A stretch of DNA of 64,000 nt, from assembly GCF_001890765.1 (NCBI RefSeq), contig NZ_KV878783.1, forward strand, positions 187,028-251,027, read 5' to 3'. The position numbers and the translations under genes were made by a program. The notes beneath the pieces are model-generated. The model did not search any database. It was not told where the DNA came from and saw only the letters and a list, made by a program, of their open reading frames with translations. Origin of the DNA: Spirulina major PCC 6313 (GTDB taxonomy: Bacteria > Cyanobacteriota > Cyanobacteriia > Cyanobacteriales > Spirulinaceae). This document shows, piece after piece, positions 1 through 64,000 of this stretch (position 1 is its first letter; the number at the start of each line of letters is the position of its first letter).

Positions 1-988
1 TCGCGCTCACATTGCGATGTTCCACCTGCCAGCCGACGCGCCCATCCTGCAACGGATCAGCCGAGCCATCCCCCAACCCCGACAGCACCGGAATCCCCGT
101 CACCATCGCCTCTAGATAGACAATGCCAAACCCTTCTTGGGACGGCATCACATAGGCATCGGCCACCCGATAATGATCCGGCAGTTCCGCCGTGGGGACA
201 AACCCCGCAAAGACGACGCGATCGCTCACCCCCGCCTCGGCGGCCAACTGTGCCAAACGCGGTTGATCGCCCCCGCGCCCGATCACCAAATACTTCACCG
301 TCGGCATCGCCGCCGCAATCTCCGGCAGAGCCTGGATCGTCACATCCACGCCTTTATAAATATCCTCCGGCCAGAGTCGCGCCACCGTCATCAACACCGC
401 CGCCCCGTGGAGGTTGTAGCGATCGAGGAGGTGGGGCGGTTTGGGGCCGGGGGTGAATTGGGTTTCATCCACAACACAGGGTAAAAAGTCCACCTGAGCC
501 TGGGGGATATCGTGAGAGGCACAAAGGCGATCGCGGCTATGGCGGCTAATCGTCCAAATCCGCGCCGCGCCTCGCAGGGCGTTAATTTCCCACGGGGATA
601 AATGCTCCCACACCCCCCACACCTCTTTACCGTAGGTCATCACCAGGTAGGGAATCCCCAAGGGGTTACAAATCAACTGCACCAAAGGCGCGAGCTTCAC
701 ATGACCGCAAATCACCCGCTCCGGTCGGGACAACAGGCAGATTCTGAGGAGGTAGAAGGCAAGGCGAAGGCGTTGGATCAGGCTAGAGCGGTGATGGAGG
801 TACGTGAAGGAGAGGCGATCGCTCACCAACGGATTCACCGAGGGCGGGCGATCGTGAAGCAGCGCCACCGTCCCCCGATGATCATCCTGCTTCGCCCCTT
901 GACTATAGGCCTGCAAGACATCCTTAACATAGGACTGAATCCCACCCTCGCGGGCAAACAATTCCAAAAACACAAAGAGATGGCGCAT
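1..988 (-). CDS. GT4-family glycosyltransferase, 3' end beyond the window
   Basis: Retaining glycosyltransferase of the GT-B fold that would transfer a sugar from a nucleotide-sugar donor, probably to a surface polysaccharide or glycolipid. I translated this reading frame directly: it starts MRHLFVFLEL at 988 and stays open to the left edge (about 329 codons). Near the truncated end it has the family's donor-site signature EGFGIVYLEAMVTGIPVL (E-x7-E), and before it the GT4-like stretches TVARLWPEDIYKGVD and VIGRGGDQPRL. Some 40-60 C-terminal residues should lie outside the window. Acceptor and donor cannot be told. The next gene is divergent, so nothing here indicates a pathway. Confidence 0.85.
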   Translation of the reverse strand, partial: MRHLFVFLELFAREGGIQSYVKDVLQAYSQGAKQDDHRGTVALLHDRPPSVNPLVSDRLSFTYLHHRSSLIQRLRLAFYLLRICLLSRPERVICGHVKLAPLVQLICNPLGIPYLVMTYGKEVWGVWEHLSPWEINALRGAARIWTISRHSRDRLCASHDIPQAQVDFLPCVVDETQFTPGPKPPHLLDRYNLHGAAVLMTVARLWPEDIYKGVDVTIQALPEIAAAMPTVKYLVIGRGGDQPRLAQLAAEAGVSDRVVFAGFVPTAELPDHYRVADAYVMPSQEGFGIVYLEAMVTGIPVLSGLGDGSADPLQDGRVGWQVEHRNVSA

Positions 989-1465
989 AAATCTAGCTTA
1001 ATGGTCTTTGCTCTCCGCAATTATGCAAGCATTCAACCCCAAAAATGATCAGATTGATGTATGGAGAGGTTTTCTCGATCGTGGCAGTCTCTCAACACAA
1101 CCCCGGATGGATGCTGCTGGAGCGGGCGATCGCAGCCCTTCACAAACCGGCATCCCCACTGGATTTGAGTTCCTGCCCCGCAGGACTCGCTTCGAGTGAT
1201 ATACTGATGAAGTAAACAAAGTAACATTTTTTTACAGTTACTCTAATCGCTGGCCGTTATTGGTTAGCCCAGAGTCTTCCCCTGGTGAAATACGAACCGC
1301 CATCTTTTGAACAATGCAGCATAGTTAAATCCTTGCGTTGTTCATTAAGTCGTGCGCTGCAATTCTTTTCCCTAAGCATGATGTTCAGCACACCTCAGTT
1401 TTTTGAAGCAGGTGTGTCCATACGTTTGTTATTTCATCATTCGCAAACCTGTGTGAACAGATTCC
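989..1465. other. Gene-free intergenic region between divergent genes
   Basis: This stretch separates the minus-strand glycosyltransferase from the plus-strand SDR gene, so it should hold both promoters. Short open frames exist, but none has a convincing start, ribosome site or recognisable product. One small inverted repeat, AGTAAC ... GTTACT, flanks a T-rich stretch at about 1220-1242. It resembles a regulator half-site pair, but its spacing does not match the NtcA consensus GTA-N8-TAC. I see no RNA gene. Confidence 0.5.
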
Positions 1466-2194
1466 ATGAGTGACCATTTCCCTCGACAGCGGGCCATCAT
1501 TACCGGAGCCAGTAGTGGCATTGGCAAGGCAACCGCCCTCGCGTTTGCCCATGCCGATATTGATGTTGCCCTTGTCAGCCGTTCTGAATCGAAGTTAAAC
1601 GCTGTGGTTGATGCGGTTCAAGACATTGGTGTACAAGCCAAAGCCTACTGTTTGGATCTCGCCAATGTGGATCGTGTAAAAGCAGAGTTTGAAGCGATCG
1701 TTGCTGATTTTCAACCCATCGATATTCTGGTGAACAATGCTGGTATGGGCTATACGGGCATTCTGGCCGAAACCCCTCTCCAGGATTGGCAACAGGTGAT
1801 GGCGTTGAACCTCACCAGTGTGTTCCAATGCACCCTAGGGGTTTTAGCGCACATGCGCGATCGCCACAAAGGAACCATCGTTAACGTGGCCTCTGTGGCG
1901 GGGAAAACACCCTTTCCAGGCTGGGGAGCCTATAGCGTCAGTAAGGCCGGGCTGATCGCCCTGTCCAAAACGCTCGCCGCAGAAGAACGCGCCCATGGCA
2001 TCCGTGTGGTGGCATTCTCGCCCGGTGCAGTCAATACCCCCATTTGGGACACCAATACCGTCCAGGCTGATTTCAATCGAGCGGCAATGCTTACGCCTGA
2101 AATCGTCGCCCAATCCATTCTTCACACCGTACTGTTGCCAGAACAGGCAGTGGTGGAAGATATCACCCTCATGCCCAGTGCGGGTGCATTGTGA
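1466..2194 (+). CDS. Short-chain dehydrogenase/reductase (SDR), 242 aa
   Basis: Classical SDR: an NAD(P)H-dependent oxidoreductase with a Rossmann fold, probably cytoplasmic. Visible motifs are the cofactor loop TGASSGIG near residue 14, the NNAG motif, the catalytic serine in NVASVAG, and the YSVSK catalytic Tyr/Lys pair. Length is normal for the family. An arginine follows the second beta strand (SRSESKL), which favours NADPH. It lies 68 bp upstream of folE on the same strand. A role as a pterin reductase acting after FolE is therefore plausible, but FabG-like activity cannot be excluded because SDR substrates are not readable from sequence. Confidence 0.85.
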   Translation: MSDHFPRQRAIITGASSGIGKATALAFAHADIDVALVSRSESKLNAVVDAVQDIGVQAKAYCLDLANVDRVKAEFEAIVADFQPIDILVNNAGMGYTGILAETPLQDWQQVMALNLTSVFQCTLGVLAHMRDRHKGTIVNVASVAGKTPFPGWGAYSVSKAGLIALSKTLAAEERAHGIRVVAFSPGAVNTPIWDTNTVQADFNRAAMLTPEIVAQSILHTVLLPEQAVVEDITLMPSAGAL

Positions 2195-2262
2195 TCCCTT
2201 AGTGGTCACGTTCTCGTTTCACGTTCACGCTCAAAGTCACACTTTTTGGATTTAGCTTTGTT

Positions 2263-2985
2263 ATGACAATCGCGTCTTCCAACGGTTCTTCTCAATCTTT
2301 CACGCTGGACACAAATGGAAATCGGTTACGTACCGAGACTGCCAGCCTCACCTCCCGCCCCGATCGCTCAACCACTGAGCATCCAGCCACAGCACCTCAG
2401 CCCACCCCGGAACAAGATACAGAAAACATGATGGATGCGGTGCGCATGATGCTAGAAGGGGTCGGGGAAGATCCAGAACGAGAAGGACTCCTCAAAACGC
2501 CGAAGCGAGTTGCTGAAGCGATGCAGTTTTTGACCCAAGGCTATCACCAGTCCTTAGAGCAATTGGTCAATGGGGCAATTTTTGATGAAGGCCATAATGA
2601 AATGGTCTTGGTGCGTGATATTGACGTGTTCAGCCTCTGTGAACACCATATGCTGCCGTTTATGGGCAAAATTCACGTCGCCTATATTCCCAATCAAAAG
2701 GTGGTGGGCTTAAGTAAGCTGGCCCGGATTGTGGAAATGTATGCCCGTCGTTTGCAAGTGCAAGAACGCTTAACCCGTCAAGTGGCCGAAGCGGTGCAAG
2801 AAATTCTCGACCCCCAAGGTGTGGCGGTGGTGATGGAAGCATCGCACATGTGTATGGTGATGCGGGGGGTGCAAAAACCGGGGTCTTGGACGGTCACCAG
2901 TGCCATGCTCGGCACATTCCAAGATGACTCGAAAACCCGCGAAGAGTTCTTGAGTTTAATTCGCCACCAACCGAGTTTCCGCTAG
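2263..2985 (+). CDS. folE: GTP cyclohydrolase I
   Basis: Converts GTP to 7,8-dihydroneopterin triphosphate, the first step of folate and other pterin synthesis. The 240-residue protein has a variable, Ser/Thr-rich N-terminal tail of about 60 residues and then a complete FolE1 core: [15 protein letters not shown], the zinc site [23 protein letters not shown], and the distal zinc cysteine and substrate region [15 protein letters not shown]. All zinc ligands (two Cys, one His) are present, so this is the zinc-dependent FolE1 type. The upstream SDR may form a transcription unit with it. A strong hairpin follows the gene. Confidence 0.97.
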
Positions 2986-3026
2986 CTAGGGATAGGGGGG
3001 CGATCGCTCCCCCGTCCTTGCGCTCG

Positions 3027-3063
3027 AAACCCTAATCGCCCATCGGTTAGGGTTTCACTTTTT
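3027..3063 (+). terminator. Rho-independent terminator after folE
   Basis: A perfect 9-bp stem, AAACCCTAA / TTAGGGTTT, with an 11-base loop is followed by CACTTTTT. It sits about 40 bp after the folE stop and before thiE, so it probably insulates the thi-pot series from folE transcription. Confidence 0.75.
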
Positions 3064-3110
3064 AATGTGATGATGTCAACATGGAAAATTGATCTGGATC
3101 TGACCCAACG

Positions 3111-4142
3111 ATGACCCCCCCACCCAGCCAAGCGATCTACCGTATTCTCGATGCCAACCTCGACCGGGCCCGCGAAGGGCTGCGAATCGTGGAAGAATGG
3201 TGTCGATTCGGGCTTAATAATGCCCACCTCACCCAAGACTGCAAAGCGATGCGCCAAGAGCTAGCCCAATGGCATAGTCTTGAACTCCGCGCCGCCCGCA
3301 ATACCCCCGACGACCCCGGCACCGCCTTCACCCATCCCCACGAAGAAACCCGCACCGATATCCAAGACCTCCTCCATGCCAACCTCAGCCGCGTTCAAGA
3401 GGCGCTGCGTGTGCTCGAAGAATATGCCAAGCTCTATCAGGGGGAGATGTCGGCGGCCTGTAAGCAAATTCGCTACCGGGTCTATACCTTAGAAAGTCAA
3501 TTGGCCGGTGATAATGGTCTGACGCAACGGCTGAAGGCGGCGAGTTTGTACTTAGTAACGGCTCCATCGCAGCACCTTTTTGCTACGGTTGAAGCGGCGC
3601 TACAAGGGGGCTTAACACTGGTGCAGTATCGGGAAAAAAACGCCGATGATCAGGTGCGTCTGGCCCAAGCCCAGAAGCTCCGGGATCTCTGCCATCAATA
3701 CGGGGCGTTGTTTTTAATTAACGATCGCATCGATCTCGCCCTCGCCGTCGGGGCCGATGGCGTTCACCTCGGTCAACAGGATGCCCCGATCGCCGTCGCC
3801 CGCGCTCTCCTCGGTTCCGATCGCATCATTGGCCGCTCCACCCATGATCCAGGGGAAATGGAGCAAGCGATCGCCGAAGGAGCCGACTATATCGGCGTGG
3901 GCCCGGTGTATGAAACCCCCACCAAACCCGGCCGCACCGCCGTCGGCCTCGACTACGTGCGCTATGCTGCCCAGCATTGCCCGATTCCCTGGTATGCGAT
4001 CGGCTCCATTGACCTCGAAACCCTAGGGGATGTGATGCAGGCTGGAGGCCGACGAGTGGCCGTGGTGCGGGCCTTGATGCAAGCCGAAGACCCCACCCTG
4101 ACGACACGACAGTTTTTAATCGATTTGCAACGGATGGGTTAG
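3111..4142 (+). CDS. thiE: Thiamine-phosphate synthase, two-domain cyanobacterial form
   Basis: Joins hydroxymethylpyrimidine pyrophosphate and thiazole phosphate to make thiamine phosphate. At 343 residues it is much longer than the approximately 210-residue E. coli ThiE. Residues 1 to about 135 form the helical N-terminal domain typical of cyanobacterial ThiE (IVEEWCRFG, QEALRVLEEYAKL). The rest is the TIM-barrel synthase, with QYREKNADD, the metal/substrate site LFLINDRIDLALAVGADGVHLGQ, and the phosphate loops GRSTHD and VGPVYETPTKPGR. The thiS gene begins 10 bp after its stop, indicating co-transcription. No TPP riboswitch (CTGAGA-containing) is visible upstream. Confidence 0.95.
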   Translation: MTPPPSQAIYRILDANLDRAREGLRIVEEWCRFGLNNAHLTQDCKAMRQELAQWHSLELRAARNTPDDPGTAFTHPHEETRTDIQDLLHANLSRVQEALRVLEEYAKLYQGEMSAACKQIRYRVYTLESQLAGDNGLTQRLKAASLYLVTAPSQHLFATVEAALQGGLTLVQYREKNADDQVRLAQAQKLRDLCHQYGALFLINDRIDLALAVGADGVHLGQQDAPIAVARALLGSDRIIGRSTHDPGEMEQAIAEGADYIGVGPVYETPTKPGRTAVGLDYVRYAAQHCPIPWYAIGSIDLETLGDVMQAGGRRVAVVRALMQAEDPTLTTRQFLIDLQRMG

Positions 4143-4152
4143 GGGGTGACGC

Positions 4153-4362
4153 ATGACTGAAATTCTCTTACAAGTCAATGGCAAACCCGTCACCTGTGCC
4201 CCCCACACACCCCTGTTGCAACTCCTTGACCAATTGAGCCTCAACCCGCGCCTGATCGCCATTGAATACAATGGCGAGATTCTCCATCGGCAATTTTGGC
4301 CAGAGACCTGGATGGGAGAGGGCGATCGCCTCGAAATTGTTACCATCGTCGGCGGAGGTTAA
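4153..4362 (+). CDS. thiS: Sulfur carrier protein ThiS
   Basis: Small ubiquitin-like protein of 69 residues whose C-terminal thiocarboxylate delivers sulfur to the thiazole ring of thiamine. The beta-grasp fold is recognisable (VNGKPVTC, LIAIEYNGEIL, GDRLEIVTIVGGG), and the chain ends in the required glycines, here three. It follows thiE closely. The codons for the last glycines contain GGAGG at 4354-4358, seven bases before the next ATG, so the 3' end of thiS also serves as the ribosome site of the transporter gene that follows. Confidence 0.95.
   Translation: MTEILLQVNGKPVTCAPHTPLLQLLDQLSLNPRLIAIEYNGEILHRQFWPETWMGEGDRLEIVTIVGGG
4354..4358 (+). promoter_or_regulatory. Ribosome binding site of potB inside the thiS tail
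   Basis: GGAGG is formed by the codons for the terminal ThiS glycines and lies seven bases upstream of the ATG at 4366. It supports that start and suggests translational coupling of thiS and potB. Confidence 0.7.
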
Positions 4363-4365
4363 GCC

Positions 4366-5247
4366 ATGTTCAACGCCCTCAAAACCCACTTTGCCACCGC
4401 CACCAACCGCCGCCGCTTTAACCTCGCGGTGTTGGCTGTGCCGGCCACCGTGTGGCTCCTGTTCTTCTTCGTCTTGCCGTTGGTGATTGTGCTGCTCTAT
4501 TCCGTCCTCGAACGGGGCATCTATGGCGGTGTGGAATGGCAATTCACCCTCGAAAATTATCAACGCCTCTTGAATCCGATCTATTGGGGAATTTTTGGGC
4601 GATCGCTTTGGCTGGCCTTCATGACCACCCTCGCCTGTCTCCTCCTCGGCTATCCCCTCGCCTTCTTCATCGCCAGCCGTCCCCCCCAATGGCGCAACAC
4701 CCTGCTGCTGCTAGTGATTATTCCCTTTTGGACAAACTTTCTCGTGCGCATCTATGCCTGGATCGTCATCCTGCGCCAAGAAGGGGTGATCAACGTGTTG
4801 CTGCAAAGTTTTAACCTGATCGATCAGCCATTGGATTTATTATTTAATTCCTTTGCCGTCACCGTGGGCCTGATTTATGGCTATCTCCCGTTTATGATCT
4901 TGCCTCTCTACGCCACCCTCGAACGCTTTGACTTTTCCCTGCTCGATGCGGCGCAGGATCTAGGAGCCAATGACCTCAAAACTTTGATTCGGGTCGTGAT
5001 TCCCTTGACTCTGCGCGGTGTGATTGCCGGATCGCTCCTGGTGTTCATTCCCGCCGTGGGAGAATTTATCACCCCGGATATTTTGGGGGGCGCGAAAACG
5101 GTGATGATGGGGAATTTGGTGCAAAGTCAGTTTCTCAGTGCGCGGAATTGGCCCTTTGGGTCGGTGCTGTCGATTGTGATGATTGTGATTGTGCTGATTC
5201 CCATCGTGATCTATTTTCGAGTGGCAGAGGAAAAACTCAATGCTTAA
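4366..5247 (+). CDS. potB: ABC importer permease, PotB type (polyamine family)
   Basis: Inner-membrane permease subunit of a spermidine/putrescine-type ABC importer, 293 residues. It has six predicted hydrophobic segments beginning with LAVLAVPATVWLLFFFVLPL. The EAA loop contacting the ATPase reads LLDAAQDLGANDLKTLIRVVIPLTLRGVIAG at about residues 191-221 and matches PotB. It is followed by VFIPAVGEFITPDILGGAKTVMMGN, a hallmark of this subfamily. It begins 3 bp after thiS and forms a series with potC, potD and potA. The family transports spermidine or putrescine, but the physical link to thiamine genes leaves another cationic substrate possible. Confidence 0.9.
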   Translation: MFNALKTHFATATNRRRFNLAVLAVPATVWLLFFFVLPLVIVLLYSVLERGIYGGVEWQFTLENYQRLLNPIYWGIFGRSLWLAFMTTLACLLLGYPLAFFIASRPPQWRNTLLLLVIIPFWTNFLVRIYAWIVILRQEGVINVLLQSFNLIDQPLDLLFNSFAVTVGLIYGYLPFMILPLYATLERFDFSLLDAAQDLGANDLKTLIRVVIPLTLRGVIAGSLLVFIPAVGEFITPDILGGAKTVMMGNLVQSQFLSARNWPFGSVLSIVMIVIVLIPIVIYFRVAEEKLNA

Positions 5248-5282
5248 GTTGGAGCAAGTCTCGTTAAATCCTCTCGTTTGAC

Positions 5283-5323
5283 GGCGGAGCCGCCCATGGC
5301 CATGACCTGTTAGAGCCAGGTCA
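5283..5323 (+). promoter_or_regulatory. Two stem-loops in the potB-potC spacer
   Basis: The first is a small GGCGG/CCGCC hairpin at 5283-5294. The second is a perfect 7-bp stem TGACCTG/CAGGTCA (5303-5309 with 5317-5323) and a 7-base loop. The second ends eight bases before the AAGGAG ribosome site of the leader ORF. No T-run follows, so a simple terminator is unlikely; an mRNA-processing or translational-control element is an inference. Confidence 0.45.
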
Positions 5324-5331
5324 CGAGAAAC

Positions 5332-5337
5332 AAGGAG
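5332..5337 (+). promoter_or_regulatory. Ribosome binding site of the potC leader ORF
   Basis: AAGGAG lies seven bases upstream of ATG 5345 (leader ORF). The potC start at 5374 has no Shine-Dalgarno of its own and an in-frame stop at 5359, so this is the only good ribosome site in the spacer. Confidence 0.6.
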
Positions 5338-5344
5338 ACCGTCA

Positions 5345-5377
5345 ATGAACCACCCGATTAATTCCCGCAACTTATGA
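5345..5377 (+). CDS. Possible 10-residue leader peptide overlapping potC
   Basis: A short frame encodes MNHPINSRNL and stops with TGA. The stop overlaps the potC start as ATGA (5374-5377). It is preceded by a good AAGGAG, which the potC start lacks. This suggests ribosomes enter here and reinitiate at potC, so translation of the leader would control permease synthesis. The peptide resembles no known leader. Existence of translation is an inference. Confidence 0.45.
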   Translation: MNHPINSRNL

Positions 5378-6258
5378 ATTCTGCTGCTTCTCCTGACTTC
5401 AAACGCACCGTTGATCTGGCGATTCGTCATGTTGGCCGGTTTGGCCTTTGGGTGATCACCCTTGGCGGTTTGGCGTTCCTGTATCTGCCGATCGCAATCT
5501 TGGTGGTCTATTCCTTTAACGCTTCGCGGATGAATGCGGTGTGGCGGGGGTTCACCCTGGATTGGTATCGCAGCCTCTTCGCGGGGGTGACGGAAAGTGG
5601 CGTAGATGTCACCAATGCGCAGATCTGGGATGCGGTGTGGAATAGCCTCTGGGTGGGGGGCATTTCGACGGTGGTGGCGACGGTGTTGGGGACGTTCGTG
5701 GCCTTAGCCTTGGAACGGTTTCGGTTTAAGGGTCGTAATGCCCTCGAAGCGTTGCTCTTTTTGCCGATTATCATCCCCGATATCACCATGGGAATTTCGC
5801 TGCTGGTGTTGTTTAGCCTCCTGTTTCAACTGCTGCAAACGGTGCTGGGGGTGCGATTGGTGCTGGACTTAAACACGGTGATGATTGGTCATATTACGTT
5901 CAATATTTCCTATGTGGCGGTGACGGTGCGATCGCGCATTGCCGAACTTGACCCCGCCCTCGAAGAAGCCGCCATGGATCTCGGCGCTGACGAACTGCGC
6001 ACCTTCTGGCGCGTCACCTTACCACTGATCTTCCCCGGCATCCTCAGCGGGGCACTCCTGGCCTTCACCCTCTCCCTCGATGATTTTGTGATTACCTTTT
6101 TCACCGCTGGCGTGGGATCAACCACATTGCCCGTATTTGTCTACGGCATGATTAAGCTGGCCGTCACCCCCGCGATTAACGCCATTTCCACCTTGATGTT
6201 GCTCGCCTCGTTGCTCATTGTGCTGCTATCCCTCGCGCTCCAACGTCGCTCCACCTAA
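5374..6258 (+). CDS. potC: ABC importer permease, PotC type (polyamine family)
   Basis: Second membrane permease of the polyamine-type importer, 294 residues. Six hydrophobic segments begin with LWVITLGGLAFLYLPIAILVVYSF. The EAA loop LEEAAMDLGADELRTFWRVTLPLIFPGILSG and the PotC-like LAFTLSLDDFVITFFTAGVGSTTLPVFVYGMIK are clear. The start at 5374 is forced by an in-frame stop at 5359, and the usual ribosome site is absent; the gene overlaps the leader ORF by ATGA. About 35 N-terminal residues before the first segment are longer than in E. coli PotC. Confidence 0.9.
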   Translation: MNSAASPDFKRTVDLAIRHVGRFGLWVITLGGLAFLYLPIAILVVYSFNASRMNAVWRGFTLDWYRSLFAGVTESGVDVTNAQIWDAVWNSLWVGGISTVVATVLGTFVALALERFRFKGRNALEALLFLPIIIPDITMGISLLVLFSLLFQLLQTVLGVRLVLDLNTVMIGHITFNISYVAVTVRSRIAELDPALEEAAMDLGADELRTFWRVTLPLIFPGILSGALLAFTLSLDDFVITFFTAGVGSTTLPVFVYGMIKLAVTPAINAISTLMLLASLLIVLLSLALQRRST

Positions 6259-6403
6259 CCTAAAACCAAAATCAAGGCCAGAATCTCTTGACCAACCTGA
6301 TGGGGTTCGCTGGAGATTGTGTCAAAATGAATTAGCCAAATTGAATACGGTTAATTCACTTGGCGATCGCCTTAGTTGAATCATCCATGAGGGGTTACGG
6401 GTT

Positions 6404-7498
6404 ATGAAACGATTGCTTGTCTTTGTGCTCCTATTTTTGTTTGGAGTCACAATGCCCATCGGCTGTGCTGCCAACAGTCCAGATGCTGCTGACAGTGGTA
6501 GTGCCGGAAATGGAGCAAGCGAAAATGTTCTCAGCATCTACAACTGGTCTACCTACATTGATCCCGACGTGATCACCCAGTTTGAAAAAGACTTTGATGC
6601 AACGGTTCAGTACGACACCTACGAAAGTAATGATGCCCTCTTCGCCAAAATTCAGCCCGGCAATCCCGGTTACGACATCATTGTGCCCACCGGAGATTTT
6701 GTCGAAAGCATGGCAGCCGAAGGGTTACTTGAAGAACTCAATCACGAAAATATCCCCAATTTAAAGAACGTTGATCCCCTGTTTCTCGACCAGGATTTTG
6801 ATCCGGGCAATAAATACAGCGTGCCCTATCAATGGGGAACGATTGGCATCGGCTACGACATTGAAGCGACAGGCGAAGAAATTACCCGTTGGCAGCAGAT
6901 TTTTGACCCGAAATATGCGGGTAAAGTGTCGCTGATCGAAGATTCTCGCGCCACCTTGGGGGCTGTCTTAATAGCCCTGGGTAAAGACCCCAACACCACC
7001 GATCCCGCTGAATTGCAACGGGCGGTAGACTACATTGTTGAACATAAGGAGGTAATCGCGACCTTCGCACCGGATACGGGTCAAGATTTGCTCAACCAGG
7101 GCGAAGTTGCGATCGCAGTGGAATGGAGTGGCGACATCTTCCAAGTCATGGAAGAAAACGAAAACATCCGCTACGTGATCCCGGAAGAAGGCACGATCGT
7201 CTGGGTGGACAATATGGCCATCCCCAAAGATGCCCCCAACAAAGAACTGGCTGAACAGTTCATTAACTTTGTTCTAGAGCCGGAAATCGGCGCGAAAATC
7301 TCGGCCTATGTCCAGTTCGGCAGCCCCAACAAAGCCGCCATTGATCAGGGTCTGATCCCAGCCGAAGATCTCGAAAATCCGGGAATCTATCCTGCTGCGG
7401 CAACCTTCGCTCGCTTGCAATATGCCAAGGATCTAGAGGCAGATACCCAACTCTATGATGATGCTTGGACTGATTTAAAAGTGGCCGTCGGCGAGTAA
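6404..7498 (+). CDS. potD: Polyamine-type periplasmic binding lipoprotein
   Basis: Substrate-binding component of the importer, 364 residues. It starts with a lipoprotein signal peptide (KRLLVFVLLFLFGVTMPIGC) with the lipobox cysteine at residue 21, so it should be anchored on the outer face of the plasma membrane. Family landmarks are IYNWSTYIDPDVI, PYQWGTIGIGYD, a mid-protein EWSGD and VWVDNMAIPKDAPN. These align with the aromatic substrate box of PotD. The acidic segment that reads DDARE in E. coli PotD is EDSRA here, so one of the two carboxylates that usually grip the amines is missing. Substrate is therefore uncertain within the family. Confidence 0.88.
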   Translation: MKRLLVFVLLFLFGVTMPIGCAANSPDAADSGSAGNGASENVLSIYNWSTYIDPDVITQFEKDFDATVQYDTYESNDALFAKIQPGNPGYDIIVPTGDFVESMAAEGLLEELNHENIPNLKNVDPLFLDQDFDPGNKYSVPYQWGTIGIGYDIEATGEEITRWQQIFDPKYAGKVSLIEDSRATLGAVLIALGKDPNTTDPAELQRAVDYIVEHKEVIATFAPDTGQDLLNQGEVAIAVEWSGDIFQVMEENENIRYVIPEEGTIVWVDNMAIPKDAPNKELAEQFINFVLEPEIGAKISAYVQFGSPNKAAIDQGLIPAEDLENPGIYPAAATFARLQYAKDLEADTQLYDDAWTDLKVAVGE

Positions 7499-7514
7499 TC
7501 TCTGCCATCGGATC

Positions 7515-7553
7515 AGGGGGTTTAGATCACAAATCTCTGCGGCAAAACCCCCT
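7515..7553 (+). terminator. Hairpin between potD and potA
   Basis: A perfect 9-bp inverted repeat AGGGGGTTT / AAACCCCCT lies just after the potD stop. No T-run follows, so it may be a 3' mRNA stabiliser or partial attenuator that raises potD mRNA over potA rather than a complete terminator. Confidence 0.45.
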
Positions 7554-7710
7554 ACCATAGACTTGAGTCGAGGCGACAAGCGCGATCGCGCTAACGATGC
7601 CGATTGTGCCGCCCCAGGGCGATCACCCCTCCCCACCGAAGGCAACTCTTCGGTCTCTGTTTCTCACTCCATTGCTAACGGTCATCTTCACAATAGCGAG
7701 GCAAAAATTG

Positions 7711-8865
7711 ATGAATCATGCAATTGAACTGGTCAACGTGTCGAAAACCTTCCGGGGTCAAAACAACCGAGAATTTCGAGCTATTGAACAGTTAAACTTG
7801 CAGATTCACGACGGAGAGTTTTTCTCGCTCCTCGGGCCGTCCGGCTGTGGCAAAACCACCTTGCTCCGGATGATCGCAGGGTTTGAAACCCCCACCGCTG
7901 GTGAGGTGGTCATCCATGGCGAGGCCATGCGCGATCGCCCCGCCTTCCACCGCCCCGTCAACACCGTCTTCCAAAACTACGCCCTTTTCCCCCACCTCAC
8001 CGTCGCCGAAAACGTCGCCTTCGGCCTCGAAATGGACAACCTCCCCAAAGCCCAAATCCGTTCCCGCGTCGGGGATGTCCTCGCCCTCGTCAAGCTCAAC
8101 GGCCTCGAAAACCGCCGCCCCCGCCAACTCTCCGGCGGCCAACAGCAGCGCGTCGCCCTCGCCCGCGCCCTCGTCAAAAAACCCCAAGTCCTCCTCTTTG
8201 ACGAACCCCTCGGTGCCCTTGACCTCAAGCTCCGCAAAGCGATGCAGCTTGAACTCAAACACATGCAGCAACAGATAGGCATCACCTTCGTCTACGTCAC
8301 CCACGACCAAGAAGAAGCCCTCACCATGTCCAACCGCATCGCCGTCATGTCCGACGGTCACATCCTCCAAGTGGGCACACCCACGGAAATTTACGAAGAA
8401 CCCAACTGCCGCTTTGTCGCCGACTTCATCGGTGAAAGTAATTTCCTCATCGGCCAAGTCATCGAACAATCCATGGGCGGCATTGTCGCCCTCATTGACG
8501 GCGAACTCACCCTCTCCGTCCCCTACGAACCAGAAATCCCCGTCGGCAAAATCATCACCCTCGTCATCCGCCCCGAAAAAGTCACCATTCACCCCGACAC
8601 CAGCGGCGAAAACCTCGGCCTACGCGGCACGGTTAAAGATGTGGTCTACATCGGCACCGACACCCGCTTTGTCATTCAACTCACCTCCCGCAGCGAACTA
8701 ATCGTGCGCCGCCAAAACATCCACCATGGCAACCTCGACACCTTCACCCTCGGCGAACAAGTTCAAATCCGGGTCGCCCCGAACAGCATTCGCGTCCTCG
8801 AAGAAGGCTCCCTCAGCCCCGATCTCGCTCAAGGGGCAGTGAACCTGCCCCCCAAGTCCGCGTGA
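7711..8865 (+). CDS. potA: ABC importer ATPase, PotA type
   Basis: ATP-hydrolysing subunit energising the importer, cytoplasmic, 384 residues. It has Walker [10 protein letters not shown], the Q-loop region [13 protein letters not shown], signature [15 protein letters not shown], Walker [17 protein letters not shown], the H-loop YVTHDQEEA and a C-terminal TOBE domain ([12 protein letters not shown]). The frame is open from 7597, but the start at 7711 is chosen because GAGG sits nine bases before it and the family begins at [10 protein letters not shown]. Gene order is potB-C-D-A rather than the E. coli potA-B-C-D. Confidence 0.92.
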
Positions 8866-8912
8866 GGTGATTCATGGGGCGATTCACTCCGAAATCACTT
8901 TCCGATCGCCAC

Positions 8913-8960
8913 CGGGTTTTCTAGGGTGATTGCTTGGGGGATTGTGTTCTAGAAAACCCG
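8913..8960. terminator. Bidirectional terminator between potA and acs
   Basis: A 12-bp perfect inverted repeat, CGGGTTTTCTAG / CTAGAAAACCCG, stands between two convergent genes. The T and A runs in the arms let it work in either direction. Confidence 0.7.
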
Positions 8961-8971
8961 ATGATGTGAGT

Positions 8972-10942
8972 CTATGCGCCGCCGCGTAATTTATCGAGGA
9001 CACTGCGATCTTCGAGGGTGGAGGTGTCGCCGGCGATTTCTTGGCCGGAGGCTAAATTCCGGAGCAAGCGCCGCATGATTTTGCCCGATCGCGTCTTCGG
9101 CAGCACATCGGTAAAGCGAATATCTCCCGGACGGGCGATCGCGCCGATTTCCTTCGCCACATGCTGCTTTAGTTCATCGATCAACGCATCGCTGCCGGTG
9201 TAATCCCCTTCGAGGGTGACAAAGGCAAACACATCTTCACCCTTGAGATCATCGGTGCGCCCCACCACTGCGGCTTCGGCGACGGCTGGATGGGACACAA
9301 GGGCCGATTCGATTTCCATCGTGCCGAGGCGATGCCCCGACACATTGATCACATCATCGACGCGACCCATGACCCAAAAATAACCATCCGCATCGCGCCG
9401 CGCTCCATCGCCGGCGAAGTAGAAATGCTGGCCCTCTTTGGGTTGGATATGCTCCCAATAGGTGCGACGGAAGCGATCATCATCGCCGTAGACCGTGCGC
9501 AGCATACTCGGCCAAGGATGGGTAATCACCAGATAACCCCCTTCGCCATCCTTGACCGGATTGCCTTCGAGATCCACCACATCCGCCAAGATACCGGGGA
9601 AGGGCAATGTGGCCGAACCGGGTTTAGTCGGGGTTGCACCGGGTAAAGGCGTGAGCATAAAGCCGCCGGTTTCCGTTTGCCACCAGGTATCGATAATCGG
9701 GCAACGCTCACCGCCAATCACCTTGTGATACCACATCCAGGCTTCGGGGTTGATCGGTTCGCCCACGGTTCCCAAGAGGCGCAGGGAGGAGAGGTCGCGG
9801 GCGTTGGGGAGGTGTTCGCCCATTTTGATGAAGGCGCGGATGGCTGTGGGGGCAGTGTAGAAAATGGTGACCCCGTATTTTTCGATCACATCCCAAAAAC
9901 AGCCGGGATTGGAGGGGCGGGGCACGCCTTCATACATCAAGCTCGTTGCTCCGTTGGAGAGGGGGCCGTAGACAATGTAACTGTGGCCGGTGATCCAACC
10001 CACATCGGCGGTACACCAATAGACATCGGTGTCTTTGAGATCCAATGTCCATTTACAGGTCATGTGGGTGTAGAGGTTGTAACCGGCGGTGGTGTGGACA
10101 ACGCCTTTGGGGTTGCCAGTGGTGCCGCTGGTGTAGAGGATGAAGAGGAGGTCTTCGCTATCCATGGGTTCGGCGGGACAGACGGCGCTGGCTCCGGCTT
10201 GGAGGTCGTGCCACCAGTGATCGCGCCCTGGTTCCATGGTGATTTTTTCATGGGTGCGTTGAACGACGAGGACGTTTTCGACGCTGGGTACGCCGTCATG
10301 GGCGAGGGCTGCATCGACGGCGGGTTTGAGGGGGATGGTTTTATCTTTGCGAAAGCCGCCATCTGCCGTCACCACGAGTTTCGCCTCGGCATCGATGAGG
10401 CGGGTTTTGAGGGCTTCGGCACTGAACCCGCCGAAAACGACGCTATGGGGCGCACCGATGCGGGCACAGGCGAGCATGGCGATCGCTGCTTCGGGAACCA
10501 TGGGCATATAGATGCCGACGCGATCGCCCTTCTTCACCCCTAAGGATTTAAACACGTTGGCCATTTTGCACACTTCGCGATGCAATTGGGCATAGGTGAG
10601 GGTGACGCTTTCGCCGGGTTCCCCTTCCCAGATCAACGCCGCTTTATTTTTGCGCCAGGTGGTGAGGTGGCGATCGAGGCAATTGTAGGAAATATTCAGC
10701 TTGCCGCCAACGAACCATTGCCCATGGGGCGGTTGCCAATCCAGCACCTGATCCCATTTTTGAAACCAATCGAGTTCGGTTGCCGCGAGTTCTGCCCAGA
10801 ATGCGGCAGGATCAGCCTTGGCTTTGTCGTAGAGTTCGCGGTACTGCTCCATGCTGCCAATGGTGGCCGCTTGGGAAAATTCCGCAGGCGGGGCAAAGGT
10901 GCGATTTTCCTGCAAGATGGACTCAATAGTGGGTTGGGTCAT
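8972..10942 (-). CDS. acs: Acetyl-CoA synthetase (acetate--CoA ligase)
   Basis: Activates acetate with ATP and CoA to acetyl-CoA through acetyl-AMP. The 656-residue protein matches the family length. It has the AMP-binding core [20 protein letters not shown], the substrate-pocket segment [18 protein letters not shown], the hinge [20 protein letters not shown], and the C-terminal [13 protein letters not shown] whose second lysine is the usual regulatory acetylation site. The frame is open further upstream to 11071, but the family begins near [16 protein letters not shown], so 10942 is taken as the start. It is transcribed alone, convergent to potA. Confidence 0.96.
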
Positions 10943-11126
10943 GGCTGCTATTTGTTTCAAAAGTCTGCTGTCATCTACGATACGGCCTGCCCTGCGGTGG
11001 CATCCTATTTGTTTCGTTTCTTTAAACAGCAGCGGCCAGGGGGGCGATCGCATCCGCCATCCCCCGCCCATTCCACCTCACCCCCAGGATCGCCCCCTGA
11101 TGATTTGTCCTATTCTGGGCCGTGAT

Positions 11127-11153
11127 AAGGAGCTTAAGCCCCTTGCCTGTCCT
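11127..11153. repeat. Dispersed repeat copy forming the amidase 3' end
   Basis: This 27-bp sequence, centred on TTAAGCCCCTT, matches the segment at 52138-52164 with only three substitutions, all transitions. The reverse-strand stop codon of the amidase gene (11134-11136) lies inside it, so the last few amidase residues (DRQGA) are repeat-encoded. Confidence 0.6.
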
Positions 11154-12156
11154 CATGCCCTTGTTGATTGCCATAGATGCGAGTTGGGGCCTCGAAGCCG
11201 CAGGATGTGCCGTCGATGTGGATCACCTCATCCTCCCAGGGGAGGCGATAATTACCCTGCACCATGTCCTGCATATAGGTGTAGGGGCAATCCTGCGCCC
11301 CGCCCTTGACGGCCACATAACCGCGATGGCCGAACTGATAAATATTGTTTTCCACGCCCCAATGGCGACGGGCTTCCCGGACTAGATCCGGCCGGACTTC
11401 TGCGGTGATGATTTCATCGGGGCGATCGCTCCCCATCACCAAGGGCACACCGTCAAAATTAACGATCATCCCCTCACCCATGGAATCAAAAGAGCCATCA
11501 CTTCCACACATGCAAACCGAAGCCGTGTAGATCAGATTACAAAAGGCGTTGGCTTGGTTGGTAATCCGCCAAGAGTGGCGGATCGGGGCAGTATAGCCAG
11601 CGGTGCGAATCATGATCTCCGCACCTTTGTAGGCACATTCGCGGGCCATTTCCGGGAACATCCCGTCATGGCAGATGATCAGGGCGAGGGTGCTGCCGTT
11701 GGGGCCCTCACAGACGGGAATGCCGAGGTTGCCCGGTTCCCAGGGTTCGACGGGAACCCAGGGGTGCAGTTTGCGGTAGTAGAGTTTGATCTCGCCCTGG
11801 TCGTCGATGATGATGCCGCTGTTGTAGGGGTTGCCCTGGGGGTTGTATTCCATGATCGAGAAGCAGCCCCAGATTTGGTGATCAAGGCAGGCCTGTTTGA
11901 AGGCGGCGACTTCGGGGCCGTCGAGGCGGCACATGATATCGGGGTTGGTGTCCATGGAGAGGCCGTGGAGGGCATATTCAGGGAAGACGACCAAATCCAT
12001 GCCGGGGAGGTTGCGCCGCGCTTTGCCGACGATGTCACAGATGCGTTGGGTTTGCTGGGCGAGGTCGTCGGGGGTGACGACGGTGGGAAGTTGGAGTTGT
12101 ACCATGCCCAAGACGACACCGTTGGGAGTTTTGTTGAGGCCGCAAAGTCCGCTCAT
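11134..12156 (-). CDS. amiF: Formamidase / aliphatic amidase, nitrilase superfamily
   Basis: Hydrolyses a short amide, most likely formamide to formate and ammonia, giving a nitrogen source. The 340-residue protein carries the nitrilase-fold catalytic triad: Glu60 in VVFPEYALHG, Lys129 in YYRKLHPW, Cys162 in IICHDGMFPE. The segments PVEPWEPGNLG, VCEGPNGS, HRGYVAVKGG and LPWEDEV follow the Helicobacter AmiF formamidase closely rather than AmiE acetamidase. The C-terminus runs into a dispersed repeat. The neighbouring acs is on the same strand but separated by about 190 bp. Exact amide preference is inferred. Confidence 0.88.
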   Translation of the reverse strand: MSGLCGLNKTPNGVVLGMVQLQLPTVVTPDDLAQQTQRICDIVGKARRNLPGMDLVVFPEYALHGLSMDTNPDIMCRLDGPEVAAFKQACLDHQIWGCFSIMEYNPQGNPYNSGIIIDDQGEIKLYYRKLHPWVPVEPWEPGNLGIPVCEGPNGSTLALIICHDGMFPEMARECAYKGAEIMIRTAGYTAPIRHSWRITNQANAFCNLIYTASVCMCGSDGSFDSMGEGMIVNFDGVPLVMGSDRPDEIITAEVRPDLVREARRHWGVENNIYQFGHRGYVAVKGGAQDCPYTYMQDMVQGNYRLPWEDEVIHIDGTSCGFEAPTRIYGNQQGHEDRQGA

Positions 12157-12318
12157 GTGGTTTTGAGAATCAAGGTTTGCAGATTCAGCCTAGGGGAGGG
12201 CGATCGCGCCAAACTGTATCAAGCACCACGAAAAAGCGACCCAAGATGGTAATCATCTTGGGCCGTCTGTTCGCCATGAATGGTGGGGATTTAGCCCCGG
12301 CATCGGGGAGCCTTGGAA

Positions 12319-12410
12319 CGGAGAGGGAGGGATTCGAACCCTCGGTACGGTCTTGCGATTCGTACAACGGATTAGCAATCCGCCGCTTTCGACCACTCAG
12401 CCACCTCTCC
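12319..12410 (-). tRNA. trnS-GCT: tRNA-Ser (anticodon GCT)
   Basis: On the reverse strand the 92-nt sequence folds as a class II tRNA. The acceptor stem GGAGAGG pairs with CCTCTCC, the discriminator is G, the D-loop region is GAGTGGTCGAAAG, the anticodon arm GCGGATTGCTAATCCGT shows GCT, the variable arm is long as in serine tRNAs, and the T-arm contains GGTTCGAATCC. CCA is not encoded. It reads the serine codons AGC/AGU. Confidence 0.96.
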
Positions 12411-12490
12411 AGAGGTTGACGTATCGAACTAACAGTATAGGGGGAATGGTTGAGACTGTGCAAGGGTCACGAGCAATTATTTTTGACATC

Positions 12491-12895
12491 AGGACTAGGG
12501 AGTGCGAGCATCCTGCTCGCTACGGCTCCACCATCAGGACTAGGGAGTGCGAGCATCCTGCTCGCTACGGCTCCACCATCAAGACTAGGGAGTGCGAGCA
12601 TCCTGCTCGCTACGGCTCCACCATCAAGACTAGGGAGTGCGAGCAGGATGCTCGCTACGGCTCCACCATCAAGACTAGGGAGTGCGAGCAGGATGCTCGC
12701 TACGGCTCCACCATCAAGACTAGGGAGTGCGAGCAGGATGCTCGCTACGGCTCCACCATCAAGACTAGGGAGTGCGAGCAGGATGCTCGCTACGGCTCCA
12801 CCATCAGGACTAGGGAGTGCGAGCATCCTGCTCGCTACGGCTCCACCATCAAGACTAGGGAGTGCGAGCATCCTGCTCGCTACGGCTCCACCCCA
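12491..12895. repeat. Nine tandem 45-bp repeats containing a hairpin
   Basis: Nine contiguous 45-bp units start at 12491, 12536, 12581, 12626, 12671, 12716, 12761, 12806 and 12851. Each contains arms GCGAGCA / TGCTCGC around a 3-base loop. The loop is TCC in units 1-3, 8 and 9 but GGA, its reverse complement, in units 4-7. A second variable base (position 2, G or A) follows a different pattern. The block lies between tRNA-Ser and sfsA. Because 45 is divisible by three, open frames run through it on both strands, but these are compositional and not genes. Confidence 0.95.
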
Positions 12896-12982
12896 GCGGG
12901 CACGATGCCCACACTGCGATCGCGCTTGCATCACCGCGATACGCTACGATCCACGGGGCAAATCCTTACTCCCTGTGACGTT

Positions 12983-13741
12983 ATGACCCTTTGGCTCTAT
13001 CACTATCCGCCGCTCTTGGCGGGACGATTGATTAAACGCTACAAACGCTTTTTTGCGGAGATTGAACTGGATACGGGGGAGGTGATCACGGCCCATTGTC
13101 CGAATACGGGGCCGATGACGGGGGTGTATCAACCGGGGCAGCCGGTGCAGGTGTCGCGCAGTGATAACCCGAAACGGAAGCTGGCCTACACCTGGGAGTT
13201 GATTCAACTGGCAGACCCGGAGCCGGTTTGGGTGGGGGTAAATACGAATTTGCCGAATCGGATTATTAAGGCGGCGTTATTGAATCAGCAATTGCCGGAG
13301 TTGGCGGGGCGGTATTCTCAGGTGCGGCCGGAGGTGGCCTATGGGCGCGATCGCAAGAGTCGGATTGATTTTCTCCTCACCGATGACCAGGGTGAAAATC
13401 CGATCTATGTAGAGGTGAAAAATACCACTTGGACGACGGGACGGACGGCGGTTTTTCCCGATACGGTGACGACGCGGGGCCAGAAACATCTGCGGGAATT
13501 GATCGCGATCCGGTCGGAGGCGGCGGCGGTGATGCTCTATTTCATTAATCGGGGGGATTGTGGGGATTTTGCACCGGGCGATCGCGCTGATCCCACCTAT
13601 GGCGAACTGTTTCGGGAGGCGATCGCGGCGGGGGTGGAAATTTTGCCCTATCGGATGCAAGTGAGTCCGGCGGGGGTGGTGTTGGATGCGATCGCACCGA
13701 TTCAACCCCATCAACCGGCTGAAATTTTGAAACCAGGCTAA
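12983..13741 (+). CDS. sfsA: SfsA family protein (sugar fermentation stimulation homologue)
   Basis: The 252-residue protein matches SfsA, a DNA-binding or nuclease-like family first linked to maltose metabolism in E. coli whose biochemical role is unsettled. Seen here are the N-terminal OB-like part RYKRFFAEIELDTGEVITAHCPNTGPM and the C-terminal PD-(D/E)XK-like core SRIDFLLTD ... IYVEVKNTTW, with the Asp, Glu and Lys of a nuclease-type site, then FPDTVTTRGQKHL. The open frame extends upstream through the tandem repeats, but the family begins at LYHYPPLLAGRLIKR, so the ATG at 12983 is used. It has an approximately 15-residue C-terminal extension. Confidence 0.93.
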   Translation: MTLWLYHYPPLLAGRLIKRYKRFFAEIELDTGEVITAHCPNTGPMTGVYQPGQPVQVSRSDNPKRKLAYTWELIQLADPEPVWVGVNTNLPNRIIKAALLNQQLPELAGRYSQVRPEVAYGRDRKSRIDFLLTDDQGENPIYVEVKNTTWTTGRTAVFPDTVTTRGQKHLRELIAIRSEAAAVMLYFINRGDCGDFAPGDRADPTYGELFREAIAAGVEILPYRMQVSPAGVVLDAIAPIQPHQPAEILKPG

Positions 13742-13830
13742 GATATGCGGGGGGATCATGAAAAACCCGTTGGGGATCATCCCATTTGACAGTGCCAGAC
13801 CTGACATTCTTACCGTCGCTCAACTCAATC

Positions 13831-14535
13831 ATGGCTCAATCTCTGCACCCTTTGCTCCTTAGCGTTGGCTTGGCCAGTACGTTGATGGGCTGCCAAACGG
13901 CTAAACCCTTGGTTACGGCTGTGTCCACCCACACAACCGAATCGGAAGCCCTCCCAGCCCCGACGGACGCGGAAGCCCTCGCCGCTGGGTTTCACACCGT
14001 GGTTGGGGACGGGGTTTCTCTGGCCCTCCCGATGGGCTATGAGGGAGGCAACCCAGAGCAGGATCTCGAAGCTGTGGCGCAGCAGCTTGATCAAGCGGGG
14101 GAAGAGCACCATTCCCTCAGTGAAGCGTTACGGGAACGGAAGCAAGCGATCGCCCTGATTGCCTTTGATGAATCCAATGACCCATCCGGCTTTGTCACCA
14201 ATGTTAATGTGACGCGCCAACGCCTCGATCACGATACCTCCATGGCGGTTTTCTTAGCCGCCGTCGTCACCCAGATCGAAACCTTGGGCTATCGTGTGGC
14301 AGCATCGGGGATGACAGATCTTCAGGGTGAAACAGCGGGCCGGCTCGTTGTGGAAATGACCGCCGGGAAGCAAGACATTACCCAATTGGTCTATGCGATC
14401 CCCGCCCCGGAAGCCGTGTGGCTGATCACCTATTCCACCCCCCAAACAGAATTTGAGCAACGCCTCGCTCAGTTTCAAACCAGCGCCCAAACCTTTACCG
14501 TGCTCCCCTCCGATGCCATGGGTGGAGTGCGCTAG
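13831..14535 (+). CDS. Hypothetical lipoprotein, 234 aa
   Basis: I do not recognise this protein. It begins with a signal peptide ending in a lipobox (LLLSVGLASTLMGC), so it is probably a membrane-anchored lipoprotein. The mature part has a mixed alpha/beta pattern with the segments VVGDGVSLALPMGYEGG and LVVEMTAGKQDITQLVYAIP. The order, a short beta-rich start, a helix, then a TAGRLVVEM-like strand, recalls PsbP-like/DUF1795 folds, but that is only an impression. A frame from 13786 adds 15 residues; the start at 13831 puts the signal peptide at the N-terminus. Confidence 0.7.
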   Translation: MAQSLHPLLLSVGLASTLMGCQTAKPLVTAVSTHTTESEALPAPTDAEALAAGFHTVVGDGVSLALPMGYEGGNPEQDLEAVAQQLDQAGEEHHSLSEALRERKQAIALIAFDESNDPSGFVTNVNVTRQRLDHDTSMAVFLAAVVTQIETLGYRVAASGMTDLQGETAGRLVVEMTAGKQDITQLVYAIPAPEAVWLITYSTPQTEFEQRLAQFQTSAQTFTVLPSDAMGGVR

Positions 14536-14608
14536 GCAGAAGGGCAGCAGGGCTTAAGCTTCGGCTATCCTGGGGTTAGTGCTGTTGCGATGAATTCCAG
14601 TGTGATTG

Positions 14609-15037
14609 ATGCCAATGTCCCGCCGTTCAGCCCTAGGGTTAAAAATTGGTCAAGTGGCTCAAGCCAGTGGCCTATCGGTGAAAACCATCCGGTTTTATAC
14701 CGAGGCTGATTTATTAAATCCGGTGATGCGGCGATCGCCTTCTGGTTATCGGTTATTTGACCCGGATGTGTTGAATCGGTTGGCGTTTATTAAGCGATCG
14801 CAAGCCCTCGGCCTCAGTTTGCGAGATATTCATGATCTGCTGATGGTGCATGATGGGGGAACGCTCCCCTGTGGCGCAATCAAAGAACGCCTGCAGCAAA
14901 AACTCGACGACATTCACGCCCAAATCGCCAATTTAGAAATTCTCCGCACCGAACTCGAAGGCATTCTCTCCGGCTGGGAAGATCAACCCCCAGCCCATCT
15001 GATTGAACGAACCATTTGCCCCAATTTGCAATCATGA
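14609..15037 (+). CDS. MerR-family transcription regulator
   Basis: A 142-residue regulator with an N-terminal winged helix (LKIGQVAQASGLSVKTIRFYTEADLL, then RRSPSGYRLFDPDVLNRLAFI) followed by a dimerising coiled coil (KERLQQKLDDIHAQIANLEIL). MerR proteins bind promoters with long spacers and twist them on effector binding. Only two cysteines occur in the effector half, in PCGAIKERL and near the C-terminus in TICPNL. Their placement is reminiscent of metal-sensing members, but the effector is not known. Its TGA overlaps the start of the next gene by four bases, so the two are probably translated together. Confidence 0.88.
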   Translation: MPMSRRSALGLKIGQVAQASGLSVKTIRFYTEADLLNPVMRRSPSGYRLFDPDVLNRLAFIKRSQALGLSLRDIHDLLMVHDGGTLPCGAIKERLQQKLDDIHAQIANLEILRTELEGILSGWEDQPPAHLIERTICPNLQS

Positions 15038-16029
15038 TCCAGCGTTGGTGGGTGGCTCCCTTGGCCCTTCTGTGTTGGCTGCATCCCTTGGCCGTCAGTC
15101 GTGCTGAGGAGTTCAACGTTGAGCGCACCTTTCAAGCCCAAGACACGGCAGTGAATGCGATCGCCTTTAGTCCCGACGGTCAGGTGTTGATCAGTGGCGG
15201 CGGCCATAATGACGGCCGCTTACGGATTTGGAGTCTGAAGTCCGGGAAACTGGTGGAAACGACCCGGAGCCAGAGTTTAGGCGTGGTGGATTTGCTCTTG
15301 AGTGCGCGTCAAGGGTTGCTGATCAGTGCGGGGGAAGATAGCGAGGTGCATCTGTGGGCATTTCCCGACGGTGAATTCCAGCAAACCCTCCGCTACCATA
15401 CCGCCAACGTCCTCGACCTCACCCTCACCCCGGATGAAACGGTGCTGATTAGTGCGGGGCTGGGGGGCGTGCGATTGTGGGATTTAGACCAACAGCGTCC
15501 CCTTTATACCTTGGTGCGGTTTCAAGCGATCGCAGCGATCGCGGTGCATCCCAACGGCTACACCCTCGCGGCGGGCACCTTGGACGGCACGGTGCAATTG
15601 TGGAATCTGCGCACGGGTTCTCTGCTCACCTCGTTTCCTGCCCACACCGCCGCGATCGCCGCTCTCCAGTTCAGTCCCGACGGCGACACCCTGATCACCG
15701 CCAGCGAAGACCGCACCCTCATTCTGTGGGATTTGGCCACGGGGCAGCAACGCGCCACCCTCCGGGGCCATACGGGAGGGGTGAGGGCGATCGCCCTCAC
15801 CCCCGACGGCGACACCCTGATCAGCGGCAGCCATGACGGGATTCGCCTTTGGTCGATGCTCGATGGGGCTTTGTTGCAGCATTGGAACGGGCATCAGGAT
15901 TGGGTGATGTCCTTGGCGGTGCATCCCAATGGCCGCCAATTTGCCAGCGGTGATCTTCAGGGTCAGATTAAACTGTGGTCATGGCCCCCTGATCTTCCTA
16001 ATGTTGCCGCCGATGACCCAAACCAATGA
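15034..16029 (+). CDS. Secreted WD40-repeat protein
   Basis: The 331-residue protein has a signal peptide (IQRWWVAPLALLCWLHPLAVSRA) and about seven WD40 blades, for example AIAFSPDGQVLISGGGHNDGR, ALQFSPDGDTLITASEDRTLILWD and SLAVHPNGRQFASGDLQGQIKLW. It should form a beta-propeller on the periplasmic or lumenal side, acting as a protein-binding platform. The start at 15034 overlaps the MerR stop as ATGA; six more upstream residues are possible. It is followed by a 17-bp overlap with the next gene. Partner and function are unknown. Confidence 0.85.
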   Translation: MIQRWWVAPLALLCWLHPLAVSRAEEFNVERTFQAQDTAVNAIAFSPDGQVLISGGGHNDGRLRIWSLKSGKLVETTRSQSLGVVDLLLSARQGLLISAGEDSEVHLWAFPDGEFQQTLRYHTANVLDLTLTPDETVLISAGLGGVRLWDLDQQRPLYTLVRFQAIAAIAVHPNGYTLAAGTLDGTVQLWNLRTGSLLTSFPAHTAAIAALQFSPDGDTLITASEDRTLILWDLATGQQRATLRGHTGGVRAIALTPDGDTLISGSHDGIRLWSMLDGALLQHWNGHQDWVMSLAVHPNGRQFASGDLQGQIKLWSWPPDLPNVAADDPNQ

Positions 16030-16306
16030 CCAACGCCACCCCCAAGAAGGTCGCGATCGCCTCATCCTCGACGCGATCAAACGCGATGGCGAACTGTCGG
16101 ACTACAACAAAGTCGAACTCGCCCGCCTCATGATTCGCTACCAGAATTTTCCGGGGGCGCGAGCCTTTCAAGCCGAACTCGCCGAACTCCTCAGCTCCTA
16201 CAGCCTGACCCCGGATGAACTCTTCGCCCAAACCCGCACAATCCACGCCACGGGGCAAATTTACCGCCGCACCAAGGGGGGCGAAGAGTCCCAAGATTGG
16301 AGTTAA
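16013..16306 (+). CDS. DUF3288-like conserved cyanobacterial protein
   Basis: A 97-residue soluble protein resembling the cyanobacterial family DUF3288. The recognisable stretch is DYNKVELARLMIRYQNFPGARAFQAELAELL, followed by a TRTIHATGQIYR end. Function is not known. The start at 16013 overlaps the WD40 gene by 17 bp in another frame, so it is the third member of a merR-WD40-DUF3288 overlapping set. Confidence 0.7.
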   Translation: MTQTNDQRHPQEGRDRLILDAIKRDGELSDYNKVELARLMIRYQNFPGARAFQAELAELLSSYSLTPDELFAQTRTIHATGQIYRRTKGGEESQDWS

Positions 16307-16356
16307 TGCAGGGTGTGGGAGATGGGGATTTTTGAAGGCAGAAGGTTGAATGGTAT

Positions 16357-19300
16357 TTATTGGATGGGAAAGCCGCCATGTTTTTCGATAACCTGATCGA
16401 TATCGTTCATGAGTTCTTTTGTTCGCTTCAAAATCACGACGATTTGGCTATAGTGTTCAAAGTCATCATCGGTAAATTCTCGTTTTTTGCGGTCTTTTAG
16501 CCATTTATTGCAGACTTGATAGCCGCCAATTTGGAAGTTATAAATGTCTGGGGGAACGTTGTCGATGTATTGGGTTTTATTGATGTAGACTCTGCCGTTT
16601 TGGTCTTGGGTGGGTTCGGTGTAGCGGAGTTTGTCGATCATATTATCGCCTTCGATCGGGAAGCCTGTGATGGTGTCGAGTTGGCGATTCATGAGGTGAA
16701 TTTGTACGAGTTCGTCGCCTAGGGTTGCGAGTTGCCAGAAGAGTTTTTTATTGCTGGTGAGGGGAACGCGGGGAAAGTCGATTTTGAGGAATTCGGCGTA
16801 ACGGCTGCGATAGGTGGGGGAATGGAAGACGGCGTAAATGTAGTTAAAAATATCTTCGGGTGCAAAGGTTTTCTGGGTTTTCTTTTGGTCGCCTTTACCG
16901 TCGGGAATAAATTCTAAGTTTAGTTTTTCTGTAAATTCTTGGATGAATTTTTCGTCTAAATTCGGACGGCGACCACCTAAAGCTGAACTTGGAGCAGGAT
17001 CAAAAAGTGTCGGTTCATCAGATGGATAAAGATACAAAGGGGCGAAAGTAGCATATCCTTTATTGCTTAAAGTCAATCGATTATCGATTATAAAATTACT
17101 AACTAAAATATGATTAAATACTCCTTCTGCTACCTGCCGAACCGAGATCAGAGCTAAATTCTTATTCCCAACAATATGTCTCATTACCTGATGTCGTGGC
17201 ATACTGTGAAAACCTTTTGTTTTTCCCGTGTAATACGTATATTTGACATCAAATGGACGATACAAAATAGGATTTATTTTGTCTTTTAATAATTTTGATT
17301 GTTTAATGTCTTTTTGTGCAAGAAGAATTTTCCAATCCCTACTATCTTCCGGTAATTTATACTTGACAGTTGCTTCGTCAATAGAAAGTTCAGAAAAATC
17401 CAATATAGTATTCAACACTTGTTCAGAATTATCTTGAATTGTCAAATGATCTCTTGCTGTAACGATACCAGGTGTATTGACCAAAAAGATGTCTTTAATA
17501 TTCCAAAAATTTTCTATTTCTTTTGATAATTCACTATTTTGATTTTGAAAAAGATGAAAATGTAAATCTGGATTTATTTGATTCCATTCTGTTGATTGAA
17601 TGTTATGCTCATTTAGAAAATAATATTTTCCTCCTGTTAATATTTTATTTTGCTTTATTTCTCGTATGCCATATAAATCATGATGATAGACAGTTGCAAG
17701 ATTATTTTTACTATCTTTATATTTTATAAAAAAGCCAATCGCTACACCTTGCTGAATATCAAAGACATTTTGATCAGGTGAGCCATCAGGAGAGACTTCT
17801 TTTTTCTTACTATTTCCATGTAAATCTAAAATATAAATTTCATCAAAAGTCTGCATCAAATTTTGACGCATACCCCGAAACGTTGGGTTATCCAAATAAC
17901 CATGATTCGTAATAAATGCAACAACCCCATAACCCGTTTCTTGGATTCGATGTTGAGCAAACCGAATAAACTTTACATAATCATCCTGTAAACCCTTTGG
18001 ATTTCTTTCGCCTAACGGTTTACCATCCACTTGATAATAATCCCGCACTAAATTCACAATCCAAGGATCAATATTAGACGACTGATAAGAATAAGGTGGA
18101 TTACCCAAAACAACCATCACCGGACGTTCCTGTTTGACCTCCTTCGCCGCCTCCGCCTCATCCTTAATCCGAGTCATAAAACCCGACGCTTGAGGAATTT
18201 GAAACGCCTCCTGTAACGTATTCGTCAGATAAATCTTTAACCGTTCATCCGAATCAAACTCATAACCCAACTCCTGCAACTGTAAACCCAACTTCATGTG
18301 AGCCACCGTATAGGGAGCCATCAACAACTCGAACCCAAACAAACGCGGTAAAAGATGCTGCCCCACATAACTTGACCACATCCCCTTTTTATTTTTAAAA
18401 CTCTCATAAATATGATCAATCACCCCATGCAAAAATGTCCCCGTCCCCACCGCCGGATCAAGAATTAAAACCTGATGTGATTCAATCATTTTTTGCGGAT
18501 CTTTCGGGTCAAGAATCGTCACCTTTTGCTTACTCGCCAAACCATCCTTAATCCCAAACTTTTCCTTTAAAATATAATCCACACTCCGCACAATATACGA
18601 AACCACAGGCTCCGGCGTATAGTAAACCCCCCGTGATTGCCGCATTTTCGGATCATATTCTGCCAGAAACGTTTCATAAAAATGCACCACCGGATCTTCT
18701 CGGCGCGTCCGTTTCCCAAAATCCTGTAAAATCGCCGCCATATCCGTCAGCTTGAGAATATTCGCCAGAATATCCACCGCCCACGCAATACTATCATCCA
18801 GATCAATCCCGGCAATCTTATCAAAAATATCCCGTAAAAAAGGATTTGTTTTCGGCAATTCAAAGGCTGCCGTTTTTCGTGAAAAATCTTGAGGCGTTTT
18901 TGTATTGCACCGTGCCGCAAATAACCCATAACAAATTGTTTGGGCATACATATCCGCAAAATCAGCCCGCGTTAAACCCGAAATTAAAACCTTTTGGAAT
19001 GACTCATATTGATCAAACAAAACTCCTTCCGTTGCATCCTTTAACTTGATGGCGATCGCATCCCGAATTAACTGTGCTAAACTTGCCATCTTTTGTGCTA
19101 ATTCTTTCGGCGTTCTTGCCTGTGAAACTTGCGCTTCTAGAAACCCTTTTAATAAAAGTTCAACCTGTTGTTGACCCTCTGGATCTACCTTAAACTGACC
19201 TTTTTTATCAAAACTCCCTAAACTCGCAGCCGAACGAAACACGCCCCCCACATACCACCGAAATTCTACATAATCCGTTAAGATCAAATTTCCCAAAGCC

Positions 19301-19566
19301 GCCAAATACCGCTTCATTTGATCCGACTTTTCTACTTTTTTTAATGCAATCCCCACATCCTTCGCTTCAAGATAACCAATCTCCTGCAACTTCCGAATAA
19401 TGACAAAGTCTGGCGCACCACACTGAATCCGCTTCGGCTCATTCGTAACCGTTAACCCAGACTCTAAAGACTCTAATAACCGTTGCAAAGTGGGGCGGTG
19501 AGTATGTTCTGTTGCATTACCCTTTTTGACCGCTGCAATTAATTCTTTCAGATAAAGATCAAACAC
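16357..19566 (-). CDS. Type IIG-like restriction-modification protein (N6-adenine methylase with nuclease domain)
   Basis: A single 1069-residue polypeptide. The N-terminus has a PD-(D/E)XK nuclease-like motif (Asp53 in GAPDFVI, Glu67 and Lys69 in GYLEAKDVG). A helical connector follows, then an adenine methyltransferase with SAM motif I at about 370 (LDPAVGTGTFLHG) and catalytic NPPY at 489-492. GVYYTPEPVVSYIVR just before motif I is typical of the type IIG/ISP methylase group. Residues about 600-850 form the likely target-recognition region and are encoded by distinctly AT-rich DNA. No helicase domain or separate specificity gene is present. It would methylate and cleave a specific DNA site. 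Confidence 0.85.
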   Translation of the reverse strand: MFDLYLKELIAAVKKGNATEHTHRPTLQRLLESLESGLTVTNEPKRIQCGAPDFVIIRKLQEIGYLEAKDVGIALKKVEKSDQMKRYLAALGNLILTDYVEFRWYVGGVFRSAASLGSFDKKGQFKVDPEGQQQVELLLKGFLEAQVSQARTPKELAQKMASLAQLIRDAIAIKLKDATEGVLFDQYESFQKVLISGLTRADFADMYAQTICYGLFAARCNTKTPQDFSRKTAAFELPKTNPFLRDIFDKIAGIDLDDSIAWAVDILANILKLTDMAAILQDFGKRTRREDPVVHFYETFLAEYDPKMRQSRGVYYTPEPVVSYIVRSVDYILKEKFGIKDGLASKQKVTILDPKDPQKMIESHQVLILDPAVGTGTFLHGVIDHIYESFKNKKGMWSSYVGQHLLPRLFGFELLMAPYTVAHMKLGLQLQELGYEFDSDERLKIYLTNTLQEAFQIPQASGFMTRIKDEAEAAKEVKQERPVMVVLGNPPYSYQSSNIDPWIVNLVRDYYQVDGKPLGERNPKGLQDDYVKFIRFAQHRIQETGYGVVAFITNHGYLDNPTFRGMRQNLMQTFDEIYILDLHGNSKKKEVSPDGSPDQNVFDIQQGVAIGFFIKYKDSKNNLATVYHHDLYGIREIKQNKILTGGKYYFLNEHNIQSTEWNQINPDLHFHLFQNQNSELSKEIENFWNIKDIFLVNTPGIVTARDHLTIQDNSEQVLNTILDFSELSIDEATVKYKLPEDSRDWKILLAQKDIKQSKLLKDKINPILYRPFDVKYTYYTGKTKGFHSMPRHQVMRHIVGNKNLALISVRQVAEGVFNHILVSNFIIDNRLTLSNKGYATFAPLYLYPSDEPTLFDPAPSSALGGRRPNLDEKFIQEFTEKLNLEFIPDGKGDQKKTQKTFAPEDIFNYIYAVFHSPTYRSRYAEFLKIDFPRVPLTSNKKLFWQLATLGDELVQIHLMNRQLDTITGFPIEGDNMIDKLRYTEPTQDQNGRVYINKTQYIDNVPPDIYNFQIGGYQVCNKWLKDRKKREFTDDDFEHYSQIVVILKRTKELMNDIDQVIEKHGGFPIQ

Positions 19567-19772
19567 TAGACAATCTCAATATGATGAATTTTTTATTACG
19601 GTTTCCGCTCGCTGGAGACCTTCCGCTCTTCCCATCTTAGACGAAACCCGCCCTATCAACCCCCCTCATCCACTACCGGAGACTCTCCCCAAACCCACAG
19701 GCGAAAAGGCGGGTTAGAATGCTAAAGCGTACAAATTAACTATTGTGGTGGCTGGAGAACGGAGAACGTTTT

Positions 19773-21491
19773 ATGTTGCGATCGCTGCGTATTGAAAATT
19801 TTGCCTTGGTGGATCAGTTGGAACTCGAACTGGGGCCGGGGTTAACGGTGCTGACGGGGGAGACAGGGGCCGGGAAGTCGATTATTCTCGATGCCATTGA
19901 TGCGGTGTTGGGGGGGAAGGTGACGAGTCGGCTGCTGCGGACGGGGTGCGATCGCGGCTGTGTGGAGGGGACATTTGCCCTGTCAGACGACCTGAGCCTC
20001 TGGTTACAAGAGCAGGAAATTGATCTGATTGATGATGATAGTGTGGTGTGTAGTCGGGAATTTTCCGCCACCCAGGGCAGTTTACGATCGCGATCTCGGA
20101 TTAATGGCGTGTTAGTGAATCGAAAATTGGTGAGCCAATTGCGCGATCGCTTCGTAGAAATGACCGCCCAAGGTCAAACCGCCCAACTCCTGATCGCCAG
20201 TCATCAGCGGGAACTCCTCGACAGCTACGGCGGCGCAGCGGTAATCAACACCCGGAGCCAAGTGGCCGAAGCCTTCACCGCCTCTCGCCAAGCCCAACGC
20301 GCCCTTGATGCCCACCGCCAATCGGAAAAAGACCGCCTCCAACGCCTCGATTGGCTCCGCTACCAACACCAAGAACTCACCGACGCGGAACTCGATGACC
20401 CCGACGAATTGACCCACCTCGAACAGGAGCGCGATCGCCTCTCCCATGTGGTGGAGTTGCAGCAGATGGGCTATCAGGCCTATCAAGACCTCTACCAAAA
20501 TGAGCACGGCGGTGAAGCGATCGCCGATCGCCTCGGTCAGGTACAGGCCCAAGTGGAAAACATGACCCACTACGACAGCCAACTAGCGGGGGTCTTGGAA
20601 ATGGTGCAAAGTGCCTTAAACCAAGTGATCGACGCGGGGCAACTGCTCAACCGCTACAGCGACAGCCTCGAATCCGACCCGGAACGCCTCGCCGAAGTCG
20701 AACGCCGCCTCACCACCCTGCGGCAGATTTGTCGTAAATATGGCCCCGATCTTCCCGATGTGATCGCCCATGCCGATGCGATCGCATCAGAACTTCATGA
20801 CTTAACCGACGGCGATCAATCCCTCGATCAATTGGCACAGGCCCAGCAGGAATGTTATCAAATCTTAATGACTGCCTGCGAGCATCTCCACAACCAGCGC
20901 GATCGCGCCGCCCACCGCCTCACCAAACAACTCGTCCGCGAACTCAAACCCCTCGCCATGGACAAAGTGCAGTTTGACTGTCGCCTCCTCCCGATTGAAC
21001 CCACCGCCCACGGCGCGGATCAGGTGGCGTTCTACTTCAGCCCCAACCCCGGCGAACCGCTGCACCCCTTGGCCGAAACGGCATCGGGGGGGGAAATGAG
21101 TCGGTTTCTCCTCGCCCTCAAAGCCTGTTTCTCTGGGGATCAGACCCAGGCCGGGAAAACCCTGATTTTTGATGAAATTGATGCGGGGGTGTCCGGGAAA
21201 GTGGCCCAGGCGATCGCCGCCAAACTCCACCACCTCAGCCAGAGCCATCAAATCCTCTGTGTTACCCATCAGCCCTTGATCGCCGCCCTGGCCGATGCCC
21301 ATTTTCGCGTTGATAAACAGGTGGACAAATCCCAAAAATCCGCCCCCCGTACCCTCGTGCGCGTCACCCGCCTCGACCACCACGACAGCCGCAAAGCCGA
21401 ACTCGCCCAACTCACGGGCGGTCACTCGGCCCAAGATGCGATCGCCTTTGCCGAATCCCTCCTCAGCCAAGCCCATGCAAAACGCACCTAA
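19773..21491 (+). CDS. recN: DNA repair protein RecN
   Basis: SMC-like ATPase that acts at double-strand breaks with RecA. The 572-residue protein shows Walker A GETGAGKSIILDAIDAVLGG near the N-terminus, the SMC signature ETASGGEMSRFLLALK, Walker B TLIFDEIDAGVSGKVA, and H-loop CVTHQPLIAALADAHFRVDK, with a long helical coiled coil between. ATG 19773 is chosen because the family begins MLxSLxIxNFALV; ten extra residues are possible upstream. It stands alone between the restriction gene and the cyclase. Confidence 0.95.
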   Translation: MLRSLRIENFALVDQLELELGPGLTVLTGETGAGKSIILDAIDAVLGGKVTSRLLRTGCDRGCVEGTFALSDDLSLWLQEQEIDLIDDDSVVCSREFSATQGSLRSRSRINGVLVNRKLVSQLRDRFVEMTAQGQTAQLLIASHQRELLDSYGGAAVINTRSQVAEAFTASRQAQRALDAHRQSEKDRLQRLDWLRYQHQELTDAELDDPDELTHLEQERDRLSHVVELQQMGYQAYQDLYQNEHGGEAIADRLGQVQAQVENMTHYDSQLAGVLEMVQSALNQVIDAGQLLNRYSDSLESDPERLAEVERRLTTLRQICRKYGPDLPDVIAHADAIASELHDLTDGDQSLDQLAQAQQECYQILMTACEHLHNQRDRAAHRLTKQLVRELKPLAMDKVQFDCRLLPIEPTAHGADQVAFYFSPNPGEPLHPLAETASGGEMSRFLLALKACFSGDQTQAGKTLIFDEIDAGVSGKVAQAIAAKLHHLSQSHQILCVTHQPLIAALADAHFRVDKQVDKSQKSAPRTLVRVTRLDHHDSRKAELAQLTGGHSAQDAIAFAESLLSQAHAKRT

Positions 21492-21719
21492 CCGCGCCGC
21501 GTCCCCCCAACCCGTGGGATCGCACACCGAGGCGGAAGCTGCGATCGTTCCATGCCTGTGTGAAGATTGATGAAGGATTAAGATCAGGCGTAAACAGGGG
21601 GCAATGGGTAGACTAAAGGAAAATTGTCAGTATTATAAAGCTGAGTTGATGATCGCGTCCGAAGTTTAACCGTTAAAATAATCCCAACTCGATCCAAGAC
21701 CTAGACACTGTAGAGAGCT

Positions 21720-24368
21720 ATGACTGCTGCATCTCAACCGCCCACAAAACTTGAGTATACCGGGCAAACCGTTGACGTTTTTCCTGAACAGGATGTCGAT
21801 GTAGTGCAGAGCGGCGGGGGAGAAAGTAACGGCTCTAGCAGTGCGTTAGTCACACCCACGGGAACCTTCTCTAACTTCCTGGCTCCGCTGAACAAAGACA
21901 GTTTTCAGCAGGTCGTGGTGGAGGTGGAAGACAAGCTGAAAGTGGTGAATCAAACCCTGGGCTTGCTCGATAACATCATCGACAGCCAGGGGTTTGACGC
22001 GGTTCTCGATGAAATGTTGCGATCGATCACCCTCAAAACCGGGGAACTCCTCGGCGCAGATCGTACCACCATCTATCTCCTCGACGACGACCAAGACGAA
22101 CTGTGGTCGATTGTCGCGAAGGGCAGTGATGGCAAACCCATCGAGATTCGGATTCCCGTGGGGCGCGGCATCGCCGGGGAAGTGGCTCAGTTCAGGCATG
22201 TCATCAATATTCCCTTTGATTTCTACGATGATCCACGCTCCGAAGCCGCGAAAGAATTTGATAAGCGCAATCACTATCGCACCTACTCCATGTTGGCCCT
22301 GCCGCTCCTGAATGAGGACGAGGAATTGGTGGCGGTGGTTCAACTGATCAATAAGCTAGAGCCGGGCTTTGATCCCGATGCGCCCCTAGACGATCGCATC
22401 TCCCACACCGGCTTCACCCAAAACGATCTTGATGTTTTCGAGAACTTCGCCCCCTCGATTCGGCTGATTCTGGAATCGTCGCGATCGTTCTATAAAGCCA
22501 CCCAACGTCAACGCGCCGCCAACGCCCTGATCGAAGCAACCAATTCCCTCAGCAAAGGGAATTTAGACCTCGACACCACCCTCCGCACGGTGATGGACGC
22601 GGCGAAAAAACTGATGAACGCCGATCGCAGCACCCTCTGGCTGATCGACGATGAGAAAAATGATCTCTGGACTAAAATTGCCCTGCCCGATGGCAAAACC
22701 TTAGAATTGCGAGTTCCCCTAGGGGTCGGGTTTGCCGGTCGAGTGGGCGCAACGGGAGAAGTGCTCAATATTGGCTTTGACCTGTACAATCACCCCGACG
22801 CGGAAAACTCGAAGAAAACCGACGCAACGACCAAGTACCGCACCTGTAGCCTGCTTTGTATGCCGGTGTATAACTCCGATAAGCAGTTGATTGGTGTGAC
22901 CCAACTGGTGAACAAACTCAAGCAGGGCGACCATCCCCCCTACAATCCAGAGAACTGGCCTGAACCGCCGGAATGCTGGAAAGCGAGCTTCAACCGCAGC
23001 GACCAAGAATTTATGCGGGCGTTCAACATCCAAGCTGGGGTTGCGCTCCAAAATGCGAAGCTCTTCGCCCGGGTGAAGCAACAGGAACAAATGCAGCGGG
23101 ATATCCTGCGCAGCTTGACCAATGGCGTGATTTCCACAGATAAAAACGGCATGGTGTTGGCGGCCAATGAACGCGCTAAAGCCCTGCTCGGTTTTTCTGA
23201 GGACAATCCCATTGAAGGCAAGATGATGAGCGAATTGCTCGAAATCAAGGGAAAAGAGGTGACGGACAAGGCCGATGTGGCGAAGAAGGGTGAATTCTCG
23301 GAATCCTTTGAGCGTGCCCTTGCGCCCAATGACCTCAAAGATCGTCAACAGTATTATCCGGATCAGACCATTATTGCGGCGGGCGGTAATGAACATAGTG
23401 TGAACCTGTCGATCAATACGATCGCAGATGCCGCCGACGAGAGCCAAGTCTCTGGGGCGTTGGTGGTGATGGATGACATCAGCGATGAGAAGCGGCTCAA
23501 GAGCACGATGTATCGCTACATGAACCAAGAGTTGGCGGAGCAGTTGCTCGATGGTGGCGAGATTCAAATGGGGGGCGATCGCAAAGAAGTGTCCGTCCTC
23601 TTCTCCGATATCCGCAGCTACACCAGCCTCACGGAACGCCTCACCGCTGAAGAAGTGGTCAGCATGCTTAACGAATACTTTGAAAGCATGGTGGAAGCGG
23701 TGTTTGACCACAAAGGCATTTTGGATAAATACATCGGGGACGCGATGATGGCGGTGTTCGGAACGCCGAACAAGCTCGAAGATCACGCCCTCATGGCCTC
23801 CAAAAGTGCCTTGGATATGCGCCGCCGTTTGAAAGTGTATAACAATGAACGGGCTGAAGCCGGCAAAGATATCATCAAAATCGGGATTGGGATTAACTCC
23901 GATACGGTCATTAGCGGCAACATTGGTTCGAGTAAGCGGATGGAATTCACCGCGATCGGGGATGGGGTTAACCTCAGTTCCCGCTTAGAGGCGGCTAGTA
24001 AGCAATACGGCTGTGACATCGTGATCAGCGAAAACACCTATCGCCAATGTCACGAACACCTGATTGTGCGGGAACTCGACTGCATTCGGGTGAAAGGAAA
24101 AACCCAGCCGGTGAGCGTCTTTGAACTCGTCGAAGAAGTGGGGCAGCCCTTGCCCTCCCACCATGAGCAGGTGATCGAACTCTATAGCCGGGGTCGAGAC
24201 CTGTATAAGTCCCAAAACTTCTCCCTGGCACTGCCCTACTTTGCCACGGTTCTCGAAGTGTTCCCCAATGATAAAGCGTCGTACCTCCATATGGGTCGCT
24301 GTCAGCACTTCATCAAAAACCCGCCCGTGAAGGATTGGGATGGGGTTTGGACGATGACAACCAAATAA
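21720..24368 (+). CDS. Adenylate cyclase with tandem GAF and PAS domains (CyaB type)
   Basis: The 882-residue protein is built like Anabaena CyaB1/CyaB2. Order: a low-complexity N-terminus, GAF-A (about 80-250), GAF-B (about 260-440), PAS (about 450-580), a class III cyclase (about 610-800) and a TPR-like tail. Both GAF domains carry the NK...F...D pattern of cyclic-nucleotide-binding GAFs (QLINKLE ... FTQNDLD; QLVNKLK ... FNRSDQE). The cyclase has metal Asp630 in LFSDIRSYTSLTER, LDKYIGDAMMAVFG with the adenine-selecting Lys, and FTAIGDGVNLSSRLE. It should make cAMP, with feedback activation through the GAF domains. A signal peptide or membrane segment is absent. Confidence 0.9.
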   Translation: MTAASQPPTKLEYTGQTVDVFPEQDVDVVQSGGGESNGSSSALVTPTGTFSNFLAPLNKDSFQQVVVEVEDKLKVVNQTLGLLDNIIDSQGFDAVLDEMLRSITLKTGELLGADRTTIYLLDDDQDELWSIVAKGSDGKPIEIRIPVGRGIAGEVAQFRHVINIPFDFYDDPRSEAAKEFDKRNHYRTYSMLALPLLNEDEELVAVVQLINKLEPGFDPDAPLDDRISHTGFTQNDLDVFENFAPSIRLILESSRSFYKATQRQRAANALIEATNSLSKGNLDLDTTLRTVMDAAKKLMNADRSTLWLIDDEKNDLWTKIALPDGKTLELRVPLGVGFAGRVGATGEVLNIGFDLYNHPDAENSKKTDATTKYRTCSLLCMPVYNSDKQLIGVTQLVNKLKQGDHPPYNPENWPEPPECWKASFNRSDQEFMRAFNIQAGVALQNAKLFARVKQQEQMQRDILRSLTNGVISTDKNGMVLAANERAKALLGFSEDNPIEGKMMSELLEIKGKEVTDKADVAKKGEFSESFERALAPNDLKDRQQYYPDQTIIAAGGNEHSVNLSINTIADAADESQVSGALVVMDDISDEKRLKSTMYRYMNQELAEQLLDGGEIQMGGDRKEVSVLFSDIRSYTSLTERLTAEEVVSMLNEYFESMVEAVFDHKGILDKYIGDAMMAVFGTPNKLEDHALMASKSALDMRRRLKVYNNERAEAGKDIIKIGIGINSDTVISGNIGSSKRMEFTAIGDGVNLSSRLEAASKQYGCDIVISENTYRQCHEHLIVRELDCIRVKGKTQPVSVFELVEEVGQPLPSHHEQVIELYSRGRDLYKSQNFSLALPYFATVLEVFPNDKASYLHMGRCQHFIKNPPVKDWDGVWTMTTK

Positions 24369-24578
24369 AATGACTGTGCTCTAAGCGTGCCAGGGCTTAA
24401 TCTACATCGATCGGTGCTGGCGAGTTGGGACTGTATCCGTTCTCTGGGGGGAATGGGGGAAGTGCGATCGCACCTCCTTTTCCGAAAGGATCTTGATAAC
24501 TATCCGAATCATCCTGACTTTCTTGAGTAGAGTAGTTATGGAGAGGCGATCCTCTTGATACCCGTTTGGGAGTGGATG

Positions 24579-24606
24579 AATCTATGGCGGAGAATCTATG
24601 GCGGAA
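24579..24606 (+). repeat. Short tandem duplication around the FHA-cyclase start
   Basis: The 13-bp sequence AATCTATGGCGGA occurs twice, at 24579-24591 and 24594-24606. Each copy contains ATGGCGGA, but only the second ATG (24598) is in frame with the protein. The first copy supplies the GGAG that serves as ribosome site. Confidence 0.6.
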
Positions 24607-26235
24607 CTGAAGCTCCGTATTCATATAGACGGCAATCCAGAGCGAGTCTTGAGCCTGAGCCATGGAGAATTAATCGTCGGCCGATTGCCAGAATGCGACC
24701 TCTGTTTACCCTTTTCAGAAGTCTCTCGCCACCATAGCCGCATTTATCAAAATCGTGACGGGCAGTGGTTTGTTGAAGATCTCGGCAGTACCAACGGCAC
24801 CGTGGTGAATCAAGTGCTCCTCCAAGGCCCCCACTGCATTGAACATAATGATGCGATCCAGATCGGCAATGCATTCATCATGGTCTACCTCGTGGAAACC
24901 CACGCCGCCCGACGCACCCAAGTCTCGTCCCGCACCCAACACACCATCCTGCGCAGCGCGGAAGAACTCCAACAGCAATGGCTCAATGTCGATTATGCCG
25001 ACGAAACCTTTAGTACCCAGCAGCGGATGATCGCCCGTCTGCAATATCTTGTGGAAATTTCTAAGGGTTTGAGTTCAGCAGAATCCATTGATGCCATCTT
25101 TGAGAAAGTGCAGAGCATTATTTTTAAAGAACTGAACGATATTCAACGCCTCGCCCTCCTCGTGGATGTGGAGGGTGACGGCACGCTGCGCCTCGTGGAT
25201 GCCGCCGCCCGCCATCAAAGCAACGCCACCGAAACCCATAGCCATAGCTGGATCAGCCGCAGTATTTGCAAGAAAGTGTTTAGCGATAAGGTGGCGATTA
25301 AAACCGTCGATGCCCAAGCCGATGAACGATTTGAAGGGGAACAGAGTATTCTGGCTAAGGGCATTCGGGGGGCTTTGGCCGTTCCCCTTTGGGATAAAAA
25401 CCAAGTGGTGGGGGTCTTGTATGCCGATGCGAATTTACGGCTGATGGAGTCGGGCGATGCAGCCAACGATGAAGAAGACCTCAGTTTTTTCTCGACGGTG
25501 GCGAATTTGGTGGCCTACAGTGTGCAGCGGTGGTTGTTGCGCCGTCGTTTGCAGGGGGAAGAACGGATTCGCCAACAATTGGAGCGTTACCATTCTCCGG
25601 CGGTGGTGCAGCAGTTGATTGCTCGCGGCAAGATCGATCAGGGGCGTGTTGATCCGATTGAGACGGAAATTAGTATTATTTTCGCGGATATTGTCGGGTT
25701 TACGGCGATGGCGGAACGGATGACCCCGTCCCAAATTGCCCAGATGCTGGATCGCTTTTTTGAGGAAATGTTGCAGTTTGTCTTTGCCATGGGCGGGACG
25801 TTGGATAAGTTTATTGGCGACTGTATTATGGCGTTTTTTGGTGCGCCTGACCCCCAAGAGGATCATGCGGATCGGGCGGTGCGGGCGGCGTTGGGGATGC
25901 TGAAGCGTTTGGATCAACTTAATGCGTCGGGGGCCTGGGCGGAGCCGTTGGAGTTGCATGTGGCGATTAATAGTGGTCGGGCGGTGGTGGGCGATGTGGG
26001 CAGTTCTCAACGGGTGGACTATACGGTGTTGGGGGCGACGGTGAATTTGGCGGCACGGATGGAGGGGATTTGTCCGCCGAGTGAATGTGTGATTTCCGCT
26101 GATACCTATAACCGCTTGACGAGGCGGGCGGGGTTTTATCTGTTGGGCGATCGCAACTTTAAAGGCATCGATCGCCCCGTCCCCATTTACCAAACCCGCC
26201 GCCGTAAAACTACGATGCAGAGCGAAGATCCCTAG
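24598..26235 (+). CDS. FHA-GAF class III nucleotide cyclase
   Basis: The 545-residue protein combines an FHA domain that reads phospho-threonine (GELIVGRLPECDLCLP, EVSRHHSRIY, EDLGSTNGTVVN), a GAF domain (about 165-320) and a class III cyclase. The cyclase shows FADIVGFTAMAERM, LDKFIGDCIMAFFGAPD and the pair DYTVLGATVNLAARME. Lys in the first and Thr in the second are consistent with ATP as substrate. It is soluble. It follows the CyaB-type gene by about 230 bp on the same strand, so two cAMP sources with different sensors lie side by side. The start lies in a duplicated 13-bp segment. Confidence 0.9.
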   Translation: MAELKLRIHIDGNPERVLSLSHGELIVGRLPECDLCLPFSEVSRHHSRIYQNRDGQWFVEDLGSTNGTVVNQVLLQGPHCIEHNDAIQIGNAFIMVYLVETHAARRTQVSSRTQHTILRSAEELQQQWLNVDYADETFSTQQRMIARLQYLVEISKGLSSAESIDAIFEKVQSIIFKELNDIQRLALLVDVEGDGTLRLVDAAARHQSNATETHSHSWISRSICKKVFSDKVAIKTVDAQADERFEGEQSILAKGIRGALAVPLWDKNQVVGVLYADANLRLMESGDAANDEEDLSFFSTVANLVAYSVQRWLLRRRLQGEERIRQQLERYHSPAVVQQLIARGKIDQGRVDPIETEISIIFADIVGFTAMAERMTPSQIAQMLDRFFEEMLQFVFAMGGTLDKFIGDCIMAFFGAPDPQEDHADRAVRAALGMLKRLDQLNASGAWAEPLELHVAINSGRAVVGDVGSSQRVDYTVLGATVNLAARMEGICPPSECVISADTYNRLTRRAGFYLLGDRNFKGIDRPVPIYQTRRRKTTMQSEDP

Positions 26236-26290
26236 AAGGGAATGTGCAAAAATAGGGCGTTAGCTTATCCGCAATCAGCCCCACTGTCCT

Positions 26291-26947
26291 ATGTCCGAAG
26301 CGACTCCTATTCAGCGCGATCGCGAACCCCTCATTAGCCTGGCCCTCTTCTCCGGCACGAAATGGTCAATCATCGCCCCAGTCTACAACACCTATTTTCA
26401 AGGTCGGATCTACAATGTGGAGCGCGTGCCCCGCTCTGGCCCCCTCGTGGTCGTCTCAAACCATGCCAGTTATTTTGACCCGCCCCTCCTCTCCACCTCC
26501 CTAGAACGCCCCGTCGCCTTCATGGCCAAGGAAGAACTGTTTAACGTTCCCATTCTCGGCCCGATGATTCGCCTCTACGGTGCTTATCCTGTCAATCGCC
26601 AAGCCGCCGATCGCAGCGCCATCAAAGCCGCGATCCAAGCCAGTCGCGACGGTTGGGCCGTTGGGATCTTTCTCCAAGGTACGCGCACCCCCGATGGTCG
26701 CGTCACCGATCCGAAACTGGGGGCGGCACTGCTCGCCGCCAAACTCAACGCCCCCCTTTTGCCCACCAGTTTGTGGGGAACCGAGAAAATTCTCGTTAAA
26801 GGGTCGCCCCTACCCCGCCCCACCCCCCTCACCATCCGCGTGGGTGAACTATTGCCCCCCCCCGCCTCCAGCAAGCGGGCCGATCTAGAGGCGACCACCG
26901 CCCTCTGTACGGAAAAAATCAATGCTCTCCACGCCTTGGGGCGTTAA
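26291..26947 (+). CDS. plsC: 1-acyl-sn-glycerol-3-phosphate acyltransferase (PlsC family)
   Basis: Adds the second acyl chain to lysophosphatidic acid in membrane lipid synthesis. The 218-residue protein has the catalytic HX4D motif NHASYFD and the acceptor-binding segment LQGTRTPDGR, which replaces the more usual FPEGTR. The segment PILGPMIRLYGAYPVNR between them is typical. It is convergent with kaiC. Specificity for lysophosphatidate rather than another acceptor is assumed from the family. Confidence 0.88.
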   Translation: MSEATPIQRDREPLISLALFSGTKWSIIAPVYNTYFQGRIYNVERVPRSGPLVVVSNHASYFDPPLLSTSLERPVAFMAKEELFNVPILGPMIRLYGAYPVNRQAADRSAIKAAIQASRDGWAVGIFLQGTRTPDGRVTDPKLGAALLAAKLNAPLLPTSLWGTEKILVKGSPLPRPTPLTIRVGELLPPPASSKRADLEATTALCTEKINALHALGR

Positions 26948-27073
26948 TCACTCCAGCGTTGAGCGTCTTCAAACTATCCTAACCACCCAGATCATGGGAA
27001 TACAGAGCCGTGGGATGTGCGATCGCGCCGCTTCGATCAAGCGACAGCAGGCAAACATTGCACAGATTCGGCC

Positions 27074-28645
27074 TTAACCCAAATCCTCATCAATCGTTTT
27101 ATCGCGCACCCCCCGCACAATCCGGGAAAGCTCGGTTTTTTCATCCACCATAATGCGAGTCGGTGAACCACTAATTAAACGCTCATAATTCCGGAACGAA
27201 TCCTTAATATCAGGGCCTTCAGAATTAATGCTATATTCTCGAATCCCCTTATCATGCCACGATCCCCGCATTTTAAAGACGTTGATCGCCCGTGACATTT
27301 CACCCCGAATCTCCACATATTGGAGCATGATAATCGTGTCGGTAATCGTTGAAATGTGGGACTCTGTAATGGAGTTTGACCCCATAAATTGATCCGTTGT
27401 ATTCGTGAAAAATCCGGTAATTTCTTCCTGTTTTGCATAGCCCGTCACGCCAATCACAAACTGACGGAACGCATTATTGGTAACCCCCCGCGCCAATGCC
27501 GATAGGGAATCGATCGCAATCCGCGACGGTTTGAATTCCTCAATTTCTGACTTGATCATTTGTAAATGATCCTCTAATCCTGCCGATTCAGGATAGTTAC
27601 AAAGCAGCTTGAGATACCCTTTCTGCTCCATTTCTTCAAAGTTCACCCCCCAAGAATTCGCATTTCGTGACAGTTGGGCCCGTGATTCTTCATAGGCAAA
27701 TAAAATCGCCCGCTCACCCTGGTTGCACCCTTCCTGTAAAAACTTACTCACAAGGAGGGTTTTCCCAGTCCCCGTCGCCCCTGTAGCGAGAATAATTGAA
27801 TCTTTGAAGAAGCCGCCGCCGCACATTTCATCCAAGGTTTTCACCCCGGAAGAAATCCGGACATTCGACGACCGTTGGGTTAAGCGCATCGCACCGAGGG
27901 GGAAGATGTTAATCCCATCATTGGTAATGGTGAAGGGGTATTCCCCTTTCATGTGGGTTGTCCCCCGCAATTTTAAAATCTCAATGGTGCGCCGCCGCCG
28001 TTCACCTTCTAAAACGTTGCGAATAATGATCACATTATCCGAGACAAATTCTTCAACCCCAAATCGGGCCACCGGCCCATATTCTTCGACGCGCTCCGTG
28101 GTCATGATCGAGGTGACCCCAATTTGCTTGAGGCGAGCCACTAATCGAAAGATTTCGCGCCGGACAACCGATGCCCCTTCGTATTGTTGGAAAACGGCTG
28201 TGACGGAGTCAATGGAAACCCGCTTGGCTTTATATTTCCGAATCGCATATTGAATCCGTTCAATGAGGGCAGACAGGTCAAAGTTACCCACCACTTCTTG
28301 CCCTTCAGGATCGGGGGAGGCATCGAGAATAAAGAGCTTGCCATCATCGACTAGCTCTTGTAAATCCCAGCCAAAACTATAGGCATTGGTGATAATGTCG
28401 GCGGGGGATTCTTCAAAGGTGACAAAAACACCGGATTCGCCGAAATGCTTGATGCCGTTATAAAGAAACTGGATCGCCAGTAATGTTTTTCCGGTTCCGG
28501 ATGTTCCACTGACGAGGGTTGTCCGCTCCACTGGCATGCCACCATGACTAATCTCATCAAATCCTTCAATTAAAGTTTGGATTTTGCGGACACCAACCAG
28601 AGTTTTTTCCGATGTCGGTGATTCACTAGAATCAAAATGACTCAT
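27074..28645 (-). CDS. kaiC: Circadian clock ATPase/autokinase KaiC
   Basis: Core of the cyanobacterial clock: a double-RecA hexamer with autokinase, autophosphatase and slow ATPase activity. The 523-residue protein has CI P-loop GTSGTGKT (Lys53) with catalytic Glu78/Glu79, and CII P-loop GATGTGKT (Lys295) with Glu319/Glu320. The phosphorylation pair is Ser432/Thr433 in ESHISTITDT, with Thr427 also conserved; these match S431/T432/T426 of S. elongatus. The C-terminal tail that binds KaiA (SGSPTRIMVDEKTELSRIVRG) is intact. It is last in the kaiA-kaiB-kaiC order, 72 bp after kaiB. Confidence 0.98.
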   Translation of the reverse strand: MSHFDSSESPTSEKTLVGVRKIQTLIEGFDEISHGGMPVERTTLVSGTSGTGKTLLAIQFLYNGIKHFGESGVFVTFEESPADIITNAYSFGWDLQELVDDGKLFILDASPDPEGQEVVGNFDLSALIERIQYAIRKYKAKRVSIDSVTAVFQQYEGASVVRREIFRLVARLKQIGVTSIMTTERVEEYGPVARFGVEEFVSDNVIIIRNVLEGERRRRTIEILKLRGTTHMKGEYPFTITNDGINIFPLGAMRLTQRSSNVRISSGVKTLDEMCGGGFFKDSIILATGATGTGKTLLVSKFLQEGCNQGERAILFAYEESRAQLSRNANSWGVNFEEMEQKGYLKLLCNYPESAGLEDHLQMIKSEIEEFKPSRIAIDSLSALARGVTNNAFRQFVIGVTGYAKQEEITGFFTNTTDQFMGSNSITESHISTITDTIIMLQYVEIRGEMSRAINVFKMRGSWHDKGIREYSINSEGPDIKDSFRNYERLISGSPTRIMVDEKTELSRIVRGVRDKTIDEDLG

Positions 28646-28717
28646 TCTTTTTTAGGTGCAGCAATAATGGTTTTAAAAGTGTAATGGTGGGATATGTTTT
28701 TCGCCAGAGATCAATCA

Positions 28718-29020
28718 CTACTCATCATTGATCTCTTCATATAGTAAGTCTAGACCAATCAGCACTTTTTCGCGATCTGATAAGTCGCCGATAATTTTAC
28801 GGACGGGGGGCGGGAGAACTTTTGAAAGTGTTGGTGTGGCTAAAATTTTGTCTTCTTCTGCTAGTTGGGGATTTTTGAGGACATCAATCACCTTCAAGGC
28901 GTACACTCCCTGAAAGTCATGCTCAAGGATGCCTTTCAATGTTTTGAGGGCCCGTGCTGAGTTGGGTGTATTTCCGGCAACGTAGAGTTTGAGAACATAC
29001 GTTTTTTTGGGAGGACTCAT
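28718..29020 (-). CDS. kaiB: Circadian clock protein KaiB
   Basis: A 100-residue fold-switching thioredoxin-like protein that binds phosphorylated KaiC and sequesters KaiA. It has the standard stretches [42 protein letters not shown] and [11 protein letters not shown], and an acidic C-terminus (LLYEEINDE). Length is typical. It sits 65 bp after kaiA and 72 bp before kaiC on the same strand. Confidence 0.98.
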
Positions 29021-29085
29021 AGATCATGTGGTGGGCAATGGGAAACGGAATTTGAGTATAGATAATTCTAAGGGATTAAGGCTAG

Positions 29086-30000
29086 TTATCCATGGCGAGA
29101 GAAGACTTCAAAGGGAATGTCTTCGCGGGGGATGGAGCGGCGGTACATTTCACAGAGGTGGGCGATGATGTCGATGAGGGCAAGGCGATAGTCGAGGAGG
29201 ATGTCTTCACTGCGGCCTTCGAGCTTGAGTTGTTGGGTGAACTGGTCGATGAGATCCATGTGAATTTCGAGGATTTGGGAGACGGAGAGGTCGGCGAAGA
29301 AGGCGCGGTTAACGAGTTGATCGATGAGTTGATTGAGGGGGTAATCGGTATCGAAGTAGTTGAGGATGATGTCGCGATAGTTGGCTTTGAGTTCGGTGAT
29401 TAGGGTTTGTTTGTCGTGGCGGGAGAGGTTGCGGAAGAAGTCTTGGGGGTTGCGTTTGTAGTAGATGCCGAGGTAGCCGAGGCGTTCTTGGAGTTTTTCG
29501 GCGAGGCGGCGTTGTTGGACGATGAGGAAGCTGGGGGGATCCTCTTGGGGGGCTGGGCGGGGGGGGTCGGTGCTGGGGGGACGGGTGGGGGTGAGTTTGA
29601 GGAATTGGGCGATCGCCCGATCAATGGTGGTGGCAATCTGGGCGATTTCGCTGCCGAGGAGTCGCACTTCTCCGGTGTGATAGAGGTATTGGGTGGGGTT
29701 GAGGAGTCGTCCGTGATCCTTGTGCTCGGTGGCGGTGTTTTGGGATTGAGCGGGTTCGATGATGACGATGGGCAGGAGGATGCCGTGGGCGTAGAGTTCG
29801 TTGAGCACGCTAAGATCTGCCTCGGTGTTTTGAATAATGAGGCAATCAATGTCGGTTTTTTGATCTGCGATGAAGCTGAGGAGTTCAGCTTGTTGACTAA
29901 AGAGATGGCAGATGTAGCGATCGCTCCCTAGCTGCTGCGAAAGAGACCGAATCAGGGGATCGGCCTTGGCGTAAATACAGATAGAGAGTTGAGCATCCAA
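29086..30000 (-). CDS. kaiA: Circadian clock protein KaiA, full length, TTG start
   Basis: Stimulates KaiC autophosphorylation. The 304-residue protein has the N-terminal pseudo-receiver (LSICIYAKADPLIRSL ... IDCLIIQNTEADLS) that senses quinone redox state in other cyanobacteria, a variable proline-rich linker (about 138-157), and the C-terminal four-helix KaiC-binding domain (FFADLSVSQILEIHMDLIDQF, DYRLALIDIIAHLCEMYRRSIP). The start is TTG at 30000: an in-frame TAA lies four codons upstream, the first ATG is in another frame, and the family begins at this point. No clear Shine-Dalgarno is visible, so initiation may be weak. Confidence 0.95.
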   Translation of the reverse strand: MDAQLSICIYAKADPLIRSLSQQLGSDRYICHLFSQQAELLSFIADQKTDIDCLIIQNTEADLSVLNELYAHGILLPIVIIEPAQSQNTATEHKDHGRLLNPTQYLYHTGEVRLLGSEIAQIATTIDRAIAQFLKLTPTRPPSTDPPRPAPQEDPPSFLIVQQRRLAEKLQERLGYLGIYYKRNPQDFFRNLSRHDKQTLITELKANYRDIILNYFDTDYPLNQLIDQLVNRAFFADLSVSQILEIHMDLIDQFTQQLKLEGRSEDILLDYRLALIDIIAHLCEMYRRSIPREDIPFEVFSRHG

Positions 30001-30287
30001 TGGTATGTTTTAGCGGTGCGATCGTGGGTGGGTCAAGGGCTGGCGGTCTGTGTAAATGATTGTATAGTTTTCTAGGAAACTGTTGCGTTACTTCATAAAA
30101 GTTAAATTTAGCACTAATCCTCAAAAAAGTTCATTTTGATACATTCTCCACGGGGGCGATCGCCCGCAAGCCTTGGATCATAGCCGACTGAACCTCAACC
30201 CGCCCCAGGGATTGGGGCGATTGAGGATCTGCCCTCAAACCGCTTAGAGCAACAAACTTGAGGGGATTATTGATGCCTCAGCCCGCG

Positions 30288-30950
30288 TTACGCAGCCAAG
30301 GTGCGAAAGAGGTGTTCCCAAGACTGCGGCTGGGCCTCCGGTTGGGCAACAGTTTCAATAACTTTGTACTGGCTATCGTCATAGAACAGAGATTCGACCG
30401 CCAACTCAGCCACCTTCCGGCGGGGAATGCGCCCCTCAAATAAGGTATCTGCCTGAGCCACCACCAGCGGATCAGCATTATCTGTATCAAGGAGTCCACC
30501 GGGTCGCACGATCGTAAACTTCAGTCCTGTTTTTTGCAGGTACTGTTCCACCTGCTGCTTCCAAAACAACACGAGCCAAAAAAGATTAAGCGGATGGAAG
30601 AACTGCGAAACACAGAGGGACGAAATTAAAATAAAGCGTTCGATGCCCTGTTTTTCCGTGGCATCAATGAGGTGTTTTGTGCCAACGTAATCGACTTGGT
30701 AGGGTTCTGTGAAGTTTAGGGATGGTGCTGCACCAACGGCACAAAACACCACATCACAATCAGCTAACGCCGCCTGCCAGGATGGGGGGTTAAGGAGATC
30801 TCCTTCGACGAGTTCAACCCCTTGAGGTAATTCAGTTTGACCCTTTTCAAGACTGCGCACGAGGGCACAAACGGCGATGTCCTTTTCGAGCAAAACTTGG
30901 ACAATTTGACGGCCGGTGCGTCCGGTTGCGCCAGCAACAAAAGCTTTCAT
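30288..30950 (-). CDS. NAD(P)-binding atypical SDR
   Basis: A 220-residue Rossmann protein of the atypical SDR group (NmrA/YwnB/Ycf39-like). The N-terminal cofactor loop is FVAGATGRTGRQIV, then LVRSLEKG, VELVEGDLLNP and a mid-protein ISSLCVSQFF, IVRPGGLLD. The catalytic Tyr-x3-Lys of classical SDRs is not evident, so it may bind the dinucleotide as sensor or epimerase-like enzyme. It lies upstream of kaiA on the same strand with a 287-bp gap. There is no evidence of a functional link with the clock. Confidence 0.82.
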   Translation of the reverse strand: MKAFVAGATGRTGRQIVQVLLEKDIAVCALVRSLEKGQTELPQGVELVEGDLLNPPSWQAALADCDVVFCAVGAAPSLNFTEPYQVDYVGTKHLIDATEKQGIERFILISSLCVSQFFHPLNLFWLVLFWKQQVEQYLQKTGLKFTIVRPGGLLDTDNADPLVVAQADTLFEGRIPRRKVAELAVESLFYDDSQYKVIETVAQPEAQPQSWEHLFRTLAA

Positions 30951-31034
30951 TCGTTACGTTCCTTACAATTAAATGGGTTGAGTTTAGGATAATAGAGTAA
31001 GTTGAAGTCATTCTGCCCTACTCTCAGGTGTCCT

Positions 31035-31805
31035 ATGCAGTTTCCGTGTGCAGACTCATCATCCGTCGATGCAATTCCAGATCCTGTTGCGTTGGGAGAA
31101 AACCATTCATCCACCCAGTCCACGGATCACGGCGCTGCGGAACAGGAGCAGGCGGCTGGGGAGGCTGTGTTTGCGTTTAGGACCCAGTTCCGGGGCAATA
31201 TGGATATGTATGGTGAACCAGAGCGGGTTGAGAATTACCTCAATGCCCATGAACATTGGTTCAAGCACTGCGCCCAGCCAATGACGGCTGAACCGTTGGG
31301 GAATAATGGTTATGTGTTGACTGTGGGGCATTTTGGGGCGTTTGGCTATGAGGTTGAGCCTAAAATGGCGGTGGTGTTGGCCCCTCCGGAAGACCGGACG
31401 TACACCATGTACAGTATTCCTGTCCCGGACTATACGCCGCCGGGTTATGACGTGGACTATCGGGCGATGATGACGATTGAGGGGGTGAATTCGACGGAGT
31501 TGGATTGGCCGGTGAATCAGGCGATCGCATCTCAGGTGACTAAGGTGGAATGGGGATTAACCCTCAATGTCCGCTTGCGGTTTCCCCTGTTTATCGAAAA
31601 ACTGCCCCGCGATTTAATCCAAAAGACCGGCGATCGCCTCCTCACCCAGATTGTCCGTAAAATTTCGCCCCGCCTCACCCAGACCGTCCAAAAAGACTTT
31701 CATGACCGGATGGGCTTACCGTTGCCGCCGAAGCGATCGCGCCGTCTTGTTCACATCACCTCAAACGATGCTGCCGACGGTGAGACCGAAACCACCGACG
31801 CTTAG
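31035..31805 (+). CDS. DUF1997 family protein
   Basis: A 256-residue protein of a family conserved in cyanobacteria and chloroplasts, function unknown. Recognisable segments are FRGNMDMYGEPERVENYLNAHEHWFKHC, PLGNNGYVLTVGHFGAFGYEVEPKMAVVL and FIEKLPRDLIQKTGDRLLTQIVRKISPRLTQTVQKDFH. The beta-rich centre resembles START/polyketide-cyclase lipid-binding folds. The ATG at 31035 is preferred; eleven extra residues are possible. It converges with the DUF4079 gene, sharing three bases at the stops. Confidence 0.85.
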   Translation: MQFPCADSSSVDAIPDPVALGENHSSTQSTDHGAAEQEQAAGEAVFAFRTQFRGNMDMYGEPERVENYLNAHEHWFKHCAQPMTAEPLGNNGYVLTVGHFGAFGYEVEPKMAVVLAPPEDRTYTMYSIPVPDYTPPGYDVDYRAMMTIEGVNSTELDWPVNQAIASQVTKVEWGLTLNVRLRFPLFIEKLPRDLIQKTGDRLLTQIVRKISPRLTQTVQKDFHDRMGLPLPPKRSRRLVHITSNDAADGETETTDA

Positions 31806-32275
31806 AAGCTCCCCAAAATCCGAGTCACAATATCCATCCCACTAAAGGCCTGCCAGCCAAACAGCCCCAAGAGGAAAATATTCAGGGAAATGTGGGTAAT
31901 TCGTGCGAGATTATTGCCCTTCTGCATGAACGGCACAAGAGACGCAGAGATCGCAATCATTGCGGTCATGCCCAGACCCGCGATTAAATGGGGGCCAACG
32001 AAAAGCTTGCCATTGTTAATGTAGGTCACTGCCATACCGCCCACTGTGCCCGTCACCATCAACGCCAGCAAAATCGAACCGATGCGGTAGTGACGCTCCG
32101 TGAATTTTTTGCCAATCATTTCTTTGCGGACTTCTTTATCGGCTTTGCGCAGTTTGCGACTTTGGGAGCCAAGATAAAACGCATAAATGGAGAGTCCGAG
32201 TAAGACCCACATCAGAATCGGGTGAAAAAATTGGGAATAGACTTTTACAGATTCCGGTAGTTCAAAGCTCATCAT
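31802..32275 (-). CDS. DUF4079 family membrane protein
   Basis: A 157-residue integral membrane protein with about four hydrophobic segments: FFHPILMWVLLGLSIYAFYLG, IGSILLALMVTGTVGGMAVTYI, HLIAGLGMTAMIAISASLVPFM and ISLNIFLLGLFGWQAF. The family is widespread in cyanobacteria and plastids. Histidines at the membrane edges suggest cofactor binding, but the role is unknown. Its stop overlaps that of the convergent DUF1997 gene. Confidence 0.82.
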   Translation of the reverse strand: MMSFELPESVKVYSQFFHPILMWVLLGLSIYAFYLGSQSRKLRKADKEVRKEMIGKKFTERHYRIGSILLALMVTGTVGGMAVTYINNGKLFVGPHLIAGLGMTAMIAISASLVPFMQKGNNLARITHISLNIFLLGLFGWQAFSGMDIVTRILGSF

Positions 32276-32426
32276 GTCCCCTTATCAGACCTAACAATTA
32301 TTGAAACTCAAGTTAACATAAACTTGCGAATCTGGGGTGGGAGTGACTTAAGGCAATGTGAGGCAGGCGATGCGAGGGCAATGGATCGCGTTGTGATGGG
32401 TCGTGATGGGTTGGGTTTGCAACTCA

Positions 32427-33191
32427 TTACCCGCGCAACCAGTGCAGCAATTCCTGTTGGAGGCGATCAAGATCGCGAGAGACTTCTTGCTTTACCCATT
32501 GCCCGATCGCATCGAGGGGGGTAAAGGCTTTACCGGCTTTCCAATTCAAACGTTGGCTGAGGGGGGTGGTGTGGGTTCCGGGCAAGATTTGAAAACGGGT
32601 CTGCTCGGCAAAACGGGCTTCAAAAATCGGCGCGAGGTCGTAGGTTTGGTCGATGTCATCGCGGCGAAATTTGATCAACAAGTTACGCTGAACTGGGTAG
32701 TCCGTTTTGATCACCGTTAGGGTTTCGGCGGGGGTGGGAGTAAAGTCAAGGTTAAAACTGGTGCGGAGTTGGAGGCGATCGGCAAAGGGGATGGAGCGGT
32801 CAATGGGAAAGTTATTAAAGGAGATGAGCGCGTTGCCCACCCGTTCAACGGGGTAACGGCTGTTGATCAGCAAGTGCAGTTTGCAGCCCATGCTGTGACC
32901 GATGCCGTAGATGGGCAGATTGGGCGGTAGGAGTTGACGCTGGATGAGGCGATCGCAGGCCGTTTCAAAACGATTCAAGACATTGCGGGCAATGGCTTGA
33001 TGATCAAGAGTTTCGAGGGTAAAAAAAGGTGTGGCGATAATCCCATAGCCAGCCTGGGCGAGGGCTTCGAGCAAGCTGCGATAGAGCAAATGCGGCGCTG
33101 TGGCCACAAACGCCCCGCCCAGAAAATGCACTATCCCCACGGGCTGGGGCGGAATTAACACCCAGTTATTACTCGTTTCCTGCCAATCCAT
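32427..33191 (-). CDS. DUF1350 family alpha/beta-hydrolase-like protein
   Basis: A 254-residue protein of a family found in cyanobacteria and chloroplasts. It opens with WVLIPPQPVGIVHFLGGAFVATAPHLLYRSLLEALAQAGY and has a nucleophile-elbow motif GHSMG (IYGIGHSMGCKLHLLI). A C-terminal histidine (PGTHTTPLS) could complete the triad. Substrate unknown. Confidence 0.85.
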   Translation of the reverse strand: MDWQETSNNWVLIPPQPVGIVHFLGGAFVATAPHLLYRSLLEALAQAGYGIIATPFFTLETLDHQAIARNVLNRFETACDRLIQRQLLPPNLPIYGIGHSMGCKLHLLINSRYPVERVGNALISFNNFPIDRSIPFADRLQLRTSFNLDFTPTPAETLTVIKTDYPVQRNLLIKFRRDDIDQTYDLAPIFEARFAEQTRFQILPGTHTTPLSQRLNWKAGKAFTPLDAIGQWVKQEVSRDLDRLQQELLHWLRG

Positions 33192-33368
33192 TGCGATCGT
33201 TCAGCGTGAAGGTTCCCCATCCTAGGATAACGTTCCCCTTCGCCCAGGCTCGTTCCATCCCAGCAATGATCGCAAAAATCGCCGCTAAGATAAAGAAGCC
33301 TCCTGTGATTGATAGACTCAAACAGCGATCGCAGTCAGGCTTGTTGTATGTGAAATCGACCAATTACT

Positions 33369-34037
33369 ATGAACTTAATGCCATCGAACGCCGTTAAATG
33401 GGTTCTTCTCTCCAGCCTCTGCCTCAGTGCCCTCAGCGCCTGTAGCCGTTCAGCAGGAACCAATTGGCAAGGCACCTGGGAATTCGTTAACCCCGATACC
33501 GGCGAATCGGTGCAGTTTATCCTCAGCGACGATGAAAAAGTGTACTTCATCGCCCCCGAAGGCCTGAGTCCTGAAAAAATTGCCTACGAAATTCCCATCG
33601 AGCGCGTGTCCGAAGCAACCGCCGTTCCCGAAGACACCAAAATCATCAGCCTCGCCGAAGAACTCGAAAACAACGCCGCTCGCGCCGCTGCCTCTGAAGG
33701 GGTCTTATCCGTCAGTGCGCTGATGAGTGGTCAACAGGCCTACTACGCCGAAAACGAAGCCTTCACCGACAGCTTTGAAGACCTCGGCTTAAGCATCAGT
33801 CCCGACAACGAAAACTACGCCTACGAAATGGCTTTAGCCGACAACAGCGTCATGATCACCGGCTCTGCCCAAGGCGACGAGGCCAAGAGCTTCACCGGCT
33901 TGGTCTACATTGATGACGAGGGCATCACCCAAGGCATTCTCTGTGAAACGGAAGAAAACAGCACCACCGCCCCCGAAATGCCCGAAGTAACCGCAGACGG
34001 CGCAAGCTGTGCAGCGGGTTCTGTGTCGGTGCAGTAG
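33369..34037 (+). CDS. Lipoprotein with type IV pilin-like (G/H-type) domain
   Basis: A 222-residue protein with a lipoprotein signal (LSSLCLSALSAC) followed by a beta-rich domain (WQGTWEFVNPDTGESVQFILSDDEKVYFIAPEG). The C-terminal part resembles the cyanobacterial pilin-like G/H domain (LMSGQQAYYAENEAFTDSFEDLGLSISPDNENYAYEM). There is no prepilin cleavage motif, so it cannot be a conventional pilin; a membrane-anchored or secreted protein borrowing the pilin globular domain fits. Two late cysteines (ILCETEE, GASCAAG) could form a disulfide, as in minor pilins. Function is inferred only. Confidence 0.65.
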   Translation: MNLMPSNAVKWVLLSSLCLSALSACSRSAGTNWQGTWEFVNPDTGESVQFILSDDEKVYFIAPEGLSPEKIAYEIPIERVSEATAVPEDTKIISLAEELENNAARAAASEGVLSVSALMSGQQAYYAENEAFTDSFEDLGLSISPDNENYAYEMALADNSVMITGSAQGDEAKSFTGLVYIDDEGITQGILCETEENSTTAPEMPEVTADGASCAAGSVSVQ

Positions 34038-34102
34038 CAGGTATCTGAAACAAAGGTGAAAAAACTGCCTTGTCTACGCTTACCGCCAGACAAGACGGCT
34101 TA

Positions 34103-34197
34103 TATAGCGGTTTTCATAAAATTGCGGTACAAAGATCCCCCTCAATCCCCCTTTTAAAGGGGGAAGTCGCGTTCTCATCTTTTCGCAATCCGCTATA
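34103..34197. repeat. MITE-like 95-bp inverted-repeat element
   Basis: Terminal inverted repeats TATAGCGG / CCGCTATA bound a 95-bp segment. Further in, ATTGCG pairs with CGCAAT, and the centre holds CCCCCTT / AAGGGGG. No coding capacity. This is the form of a miniature inverted-repeat element of the kind common in cyanobacterial genomes. Confidence 0.6.
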
Positions 34198-34227
34198 AAA
34201 CTTAAGCCAATAATTCGGTCATTTCGC

Positions 34228-34247
34228 AGTGCGAGCATCTTGCTCGC
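34228..34247. repeat. Dispersed hairpin repeat, single copy
   Basis: GCGAGCA-TCT-TGCTCGC is preceded by AGT: the same hairpin arms as in the tandem array at 12491-12895, with one loop change. It sits 31 bp from the MITE-like element. Confidence 0.7.
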
Positions 34248-34314
34248 TAGAGGTTGAGATCCTTTTCGTTGACCGGATGAAATCGTTAACCTCCATCAGC
34301 CCCTGGCTCTTTCG

Positions 34315-35094
34315 TCAGGATGACCCCAAAAGCAGGTGATAACGCTCCGGGGTTAAGTCCATCACATTCGCCAAAACACAGGCCGCGCCATGGGTTTTGA
34401 GGGTGTCCCGGTAGGCGGCGCGATGGTGGGGATCGGTTTGGACGTGGGGCGGTAGGATGCCGATGCCGATGAATGAGCGATCGCGGCTTTGGGCTTGGGC
34501 CTGGGCCTGGGCTTGTTGTACGGTTTGTAAATCGCCCACGGTGTCCCCCACGTAGCAGACGGGCTGGGTGCTGCTGGGGTCTAAGTGATTCATCACCGCG
34601 AACAGTCCGGTGGGGTCGGGTTTGCCGGGGCCGTCTTCCATGGCAAAGAGGGGGGGATGATCGAGGCCGAGGCGATCGCTGAGGGCGTAGAGTGCTTCGT
34701 CTCGCATTGCGCCACTGAAGAAGCCCCAAGGGATTTGAGCGGCGGTGAGGGTGTGGAAATATGCTGGGGTGACGAGGAGGGGTTCGGTGGTGATGTAGCC
34801 GTCCCAATTTTGGCCACGGTAGCGGGCTTGGAAAAAGTCGATGAGGGCGGCGTAGTCGAGGGGGTGGGTGGGGCGATCCCACCCATCGCGCCCCTGCCCC
34901 TCGTAATATCGATAGATCAGTTCTTGGGACGCTTCCCAGTCATTGTTCCAAGCCCCTTCGCTTTTGAGTTGATCAATATCATGGAGGGTGGGGCGAAAAT
35001 TGCCCTCGGTGTAATGCTCGACGGTATCTGCGATCGCTCGTCGATAGGATTGAGTCACATCCCGAATCACCCCATCAATATCAAAAATAATCAT
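34315..35094 (-). CDS. HAD-superfamily hydrolase, TIGR01548-like
   Basis: A 259-residue phosphatase-like protein of the haloacid dehalogenase superfamily. Motif I is IIFDIDGVIRD (nucleophile Asp plus acid/base Asp), motif II lies in WGFFSGAMRDEALY, and motif III/IV is GKPDPTGLF ... CYVGDTVGDL. The long cap insertion is typical of the cyanobacterial group. A glutamine/alanine-rich stretch (QAQAQAQAQS, about residue 195) may be a small repeat expansion. Substrate is unknown. Confidence 0.85.
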   Translation of the reverse strand: MIIFDIDGVIRDVTQSYRRAIADTVEHYTEGNFRPTLHDIDQLKSEGAWNNDWEASQELIYRYYEGQGRDGWDRPTHPLDYAALIDFFQARYRGQNWDGYITTEPLLVTPAYFHTLTAAQIPWGFFSGAMRDEALYALSDRLGLDHPPLFAMEDGPGKPDPTGLFAVMNHLDPSSTQPVCYVGDTVGDLQTVQQAQAQAQAQSRDRSFIGIGILPPHVQTDPHHRAAYRDTLKTHGAACVLANVMDLTPERYHLLLGSS

Positions 35095-35222
35095 GCTCGT
35101 TTTGTACTGTGCTTCAGACTATCTAGACGACAGTGCCGCCGAATTTTGAAAACTGCGATACAATTGTAAAATTGTGAACTTATAGCTTAACCCTACACAG
35201 AACATTAATTTCGGAGGTTTAC

Positions 35223-35528
35223 TTGGAGTCAGCGCGCTTTATTCTGAAAATTTTATGGCTCGATGCCAATGTGGCAATTGCCGTCGATCAAGTTGTGGGC
35301 AAAGGAACAAGTCCCCTCACCCCCTATTATTTCTGGCCCCGTAACGATGCCTGGGAACAACTCAAAACCGAACTTGAATCCAAACACTGGATTAACGAAT
35401 CTGAGCGGATTGCCCTTCTCAACCAAGCCACCGAAGTGATCAACTACTGGCAAGAAGAAGGCAAGCGCACGCCGATGAATGTGGCTCAAGACAAATTCCC
35501 GGAAGTGGTCTTCACGGGCAGCAACTAG
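35223..35528 (+). CDS. psrp3: Ribosomal protein PSRP-3 (Ycf65), TTG start
   Basis: A 101-residue component of the 30S ribosomal subunit present in cyanobacteria and plastids. The sequence [42 protein letters not shown] and [25 protein letters not shown] matches Ycf65. The start is TTG at 35223, with GGAGG at 35212-35216 seven bases ahead; no in-frame ATG precedes the conserved region. It converges on atpC. Confidence 0.93.
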
Positions 35529-35573
35529 GCTCAATGCCTGTGGAATGCTGCATCAGTCTAGGCTGAAGGCATG

Positions 35574-35633
35574 AACCCGCCAAAAAAGAAGACGTTAGAG
35601 CATTGCACTCTAGCGTCTTGTTTTTGGCGGGTT
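35574..35633. terminator. Strong bidirectional terminator between psrp3 and atpC
   Basis: A near-perfect inverted repeat of about 26 bp per arm, from AACCCGCCAAAAA to TTTTTGGCGGGTT, surrounds a short loop at CATTGCA. The A and T runs within the arms give a U-tract on either strand, so it can end transcripts of both convergent genes. Confidence 0.9.
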
Positions 35634-35645
35634 CTCTAAAATTGT

Positions 35646-36059
35646 TTAGCTTTTAGTCATGCCGCCAGCGGCTTGAAACCGCGATCGCGTCCGTCGCAGC
35701 GCTTGATTCGCTTGGATTTTGCCTTGGCGATCCTCAGCACCCACCGCATTCACGGCAGCTTGGGCCGCTTCATACTCTTGTTTGGCGGTCTCTTGGTCAA
35801 TCTTGCTGCCTTGTTCAGCCCCATTGACTAAGATCGTCACTTGATCTTGTTCCACTTCGGCAAACCCACCCATGAGGGCGATCGCCTGCCAATCTTTCTC
35901 AGCCCGCACACGCATCACCCCAATATCTAGGGCCGTTAATAGCGGCGCGTGACCACCTAAAATTCCAATTTGCCCCGTAATGCTTGGCAGAATAACCTCT
36001 TGGGCTTCTCCCTTCCACACGGTTTTATCCGGGGCAATTACACGCACACTTAATGACAT
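35646..36059 (-). CDS. atpC: ATP synthase epsilon subunit
   Basis: A 137-residue subunit of the F1 central stalk, thylakoid/plasma membrane ATP synthase. The N-terminal beta-barrel ([42 protein letters not shown]) and the C-terminal helical hairpin ([29 protein letters not shown]) are present. MSLSVRV at 36059 is taken as start. It follows atpD by about 100 bp, forming the atpD-atpC unit that in cyanobacteria is separate from the main atp operon. Confidence 0.96.
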
Positions 36060-36161
36060 TGCTCTTACTTCACTGCGGATTAGTTCAACCAAATTGAGAA
36101 CGCTGAACCCTTCTGTTACCGAGCATTGACCCCGGCAACAGAAGGGTTATGGAGTCAACGT

Positions 36162-37649
<1,488 letters not shown>

Positions 37650-38171
37650 TTAACGGATCTTCAAGGGGTCTGACGTACCGTGCAACTAGGGTTGTAGGGG
37701 CAGCGGGTCAGGGGTCTCAAGACGATGAAAACCGAACCATCACCGTCTGTGTTGACAGATCGCGATGATTGCCGACGGGGGGAACGCTCACGGGCTGACC
37801 GAGAAATGGGGGCAGGCGAGGCGTGTTCGTCACGGCAGGCTTTCAACGGAGTGAGCAGGATGCTCAGGATGATTGCACAAGGTGTTTTTAGGGTGTGCGA
37901 CTCCGGAACGGATGACTCACACGTTGTTAAACGAATGTGAAATTTTCCACTCTACAGATTATCATTCTTTCGCCCTCTTCCTCGCATTTGACCTCCAGAT
38001 CGATTGGGGATAGGAGGGTGGCGGGCTGGGATGAAATTTTAGATTCTCCGTGAAAGCCCCGCACTCTGCCGAAGGCGAGTGACGGGATGAAAGCGGGGCG
38101 GGTGCGAGTCCCCCTCGTAGTTATGCCAAGCACTTGCGGGGCGATGGAGAGAGGAGACGAGTAACCGCCAA

Positions 38172-38221
38172 TCTTTTGACGTACTCTCCCGCATAAATGA
38201 CGGGGGATTCTGGGTTCAGAC
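38172..38221 (-). mobile_element. Solo right end of an IS1341/IS605-type element
   Basis: On the reverse strand this reads TGAACCC, then AGAATCCCCCGTC, a short loop, GCGGGAGAGT and CGTCAA. It matches base for base in pattern the right end of the tnpB element at 55797-55836. No tnpB body is attached, so this is a remnant or deletion derivative. Confidence 0.45.
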
Positions 38222-38634
38222 AGCAATTGCAGGCGTAGCCCGTCTTATCTTGCCTAGCCCAATGGACAACGCCCTGCCCATAAGGTGCTCACCCCGGAAT
38301 TTTACTTCGCGCTAGCGAACGCTTTTATTGTATCACCACCGAATCAATTCGGTTATTCGCTTATATCCCCCGAATAAAATTCAGGGGGCTTTACGCATCA
38401 CGCTCGTAAAATTGAATTGGCACGGCAGCAATGCCCATGATGGCCAAGACTAGCGGCAGCTTTTTGTCCCGACACAAACGTACAGGCTTGCCTGGTGAAC
38501 AGTGCGGCGGATCAGAAATGCATGAGTCCTCAAAAAAGATAATTGAATCATCTGCGGCTGGATAGGTCGTGGATGTCAAAAAAACGCCTGTGAACGGGTT
38601 CTGTCGGGGGCTTTGCCTAGACAAGACCGGATGA

Positions 38635-38730
38635 AGCAGGAACTTCCCAAGATGCCGGGGCAGATGGACTTCTGTCCGTGAGGTGGGAAGCCCGTGCTGT
38701 ACCCGTAGGGTCAGCGTCGGGAGAATGTCA
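38635..38730 (+). mobile_element. Possible second IS1341-type 3' end remnant
   Basis: Contains ATGAAGCAGGAAC, then GGGAAGCCCGTGCTG-TACCCGTAGGGT-CAGCGTCGGGA, and ends with GAATGTCAC. This hairpin-plus-TGTCAC form resembles the 3' termini of tnpB elements in cyanobacteria. No transposase is recognisable upstream. Assignment rests on pattern memory only. Confidence 0.3.
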
Positions 38731-38902
38731 CCTGCTCTGGTCGGGGATACGGATGGATTTTCCCGTCGGGCTGATGCAGCACTAACGTCTACGGCTACTA
38801 TAGTATGAGAAAACGCTTACTCTGCTCCTGTTGTGGGTGAGGCTGTGGCGTTCTCCTCTATTGCCTGCGCTTGTTGACCGCTTTCGTGCTTGAGTCAGAT
38901 TG

Positions 38903-39475
38903 ATGAAACAGACGAATCAGCCATTGCACCTCGAATTTGATACCGACCGTGCGTATATTCCAATTATCTATGAGGAGCGGGAAGTGGGGTTTTGTACGCC
39001 CGAAATTGCGGCGCGGATTGTGGAGACGCTGAATGAGGATGAGCAACTCCATGAGGATAATGAGACGCTGACGAAGGCGTTGCAGATGGTCTGTCGGGAT
39101 TTGCTGAAAAAAACGGGGGGGAATCCGGCGAATGTGACGCGGTTGATGGAGCGGTATTTGGAGAATGCGAAGCGGCCGGAGCATGGGACGCGGGCGATCG
39201 CATTCCTGCTGCGCGATCGCCAACAGGAACTAGATGTCAGTGATAAAGAGTTTGTCTTTTTTTGTAATTCCTATCGCCTGTCGCCCCAAGAGTTGCGGGA
39301 TATCTATCGCGGCAAGGATATTACGGATAATCAAATCAAGGTCTTGTCGCGAATTTTGGGGAAATCGGTTGAAGATATCCGCAATATCCGCGATGGCTTT
39401 AGCAATAATGAGATGAATACCCTGGCGCGGATTTTGGGGACATCGGCCCAGGAATTAACGGAATTACTGAAGTAG
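38903..39475 (+). CDS. Conserved hypothetical protein, 190 aa
   Basis: I do not recognise a named family. The protein is soluble and mostly helical. Its N-terminal strand-rich part ([38 protein letters not shown]) is followed by a charged helical region. Two related C-terminal helical motifs, [12 protein letters not shown] and [12 protein letters not shown], look like an internal duplication. ATG 38903 is used; a TTG immediately before it would add one residue. It lies 89 bp upstream of rpoZ on the same strand. Confidence 0.7.
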
Positions 39476-39564
39476 AGACGTGGCGATCGCACCTTTTGCC
39501 ATCCCATCGATTCGGGGAATATGGCACAATAGGGGACGTTCTCTTGATCCTGACCCCTCAACCT

Positions 39565-39792
39565 ATGGCTAAACGTCTTCCCTTTGACTCTAGTGAAATT
39601 ACGACCCGCGCTGATGAATTAATGGGCGCAGCGTCGAACCGCTATCGGATTACGGTGCAGGTGGCCAATCGGGCTAAACGGCGGCGGTATGAGGATTTTG
39701 AAAATTTGGATGATTCGTTGATGAAGCCGGTGATTCGGGCGGTGATTGAAATGTCCGATGAATTGACGCAGCCGGAAATTATTAGCGATTAA
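39565..39792 (+). CDS. rpoZ: RNA polymerase omega subunit
   Basis: A 75-residue assembly subunit of RNA polymerase. The family core [30 protein letters not shown] is intact, followed by [24 protein letters not shown], typical of cyanobacterial omega. [12 protein letters not shown] at 39565 is the start; the open frame extends upstream without family similarity. Confidence 0.92.
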
Positions 39793-39842
39793 TGGGCCGC
39801 GACGGAAAATGGGGGCGATCGCGCCACTGCAATGAAGTAACC

Positions 39843-40421
39843 ATGGGGAAACAGATGCGAAAATTCATCCTGATTTGGGTGCTGACGATCGCCGCGATCG
39901 TGAGTCTCCCGTCCTGGCAACCCACCCCCCAGCACCTCGCCCTCGCCCAGTCGCCGCGCTTGGTCAATGTGGCGGAGGAGGTCTATCGTCAATTTCCGGA
40001 TCTTCCCCGCGCCAATGACTACGCCCTCCTCAATGGCACACCCCAACCGGACAACACCCTGCTCTATCGCCTTGTGTACTACCACACCCGGATTAAGCGG
40101 CGATCGCCCCGCTATCGCCTCGATTGGAAATTAACCCTCGCGGACTATCTCGGCGACAACGAAGACATCATTCCCGATCAATATCCCGGCAACACGACCC
40201 TGACGGAAAATCCCCTCCGGGGCGATCGCACTGCCCTCGATCGCCTCAACCTCCAGCAGCGCACCGCCCTCGTCAACCTCCTCGCCGCGATCCATCGTCC
40301 CCCCTCCGATCGCCCCGCCGCCCCGCCCCCACCTCAACCCCAACCCACACCCCCCACACCCCCCACCGCACCCCAACCCCCCGCCCTGCCCCAACCCGGC
40401 GACTCCCGCCTCCTGCTGTAA
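39843..40421 (+). CDS. Hypothetical exported protein with proline-rich tail
   Basis: A 192-residue protein that I do not recognise. A signal peptide (FILIWVLTIAAIVSLPSWQPTPQHLALAQ) is followed by a domain containing LVNVAEEVYRQFPDLPRANDYALLNGTPQPDNTLLYRLVYYHTRIKRRSPRYRLDWKLTLADYLGDN. The last 35 residues are almost pure Pro/Gln/Ala, perhaps a wall- or membrane-spanning linker. The upstream frame overlaps rpoZ; 39843 places the signal at the N-terminus. Confidence 0.65.
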   Translation: MGKQMRKFILIWVLTIAAIVSLPSWQPTPQHLALAQSPRLVNVAEEVYRQFPDLPRANDYALLNGTPQPDNTLLYRLVYYHTRIKRRSPRYRLDWKLTLADYLGDNEDIIPDQYPGNTTLTENPLRGDRTALDRLNLQQRTALVNLLAAIHRPPSDRPAAPPPPQPQPTPPTPPTAPQPPALPQPGDSRLLL

Positions 40422-40460
40422 ACTGCTGTAAACCGCGTGGATTGCCGCACCCCAACGCCT

Positions 40461-42014
40461 ATGACCACGGTTGCAATTGATTTTGGTACCAGCAACACCC
40501 TCGTCAGCCTCCTTGCCCCTGACACCCAACGCCCAGAAAGTATTCAAATCGACGGCATCACCCGTCTGTTTTCCCCCGCCACCGGGCCCCAAATTCCCAT
40601 CATTCCCAGCCTGGTGTATGTGCAAGACGCTCACACTCAGGTGGTCGGTGAACCGGTGCGTCGCCATCGCCTCGGTGAACGCAATCCCCAACGCCGCTTC
40701 CGGGGCTTTAAACGGGATCTGGTCGCTGCCTTCCCAACGCCGCCCCGCAGTCTAGATGGGGTGAGCTACAGCAGTCGGGAGATCGCCGAGCGGTTTTTAA
40801 CCACGATTTGGCACGGTCTTCAACCCTTTGAACCGTCCAGTCTGATCCTAACCATTCCCGTCGGAGCGTTTGAACGCTATCTCCATTGGTTTAAGGCCTG
40901 GGCCATGCAGCACGGGATTGAACAGGTGCAGTTTGTCGATGAATCGACAGCGGCGGCGTTGGGGTATGGGGTGGAGCATCCCAATGCGATCGTTTTGGTG
41001 GTGGATTTTGGCGGGGGGACGCTGGATCTAAGTCTGGTGCGGACTCAGCAACACCCGACAGCGGCAACCCTCCAGGCGCAGGTGATTGCCAAAGCCGATG
41101 CGGTGCTGGGGGGGGAAGATGTGGATATTTGGATTGCGGAGGACTATCTCCAACGGCGAGGCATGGCGCGGGAATCCTTGACGATGACGGCCTGGCAGCA
41201 ATTGCTCGAACTGTCGGAACGGTTAAAAATTCAGCTTTCCCAGACGGCGATCGCTTCCGAAACCTGGCTTGATGACGAGACCTTAAGGGCCGATGTGGTG
41301 GATTTAGACCGCGATCGCCTCGCCGCCATCCTCGAACGCCATTTCTTCCTTGACCATTTACGCGATGCCCTCGATACCGTGCTCCAACTCGCCCTCAATC
41401 AAGGCGTGCATAAAAGCGACATTGAACAGGTGTTACTTGTCGGCGGCAGTTGCTTAATCCCCGCCGTGCAGGACTTGATCACGGCCTATTTTGGGCGATC
41501 GCGCCTCAAACAAGACCAACCCTTCACCGCCGTCTGCCATGGTGCCCTCAGCCTTCAGCGCATCCATCACATCGACGACTACCTCCACCACAGCTACGCC
41601 ATCCGCCTCTGGGAACCCGCCACCCGCACCTACACCTACTTCACCCTCTTCACCCAAGGCCAACGTTATCCCTGTGTCCGTAGCGAAGTCCTCACCCTCC
41701 AAGTCGCCAGCACCGGCCAAACAGAAATCCGCCTTGATATTGGCGAACTCGGCAGCAGCGTCGCCGCCACCGTCACCTACGACGACCAGGGGCGCATGGT
41801 CAGCCAACAACTCCAGCATCAAGCCCAATACCAAGCCCTCGAACCCCACAGCGCCACCCGAATCGCCACCCTCACCCCACCCGGAGACGTGGGCACTGAC
41901 CGGATTACCGTCCAGTTTGAAGTCAACGAACAGCGTCTTTTATTGGCCACCGTTTACGATCTCCTCACCCAAACCACCCTCTTGAATCGAGGCGCGATCG
42001 CTCAACTGCAATAG
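40461..42014 (+). CDS. Hsp70-like ATPase (DnaK family, divergent)
   Basis: A 517-residue protein with the actin/Hsp70 nucleotide-binding fold: phosphate-1 motif VAIDFGTSNTLVSL, phosphate-2 VVDFGGGTLDLSLV and adenosine motif VLLVGGSCLIPAVQDLI. It is clearly shorter than DnaK (about 610-640) and its C-terminal part (about 390-517) does not show the canonical substrate-binding domain with lid, only beta-rich sequence. Such proteins are common in cyanobacteria; client proteins are unknown. It follows the proline-rich exported protein by 39 bp. Confidence 0.85.
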   Translation: MTTVAIDFGTSNTLVSLLAPDTQRPESIQIDGITRLFSPATGPQIPIIPSLVYVQDAHTQVVGEPVRRHRLGERNPQRRFRGFKRDLVAAFPTPPRSLDGVSYSSREIAERFLTTIWHGLQPFEPSSLILTIPVGAFERYLHWFKAWAMQHGIEQVQFVDESTAAALGYGVEHPNAIVLVVDFGGGTLDLSLVRTQQHPTAATLQAQVIAKADAVLGGEDVDIWIAEDYLQRRGMARESLTMTAWQQLLELSERLKIQLSQTAIASETWLDDETLRADVVDLDRDRLAAILERHFFLDHLRDALDTVLQLALNQGVHKSDIEQVLLVGGSCLIPAVQDLITAYFGRSRLKQDQPFTAVCHGALSLQRIHHIDDYLHHSYAIRLWEPATRTYTYFTLFTQGQRYPCVRSEVLTLQVASTGQTEIRLDIGELGSSVAATVTYDDQGRMVSQQLQHQAQYQALEPHSATRIATLTPPGDVGTDRITVQFEVNEQRLLLATVYDLLTQTTLLNRGAIAQLQ

Positions 42015-42032
42015 CCCCTCTAGTCCCGATCC

Positions 42033-43898
42033 CTACCAACAGGGATTGCTCCGCAGCAACAATTCCGCCGCCGCCGCCGGCAACGGCCGCGCAAAAAAGT
42101 AACCCTGACCATATTCACACCCCAACGCCCGCAAATGTGCCAATTGATGGGCCGTTTCAATCCCTTCAGCAATGGTTTCAATTCCCAAATTATGCCCCAA
42201 GGCAATAATCGCCTGCACAATTTCTAAATTCTTCGGAGCCTCCCCAATGCGACTCACAAACGACTGATCAATCTTCAACGTATCCATCGGAAAGCGATGC
42301 AAATAACTCAGCGATGAAAACCCCGTCCCAAAATCATCCAAACTTAATTGCAGTTGGCGTAATTTTAGCTCCACTAACAACGACATCACCGATTCTGGCT
42401 GTTCAATTAACACGCTTTCCGTCACTTCAAGCTTGAGGCATGAACTATCGACTTGACTGCGATCGAGGGTGGCATCAATCCGACCGAGAAAGTTGGCTTG
42501 GGAAAATTGACGCACCGAAAAGTTAACACTCATGATTAACGGTTCCGGCGTAATTCGACTATCATGCCAATGTTTTAATTGATGGCAAGCCGTATGAAAC
42601 ACCCATTCACCAATGGGGACAATTAAGCCGGTTTCTTCAGCCGCAGGAATAAATTCTCCCGGCGAAATGAAACCCTTTTGGGGATGATTCCACCGGATTA
42701 AGGCTTCAAATCCAATAATTTTTCCCCGTTGCAGTGAAATAATCGGCTGATAGTGCAGCGTAAATTCATCCTGCTCTAGGGCACGACGTAAATCAGTTTC
42801 TAGTTCCAGTAAGTAACGGGCTTGATGATGGAGTTCTGCATTGAAAATTTCATAACATCCTTTACCAACGGCTTTGGCTTGATACATTGCCGTATCAGCA
42901 TCGCGGAGAATATGCTCCGGATCGGTGTACAGAATCGGTTGGGTCTCTGCTGCGATCGCAGGGTTTAATTCGGTATAAAAGCGATCGCGGTTAAACACAA
43001 CCCCAATACTGGCATTGATGAAAATTTCATAATCCACCAGATGAAAGGGTTGAGCAAGTTGCAGATTGAGCGAATGCGCTAAGTCGATCACCTCCTGGGC
43101 GCGATCGATGCCATCCACAAGAATCGCAAACTCATCCCCACCGAGGCGAGCTAAGGTGTCTTGACTGCGGAGACAGGTAGACAAGCGGTGGGCGATCGCC
43201 ACCAGCAGACGATCGCCCACGCTATGACCCAGGGAATCATTGACCCGCTTGAAGCGATCGCAATCTAGAAATAAAACGGCAAAGCCATAACTTTCACGAT
43301 CTTGGCCATACAGCAACATTGCCTGTAATCGCTCCATCAAGAGGGCACGATTTGGTAGTTTTGTGAGGGAATCATGGAGAGCGAGATACAGTAAATCTTG
43401 TTGAGCTTGCTTGCGTTCTTGAACTTCACGCTCTAGGGCTTGTGTTCGCTCACTAACCCGCGCTTCAAGTTGTTCATTCAGTTGTTCCAGGGAGGTGCGA
43501 AGTTGACGAATGATCAGTTGATTTTTAACCCGTGCTAATACTTCACCGAAATGAAATGGTTTGGTAATGTAATCAACCCCACCAACCGAAAATGCTTTGA
43601 CTTTATCCAACACCTCATCCAATGCACTGATGAAAATAACCGGGACATTGGCAGTGTGTTGATCCGCCTTGAGATGTTGGCACACTTCATAGCCATCCAT
43701 CCCTGCCATACAAATATCAAGCAAGATTAAATCAGGCGGCAGAGCTTTTGCGCCCATAATCGCCATCTTGCCATTAATGGCACTCCGAACTTTATAACCG
43801 TGCTGGGTTAATGCTGTTGTTAACAGTCGCAGATTTTCGGGTGTATCATCAACCAGTAAAATATCTGCTTTTGCAGTCTTCCCATGTTTCATGCTCAT
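42033..43898 (-). CDS. Response regulator with GGDEF and EAL domains
   Basis: A 621-residue c-di-GMP signalling protein. The receiver (about 10-125) has the acidic pair in LLVDDTPENLRLL, phospho-accepting Asp in LILLDICMAGMDG and Lys in ITKPFHF. A coiled coil (about 130-165) leads to a GGDEF domain with intact LARLGGDEFAIL (diguanylate cyclase) and an EAL domain with GFEALIRWNHP and later TESVLIE, DDFGTGFSSL, KIDQSFV (phosphodiesterase). Both catalytic motifs look intact, so the net activity cannot be predicted. Its kinase is not encoded nearby. Confidence 0.92.
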   Translation of the reverse strand: MSMKHGKTAKADILLVDDTPENLRLLTTALTQHGYKVRSAINGKMAIMGAKALPPDLILLDICMAGMDGYEVCQHLKADQHTANVPVIFISALDEVLDKVKAFSVGGVDYITKPFHFGEVLARVKNQLIIRQLRTSLEQLNEQLEARVSERTQALEREVQERKQAQQDLLYLALHDSLTKLPNRALLMERLQAMLLYGQDRESYGFAVLFLDCDRFKRVNDSLGHSVGDRLLVAIAHRLSTCLRSQDTLARLGGDEFAILVDGIDRAQEVIDLAHSLNLQLAQPFHLVDYEIFINASIGVVFNRDRFYTELNPAIAAETQPILYTDPEHILRDADTAMYQAKAVGKGCYEIFNAELHHQARYLLELETDLRRALEQDEFTLHYQPIISLQRGKIIGFEALIRWNHPQKGFISPGEFIPAAEETGLIVPIGEWVFHTACHQLKHWHDSRITPEPLIMSVNFSVRQFSQANFLGRIDATLDRSQVDSSCLKLEVTESVLIEQPESVMSLLVELKLRQLQLSLDDFGTGFSSLSYLHRFPMDTLKIDQSFVSRIGEAPKNLEIVQAIIALGHNLGIETIAEGIETAHQLAHLRALGCEYGQGYFFARPLPAAAAELLLRSNPCW

Positions 43899-44505
43899 GA
43901 CAACTTGAAGACAAACGAATCCCGAATACTGAACGGAAAGAACACGGTAATGATCTTGACTGAATTATAGTGCAAATCTAGGGCATTCTGGCGCAGGCTA
44001 AATCTCATTTTAAGGGGAGGATGACCAGAAAGTCGGTGATCCTATTTTGCAATACTTTATCTTTGAAGACTGTAGGATGGCAACTATTTCGCCATTACCA
44101 TGATAGATTGTTACGTCCAGTCAAATGGTGGGAAGGCTAGGCTTAACTCTCTCGCTGCTGTTCTGTTACTGCGTATTCATCACGCTCAATTGTTGGACTC
44201 GCTTGTCTTTGATTCCCTTGAATCTTCTTGAAAAAGGGGGAATTGCTAGGTAAGGGCTTTCCGAAATCTGGCTAATGTTGTCAGTCAACCAGGGGGAATT
44301 GATCCCCAATCCACAGGGGTTATTTCAACGAGTAACGTCCGGGCAGCGAATGAGGCGATCGCACCCTAGAAGAGTTCAGCCATGGGCGGTAAGTCTCTGG
44401 CTCACCCATATCCGATCCAGACTCGCAACTTGGATTGTGTCTCAGCGATCGCTGTTGTAGTGTGAGGTGTGTTGATAACAACTACAGCGCATGCAGGAAC
44501 GAAAA
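43899..44505. other. Gene-free region, 607 bp
   Basis: No frame in this stretch has a convincing start or product. It should contain the promoter of the minus-strand REC-GGDEF-EAL gene at its left end and the terminator of the small secreted-protein gene at its right end. A few short CCCC/GGGG pairings occur around 44215-44320, without a clear terminator. Confidence 0.5.
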
Positions 44506-44736
44506 CTAATGTCCACCGGCCCCAGAGGTGCGGCTTGGGCCACCATTATCTTGGTCAGGCTCAAACTTTTTCTGGGTGGAAGGGTTCAGGGGGTGGTCTT
44601 GCACAAAGGATATTGAGCCAAAAGCCTCTTGATGAGGTTGCTCTTGCAAATCCCATGCCTTAGCACCGGACGAACCCAACGTAATCTGGAGTCCGACCAG
44701 GGTCAAAATGCTAGTGGTGCGCAAAAGAGTCAACAT
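44506..44736 (-). CDS. Small exported protein, 76 aa
   Basis: Begins with a clear signal peptide (LTLLRTTSILTLVGLQITLGSSGAKAW, cleavage probably after AKA). The mature part of about 49 residues ends KKFEPDQDNGGPSRTSGAGGH. This tail resembles the F-x-P-P-x...P-x-x-T-x-G-A-G motif found next to or within DUF928-type exported proteins of cyanobacteria. ATG 44736 is used; a longer frame begins at 44814 without support. Function unknown. Confidence 0.55.
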   Translation of the reverse strand: MLTLLRTTSILTLVGLQITLGSSGAKAWDLQEQPHQEAFGSISFVQDHPLNPSTQKKFEPDQDNGGPSRTSGAGGH

Positions 44737-45030
44737 GGCCTTAGATGGGTAATACAGCCTTATGGGAGACTTGTCTATACTCTTCAGTATATTCACGTAC
44801 TCCGCGAATTGCAATGCGTAAATGTTAAAAAATCACAAATGTTATGGTTTGGGTAAAAATGCAGGCACTGTCACCTATGGCCAGGGTCGCACTTTATGTA
44901 CCTTTAAGAAAACTTAATGCATTCATTAATAGCTTAGCGTACAACGCGATGGAGGGGAAATGTCAAGCACCGTTGCCATCCACACCAACTTGAGAGATGG
45001 ATGACGGACGGATCATCGGGGATATGGGGG

Positions 45031-47292
45031 TTAGGCAGCCGGACGGTTCAGGGATTGCGAGAGGGTTTGGACGGTTTGCAGGATGGGCATCAGGGTTGGG
45101 CTGATGGCGGTGAGGGATTCACTGTCTTGACGGCTAAAGCCGCGCCCGGATTCATGGTTTAACAGACGAACGATCGCAACGGGCATGTTGTCAGCATCAA
45201 AGACAGGCAATAGTAACACACTTTGCAAACTGCTGAGTTGCGATCGCCGCAATCCGATTCGCACCAGATTATCGGGTAACTGGGCGGCTTTATTACTTTT
45301 TTTCGCCTCGGCACTGGCGAGCACCCGCAACGCAATGCCTTGTCGGGCAGACATGCGCAGTTCACGGGGGCATTTCCGCTGCGGATCGATCACCAATGTC
45401 CACAATTCTTGGCGGGGGCGATCGATCAGAAAAATATGACTGTGTTCGGCGGCAAATTTCCGCTGGAGGGCCAACCCTAAGCCCCGCAATACACCATAAA
45501 ACGCATCATATTGGCCATCCCCCGCATCGGGGTCAATGGCGTTACCGAGTAAAATCAACGCTTGTTCGAGGATGTCCTGAGTGTCCCCTTGGGCGTTGGA
45601 TTCTTTCAGGGTTTCGTGGGTTTTGGCGAATTGAAGAATCGCCCCAACGCGCTCGTTAAAGACCTGCATGGATTGGCGATCGTTGCGGTCGAAGCTGGCT
45701 TTAAAGAAGGGGGGGACTTTGGGATATTGGGCTTTTTGGTAGGTTTCGCCTTCGTAGCCAGGTTTCCGTTTGTTGATCAGTTGGCTAACGCCGAGGAATT
45801 GTCCATCGGGGCTGAGGATGGGCATACAGAGGAGGCTACAGGTGCGGTAGTGGGTTTGAGCGTCGGTTTTTTTGGCGTTTTCGGCGTTGGGGTCTTCGTA
45901 GAGGTCGTAGCCGATCACCATTGGTTCGCGACTTTGGGCCACTTGACCGGCGAACCCGATGCCCACGGGACAGCGGATCACCCCTTCTTTCGGGAGTCGA
46001 GTCCAGAGGTCGCCGCGCTTGTCGTCGTAGAGCCAGAGGGTGGAGCGATCGGCGTTGAGGAGTTCTTTGGCGGCATCCATGACCCGTTGCAGGATCATGG
46101 AGGTGTCGAGGTTGACTTGATCGAGCGATCGCGTTGCCTTAGCCAGGGCGGCGGAGGCTTGGGCGCGCTTGATCGCTTCGTAGGAGGATTGGCAACTTTC
46201 CAGGATGCGCCGAATCGGGATCACGCATTTAGCGAGTTGTTCAAGATCGCGGTGGCTAAAGCCGGTGGCTTCGCCAGTTTTGGTGATTTTGTTGAGGAGT
46301 TGGACGACGGCGATCAGGTCGAGGGCATCGTTGAGAATGGGGAAGGCGAGAATGTTGCGGGTGTAGTAGTTGTATTTTTGGTCGGATTCTTGGACGAGGC
46401 GCGATCGCGGATCATCATAGACATTATCTGGAATATGAATCACCTGTTTATGCTTCGCCACCGCCCCGGCAATCCCTTCCCCCACCCGCACCCGAATGTC
46501 TAATAACTGCCCCGTGGCATCTTCGGCAACCAGGGACCAAAGCTCTGTTCGCTCATCATTTAATAAAAAAATGCTGGTGCGATCGGCTCCCACCAATTCC
46601 CCAATTTTTGAGGTCACTTCCCGGAGAACTTCGTGGATCAGTTGATTGGCATTCACCTTTTCCTCGCCGTTTTCAATCCGGGCAATGATCCGGCTCTGGG
46701 AGGTGAGGAGGGTGCGCTCTAGTTCTTCAAAGATGCGCAGAAATTCTTCATCATCGGGGCCGAGACTGGTTTCGAGCTTTTTGATCTCGGCGCTCACCCA
46801 ATCTTCATTGAAGATGGTTTCATAGATCCGGTTATGAACTTGGACGCGGCCCCGTTGTTTGGCCACCAACCCCAGGAGGCGCAGTTCTTTTTGTTCCGGG
46901 CTGCTGTCGGCGAAGACTTCTTCTTGGCGGAGAATCTTGAGATAGTACCGTAGGAGACTAAGGCTTTTGCGTTTATCCCGTTGGCTGGTGAGGCGATCGC
47001 GCAGCATTTGCAACGGTTTGAGTTGCGGATCGGTGTCCCACACCTTTAACAGGCGCGATCGGATTAAACCATCCACCCACTTTGCCTCTTCCCCGGCAAT
47101 GGGGGGGCGATCGGTCTCCAGCATCATCTTGAACAGAATCTGCGTCAGCAGCGGCTCTCGCCCCGTCCATTCCAACACAAATCCCAACAACTTTTTATAG
47201 TTTTGGGACTGCGACATCAACTGTTCGGTGATTTGGATGTCGTGGTTATCCGTGCCGAACTGGGATGAAGCGGGGAAGGAATCGGTACTCAT
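45031..47292 (-). CDS. Multi-GAF signalling protein without output domain
   Basis: A 753-residue soluble protein. Residues 1-205 are helical; KLLGFVLEWTGREPLLTQILFKMM and the following winged-helix-like segment resemble the C-terminal part of cyanobacterial AAA-like domains. GAF1 (about 215-370) and GAF2 (about 385-560) are closely related to the tandem GAFs of the adenylate cyclase at 21720, including GADRTSIFLLND, NADRSTLWLYDD, YRTCSLLCMP and the NK...F...D pattern (LLNKITKT...FSHRDLE; LINKRKPG...FDRNDRQ). GAF3 (about 575-745) is more divergent. No kinase, cyclase or GGDEF follows, so it may relay cyclic-nucleotide binding through protein contact. Confidence 0.82.
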   Translation of the reverse strand: MSTDSFPASSQFGTDNHDIQITEQLMSQSQNYKKLLGFVLEWTGREPLLTQILFKMMLETDRPPIAGEEAKWVDGLIRSRLLKVWDTDPQLKPLQMLRDRLTSQRDKRKSLSLLRYYLKILRQEEVFADSSPEQKELRLLGLVAKQRGRVQVHNRIYETIFNEDWVSAEIKKLETSLGPDDEEFLRIFEELERTLLTSQSRIIARIENGEEKVNANQLIHEVLREVTSKIGELVGADRTSIFLLNDERTELWSLVAEDATGQLLDIRVRVGEGIAGAVAKHKQVIHIPDNVYDDPRSRLVQESDQKYNYYTRNILAFPILNDALDLIAVVQLLNKITKTGEATGFSHRDLEQLAKCVIPIRRILESCQSSYEAIKRAQASAALAKATRSLDQVNLDTSMILQRVMDAAKELLNADRSTLWLYDDKRGDLWTRLPKEGVIRCPVGIGFAGQVAQSREPMVIGYDLYEDPNAENAKKTDAQTHYRTCSLLCMPILSPDGQFLGVSQLINKRKPGYEGETYQKAQYPKVPPFFKASFDRNDRQSMQVFNERVGAILQFAKTHETLKESNAQGDTQDILEQALILLGNAIDPDAGDGQYDAFYGVLRGLGLALQRKFAAEHSHIFLIDRPRQELWTLVIDPQRKCPRELRMSARQGIALRVLASAEAKKSNKAAQLPDNLVRIGLRRSQLSSLQSVLLLPVFDADNMPVAIVRLLNHESGRGFSRQDSESLTAISPTLMPILQTVQTLSQSLNRPAA

Positions 47293-47484
47293 GAGATCGC
47301 ACTCAATCAGACGAAAGGGGGAGTTTAAGCCTTCATTTTAGCTCACTCAGTGGAACACCCCTGGTTCTCGTCACCGGATCAAAGACAATAACATCGTAAT
47401 CTTCGTTACAGCACCGCACGAAAAAATTCGCCACAGTAAACGGATCAAAATTATCAGTCCTTACTTGAAAAGCGAACTTGTGTT

Positions 47485-48879
47485 ATGACTGCTTCCAATG
47501 AACCCACCCTTGAAACCGAATCACCTACGGAACCGGTACGGCTAGAATCGGATTTGATCTACAACTTAGAAGATCGCCCTCCTTTAGTCGAGACCGTGTT
47601 TGTCGCTCTTCAGCATGTTTTAGCAATTTTTGTCGGGATTATCACCCCCCCGTTTATTATCTGTAATGCGCTTGAACTCGAAGGCCCCGATACGACCTTC
47701 ATTATTTCCATGTCGTTGATGATTTCGGGGGTTGCCACCTTTATCCAGGCGAAACGGATTGGCCCGATTGGGTCTGGATTACTCAGCATCCAAGGCACAA
47801 GTTTTGCCTTCCTCGGCCCGATTTTAGCGGCGGGGTTTGCAGCGATCGCAGCCGGTAAAACGAAAGAAGAAGCCCTCGCGGTGATTTTCGGCCTCTGCTT
47901 TTTTGGGGCCTTTGTGGAAATCTTCTTTAGTCGGTTTCTGCACTTAGCGCGTCAAGTGATCACGCCCTTGGTGACGGGGGTGGTGGTGACGACCATCGGG
48001 TTAACCCTGATTAAAGTGGGGATCACGAGCGTCGGGGGTGGAGTTCCGGCCCTGGGGACGGAATCCTTCGGCAGTGCCCAAAACTGGGGACTGGCGGCGT
48101 TGGTGTTGGTGGTGATTTTGGTGATGAATTCCTTTAATCATCCCTATCTGCGGATGAGTGCGATCGTTGTCGGCTTGGCGGTTGGCTATGCAGTGGCGAT
48201 TCCGATGGGGTTAGTGGATTTCGGTCGCCTCAGTGGCTTGACAATTTTCACCGTGCCGATTCCCTTTCGCTACGGCCTAGGGTTTAGTTGGAGTGCGTTT
48301 ATTCCCTTCATTTTTCTCTACCTGATTACCACGATTGAGTCCATTGGCGATTTAACCGCAACTTCAGCGATTTCGGGGGAGCCGATTCAAGGGCCGGTGT
48401 ATATGCGTCGTCTCAAAGGTGGGGTCTTGGGAGATGGGGTTAATTCTTTGATCGCGGCCTGTTTTTCCACATTCCCGAACACCACATTCAGCCAAAATAA
48501 CGGTGTGATTCAGTTGACGGGGGTGGGCAGTCGCTATGTGGGCTATTTTATTGCCGGGTTTTTGGTGTTGCTGGGCTTGTTTCCCATTGTGGCCGGGGTG
48601 GTGCAAATCATGCCTCAGCCGGTGCTAGGGGGGGCGACGATTTTGATGTTTGCGACGGTAGCGGTGGCAGGGGTGAAGATTCTCTCCTGTGTGAACCTGA
48701 CGAAGCGTAACTCGATGATTCTGGCGGTGTCCCTGGGGTTGGGGTTAGGGGTCACGTTTGTGCCGGAGATTTTGGATAATGCTCCGGATTTGATCAAAAG
48801 TATCTTTGCGTCGGGGATTTCGACGGGGGGTTTGTCGGCGCTGGTGCTGAATCTGGTGATTCCTGGGCCGCGGGAGTGA
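47485..48879 (+). CDS. Xanthine/uracil-type permease (NCS2 family)
   Basis: A 464-residue membrane transporter with about 14 hydrophobic segments that imports a nucleobase with protons or sodium. GSGLLSIQGTSFAFLGPILAAGFA, IESIGDLTATSAISGEPI and FPNTTFSQNNGVIQLTGVGSRYVGYFIAG are NCS2 hallmarks. The last, with QNNGVIQLTGV, is the form seen in xanthine/urate members rather than uracil carriers. Exact substrate is an inference. Confidence 0.88.
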   Translation: MTASNEPTLETESPTEPVRLESDLIYNLEDRPPLVETVFVALQHVLAIFVGIITPPFIICNALELEGPDTTFIISMSLMISGVATFIQAKRIGPIGSGLLSIQGTSFAFLGPILAAGFAAIAAGKTKEEALAVIFGLCFFGAFVEIFFSRFLHLARQVITPLVTGVVVTTIGLTLIKVGITSVGGGVPALGTESFGSAQNWGLAALVLVVILVMNSFNHPYLRMSAIVVGLAVGYAVAIPMGLVDFGRLSGLTIFTVPIPFRYGLGFSWSAFIPFIFLYLITTIESIGDLTATSAISGEPIQGPVYMRRLKGGVLGDGVNSLIAACFSTFPNTTFSQNNGVIQLTGVGSRYVGYFIAGFLVLLGLFPIVAGVVQIMPQPVLGGATILMFATVAVAGVKILSCVNLTKRNSMILAVSLGLGLGVTFVPEILDNAPDLIKSIFASGISTGGLSALVLNLVIPGPRE

Positions 48880-48966
48880 TGGGGGGCGATCGCATCGCTC
48901 ATTCCTTAACCCCATCATCCAACCTTAAAAAATCGGGGTGGGGTTGAACCACAATCCAGAGCACAG

Positions 48967-48994
48967 AGGGCTTCAGGTGTTACCCTGAAGCCCT
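48967..48994 (+). terminator. Terminator after the nucleobase permease
   Basis: A perfect 11-bp stem AGGGCTTCAGG / CCTGAAGCCCT with a 6-base loop lies about 90 bp after the permease stop, followed by a weak T-rich stretch. Confidence 0.55.
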
Positions 48995-49073
48995 GTCTAT
49001 TTGCTCAAGTTTCGATATCGTGGAAGCAGGGCCACAGGATGGCTCACTACTGTTGAAGCTTGGAGTTAATGTG

Positions 49074-50102
49074 ATGCCGAAACGCCGCAATATCTTAATC
49101 GCGGGGGCTGCCTTTGTCGGTGGGCTAGTGGGCGCGACCCAACTGCCTCGCCTGGGCAAGCAAGAGCCGGATTCATCCCTAGCATTGTCGCCGGACGTGG
49201 AATCTTCAACGTCAACAGCCCCATCAACCCTGACCCTACCAGCCGATGCCACGATTCCGGAGCGGGTTTTGGGGAAAACGGGGGTGAGCGTGCCGATTTT
49301 GGGACTCGGAGGGGCGGGGCCAACGACTCCAATTAATGAAGCCGGGCGACGGGGGGAAGCGATCGCCCTAGTTGAAGCCGCCCTCGCAGCGGGAGTGCGT
49401 TATTTCGACACGGCCGCCAGTTATGGCGCAAGCGAGGAAAATCTAGGGCTGGTGTTGCCGCCGTACCGCGATCGCCTCTTTCTGGCCTCCAAAACCGCCA
49501 AGCTCGATCGTGATGGCGCATGGCGTGAACTGGAACAGTCCTTAACACGCCTCAAAACGGACTATCTCGACCTCTGGCAACTCCATCACATTTCCTTCAC
49601 CGACGAGATCGATCGCTTCACGGGTCGCAACGGAGCCGCCCAAGCCTTCACCGAAGCGAAAGAGCAGGGCATTGTCCGCCATCTGGGTATTACCGGCCAC
49701 CACGAACCTGATGCGATCATCGCCGGTCTGCGCCGCTACCCCTTTGATACGACCTTAATCCCGGTCAATGCCGCTGATCCGCACCATCCGCGCCCCTTTA
49801 TTCCGTCGGTGTTGCCCGTTGCCCAGGAGTTAAATGTGGGGGTAATTGCGATGAAAGTGCCCGCCTACGGACGGTTGTTGAAGCCGGGGGTGCTGGCTTC
49901 GATCACCCAGGCGTTTGGGTTTTCCCTGTCGCAACCGGGAGTCCATAGCTCGATTATTGCGGCGGATAGCCCGGAACAGTTGCGGGAAAATGTGGCGGCG
50001 GCGGCGGCGTTCCAACCCTTAACGGCGGAGGAACAGGGAGCGATCGCAGCCCGCGTCCAAAACCATTGGGAAGATAACAGCTTTTACCGGGCTTGGACTT
50101 AG
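49074..50102 (+). CDS. Aldo/keto reductase with export-like N-terminus
   Basis: A 342-residue NADPH-dependent oxidoreductase. The TIM-barrel tetrad is visible: Asp and Tyr in VRYFDTAASYG, Lys in RLFLASKTAK, His in DLWQLHHI. The N-terminus, PKRRNILIAGAAFVGGLVGA, has an RR pair before a hydrophobic stretch and resembles a Tat signal, then a 40-residue Ser/Thr/Pro linker. If used, the enzyme would act in the periplasm or lumen, unusual for this family. ATG 49074 has GGAG eight bases before it; a GTG at 49020 is less likely. Confidence 0.85.
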   Translation: MPKRRNILIAGAAFVGGLVGATQLPRLGKQEPDSSLALSPDVESSTSTAPSTLTLPADATIPERVLGKTGVSVPILGLGGAGPTTPINEAGRRGEAIALVEAALAAGVRYFDTAASYGASEENLGLVLPPYRDRLFLASKTAKLDRDGAWRELEQSLTRLKTDYLDLWQLHHISFTDEIDRFTGRNGAAQAFTEAKEQGIVRHLGITGHHEPDAIIAGLRRYPFDTTLIPVNAADPHHPRPFIPSVLPVAQELNVGVIAMKVPAYGRLLKPGVLASITQAFGFSLSQPGVHSSIIAADSPEQLRENVAAAAAFQPLTAEEQGAIAARVQNHWEDNSFYRAWT

Positions 50103-50282
50103 GTTCGGCTGGCTGTGAACTTGAAGACCCATCTGCATGGTTCAATTCGTTTACATTTCTTAGGGAAAACGGGGCATTTGCATGAACAATTGCAACGCTA
50201 TGTAATGAAAGCCGATGTTTCGAGATAAAACTTGAGCATTACACACTTATTTGAATGACGGTTTTCAGGAGTTTTAGAAATC

Positions 50283-50540
50283 ATGGTTTTATCCCTACTT
50301 GCAACGATGCCGACCACAGTGGAATGGACTCCGATGGTGGGTGTCGTGATGATTGTTTGTAATGTGGCTGCGATCGCGATCGGTAAGTTCAAAATTGATC
50401 AGCCCAGTGCAGGCCCCACCTTGCCCATGAGCAACATGTTCGGCGGCATGGGCTTCCCGGCATTGTTGGCCACCACCAGCTTTGGCCATGTCCTGGGCAT
50501 TGGCGTGATCTTGGGCTTGGCCAACATGGGGATCATCTAG
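50283..50540 (+). CDS. psaK: Photosystem I subunit X (PsaK)
   Basis: An 85-residue thylakoid protein with two membrane helices (WTPMVGVVMIVCNVAAIAIG and GMGFPALLATTSFGHVLGIGVILGL) at the edge of the PSI core that binds antenna chlorophyll. KFKIDQPSAGPTLP between the helices is diagnostic. A good AGGAG precedes the start. The gene is monocistronic and ends in a strong terminator. Confidence 0.96.
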   Translation: MVLSLLATMPTTVEWTPMVGVVMIVCNVAAIAIGKFKIDQPSAGPTLPMSNMFGGMGFPALLATTSFGHVLGIGVILGLANMGII

Positions 50541-50585
50541 TCCCGTTGATTCTGACGTGCCATTGGCGTTGAGCTTGAATTCCAT

Positions 50586-50619
50586 CAGACTATCGTAGGA
50601 CGCGATAGTCTGTTTTTTT
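50586..50619 (+). terminator. Rho-independent terminator of psaK
   Basis: A perfect 10-bp stem CAGACTATCG / CGATAGTCTG with a 7-base loop is followed by seven T residues. Confidence 0.9.
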
Positions 50620-50631
50620 GCAAGCTGCTCG

Positions 50632-50701
50632 TAGTGCGAGGGTCTAGCTCGCTGACCTCGTTCAGATTCGGAATGAGTGAGCCAGAGGCTCACACTCCCC
50701 T
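50632..50701. repeat. Two palindromic short repeats after psaK
   Basis: AGTGCGAG ... CTCGCT (50632-50651) is a degenerate relative of the hairpin in the tandem array at 12491-12895. It is followed by GTGAGCC / GGCTCAC at about 50674-50691 with flanking GAGT / ACTC. Both lie between the psaK terminator and the end of the convergent TPR gene. Confidence 0.5.
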
Positions 50702-50731
50702 CGCTGTCATTCTTTTGAGCTGAATTGTGAA

Positions 50732-51565
50732 TCAATTCAGGGTGAGAAACCGTTCTAATGCTGCGGCCACTCGCGGGGGCCAGCGGCGCACCGTTCGCAC
50801 CCATTCAATATCGCTGTAGCGGCGATCGAGACCCATGGCCGCCACCCAATTACTTTCGGCCTCGCCCTGCTGATGACTGTCCCACAGCACAGCGGTGAGG
50901 GCGGCACGCAGATCGGGGAACATGGGATATTTCCGCACGAGATTCCGCATGGTTTGGATCGCGGTTTGGTCGTCGCCGAGTTCGTAGAGGCTGAGGGCGT
51001 TATTGGCTTGGGCGAGGGAAAATTGGGGTTCGAGTTCGATGGCGTGGTTGTAGTCGGCTTGGGCGGCGGCCCAATCGCCCCGGCCCGCTTCGGCGTTGCC
51101 ACGATTGTTATAGGCGATCGCATCATCGGGATCGAGTTCGAGGACGCGGTTATAGTCCGCGATCGCATCATCCCAGCGGGCTAACCCTTCATAGGCAATC
51201 CCCCGGTTTAAATAGGGGTCAGGCGCATCAGGGGCGAGGCGCATCGCTTCATTAAAGTCCGCAATGGCGGCCTCTAACTTATTTTGACTGACCCGCGTGC
51301 TGCCGCGATTGCTCCACACAGCGGGATTGGTGGGAAATTGTTGAATTAATTGCGTCCAAATGGCTTCGGCGGCCGTGAGGTCGCCCTGTTGCAACGCCTC
51401 GATCGCCTCACCGGCCAAGGATTCCCCGGCGTTGACGGCTTCGGCGGTTAAGGGGGCAGCGATCGCCCCCTCAAAACTCCCTAGGCAAAACAGCAGCACC
51501 AACCCCAACCCCGCGATCAGCATCGCCCTGATTGTCTTTGTCCCCCACTGTCTTAATCGTTGCAC
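50732..51565 (-). CDS. Exported TPR protein
   Basis: A 277-residue protein with an N-terminal signal or anchor segment (AMLIAGLGLVLLFCLGSFEGAIA) and at least four tetratricopeptide repeats, for example AVWSNRGSTRVSQNKLEAAIADFNEAMRLAP and AIAYNNRGNAEAGRGDWAAAQADYNHAIELEP. TPR arrays bind proteins; such lumenal or periplasmic TPR proteins in cyanobacteria often help assemble photosynthetic complexes, but no partner can be named. The start is GTG at 51565. Confidence 0.85.
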   Translation of the reverse strand: MQRLRQWGTKTIRAMLIAGLGLVLLFCLGSFEGAIAAPLTAEAVNAGESLAGEAIEALQQGDLTAAEAIWTQLIQQFPTNPAVWSNRGSTRVSQNKLEAAIADFNEAMRLAPDAPDPYLNRGIAYEGLARWDDAIADYNRVLELDPDDAIAYNNRGNAEAGRGDWAAAQADYNHAIELEPQFSLAQANNALSLYELGDDQTAIQTMRNLVRKYPMFPDLRAALTAVLWDSHQQGEAESNWVAAMGLDRRYSDIEWVRTVRRWPPRVAAALERFLTLN

Positions 51566-51639
51566 CGCCCCACTCCTATTGTTGACTGATGATCAATCCT
51601 GTTGAAAGCGATCGCGCTCTTGAGCCGGTGCGATCGCCT

Positions 51640-52068
51640 TCAACATAATAACAAGCGAATTTTCTCGCCTAAGACCTCATCGATAGTTTCAAGAAACTCA
51701 AACCGAGGTGACAACTCCGTAATATCAAGCATATAGCGCACCGACTGCTTGACATGGATCAAGTACAGCCGGCAGTGATGTTGACGGGCAGCCCGGCGAA
51801 TCATCATCAACGCCGTCAAGCCAAAATGATCAATCACATTCACTTCGACGAGATCAATCACCCAAATGGAATGTTCTGCGATCGGCTTCAAATTCACCAC
51901 CCGCTGTTGCAGCATCGAAGCCCCTTTAATATCTAAATTTCGCTGAGGACGAAGAACCACATTCATCAAAAATGCTCCTAAACAGTATTCTGGTTCAATA
52001 TCGCTCACCCTGATCCAAACGTTCCACAGGTTGCCCCGCCGCTGCTGCACAGGAACGGTGCTCGACAT
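51640..52068 (-). CDS. STAS-domain protein lacking the phospho-serine
   Basis: A 142-residue protein with one STAS domain (about 70-140), the fold of anti-sigma-factor antagonists. The key loop reads NVIDHFGLTAL where family members regulated by phosphorylation have D-S-S/D-x-x-G, so the usual phosphorylated serine is absent. This suggests permanent activity or a scaffold role. The first 60 residues (including IRVSDIEPEYCLG and VVLRPQRNLDIKG) carry the strand before the STAS core. The start at 52068 has GAGGAG directly upstream; an upstream in-frame start would translate the palindromic repeat at 52112-52167. Confidence 0.7.
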   Translation of the reverse strand: MSSTVPVQQRRGNLWNVWIRVSDIEPEYCLGAFLMNVVLRPQRNLDIKGASMLQQRVVNLKPIAEHSIWVIDLVEVNVIDHFGLTALMMIRRAARQHHCRLYLIHVKQSVRYMLDITELSPRFEFLETIDEVLGEKIRLLLC

Positions 52069-52111
52069 TATCTCCTCAACATGCCCAGTATGTATAGCAC
52101 TAGCCAGGGCA

Positions 52112-52167
52112 GTTAGGACATTCAGAGACTCTGGAACAAGGGGTTTAAGCCCCTTACCTGTCCTAAC
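52112..52167. repeat. Palindromic dispersed repeat upstream of the STAS gene
   Basis: Outer arms GTTAGGACA / TGTCCTAAC enclose an inner stem AAGGGG / CCCCTT. Its right part (52138-52164) is nearly identical to the segment at 11127-11153. It lies 44 bp ahead of the minus-strand STAS start, so it would be in that gene's leader. Confidence 0.65.
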
Positions 52168-52440
52168 GAATTTGTCCACTGCTATTAGTCGAGCACTGGG
52201 GCGAATCTTGGTTGCGCATCAAGCCGGAACTGACAGGCTTTGTTGATCGCTGCGCTCAGGAACCCGCCCTCAAGATTAGGCCAAAATGAGGTGACGATGA
52301 CATCTGCGATCGCAATTCCCCACCAATCCATTGATCCATCAACGTGGGAAAACTCCCTTGGTAGTAAACTAAACCCTATTGATACGAGTAGAATCTAAAA
52401 AATTAAACCTGTTGAACCAATAGCGGAACTTCCTGTACCT

Positions 52441-53694
52441 GTGGCTAGTAACACACCCTTTAATAATCCGGGGTTATCCTTGCCCCACTCCAACGAATAT
52501 CCAACCCCTGAACCTGATCAAACACGGCCAGATACGATCATGCCTACTAACGTTGCTCGCATTAAAGTGATTGGTGTCGGCGGCGGGGGCTGCAATGGCG
52601 TCAACCGCATGATCGCCAGTGGGATTACTGGGGTCGAGTTTTGGGCGATTAATACAGACTCCCAAGCCTTAGAAATGTCCTCTGCCTCCAAATGCCTCCA
52701 GATCGGTCAGAAGTTGACCAGAGGACTGGGCGCGGGTGGTAATCCGGCCATTGGCCAAAAAGCAGCGGAAGAATCTCGCGATGAAATTGCGGCCGCCCTC
52801 GAAGGCACAGATCTCGTCTTTATTACATCTGGGATGGGGGGCGGTAGTGGTACCGGAGCATCGCCAATTGTGGCCGAAGTCGCCAAGGAAATGGGCTGTC
52901 TCACGGTGGGCATCGTTACACGTCCCTTTACCTTTGAAGGCCGACGGCGCACCACCCAAGCCGAAGAAGGGATCGCCGCCCTCCAAAGTCGGGTAGATAC
53001 CCTGATTGTGATTCCCAACAACAAACTGCTGTCGGTGATCTCGCCGGAAACTCCTGTGCAGCAAGCCTTTTTCGTGGCGGATGATATTCTGCGCCAAGGG
53101 GTGCAGGGGATTTCCGACATCATCACGATTCCGGGCTTGGTGAATGTGGACTTTGCCGATGTGCGGGCGATTATGGCCGATGCGGGGTCGGCGTTGATGG
53201 GGATTGGGGGCGGATCGGGTAAGTCCCGTGCCCGTGAGGCGGCGATCGCTGCCATTTCTTCCCCCCTCTTAGAATCTTCGATCGAAGGGGCCAAGGGAGT
53301 CGTCTTCAACATCACCGGGGGGGCAGACATGACCCTCCATGAAGTGAATACCGCCGCTGAAACCATCTACGAAGTGGTTGACCCCAATGCCAATATTATT
53401 TTTGGGGCCGTGGTGGATGAAAAAATGCAGGGCGAGTTGCAAATTACAGTGATCGCCACGGGGTTTAACCTGGGTGATGCCCCAAAAACGCCGAGCAGTA
53501 GTCGCAGTAGTTCAGCACCCAAAGCCCGCCAAGCCATGAATCCATCGGGGGCTTCATTGCCGAAGCAGCCGCCCGTACCCCCGATGCCGCCGCCCCAAGC
53601 GCCGACGATGCCGCCCCCCCCTCAACCGCAACCCGGCGGTGGGGGCTTGGATATTCCGGAGTTTCTGCAACGGCGACGGTTTCCGCGCCGCTAA
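52441..53694 (+). CDS. ftsZ: Cell division protein FtsZ
   Basis: Tubulin-like GTPase that forms the division ring. The 417-residue protein has [17 protein letters not shown], the tubulin signature as [20 protein letters not shown] (the first Thr of GGGTGTG is Ser here), [11 protein letters not shown], the catalytic T7 region and a long Pro-rich linker ([22 protein letters not shown]) before the C-terminal peptide [11 protein letters not shown] that binds FtsA/SepF-type anchors. An N-terminal tail of about 35 residues is as in other cyanobacteria. The start is GTG at 52441. Confidence 0.96.
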
Positions 53695-53700
53695 CGAGCC

Positions 53701-54498
53701 ATGACGATCCCGACGGTGTTGACGATCGCAGGGTCTGACAGTGGTGGTGGGGCGGGGATTCAGGCCGATCTCCGCACCCTGGCGATGCATTGTGTCCATG
53801 GCATGACGGCGATCACCTGTGTCACGGCTCAAAATACGATGGGGGTGAGTCGCGTCGATGCCCTGCCGCCGGAGGCGGTGGTGGCCCAAATCGACGCGGT
53901 GCGATCGGATATCGGCATCACGGCGGCGAAAACGGGCATGCTGTTGAATGGCGAGATTATGGCGGCGGTGGCGGCAGCGTTGACGGCCCATCCGATCGCC
54001 AATCTGGTGGTTGATCCGGTGATGGTGTCGCGGGCGGGAGTGCAGTTGATTGAGGATGGGGCGATCGCAATTTTGCGCGAGCAGATTTTTCCCCATGCGG
54101 TCTTGCTCACCCCGAATCGCTACGAAGCCCAAATTTTGGCCCAGATCGAGATTCATGACCCCGACACCATGCAGGCTGCCGCCCAGCGAATTTACCATGA
54201 CAGTCAAATTCCGGTACTCCTGAAAGGGGGCGGTTTTACGGATGAACTGCGGGGGGTGGATCTCTGGTACGACGGGCAACAGTGGGATTGGCTACGGGTT
54301 CCGGCGGTGGCGACGACGCACACCCACGGCACGGGCTGCACGCTCTCGGCAGCGATCGCCGCGAACCTCGCCTTGGGGTACGATCGCCTCACCAGTGTGC
54401 GCCGCGCCAAACAGTATGTGACCCAAGCCCTCCACCATAGCCTCGCCATCGGTCAAGGCACTGGCCCTGTGGGGCATTTTTACCTGAATAGACGATAG
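53701..54498 (+). CDS. thiD: Hydroxymethylpyrimidine/phosphomethylpyrimidine kinase
   Basis: Phosphorylates HMP twice to HMP pyrophosphate for thiamine synthesis; its product is a substrate of the ThiE encoded at 3111. The 265-residue protein shows VLTIAGSDSGGGAGIQADLRT, the NLVVDPVMVSRAG core, LLTPNRYEAQIL, LLKGGGF and the anion-hole motif THGTGCTLSAAIAANLALG. It starts 6 bp after ftsZ, so the two are probably co-transcribed. A tnpB element inserted right behind its stop. Confidence 0.95.
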   Translation: MTIPTVLTIAGSDSGGGAGIQADLRTLAMHCVHGMTAITCVTAQNTMGVSRVDALPPEAVVAQIDAVRSDIGITAAKTGMLLNGEIMAAVAAALTAHPIANLVVDPVMVSRAGVQLIEDGAIAILREQIFPHAVLLTPNRYEAQILAQIEIHDPDTMQAAAQRIYHDSQIPVLLKGGGFTDELRGVDLWYDGQQWDWLRVPAVATTHTHGTGCTLSAAIAANLALGYDRLTSVRRAKQYVTQALHHSLAIGQGTGPVGHFYLNRR

Positions 54499-54585
54499 CT
54501 TGAAAGCCCTGTGGCTTTAGCCCAGGGATGAAAAGCAACGGCGGCTTTAGCCGCATTCTTACGCCAGATACGCTAGCACAAGGAA

Positions 54586-55779
54586 ATGATTGTACTTGAG
54601 TTCAAAGCACGGGTAAAGCCTGACCAGGCTACCACTATAGACGACGCTATCCGGACATCTCAGTTTGTCCGTAATAAGGCGTTGCGCTATTGGATGGATA
54701 GCCAAGATGTCGGCAAATACGACCTTAGCAAGCTCTGCAAAGCGTTAGCTGAGGAGTTTCCCTTTGCTAAGAAACTCAACTCTATGTCCCGTCAAGCAGC
54801 AGCAGAACGGGCCTGGAGTTCCATCAGTCGCTTCTATGAGCATGGCAAGAAGGGTATTAAGCCCGTAGGATTTCCCAAGTTCAAGAAGCATTCCCGCTCG
54901 GTGGAATACAAAACCTCTGGCTGGAAACTACTGGGGCCGAAGCGCATCAAATTCACCGATGGCTTCGGGATTGGGGAATTGCGGTTGATCGGCACCTACG
55001 ATCTGGCCCGCTATGACGAATCCCTAATTAAGCGGGTTCGTCTCGTTCGTCGTGCCGATGGCTACTATGTTCAGTTCTGCATCCAGGTTAATGTTCAGGT
55101 GCAGAGTGAGCCGAGTCAAAAAGCTGTTGGCCTCGACCTCGGTTTGCGCTATTTCATCACTGCCAGCGATGGCACTGTCGTTGAAACACCGCAGTTCTAT
55201 CGCCAGGCCGAAAAGCGGTTAAACAGAGCCAATCGGCAGAAGTCCAGAAAGTACCGTAAGGGGATAAAACCACAGTCGAGGAACTATCACAAGGCCAGGA
55301 ACCGATACGCCCGGAGGCATTTAAGGGTAAGTAGGCAACGTAATGAGTGGGCGAAGAGCATCGCCTACTGCGTCATCCAATCTAACGATTTGGTTGCCTA
55401 TGTTGGCGAAGCCTGCACGAAGTGCATAGATTTGAATGTGAAAGGGTTGGTTCGCAATCGGCATCTGGCTAAGTCGATTAGTGATGCGGGATGGTCAACG
55501 TTTCGCTGTTGGTTGGAGTATTTTGGCAGGAAATATGGGAAGGTAACGGTGGCCGTTCCTCCCCACTATACGAGCCAGGATTGCTCAAACTGCGGCGAAC
55601 GAGTCAATAAGGCACTCTCAGTCAGAACCCATCGCTGTCCGCATTGCGGCGATGAGGCTGACCGAGATGTGAATGCTGCCATCAACATCCTGCGCCTTGG
55701 ACTCACTACCGTGGGGCACACGGGAAGTTATACGCTTGGGGAGATTGGGCCTCTGGCTGAGTTGGAGCAATCCTGCTGA
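54586..55779 (+). CDS. tnpB: TnpB, RNA-guided nuclease homologue with interrupted RuvC-II site
   Basis: A 397-residue protein of the OrfB/TnpB family, ancestral to Cas12. The helix-turn-helix-like N-terminus (QFVRNKALRYWMD), KGFPKFKKHSRSVEYKTSGW-like segment, RuvC-I Asp184 (VGLDLGLRYF), zinc finger CSNCGE...CPHCGDE and RuvC-III DRDVNAAINIL (Asp359/Asp361) are present. The RuvC-II segment, normally Y-E-D-L-x-V-K, is Y272-VGEACTKCI-DLNVK: nine residues stand in place of the catalytic Glu, equal to a net 24-bp in-frame insertion. Glu275 falls in the insert but is out of register. DNA cleavage is therefore doubtful; guide-RNA binding may persist. Confidence 0.9.
   Translation: MIVLEFKARVKPDQATTIDDAIRTSQFVRNKALRYWMDSQDVGKYDLSKLCKALAEEFPFAKKLNSMSRQAAAERAWSSISRFYEHGKKGIKPVGFPKFKKHSRSVEYKTSGWKLLGPKRIKFTDGFGIGELRLIGTYDLARYDESLIKRVRLVRRADGYYVQFCIQVNVQVQSEPSQKAVGLDLGLRYFITASDGTVVETPQFYRQAEKRLNRANRQKSRKYRKGIKPQSRNYHKARNRYARRHLRVSRQRNEWAKSIAYCVIQSNDLVAYVGEACTKCIDLNVKGLVRNRHLAKSISDAGWSTFRCWLEYFGRKYGKVTVAVPPHYTSQDCSNCGERVNKALSVRTHRCPHCGDEADRDVNAAINILRLGLTTVGHTGSYTLGEIGPLAELEQSC
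55402..55428 (+). repeat. Short insertion inside tnpB resembling a dispersed repeat
   Basis: This 27-bp stretch (GTTGGCGAAGCC, then TGCACGAAGTGCATA) replaces the Glu codon of RuvC-II. Its TTGGCGAAGCCTGC..TGCA style resembles short dispersed repeats of filamentous cyanobacteria. TGCAC/GTGCA forms a small palindrome within it. Confidence 0.5.
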
Positions 55780-55945
55780 GTTAAGTCCGGTCGATGAACC
55801 AAGAATCCCCGTCGCTGTCTTCGCGGGGAGTGTCAACCCCTCCTCACGGCATCAGACTCACCAGCGGCGTGATGTTTGGTTTGATTTGGTGCGATCGCAT
55901 CCGTCCCTTTGCTTCAACACCGAACGTTCTAGGGTTATTTGGGCT

Positions 55946-56587
55946 ATGACAAACAAACCGCGTTTTAAATATCAACTCGAACAGCAAAAGCAGGCCCAGT
56001 CCCAAGCTGCGCCCGCGGCCAAACCGCGCCCTGAAAAAGGAGGCCCCCTAAAGCTGGCCAACCCGAAAACCCCGCCAGCACCTCCTCCCCCCGAAGACTC
56101 CAAAAGCGGCTATCAAGCCGCCGTACCGATCACGGTCTACCGCCAACTGGCCGACGAACTCCAAACCCTCAAAGCCCAACTCCACCACCTCCAAGGCGAA
56201 AACCAACAACTCCACCAGCAAAACCAGGTGATGGGCCAGGCACTCCAGCAAATTGCCGGGAGCTTGCAGCCCTTCCAAACCCTGGCAGCACCTCCCGAAC
56301 CCCCCTACACCCCCGAACCCCTCTACACCCCTGATCCTCCCGTCACATCGGAGGCGATGCCATCCCCCCATGATCCGGTCATGCCCGCCTTTTTTGAAGC
56401 CGATCCGGCCCTCGATGATCCCGTCGCCACGATTGCAGAACCCATGCGTCGCTCCCGTTCTGGCCAATCTTCGGCAGAAATGAGCGGGTGGCTGTTGTGG
56501 GTGGCCGTGATTTTGATGATCGCCACGGCCCTAGGAGGGGGATTTATTTTTGTAAGATCATTGTTATCAAATCCGACTCAAAACTAA
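55946..56587 (+). CDS. Hypothetical tail-anchored protein with coiled coil
   Basis: A 213-residue protein of no family I recognise. It has a basic, Ala/Pro-rich N-terminus, a predicted coiled coil (YRQLADELQTLKAQLHHLQGENQQLHQQNQVMGQALQQI), a proline-rich spacer with PPYTPEPLYTPDPP repeats, and one C-terminal membrane segment (GWLLWVAVILMIATALGGGFIFV). This layout suggests a cytoplasmic rod tethered to the membrane. ATG 55946 is used; upstream frame continues into the tnpB element without meaning. Confidence 0.65.
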   Translation: MTNKPRFKYQLEQQKQAQSQAAPAAKPRPEKGGPLKLANPKTPPAPPPPEDSKSGYQAAVPITVYRQLADELQTLKAQLHHLQGENQQLHQQNQVMGQALQQIAGSLQPFQTLAAPPEPPYTPEPLYTPDPPVTSEAMPSPHDPVMPAFFEADPALDDPVATIAEPMRRSRSGQSSAEMSGWLLWVAVILMIATALGGGFIFVRSLLSNPTQN

Positions 56588-56702
56588 ACGGTGGGGGTGC
56601 GATCGCATCGAGAGTACCTCTAGAGTGCTCAACGGCCTCGCCCCCACCCCCCCTGCATCGTGCCCGCTGAACCTATCCTGCTCATTTTTCCTGTAAGCAC
56701 CC

Positions 56703-59498
56703 GTGATCTCACCCAATTCATCCCTTCCCAATCCCCATCAGTCATGGCATAGTCACCCAGTTGCAGACACTCTGAACACCTTGCAGAGTGACCCAACGAA
56801 AGGCCTAACCTCCGCAGAAATTGAACGCCGTCGCCTCCATTACGGCAGCAATGAACTGGTGGAAACCGCCGGTCGCAGCCGCTGGGATATCTTAGTGGAT
56901 CAATTCAGTAACGTCATGTTGCTGATGTTAATTGCCGTCGCCATCATTTCTGGGGTGCTGGATTTTATCTCCCTCCAGGATGGCACGAGTGAGGGATTGC
57001 CCTTCAAAGATACGATCGCCATCCTAGCGATCGTGGTACTCAACGGTCTGCTGGGCTATATCCAGGAAGTCCGCGCCGAGGCAGCCCTCGCCAGCTTGAA
57101 GCAGATGTCTTCACCCCAAGTGCGGGTGATCCGCAACGGCCAGACCCAAGAAGTGGAAGCCCATGAACTGGTGCCAGGGGATATTTTCCTAATGGAAGCC
57201 GGGGTGCAGTTGGCGGCGGATGGCCAATTGATCGAAATGAGCAATCTACAAATCCGGGAAGCCGCCTTAACCGGGGAATCCACCGCCGTGAATAAGCAGG
57301 TGGTGTTGGACTTGGACGAGAATACCCCCTTGGGCGATCGCCTCAACATGGTGTTTGGCGGTACAGAGGTGGTGCAAGGGCGTGGCAAAGCGATCGTCAT
57401 TGCCACCGGGATGGACACCGAACTCGGCAAGATCGCCACCCTAATCCAAGGCGTGGAGAATGAACCCACCCCCCTCCAAAAACGGATGACCCAACTGGGG
57501 AATGTGCTCGTTACCAGTTCCCTGGTGTTGGTGGCTTTGGTGGTGGGCTTTGGCTTTATCCAAGCCGGTAACTTTAGCCGTCTCCAAGAACTGGTAGAGG
57601 TGTCCTTGAGTATGGCGGTGGCGGTGGTTCCCGAAGGTTTGCCAGCGGTGATCACGGTCACGTTAGCGATTGGGACGCAACGGATGGTAAAACGCCATGC
57701 CCTGATCCGGAAATTGCCCGCCGTGGAAACCCTCGGCAGCGTCAACACCATTTGCTCGGACAAAACCGGGACGCTGACCCAAAACAAAATGGTGGTGCAG
57801 ATGGTGCAAACCCTGGGCAATCAATTACGAGTGACCGGGGAAGGTTACAGCCCCGACGGTAAATTCTTTGCCCAGGAAGCCCAGGTGGTGGCGACCAAAG
57901 CCTATTCCGAAATTCAAGGGGTTTTGGTGGCGGGGGTGCTCTGTAATGATGCCCTGTTGCAACAGGATGAAGCGGGAAACTGGGGGATTTTGGGCGACCC
58001 CACCGAGGGGGCATTGCTCACCTTGGCGGGGAAGGCGGGATTGTTTCAATCCCAATTGGATGAGGTGTTTGAGCGGGTGGATGAAATCCCGTTTTCCTCC
58101 GAGCGCAAACGGATGAGTGTGATCTGTTGCGATCGCAAAAAAACCGATGCCTATACCCTCTTCTGCAAAGGCTCCCCCGAACTGATCCTTAACTGCTGCG
58201 ACTACTATCAATTCGGCGACCATGCCCACCGGATCACCGCCAAAGAACGGGACGAAGTCCTCCGCATGAACGCCGAAATGGCCAGCCAAGGCCTGCGGGT
58301 CTTAGGGTTTGGCTATCGTTTTCTCGACCACCTGCCCGCCGAGGGCGAAGGTGCGGAGCAGGGGATGGTGTGGCTGGGACTGGTGGGGATGCTCGATGCG
58401 CCCCGCCCGGAAGTGGCCGAAGCCGTGCGCCGCTGTAAGGCTGCGGGCATTCGCACGATCATGATTACTGGAGATCATCAACTGACGGCCAGTGCGATCG
58501 CCCAGCGTCTCGGCATTGCCGAGGCCAACAGTCACGTCCTCACGGGTCAAACCCTCGAAGCCATGTCCCAAGCGGATCTAGAACTGGAAGTCGAAGCCGT
58601 CAGTGTCTACGCCCGCGTTTCCCCTGAACATAAACTCCGCATCGTCAAAGCCCTGCAAAAGCGCGGTAAATTCATCGCCATGACCGGCGACGGGGTCAAC
58701 GATGCCCCCGCCCTCAAACAGGCCGACATCGGCATCGCCATGGGCATCACCGGCACTGATGTCAGCAAAGAAGCCAGCGACATGATCCTGCTCGATGACA
58801 ACTTTGCCACCATCGTCGCCGCCACCGAAGAAGGGCGCGTCGTCTATACCAATATTCGCCGCTTTATTAAATACATCCTCGGTAGTAACGTCGGCGAAGT
58901 AATCACCATTGCCGCCGCCCCCATTCTCGGCCTGTCCTCTGTGCCCCTCACCCCGCTGCAAATCCTCTGGATGAACCTCGTCACCGATGGTTTACCCGCC
59001 CTCGCCCTCGCTGTCGAACCCGCCGAACCCAATGTGATGCAGCGTCCCCCGTTTCATCCCAACGAGAGTATTTTTGCGCGGGGGTTGGGGTCGTATATTG
59101 TCCGGATTGGGATTGTCTTTGCGATTTTCTCGATTGTGCTGATGGTGTGGGCGTATGAAAACCATCCCGACAGTTGGCGGACGATGGTGTTTACCACCCT
59201 CTGTTTGGCACAAATGGGCCATGCCCTGGCGGCGCGATCGTATACCCAACTCACCATTGAAATGAATCCGTTTTCCAACGTGGCGCTGCTCGCGGCGGTG
59301 ATTGGCACAACGGCGCTGCAACTGATGCTGGTGTATGTGCCCGTGCTCCGTAATTTCTTCGGGACGAGTGTGCTGACCCAAGAGGAACTGCTGATCTGTT
59401 TTGGGTTTAGTAGTTTGATGCTCCTCTGGGTGGAAGGGGAAAAGCTCTTTGTGCGCTTCTTCATGCAGCGACGGATGCGCCCAATGCGCCCCGAATAA
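56703..59498 (+). CDS. pacL: P-type cation ATPase, PacL/Ca2+ type
   Basis: A 931-residue plasma-membrane pump of the P2A group that exports Ca2+ (or Mn2+). Seen are the actuator loop TGES, the M4 ion-binding VVPEGLPAV, phosphorylated Asp353 in [16 protein letters not shown], the ATP-binding KGSPELIL, and [22 protein letters not shown]5-M6 contain [12 protein letters not shown] and [19 protein letters not shown], which carry Ca-coordinating residues. The N-terminus has a cation-ATPase domain. The start is GTG at 56703; an earlier ATG is not available in frame. Confidence 0.93.
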
Positions 59499-59555
59499 GC
59501 GTTGGGGTGCGTCATCCGCGATCAGAGAGAAAACAATGTTCTGGGATACTAAATT

Positions 59556-60359
59556 ATGATGCAGCAACCATGGATGATGACAGGTTTGATGGCCCTAGTC
59601 TTGTTGTTGAGCAGTTGTGGATCGAGCACCAATACCACAACGCCAGCGGGAGAGCCTGAGGCTGTCACAGAAGAACGTGTTGAAGACGATAGCGAAATCG
59701 CCGCGACCCCTGCCGAGACCCCAACCCTCACCCCGGAACAGGAGGCAGAAAACGCCGCCGAAGAAGCCGTGCTCCCTGAAGATCGTGGCTACCCTAGTAT
59801 TGGCGCGATTACCGCAACCCAAAATGGTGATCTGATGTGCTACACGACGGTGATGGATCGTCAGGGGCAGGTGTTTGAGATTGGGGCGGGGTTTGAGATT
59901 TGCGATCGCAATGATGCCCTGATCAATCAAACCGTCCGCTTTGTCTACAGTGACGAAAATGTCGCCGACTGCGAAAGTGCCGAACCCTGCGGCAAAACCC
60001 GCGTTGAAACCCTGATCACCGATACGGTGATGTTGGGGGACAGTTGGCAGGTGTTGAGTAATGGTCAATGGACGGTGACGATCGGCCAGTTGGACAGTTG
60101 GGACGGGGTGAATGGGACGGGGGGCCTCACCTATTACGGCTGTGATACCCAAGGCAATTGCTTGGCCCTCGATGGGGGCGTGACGATCTGCCGCAATGGG
60201 ATTTGTAATATGGCTTGGGAAAATGGCGACTATGCCTACACCCTCTCCACGGAATTGACGGAAAACGGGGACGCTCCCACCACGCTCTTAGTCTGGCAGG
60301 GGGAAGAGGAAATTCTCAACTCGCCCGGTTTGGAGTTGGTGGATTCCAGCGACTGGTAA
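59556..60359 (+). CDS. Hypothetical lipoprotein, 267 aa
   Basis: A lipoprotein signal with lipobox cysteine (MTGLMALVLLLSSCGSS) is followed by an acidic, Thr/Glu-rich linker of about 50 residues and a beta-rich domain of about 190 residues with several cysteines (DLMCYTT, GFEICDRND, VADCESAEPCGKT, YYGCDTQGNCLAL, TICRNGICNM). The pairing suggests disulfides, consistent with a periplasmic location. I do not recognise the family. It is not obviously linked to pacL or hemB. Confidence 0.72.
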   Translation: MMQQPWMMTGLMALVLLLSSCGSSTNTTTPAGEPEAVTEERVEDDSEIAATPAETPTLTPEQEAENAAEEAVLPEDRGYPSIGAITATQNGDLMCYTTVMDRQGQVFEIGAGFEICDRNDALINQTVRFVYSDENVADCESAEPCGKTRVETLITDTVMLGDSWQVLSNGQWTVTIGQLDSWDGVNGTGGLTYYGCDTQGNCLALDGGVTICRNGICNMAWENGDYAYTLSTELTENGDAPTTLLVWQGEEEILNSPGLELVDSSDW

Positions 60360-60484
60360 TCCCGACCCGGTTAAACGTTACAAAACGTTTCAAGCTGAGG
60401 CGATCGCAGCCGGGAAGGGATGCGATCGCCCTACACTGTTAACCTTAATGCGATCGAATTAACCAAATTTTTAAAAATTCTCCT

Positions 60485-61468
60485 ATGTTTCCCACCCATC
60501 GCCCCCGCCGCCTGCGCCAAACCGACCCCCTCCGCCGGATGGTGCGCGAAAACACCCTCACCGCCGATGATCTCATCTATCCCCTCTTTGCCGTCCCCGG
60601 TGAGAGCATCGCCAACGAAGTCACCTCAATGCCGGGGGTCTATCAACTCTCCATCGACAAAATCGTCGAAGAAGCCAAAGAAGTGCGCGACCTGGGCATT
60701 CCCGCCGTCATCCTCTTCGGCATCCCCGACAGCAAAGACACCGAAGCCACCGGAGCTTGGCACGATTGCGGCATCGTCCAAAAAGCCGCCACCGCCATCA
60801 AAGAAGCCGTCCCAGATCTCACCGTGATCGCCGATACCTGCCTGTGCGAATACACCAGCCACGGCCATTGCGGCTATCTCGAAGTAGGCGACCTCACCGG
60901 CCGCGTCCTCAATGACCCCACCCTCGAACTCCTCAAAAAAACCGCCGTCTCCCAAGCCAAGGCCGGAGCCGATATTATCGCCCCGTCTGGGATGATGGAT
61001 GGGTTTGTCACCGCCATTCGCCAAGGGTTAGACGAGGCGGGCTTTACCCAGATTCCGATCCTGTCCTACGCGGCTAAATATGCCTCGGCCTACTATGGCC
61101 CGTTCCGGGATGCCGCCGATTCGTCGCCGCAATTTGGCGATCGCCGCACCTACCAAATGGACCCCGCCAACGGTCGCGAAGCCCTCAAAGAAGTGGAACT
61201 CGACATCCAAGAAGGCGCAGATATGCTGATGGTCAAGCCCGCCCTGGCCTACATGGACATCATTTGGCGCGTTAAGGAAATGACGAATCTTCCCGTTGCT
61301 GCCTACAACGTTTCGGGGGAATATGCCATGGTCAAAGCCGCCGCCCTCAACGGCTGGGTGGATGAAGAGCGGATGGTGCTCGAAACCCTCACCAGCTTTA
61401 AACGCGCCGGGGCTGATTTGATTCTCACCTATCACGCCAAAGATGCCGTGCGCTGGCTGCGGGGCTAA
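60485..61468 (+). CDS. hemB: Delta-aminolevulinic acid dehydratase (porphobilinogen synthase)
   Basis: Condenses two ALA molecules to porphobilinogen for haem and chlorophyll. The 327-residue TIM barrel has the Schiff-base lysines in [20 protein letters not shown] and [15 protein letters not shown]. The metal-binding segment [14 protein letters not shown] carries three cysteines, so this is the zinc type, unlike the magnesium-type plant enzymes with Asp at these places. It is monocistronic. Confidence 0.97.
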
Positions 61469-61633
61469 GATTGCCGCGCCGCGATCGCCGGCTGCCCTCC
61501 TGACGGCTCAGGGTGGCGGCATGATTAGCCTTGAGCGTTCCTGATCACACCTCCCCCCCGATACCCCATCGTTCATCCGGTATGCTGATGCTCTATTGTG
61601 CGATCGCTGTCAACATGAGGGAGGGATAAGGGC

Positions 61634-62638
61634 GTGGCGTGGTTTCCGCTGAATCGGTATATTTGGGATTTTTGGTTTGCCTGGCAGGGGGAAACCTTGC
61701 ATTTGTTCTATCTCCAGGCAGATCCGGCGGCCTGTGGGTACAATCCCGATCGCCGTCACGATCGCGCCACTGTCGGCCATGCGGTGCGGACGGCTTGGGG
61801 CTGGCACGCCCTCGCAGCACCGGCGTTAACCCCCCACCCTGCGCCCCACCGCTGGGATAATCTCGCGATTTGGACGGGGAGCATCATCCAACATCCCGAA
61901 ACCGACACCTATTATTTTTTCTACACGAGCCGCTGCCGGGAAACAGAACCGCGCTGGACTCCCCACGGAGCGGAGCGATCGCAACAGATCGGCCTCGCCC
62001 TCTCGTCGGATTTGCACGAGTGGAAACGGTGGCAGGCGGAGCCGATCTTACCCAATCCGGGCACGGCGGGCGGGTTTGATGGCGTGGCGTGGCGTGATCC
62101 CGATGTGGTGCAGGGGGAAGCTGGGCAGTTTTATAGTTTCATCTGTGGGCGATCGCAATCCCTCACCGCTGGCGGTCGCATCGCCTATCACGTCAGCGAT
62201 GACCTGATTCACTGGTCGGCCTCCCCCCAACTCCTCTACGAATCGACGGAATTTTATCAGATGGAAGTGCCCCAAGTGTTTTGGCGACGCGAGGGCAAGC
62301 AAAAACGGCTCTACGTGATCTTTTGTGCCCAAGCGGGGGATTGTGATCATTCCCGCTACGCTCGCCTCGGTGCGGCTCACTGCGTCACCGGAACCTATTA
62401 CCTTCATTCCGATCCGGTTCCCCTCGATACCCTCACGTTCCCGCCCCTGCCCACCACGGCCCGCTGTCTCGCCCCCAACCTCTACGCGGGGAAACTCCTC
62501 AACCCCACCGCTGCCAACCCGCTCTTTTTCGGGTTCTACTGGGCGGATCAGGGGGGACATTTTGCCAATGGTCTGGCGGAACCCCAGGTCTGTCACTTCG
62601 CCCCGGACGGTGCGATCGCGCTTTCTGCTCTCGGTTGA
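61634..62638 (+). CDS. Beta-propeller glycosidase-like protein (GH32/43/68/130-related)
   Basis: A 334-residue protein with five-bladed propeller character: WDFWFAWQGETLHLFYLQAD, WDNLAIWTGSIIQHPETDTYYFFYTSRC, IGLALSSDLHEWKRWQAEPIL, VAWRDPDVVQGEAGQFYSFICGR and EFYQMEVPQVFWRR. Asp in WDFW, Asp in WRDPDV and Glu in QMEVPQ could be the catalytic triad of clan GH-J/F enzymes. No signal peptide, so a cytoplasmic role is likely. The start is GTG at 61634 with GGGAGGG upstream. Substrate cannot be read; sucrose, fructan or another glycoside are possibilities. Confidence 0.72.
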   Translation: MAWFPLNRYIWDFWFAWQGETLHLFYLQADPAACGYNPDRRHDRATVGHAVRTAWGWHALAAPALTPHPAPHRWDNLAIWTGSIIQHPETDTYYFFYTSRCRETEPRWTPHGAERSQQIGLALSSDLHEWKRWQAEPILPNPGTAGGFDGVAWRDPDVVQGEAGQFYSFICGRSQSLTAGGRIAYHVSDDLIHWSASPQLLYESTEFYQMEVPQVFWRREGKQKRLYVIFCAQAGDCDHSRYARLGAAHCVTGTYYLHSDPVPLDTLTFPPLPTTARCLAPNLYAGKLLNPTAANPLFFGFYWADQGGHFANGLAEPQVCHFAPDGAIALSALG

Positions 62639-62673
62639 TTGCCTCTGTGCAACGCTTGGCTGCTTTTGAGTCT

Positions 62674-64000
62674 TTAAGCGACTGTGGCACTGTCGGCGGC
62701 GTGCCAAGCTTGGATGCCGTCGCTTTCGTGGGCAATCACAAGGCCGAACCATTCTAAGCGTTCGAGGTTTTGGGCGATCGCATCCAATCGTTTCTGTGTA
62801 ATCTTGCCTTTGAATTGGGCGGCGATTTGGGGGGTTGTCCAGTGGCCGGGGGTGGTGCGGAGGAGGTCACGGATGGCGGTGAGTTGGTCTTTGGGTTGGG
62901 TGGGCCATTTTTGGGGTTCGGTGGGTGGGGTGGGGGTTTCGGTTTGCAGGCCTTGGAGTTCGGTTTGTTGGCTTTGGGGTTGGTGGGGGGCTTGGTAGTC
63001 GGGGCGGAGCCAGCGGATGAGGCCGTTGCGTTCTTCTTGGGCGCGTTGGGTGTTGAGTTGGACGAGGTTTTCGAGGATTTGTTCGTTGGTGATGGTTTGG
63101 GGCCAGCCGTAGGCATCGAGGACGGCGGTGTCTAGGTCGTCGTGGATTTGTTTGAGGGTGGAGACGAGGGCGCGATCGTTGTATTCGCGGTCTTGGTCGG
63201 TGAAGGGTTGTCCGGCGCGGAGTTTTTCGAGGAGGTTATACATTCCGGTGATGGTGATGTCGGGATGGGCGGCTTGGACGTTTTTTCGATGGGTGTCGAG
63301 CCGTTCGCCCAATTCGCGGATTTTCTGTTTTTGTTCTGGGGTTGGATCGGGGAAAGGGAAGGGATCAAAACAAACTGTTTTGTTATACCGAGGTGTATTG
63401 CCACCTAAATTTCCACCTGTTTCAAGTGCCCAACATACATGAGTATGACTTGAGAGAATGCCCAGAAAATATCCATCCTCCAGGGCAATAGTCACAATCA
63501 TATTATCAGGTAATATTTGTCCATCAAGGAACACAAATACTCTATGTTTTGTGGTTTCAGGTGTTGCAATATAACGCCTCAATTCCTTCAGTGCATCTCG
63601 CGTTTTGATCGCATTTTCACCAAATAACCACCAGTTATCTTTTCTACTTTTACGTTCATTCACATCACGTTCTGGCTTTACCTCTTGAAGCACTTTTTGA
63701 AAAGGATGGCTGTATTTTGAGGCTTCAAGTATATCTAGACCATAAAAGTCAATCACATATAAATCTCTAGAATTTCTAACCAAATCTTTACCATTTAAAT
63801 ACGGTCTAACAATAGTTTTTGAATATTGTCTACCCCATTCATTAAATTGCTCTTTTGTTAAACAAAAGCCCGCACCATGTAGACATACTCCCCTACCAGT
63901 CAGTAGGTTATTGCTTTTTAATTTGCTGGCTTTTATTATGTTAACTCCAGAACGAAGATTAGCTAGAATTTCACTAACATTGTTCCAATTTATTTTGATT
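62674..64000 (-). CDS. C-terminal part of a second restriction-modification methylase (MmeI-like)
   Basis: The reading frame is open to the right edge (about 442 codons visible); the methylase catalytic motifs would lie upstream, outside the window. Visible are a target-recognition-like region (IVRPYLNGKDLVRNSRDLYVIDFYGLD, RHRVFVFLDGQILPDNMIV), GGNTPRYNKTVCFDPFPFPDPTPEQKQKIRELGERLD, the typical end of type IIG/YeeA-like methylases, and a spacer rich in Pro/Gln. The last 80 residues form a winged-helix-like module (TAIRDLLRTTPGHWTTPQIAAQF). The upstream part is AT-rich, as in the gene at 16357. Confidence 0.78.
   Translation of the reverse strand, partial: IKINWNNVSEILANLRSGVNIIKASKLKSNNLLTGRGVCLHGAGFCLTKEQFNEWGRQYSKTIVRPYLNGKDLVRNSRDLYVIDFYGLDILEASKYSHPFQKVLQEVKPERDVNERKSRKDNWWLFGENAIKTRDALKELRRYIATPETTKHRVFVFLDGQILPDNMIVTIALEDGYFLGILSSHTHVCWALETGGNLGGNTPRYNKTVCFDPFPFPDPTPEQKQKIRELGERLDTHRKNVQAAHPDITITGMYNLLEKLRAGQPFTDQDREYNDRALVSTLKQIHDDLDTAVLDAYGWPQTITNEQILENLVQLNTQRAQEERNGLIRWLRPDYQAPHQPQSQQTELQGLQTETPTPPTEPQKWPTQPKDQLTAIRDLLRTTPGHWTTPQIAAQFKGKITQKRLDAIAQNLERLEWFGLVIAHESDGIQAWHAADSATVA

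What the first reader, a model, noticed from the sequence alone, without database searches (positions are those of the whole stretch)
12491..12895. Nine tandem 45-bp repeats whose hairpin loop is flipped in four central copies
Units 1-3 and 8-9 have loop TCC and units 4-7 have GGA between the same perfect arms GCGAGCA/TGCTCGC. GGA is the reverse complement of TCC, so the hairpin has been inverted in place, or the loop converted by template switching, and the inverted form was then amplified. The second variable base (position 2 of the unit) does not follow the loop pattern, which argues for repeated recombination inside the array. The same hairpin occurs singly at 34228 with loop TCT. Position between tRNA-Ser and sfsA makes copy-number change neutral for coding.
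Basis: seen in the sequence. Interest (0 to 1): 0.72.

Follow-up and report, generated by a model that had tools for sequence, protein, structure and literature searches.

The report
REP hairpin array with flipped loops
A bacterium, probably a cyanobacterium, carries nine side-by-side copies of a common small DNA hairpin, and in the middle four the hairpin's tip has been turned round in place, most likely by a copying slip that also shows up in repeat arrays of another species.

Summary
Window 12490-12894 holds nine 45-bp units. The loop between perfect arms GCGAGCA/TGCTCGC is TCC in units 1-3, 8 and 9 and GGA in units 4-7.

The unit is one arm of a head-to-head dimer of a GTAG/GGAG-tagged REP (repetitive extragenic palindrome). 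The genome holds 96 hairpins of this shape; 80 have loop TCT. A congener has the same tRNA-Ser/sfsA order and no array.

Loop direction relative to the tail is strongly conserved. In 195 sampled genomes of the order, 1245 hairpins have loop TCN and 36 have NGA; all 36 are AGA or GGA, the reverse complements of TCT and TCC. Of 18 other three-change triplets only AAA occurs, four times. Two tandem REP arrays in genome G476 (by contig match Roseofilum halophilum) each contain one interior unit flipped TCT to AGA.

Best explanation: minute inversion of the loop by template switching at the hairpin, then tandem duplication. One flip, one substitution and six duplications suffice. REPs and loop inversion are each known. 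Their recurrent combination is the modest novelty.

The parts
12490..12894 (+). Nine tandem 45-bp REP units (CARGACTAGGGAGT-GCGAGCA-NNN-TGCTCGC-TACGGCTCCACCAT; last unit ends CCCC)
12490..12624 (+). Units 1-3, loop TCC
12625..12804 (+). Units 4-7, loop GGA (flipped relative to the GGAG tail and the TACGG flank)
12805..12894 (+). Units 8-9, loop TCC
12895..12915 (-). Inverted partner REP (TGTGGGCA-TCG-TGCCCGCT read on the minus strand), closing the array as a head-to-head dimer
12318..12411 (-). tRNA-Ser(GCT), read away from the array
12983..13741 (+). sfsA (sugar fermentation stimulation protein), read away from the array
   Evidence: Pfam SfsA and SfsA_N above cut-off; start inferred from relatives
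34231..34247 (+). Same arms with loop TCT, inside a dispersed element of roughly 110 bp

Best explanation
The unit is a GTAG/GGAG-tagged REP hairpin, one arm of a head-to-head REP dimer in the tRNA-Ser/sfsA spacer of this lineage. That arm plus spacer was tandemly duplicated. In one copy the polymerase switched templates between the two perfect 7-bp arms, or an equivalent hairpin intermediate was resolved, which inverted the 3-bp loop TCC to GGA and left arms and flanks unchanged. The flipped unit was then duplicated to four. Shown: family, dimer layout, absence in the one congener whose spacer is complete, near-fixed loop direction elsewhere, recurrence in other arrays, sufficiency of one flip. 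Inferred: the template-switch step itself, the order of events, and lack of a selected function.
For: In this genome 80 of 96 hairpins have TCT; the rest are TCC 5 (all array), GGA 5 (4 array, 1 at C2:2451731), TCG 3, TTT 1, GCT 1, CCT 1, so GGA is the only loop more than one change from TCT. In a sample of 195 genomes of the order: TCN 1245 in 49 genomes (sum) against NGA 36 in 15 genomes, 30 AGA and 6 GGA; 18 other three-change triplets give 4 hits, all AAA. Of 30 of the 36 flipped places read in context, 19 outside this genome have asymmetric flanks, 7 symmetric, 1 nearly symmetric, 3 are this array. Two tandem arrays in G476 (37-38 bp x 7.2; 45 bp x 5.8) each have one interior AGA unit among TCT units. 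In a second REP family beside a RAYT-like gene of this genome, six GTAG-tailed hairpins have loops ACGCT (3), ACACT, ACGTT and one AGCGT, the reverse complement of ACGCT. One flip, one substitution and six duplications reproduce the array. Predicted hairpin energy is -8.3 kcal/mol for both loops on both strands. In print: 3-bp spacer inversion in perfect inverted repeats of yeast, including TCC to GGA in PIM1 (PMC8604942, passages), and loop-only inversions in rRNA hairpins with bacterial examples (PMC8794818, passages).
Against: No reads or sister strains with the array were available. The yeast study saw spacer inversions only with arms over 9 bp; these arms are 7 bp. The GGA copy at C2:2451731 leaves open transfer between loci. 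The L163 array ends in an inverted REP with the identical 17-bp core, a possible conversion donor. G045, with 38 tandem pairs, has only two NGA loops, each the sole such hairpin in its 3-kb locus, so flips are not general in arrays. Six of the 27 three-change triplets and all two-change loops were not counted order-wide. Some of the 36 may be inherited copies or a subfamily.
Confidence: 0.72

Rival explanations
1. Ectopic gene conversion: a short tract from an oppositely oriented REP replaced the core of one unit.
For: Among the fetched stretches of this genome, 17 distinct contexts carry GGGAGCAGGATGCTCCC, which shares 13 bp with the flipped core. C2:2451731 carries the full GGA core between matching flanks. 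In L163 the closing inverted REP has the same core as the flipped unit.
Against: Outside the array the only copy of the full core with TCC/GGA among 36 places is C2:2451731, itself flipped relative to its flanks. The adjoining partner REP has other arms and reads CGA on the plus strand. L139 shows no inverted copy of its core in the fetched 3 kb. Thirteen to 17 bp is short for homologous recombination (general knowledge, not tested).
Confidence: 0.16
2. A transposase of the RAYT or IS200/IS605 kind cut and rejoined the hairpin in the opposite orientation.
For: The genome has an IS200/IS605 TnpA beside a TnpB and two RAYT-like genes below the NCBIfam cut-off.
Against: The RAYT-like genes lie among hairpins of another REP family. 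I know of no described product that inverts the stem-loop but not the tail (recalled, not searched). In Stenotrophomonas a reverse-complemented loop severely reduces cleavage (PMC8266576, passages).
Confidence: 0.05
3. Assembly error inside a 405-bp repeat.
For: No reads were examined. Tandem repeats are error-prone to assemble.
Against: The genome is in two contigs at 99.92% completeness. Flipped loops are exact reverse complements and occur in 15 genomes, most of them at dispersed copies.
Confidence: 0.04
4. Independent point mutations made TCC into GGA.
For: Point variants of the loop (TCC, TCG, TTT, GCT, CCT) do occur.
Against: No two-change loop was seen among the 96. Of 40 order-wide hits to 21 three-change triplets, 36 are AGA or GGA; with a cautious 19 of 23 the binomial chance is about 2e-16 under equal triplets, a rough figure because copies are not fully independent.
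Confidence: 0.01
5. A regulated flip that switches sfsA or tRNA-Ser expression.
For: The array lies in a divergent spacer.
Against: Both loop forms give the same predicted fold energy. The congener lacks the array. Promoters and recombinases were not searched for.
Confidence: 0.02

Closest known systems
GTAG-tagged REP families, including cyanobacterial ones (PMC3733652; section 5 and passages read, figure not held)
   Same: Tetranucleotide tail, 7-bp stem, short loop, head-to-head dimers, clusters of units reiterated in tandem with flanking DNA
   Different: The consensus of their families 12, 15 and 16 could not be compared because the figure is not held. Loop inversion is not mentioned in the parts read.
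Inverted-repeat spacer inversion by template switching (PMC8604942 and PMC8794818, passages)
   Same: Only the loop changes, to its reverse complement, between perfect arms; a 3-bp case TCC to GGA in yeast PIM1
   Different: Those cases are coding-gene or rRNA hairpins and, in yeast, arms over 9 bp. Here it is a dispersed REP inside a tandem array with 7-bp arms, and the flipped form was amplified.
Small hairpin-linked inversions in chloroplast genomes (listings only; details recalled)
   Same: Small inversions tied to hairpins
   Different: Plastid spacers, not REPs or tandem arrays
REPIN/BIME (PMC3116915, listing only; otherwise recalled)
   Same: Inverted REP pairs
   Different: Here one arm is present nine times. 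A cognate RAYT was not identified.

Membership tests
GTAG-tagged REP | Short palindrome with a GTAG-like tail at one end | tested here: met
   Of 90 distinct hairpin contexts in this genome the tails are GTAG 38, GGAG 26, GTCG 10, GTAA 9, GTCA 3, GCAG 2, GGAA 1, GGGG 1; the array tail is GGAG, a variant
GTAG-tagged REP | Many dispersed copies | tested here: met
   96 in this genome; TCN type with GNAG tail 1245 in 49 of 195 genomes
GTAG-tagged REP | Extragenic position | tested here: inconclusive
   The array lies between tRNA-Ser and sfsA; the other copies were not checked against genes
GTAG-tagged REP | Dimers and clusters | tested here: met
   Head-to-head partner at 12895-12915; the same layout at L029 and L037
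REPtron (REP plus cognate RAYT) | RAYT gene flanked by this REP | tested here: not met
   The two RAYT-like genes (51.7 and 71.7 bits, cut-off 80) sit among GTAG-GGGCG hairpins of another family; no hairpin of the present family was listed in those 4-kb stretches
Template-switch spacer inversion | Loop replaced by its exact reverse complement, arms and flanks kept | tested here: met
Template-switch spacer inversion | Ancestral and derived states placed on a tree of close strains | not testable with these tools
   The congeners held show no array
Site-specific invertible switch | Adjacent recombinase and two states in one culture | not tested
   No reads; no recombinase search made

The most novel reading that the evidence does not exclude
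Loop flipping is a recurrent inactivation of REPs. If the cognate RAYT reads tail and loop on one strand, as in Stenotrophomonas, a flipped loop makes a REP invisible to its transposase, so flips persist only in copies spread by tandem duplication or already immobile. REP arrays would then be natural recorders of template-switch rates.
Probability: 0.15. Interest if true: 0.6.

Novelty: new member of a known kind. Interest (0 to 1): 0.4.

Why it matters
Hundreds of near-identical hairpins with a polarity tag (the tail) and a 3-bp loop form a ready-made counter for a mutation class that is easily missed: in-place inversion at perfect inverted repeats. The order-wide counts (36 NGA to 1245 TCN, some of the 36 ambiguous) make its frequency and its effect on REP mobility testable.

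Tried and rejected
Searching plasmid records with the array region gave no match. The unit pattern AGTGCGAGCANNNTGCTCGCTACGG is in 1 of 59 genomes, this one only. My first view that the genome has no RAYT was wrong: PF01797 in the genome search gave one place, an IS200/IS605 TnpA beside TnpB, but the NCBIfam model finds two RAYT-like genes below its cut-off, and the L174 protein also passes PF01797 narrowly (23.9 bits, cut-off 23). I considered coding: the sfsA frame is open through the array (462-aa ORF), but 45 bp is 15 codons and relatives align only from the downstream start region, so I treat it as incidental. Rfam at gathering threshold finds only the tRNA in the window. Tandem pairs of the T-flanked hairpin occur in 3 of 386 phylum genomes; only the first places were listed, so mixed loops beyond those cannot be excluded. 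A genome-contig scan for a normal unit followed by a flipped one found one record; the window's own genome may be left out there, and the pattern does not cover GTGAGCA arms such as L139. Papers: no paper held both 'extragenic palindrom' and loop or spacer inversion; one search found none with these hairpin letters; some searches gave listings only, one of which (PMC3161906, not opened) holds both REP sequences and inversion. The library lacks most subscription journals.

Full report
Observation. The array is real: nine 45-bp units from 12490 to 12894 (TRF 12487-12892; units read out). The loops run TCC x3, GGA x4, TCC x2 between perfect 7-bp arms. Chance does not explain it: 0 of 100 shuffles reach the 11 matches.

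What the unit is. Its hairpin belongs to a genome-wide family. The pattern TGYGRGCANNNTGCYCRCT occurs 96 times in the 5.05-Mb genome: 80 TCT, 5 TCC, 5 GGA, 3 TCG, and one each of TTT, GCT and CCT. I fetched stretches around these places; after dropping identical contexts 90 remain, and the four bases before the hairpin are GTAG 38, GGAG 26, GTCG 10, GTAA 9, GTCA 3, GCAG 2, GGAA 1, GGGG 1 (printed with flanks, which kept 92 rows because it did not drop repeats within the window). This fits the GTAG-tagged REPs described for cyanobacteria and other phyla (PMC3733652, section 5 and passages). The array's last unit is followed at 12895-12915 by a REP in the opposite orientation, so tails point outward (head-to-head). 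The same layout, hairpin-TACGGCT-spacer-inverted hairpin, is found at L037 (loop TCT) and L029 (loop GGA). I read the array as one arm of such a dimer, amplified. That the organism is a cyanobacterium is an inference: Roseofilum halophilum, matched to G476 by contig number and coordinates, is listed in the same order.

History of the site. In congener G002 the upstream gene (amidase-like, recalled), tRNA-Ser and sfsA keep their order, with about 136 bp between the tRNA and the aligned sfsA start and no array. In G001 the contig ends 141 bp upstream of the sfsA match, with no array in that stretch, so it is uninformative beyond that. In G003 the spacer is about 414 bp and shows no such array. 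G001 and G002 are about 81-82% complete; they have no hit to the 96-copy pattern and 4 and 5 hits to a looser one with a mismatch. So the REPs probably entered after the split, or were lost in the relatives.

The flip. Relative to the tail, loop direction is nearly constant. In 195 genomes sampled from the order, GNAG-tailed hairpins have TCN 1245 times (49 genomes; sum) and NGA 36 times (15 genomes): 30 AGA and 6 GGA, no CGA or TGA. As a control, 18 other triplets that differ from TCT at all three positions give 4 hits in 3 genomes, all AAA, the reverse complement of TTT. Six further three-change triplets and the two-change loops were not counted. I read 30 of the 36 in context: 3 belong to this array, 19 have asymmetric flanks and are flips by the tail criterion, 7 have the tail on both sides and are ambiguous, 1 is nearly so. 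Two of the 19 (L138, L157) are nearly identical in flanks and probably one inherited event. Those in G033 and G419 may be an inherited subfamily.

Recurrence in arrays. L163 (G476:C130; by contig number and coordinates NZ_JAQPOK010000130.1, Roseofilum halophilum BLCC-M91) is a 37-38-bp array of REP units with one AGA unit between TCT units, and it ends in an inverted REP. L139 (G476:C36) is a 45-bp array with one AGA unit between TCT units. In each array the flipped loop is the reverse complement of that array's own loop, here TCC to GGA, there TCT to AGA. I take this as the strongest evidence for inversion in place, with the caveat that the inverted REP closing L163 has the identical core and could have been a donor. 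G045, which has 38 tandem pairs, has two NGA loops, each the only such hairpin in its 3-kb locus, so flips in arrays are not general. A further case in another REP family of this genome is at L174: among six GTAG-GGGCGCA hairpins around a RAYT-like gene, three loops are ACGCT and one is AGCGT.

Order of events. Writing each unit as variable base plus loop, the array is G-T G-T A-T A-F A-F A-F A-F G-T A-T (T = TCC, F = GGA). One substitution, one flip and six tandem duplications produce exactly this string. This is a sufficient history, not proven minimal. It needs no exchange between the two variable sites, although the other phase of reading shows all four combinations.

Mechanism. Template switching between inverted arms is reported to invert only the spacer: ten yeast cases, nine in already perfect repeats, one of them TCC to GGA (PMC8604942, passages), and loop-only inversions in rRNA hairpins, with bacterial examples in a figure legend (PMC8794818, passages). 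The predicted fold energy is unchanged by the flip (-8.3 kcal/mol in four strand versions). [quoted passage not shown] one full core at C2:2451731).

Consequence. In Stenotrophomonas a reverse-complemented loop severely affected cleavage and largely compromised binding by the REP transposase (PMC8266576, passages). By analogy a flipped REP would be a poor substrate. The same paper describes the upper half of the E. coli REP as a non-specific structural part, so this need not hold for every RAYT. In this genome the cognate transposase is unknown: one IS200/IS605 TnpA and two RAYT-like genes set among another REP family. Of 16 REP-bearing genomes that I chose, 12 have a RAYT above the curated cut-off; the window genome is not among them.

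Verdict. REP arrays and loop inversion are each known. Their repeated meeting in REP arrays was not found in print by the searches named (mostly listings), within a library that lacks many journals. It is a modest, testable finding rather than a new kind of system.

Noticed in passing
window about 34185-34310 (same copy as L017) and L018, L019, L021-L028, L031-L034, L036, L038, L039, L099: Dispersed element of roughly 110 bp carrying the hairpin between ATG...CAT borders; 19 copies aligned. Outside the borders, stems differ between copies but pair within a copy (17 of 19 scored, permutation p about 0.0002), as if inserted into existing hairpins or kept paired by selection.
   Followed up: partly
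L173:1660-2193 and L174:1151-2233 (G000:C2): Two RAYT-like genes whose open frames contain the GTAG-tagged hairpins of a different REP family.
   Followed up: partly
L174:2245: Hairpin with loop AGCGT where three neighbours with the same GTAG tail have ACGCT: a likely flip in a second REP family.
   Followed up: partly
L030 (G000:C2:2487385): Half of the dispersed element with its hairpin loop reversed relative to the surviving flank.
   Followed up: no
L029 (G000:C2:2451731): Single GGA-loop REP dimer with flanks close to those of the array unit on both sides.
   Followed up: partly
G053:C141:12246-12342: Three TGCGGGCA-GGA-TGCCCACT hairpins 39 bp apart.
   Followed up: no
L037 (G000:C2:4609.7-4610.3 kb): Dense cluster of mixed forward and inverted REPs with short partial copies.
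   Followed up: no
window 12353-13741: The sfsA frame stays open upstream through the whole array; 45 bp is 15 codons without stops in that frame.
   Followed up: partly
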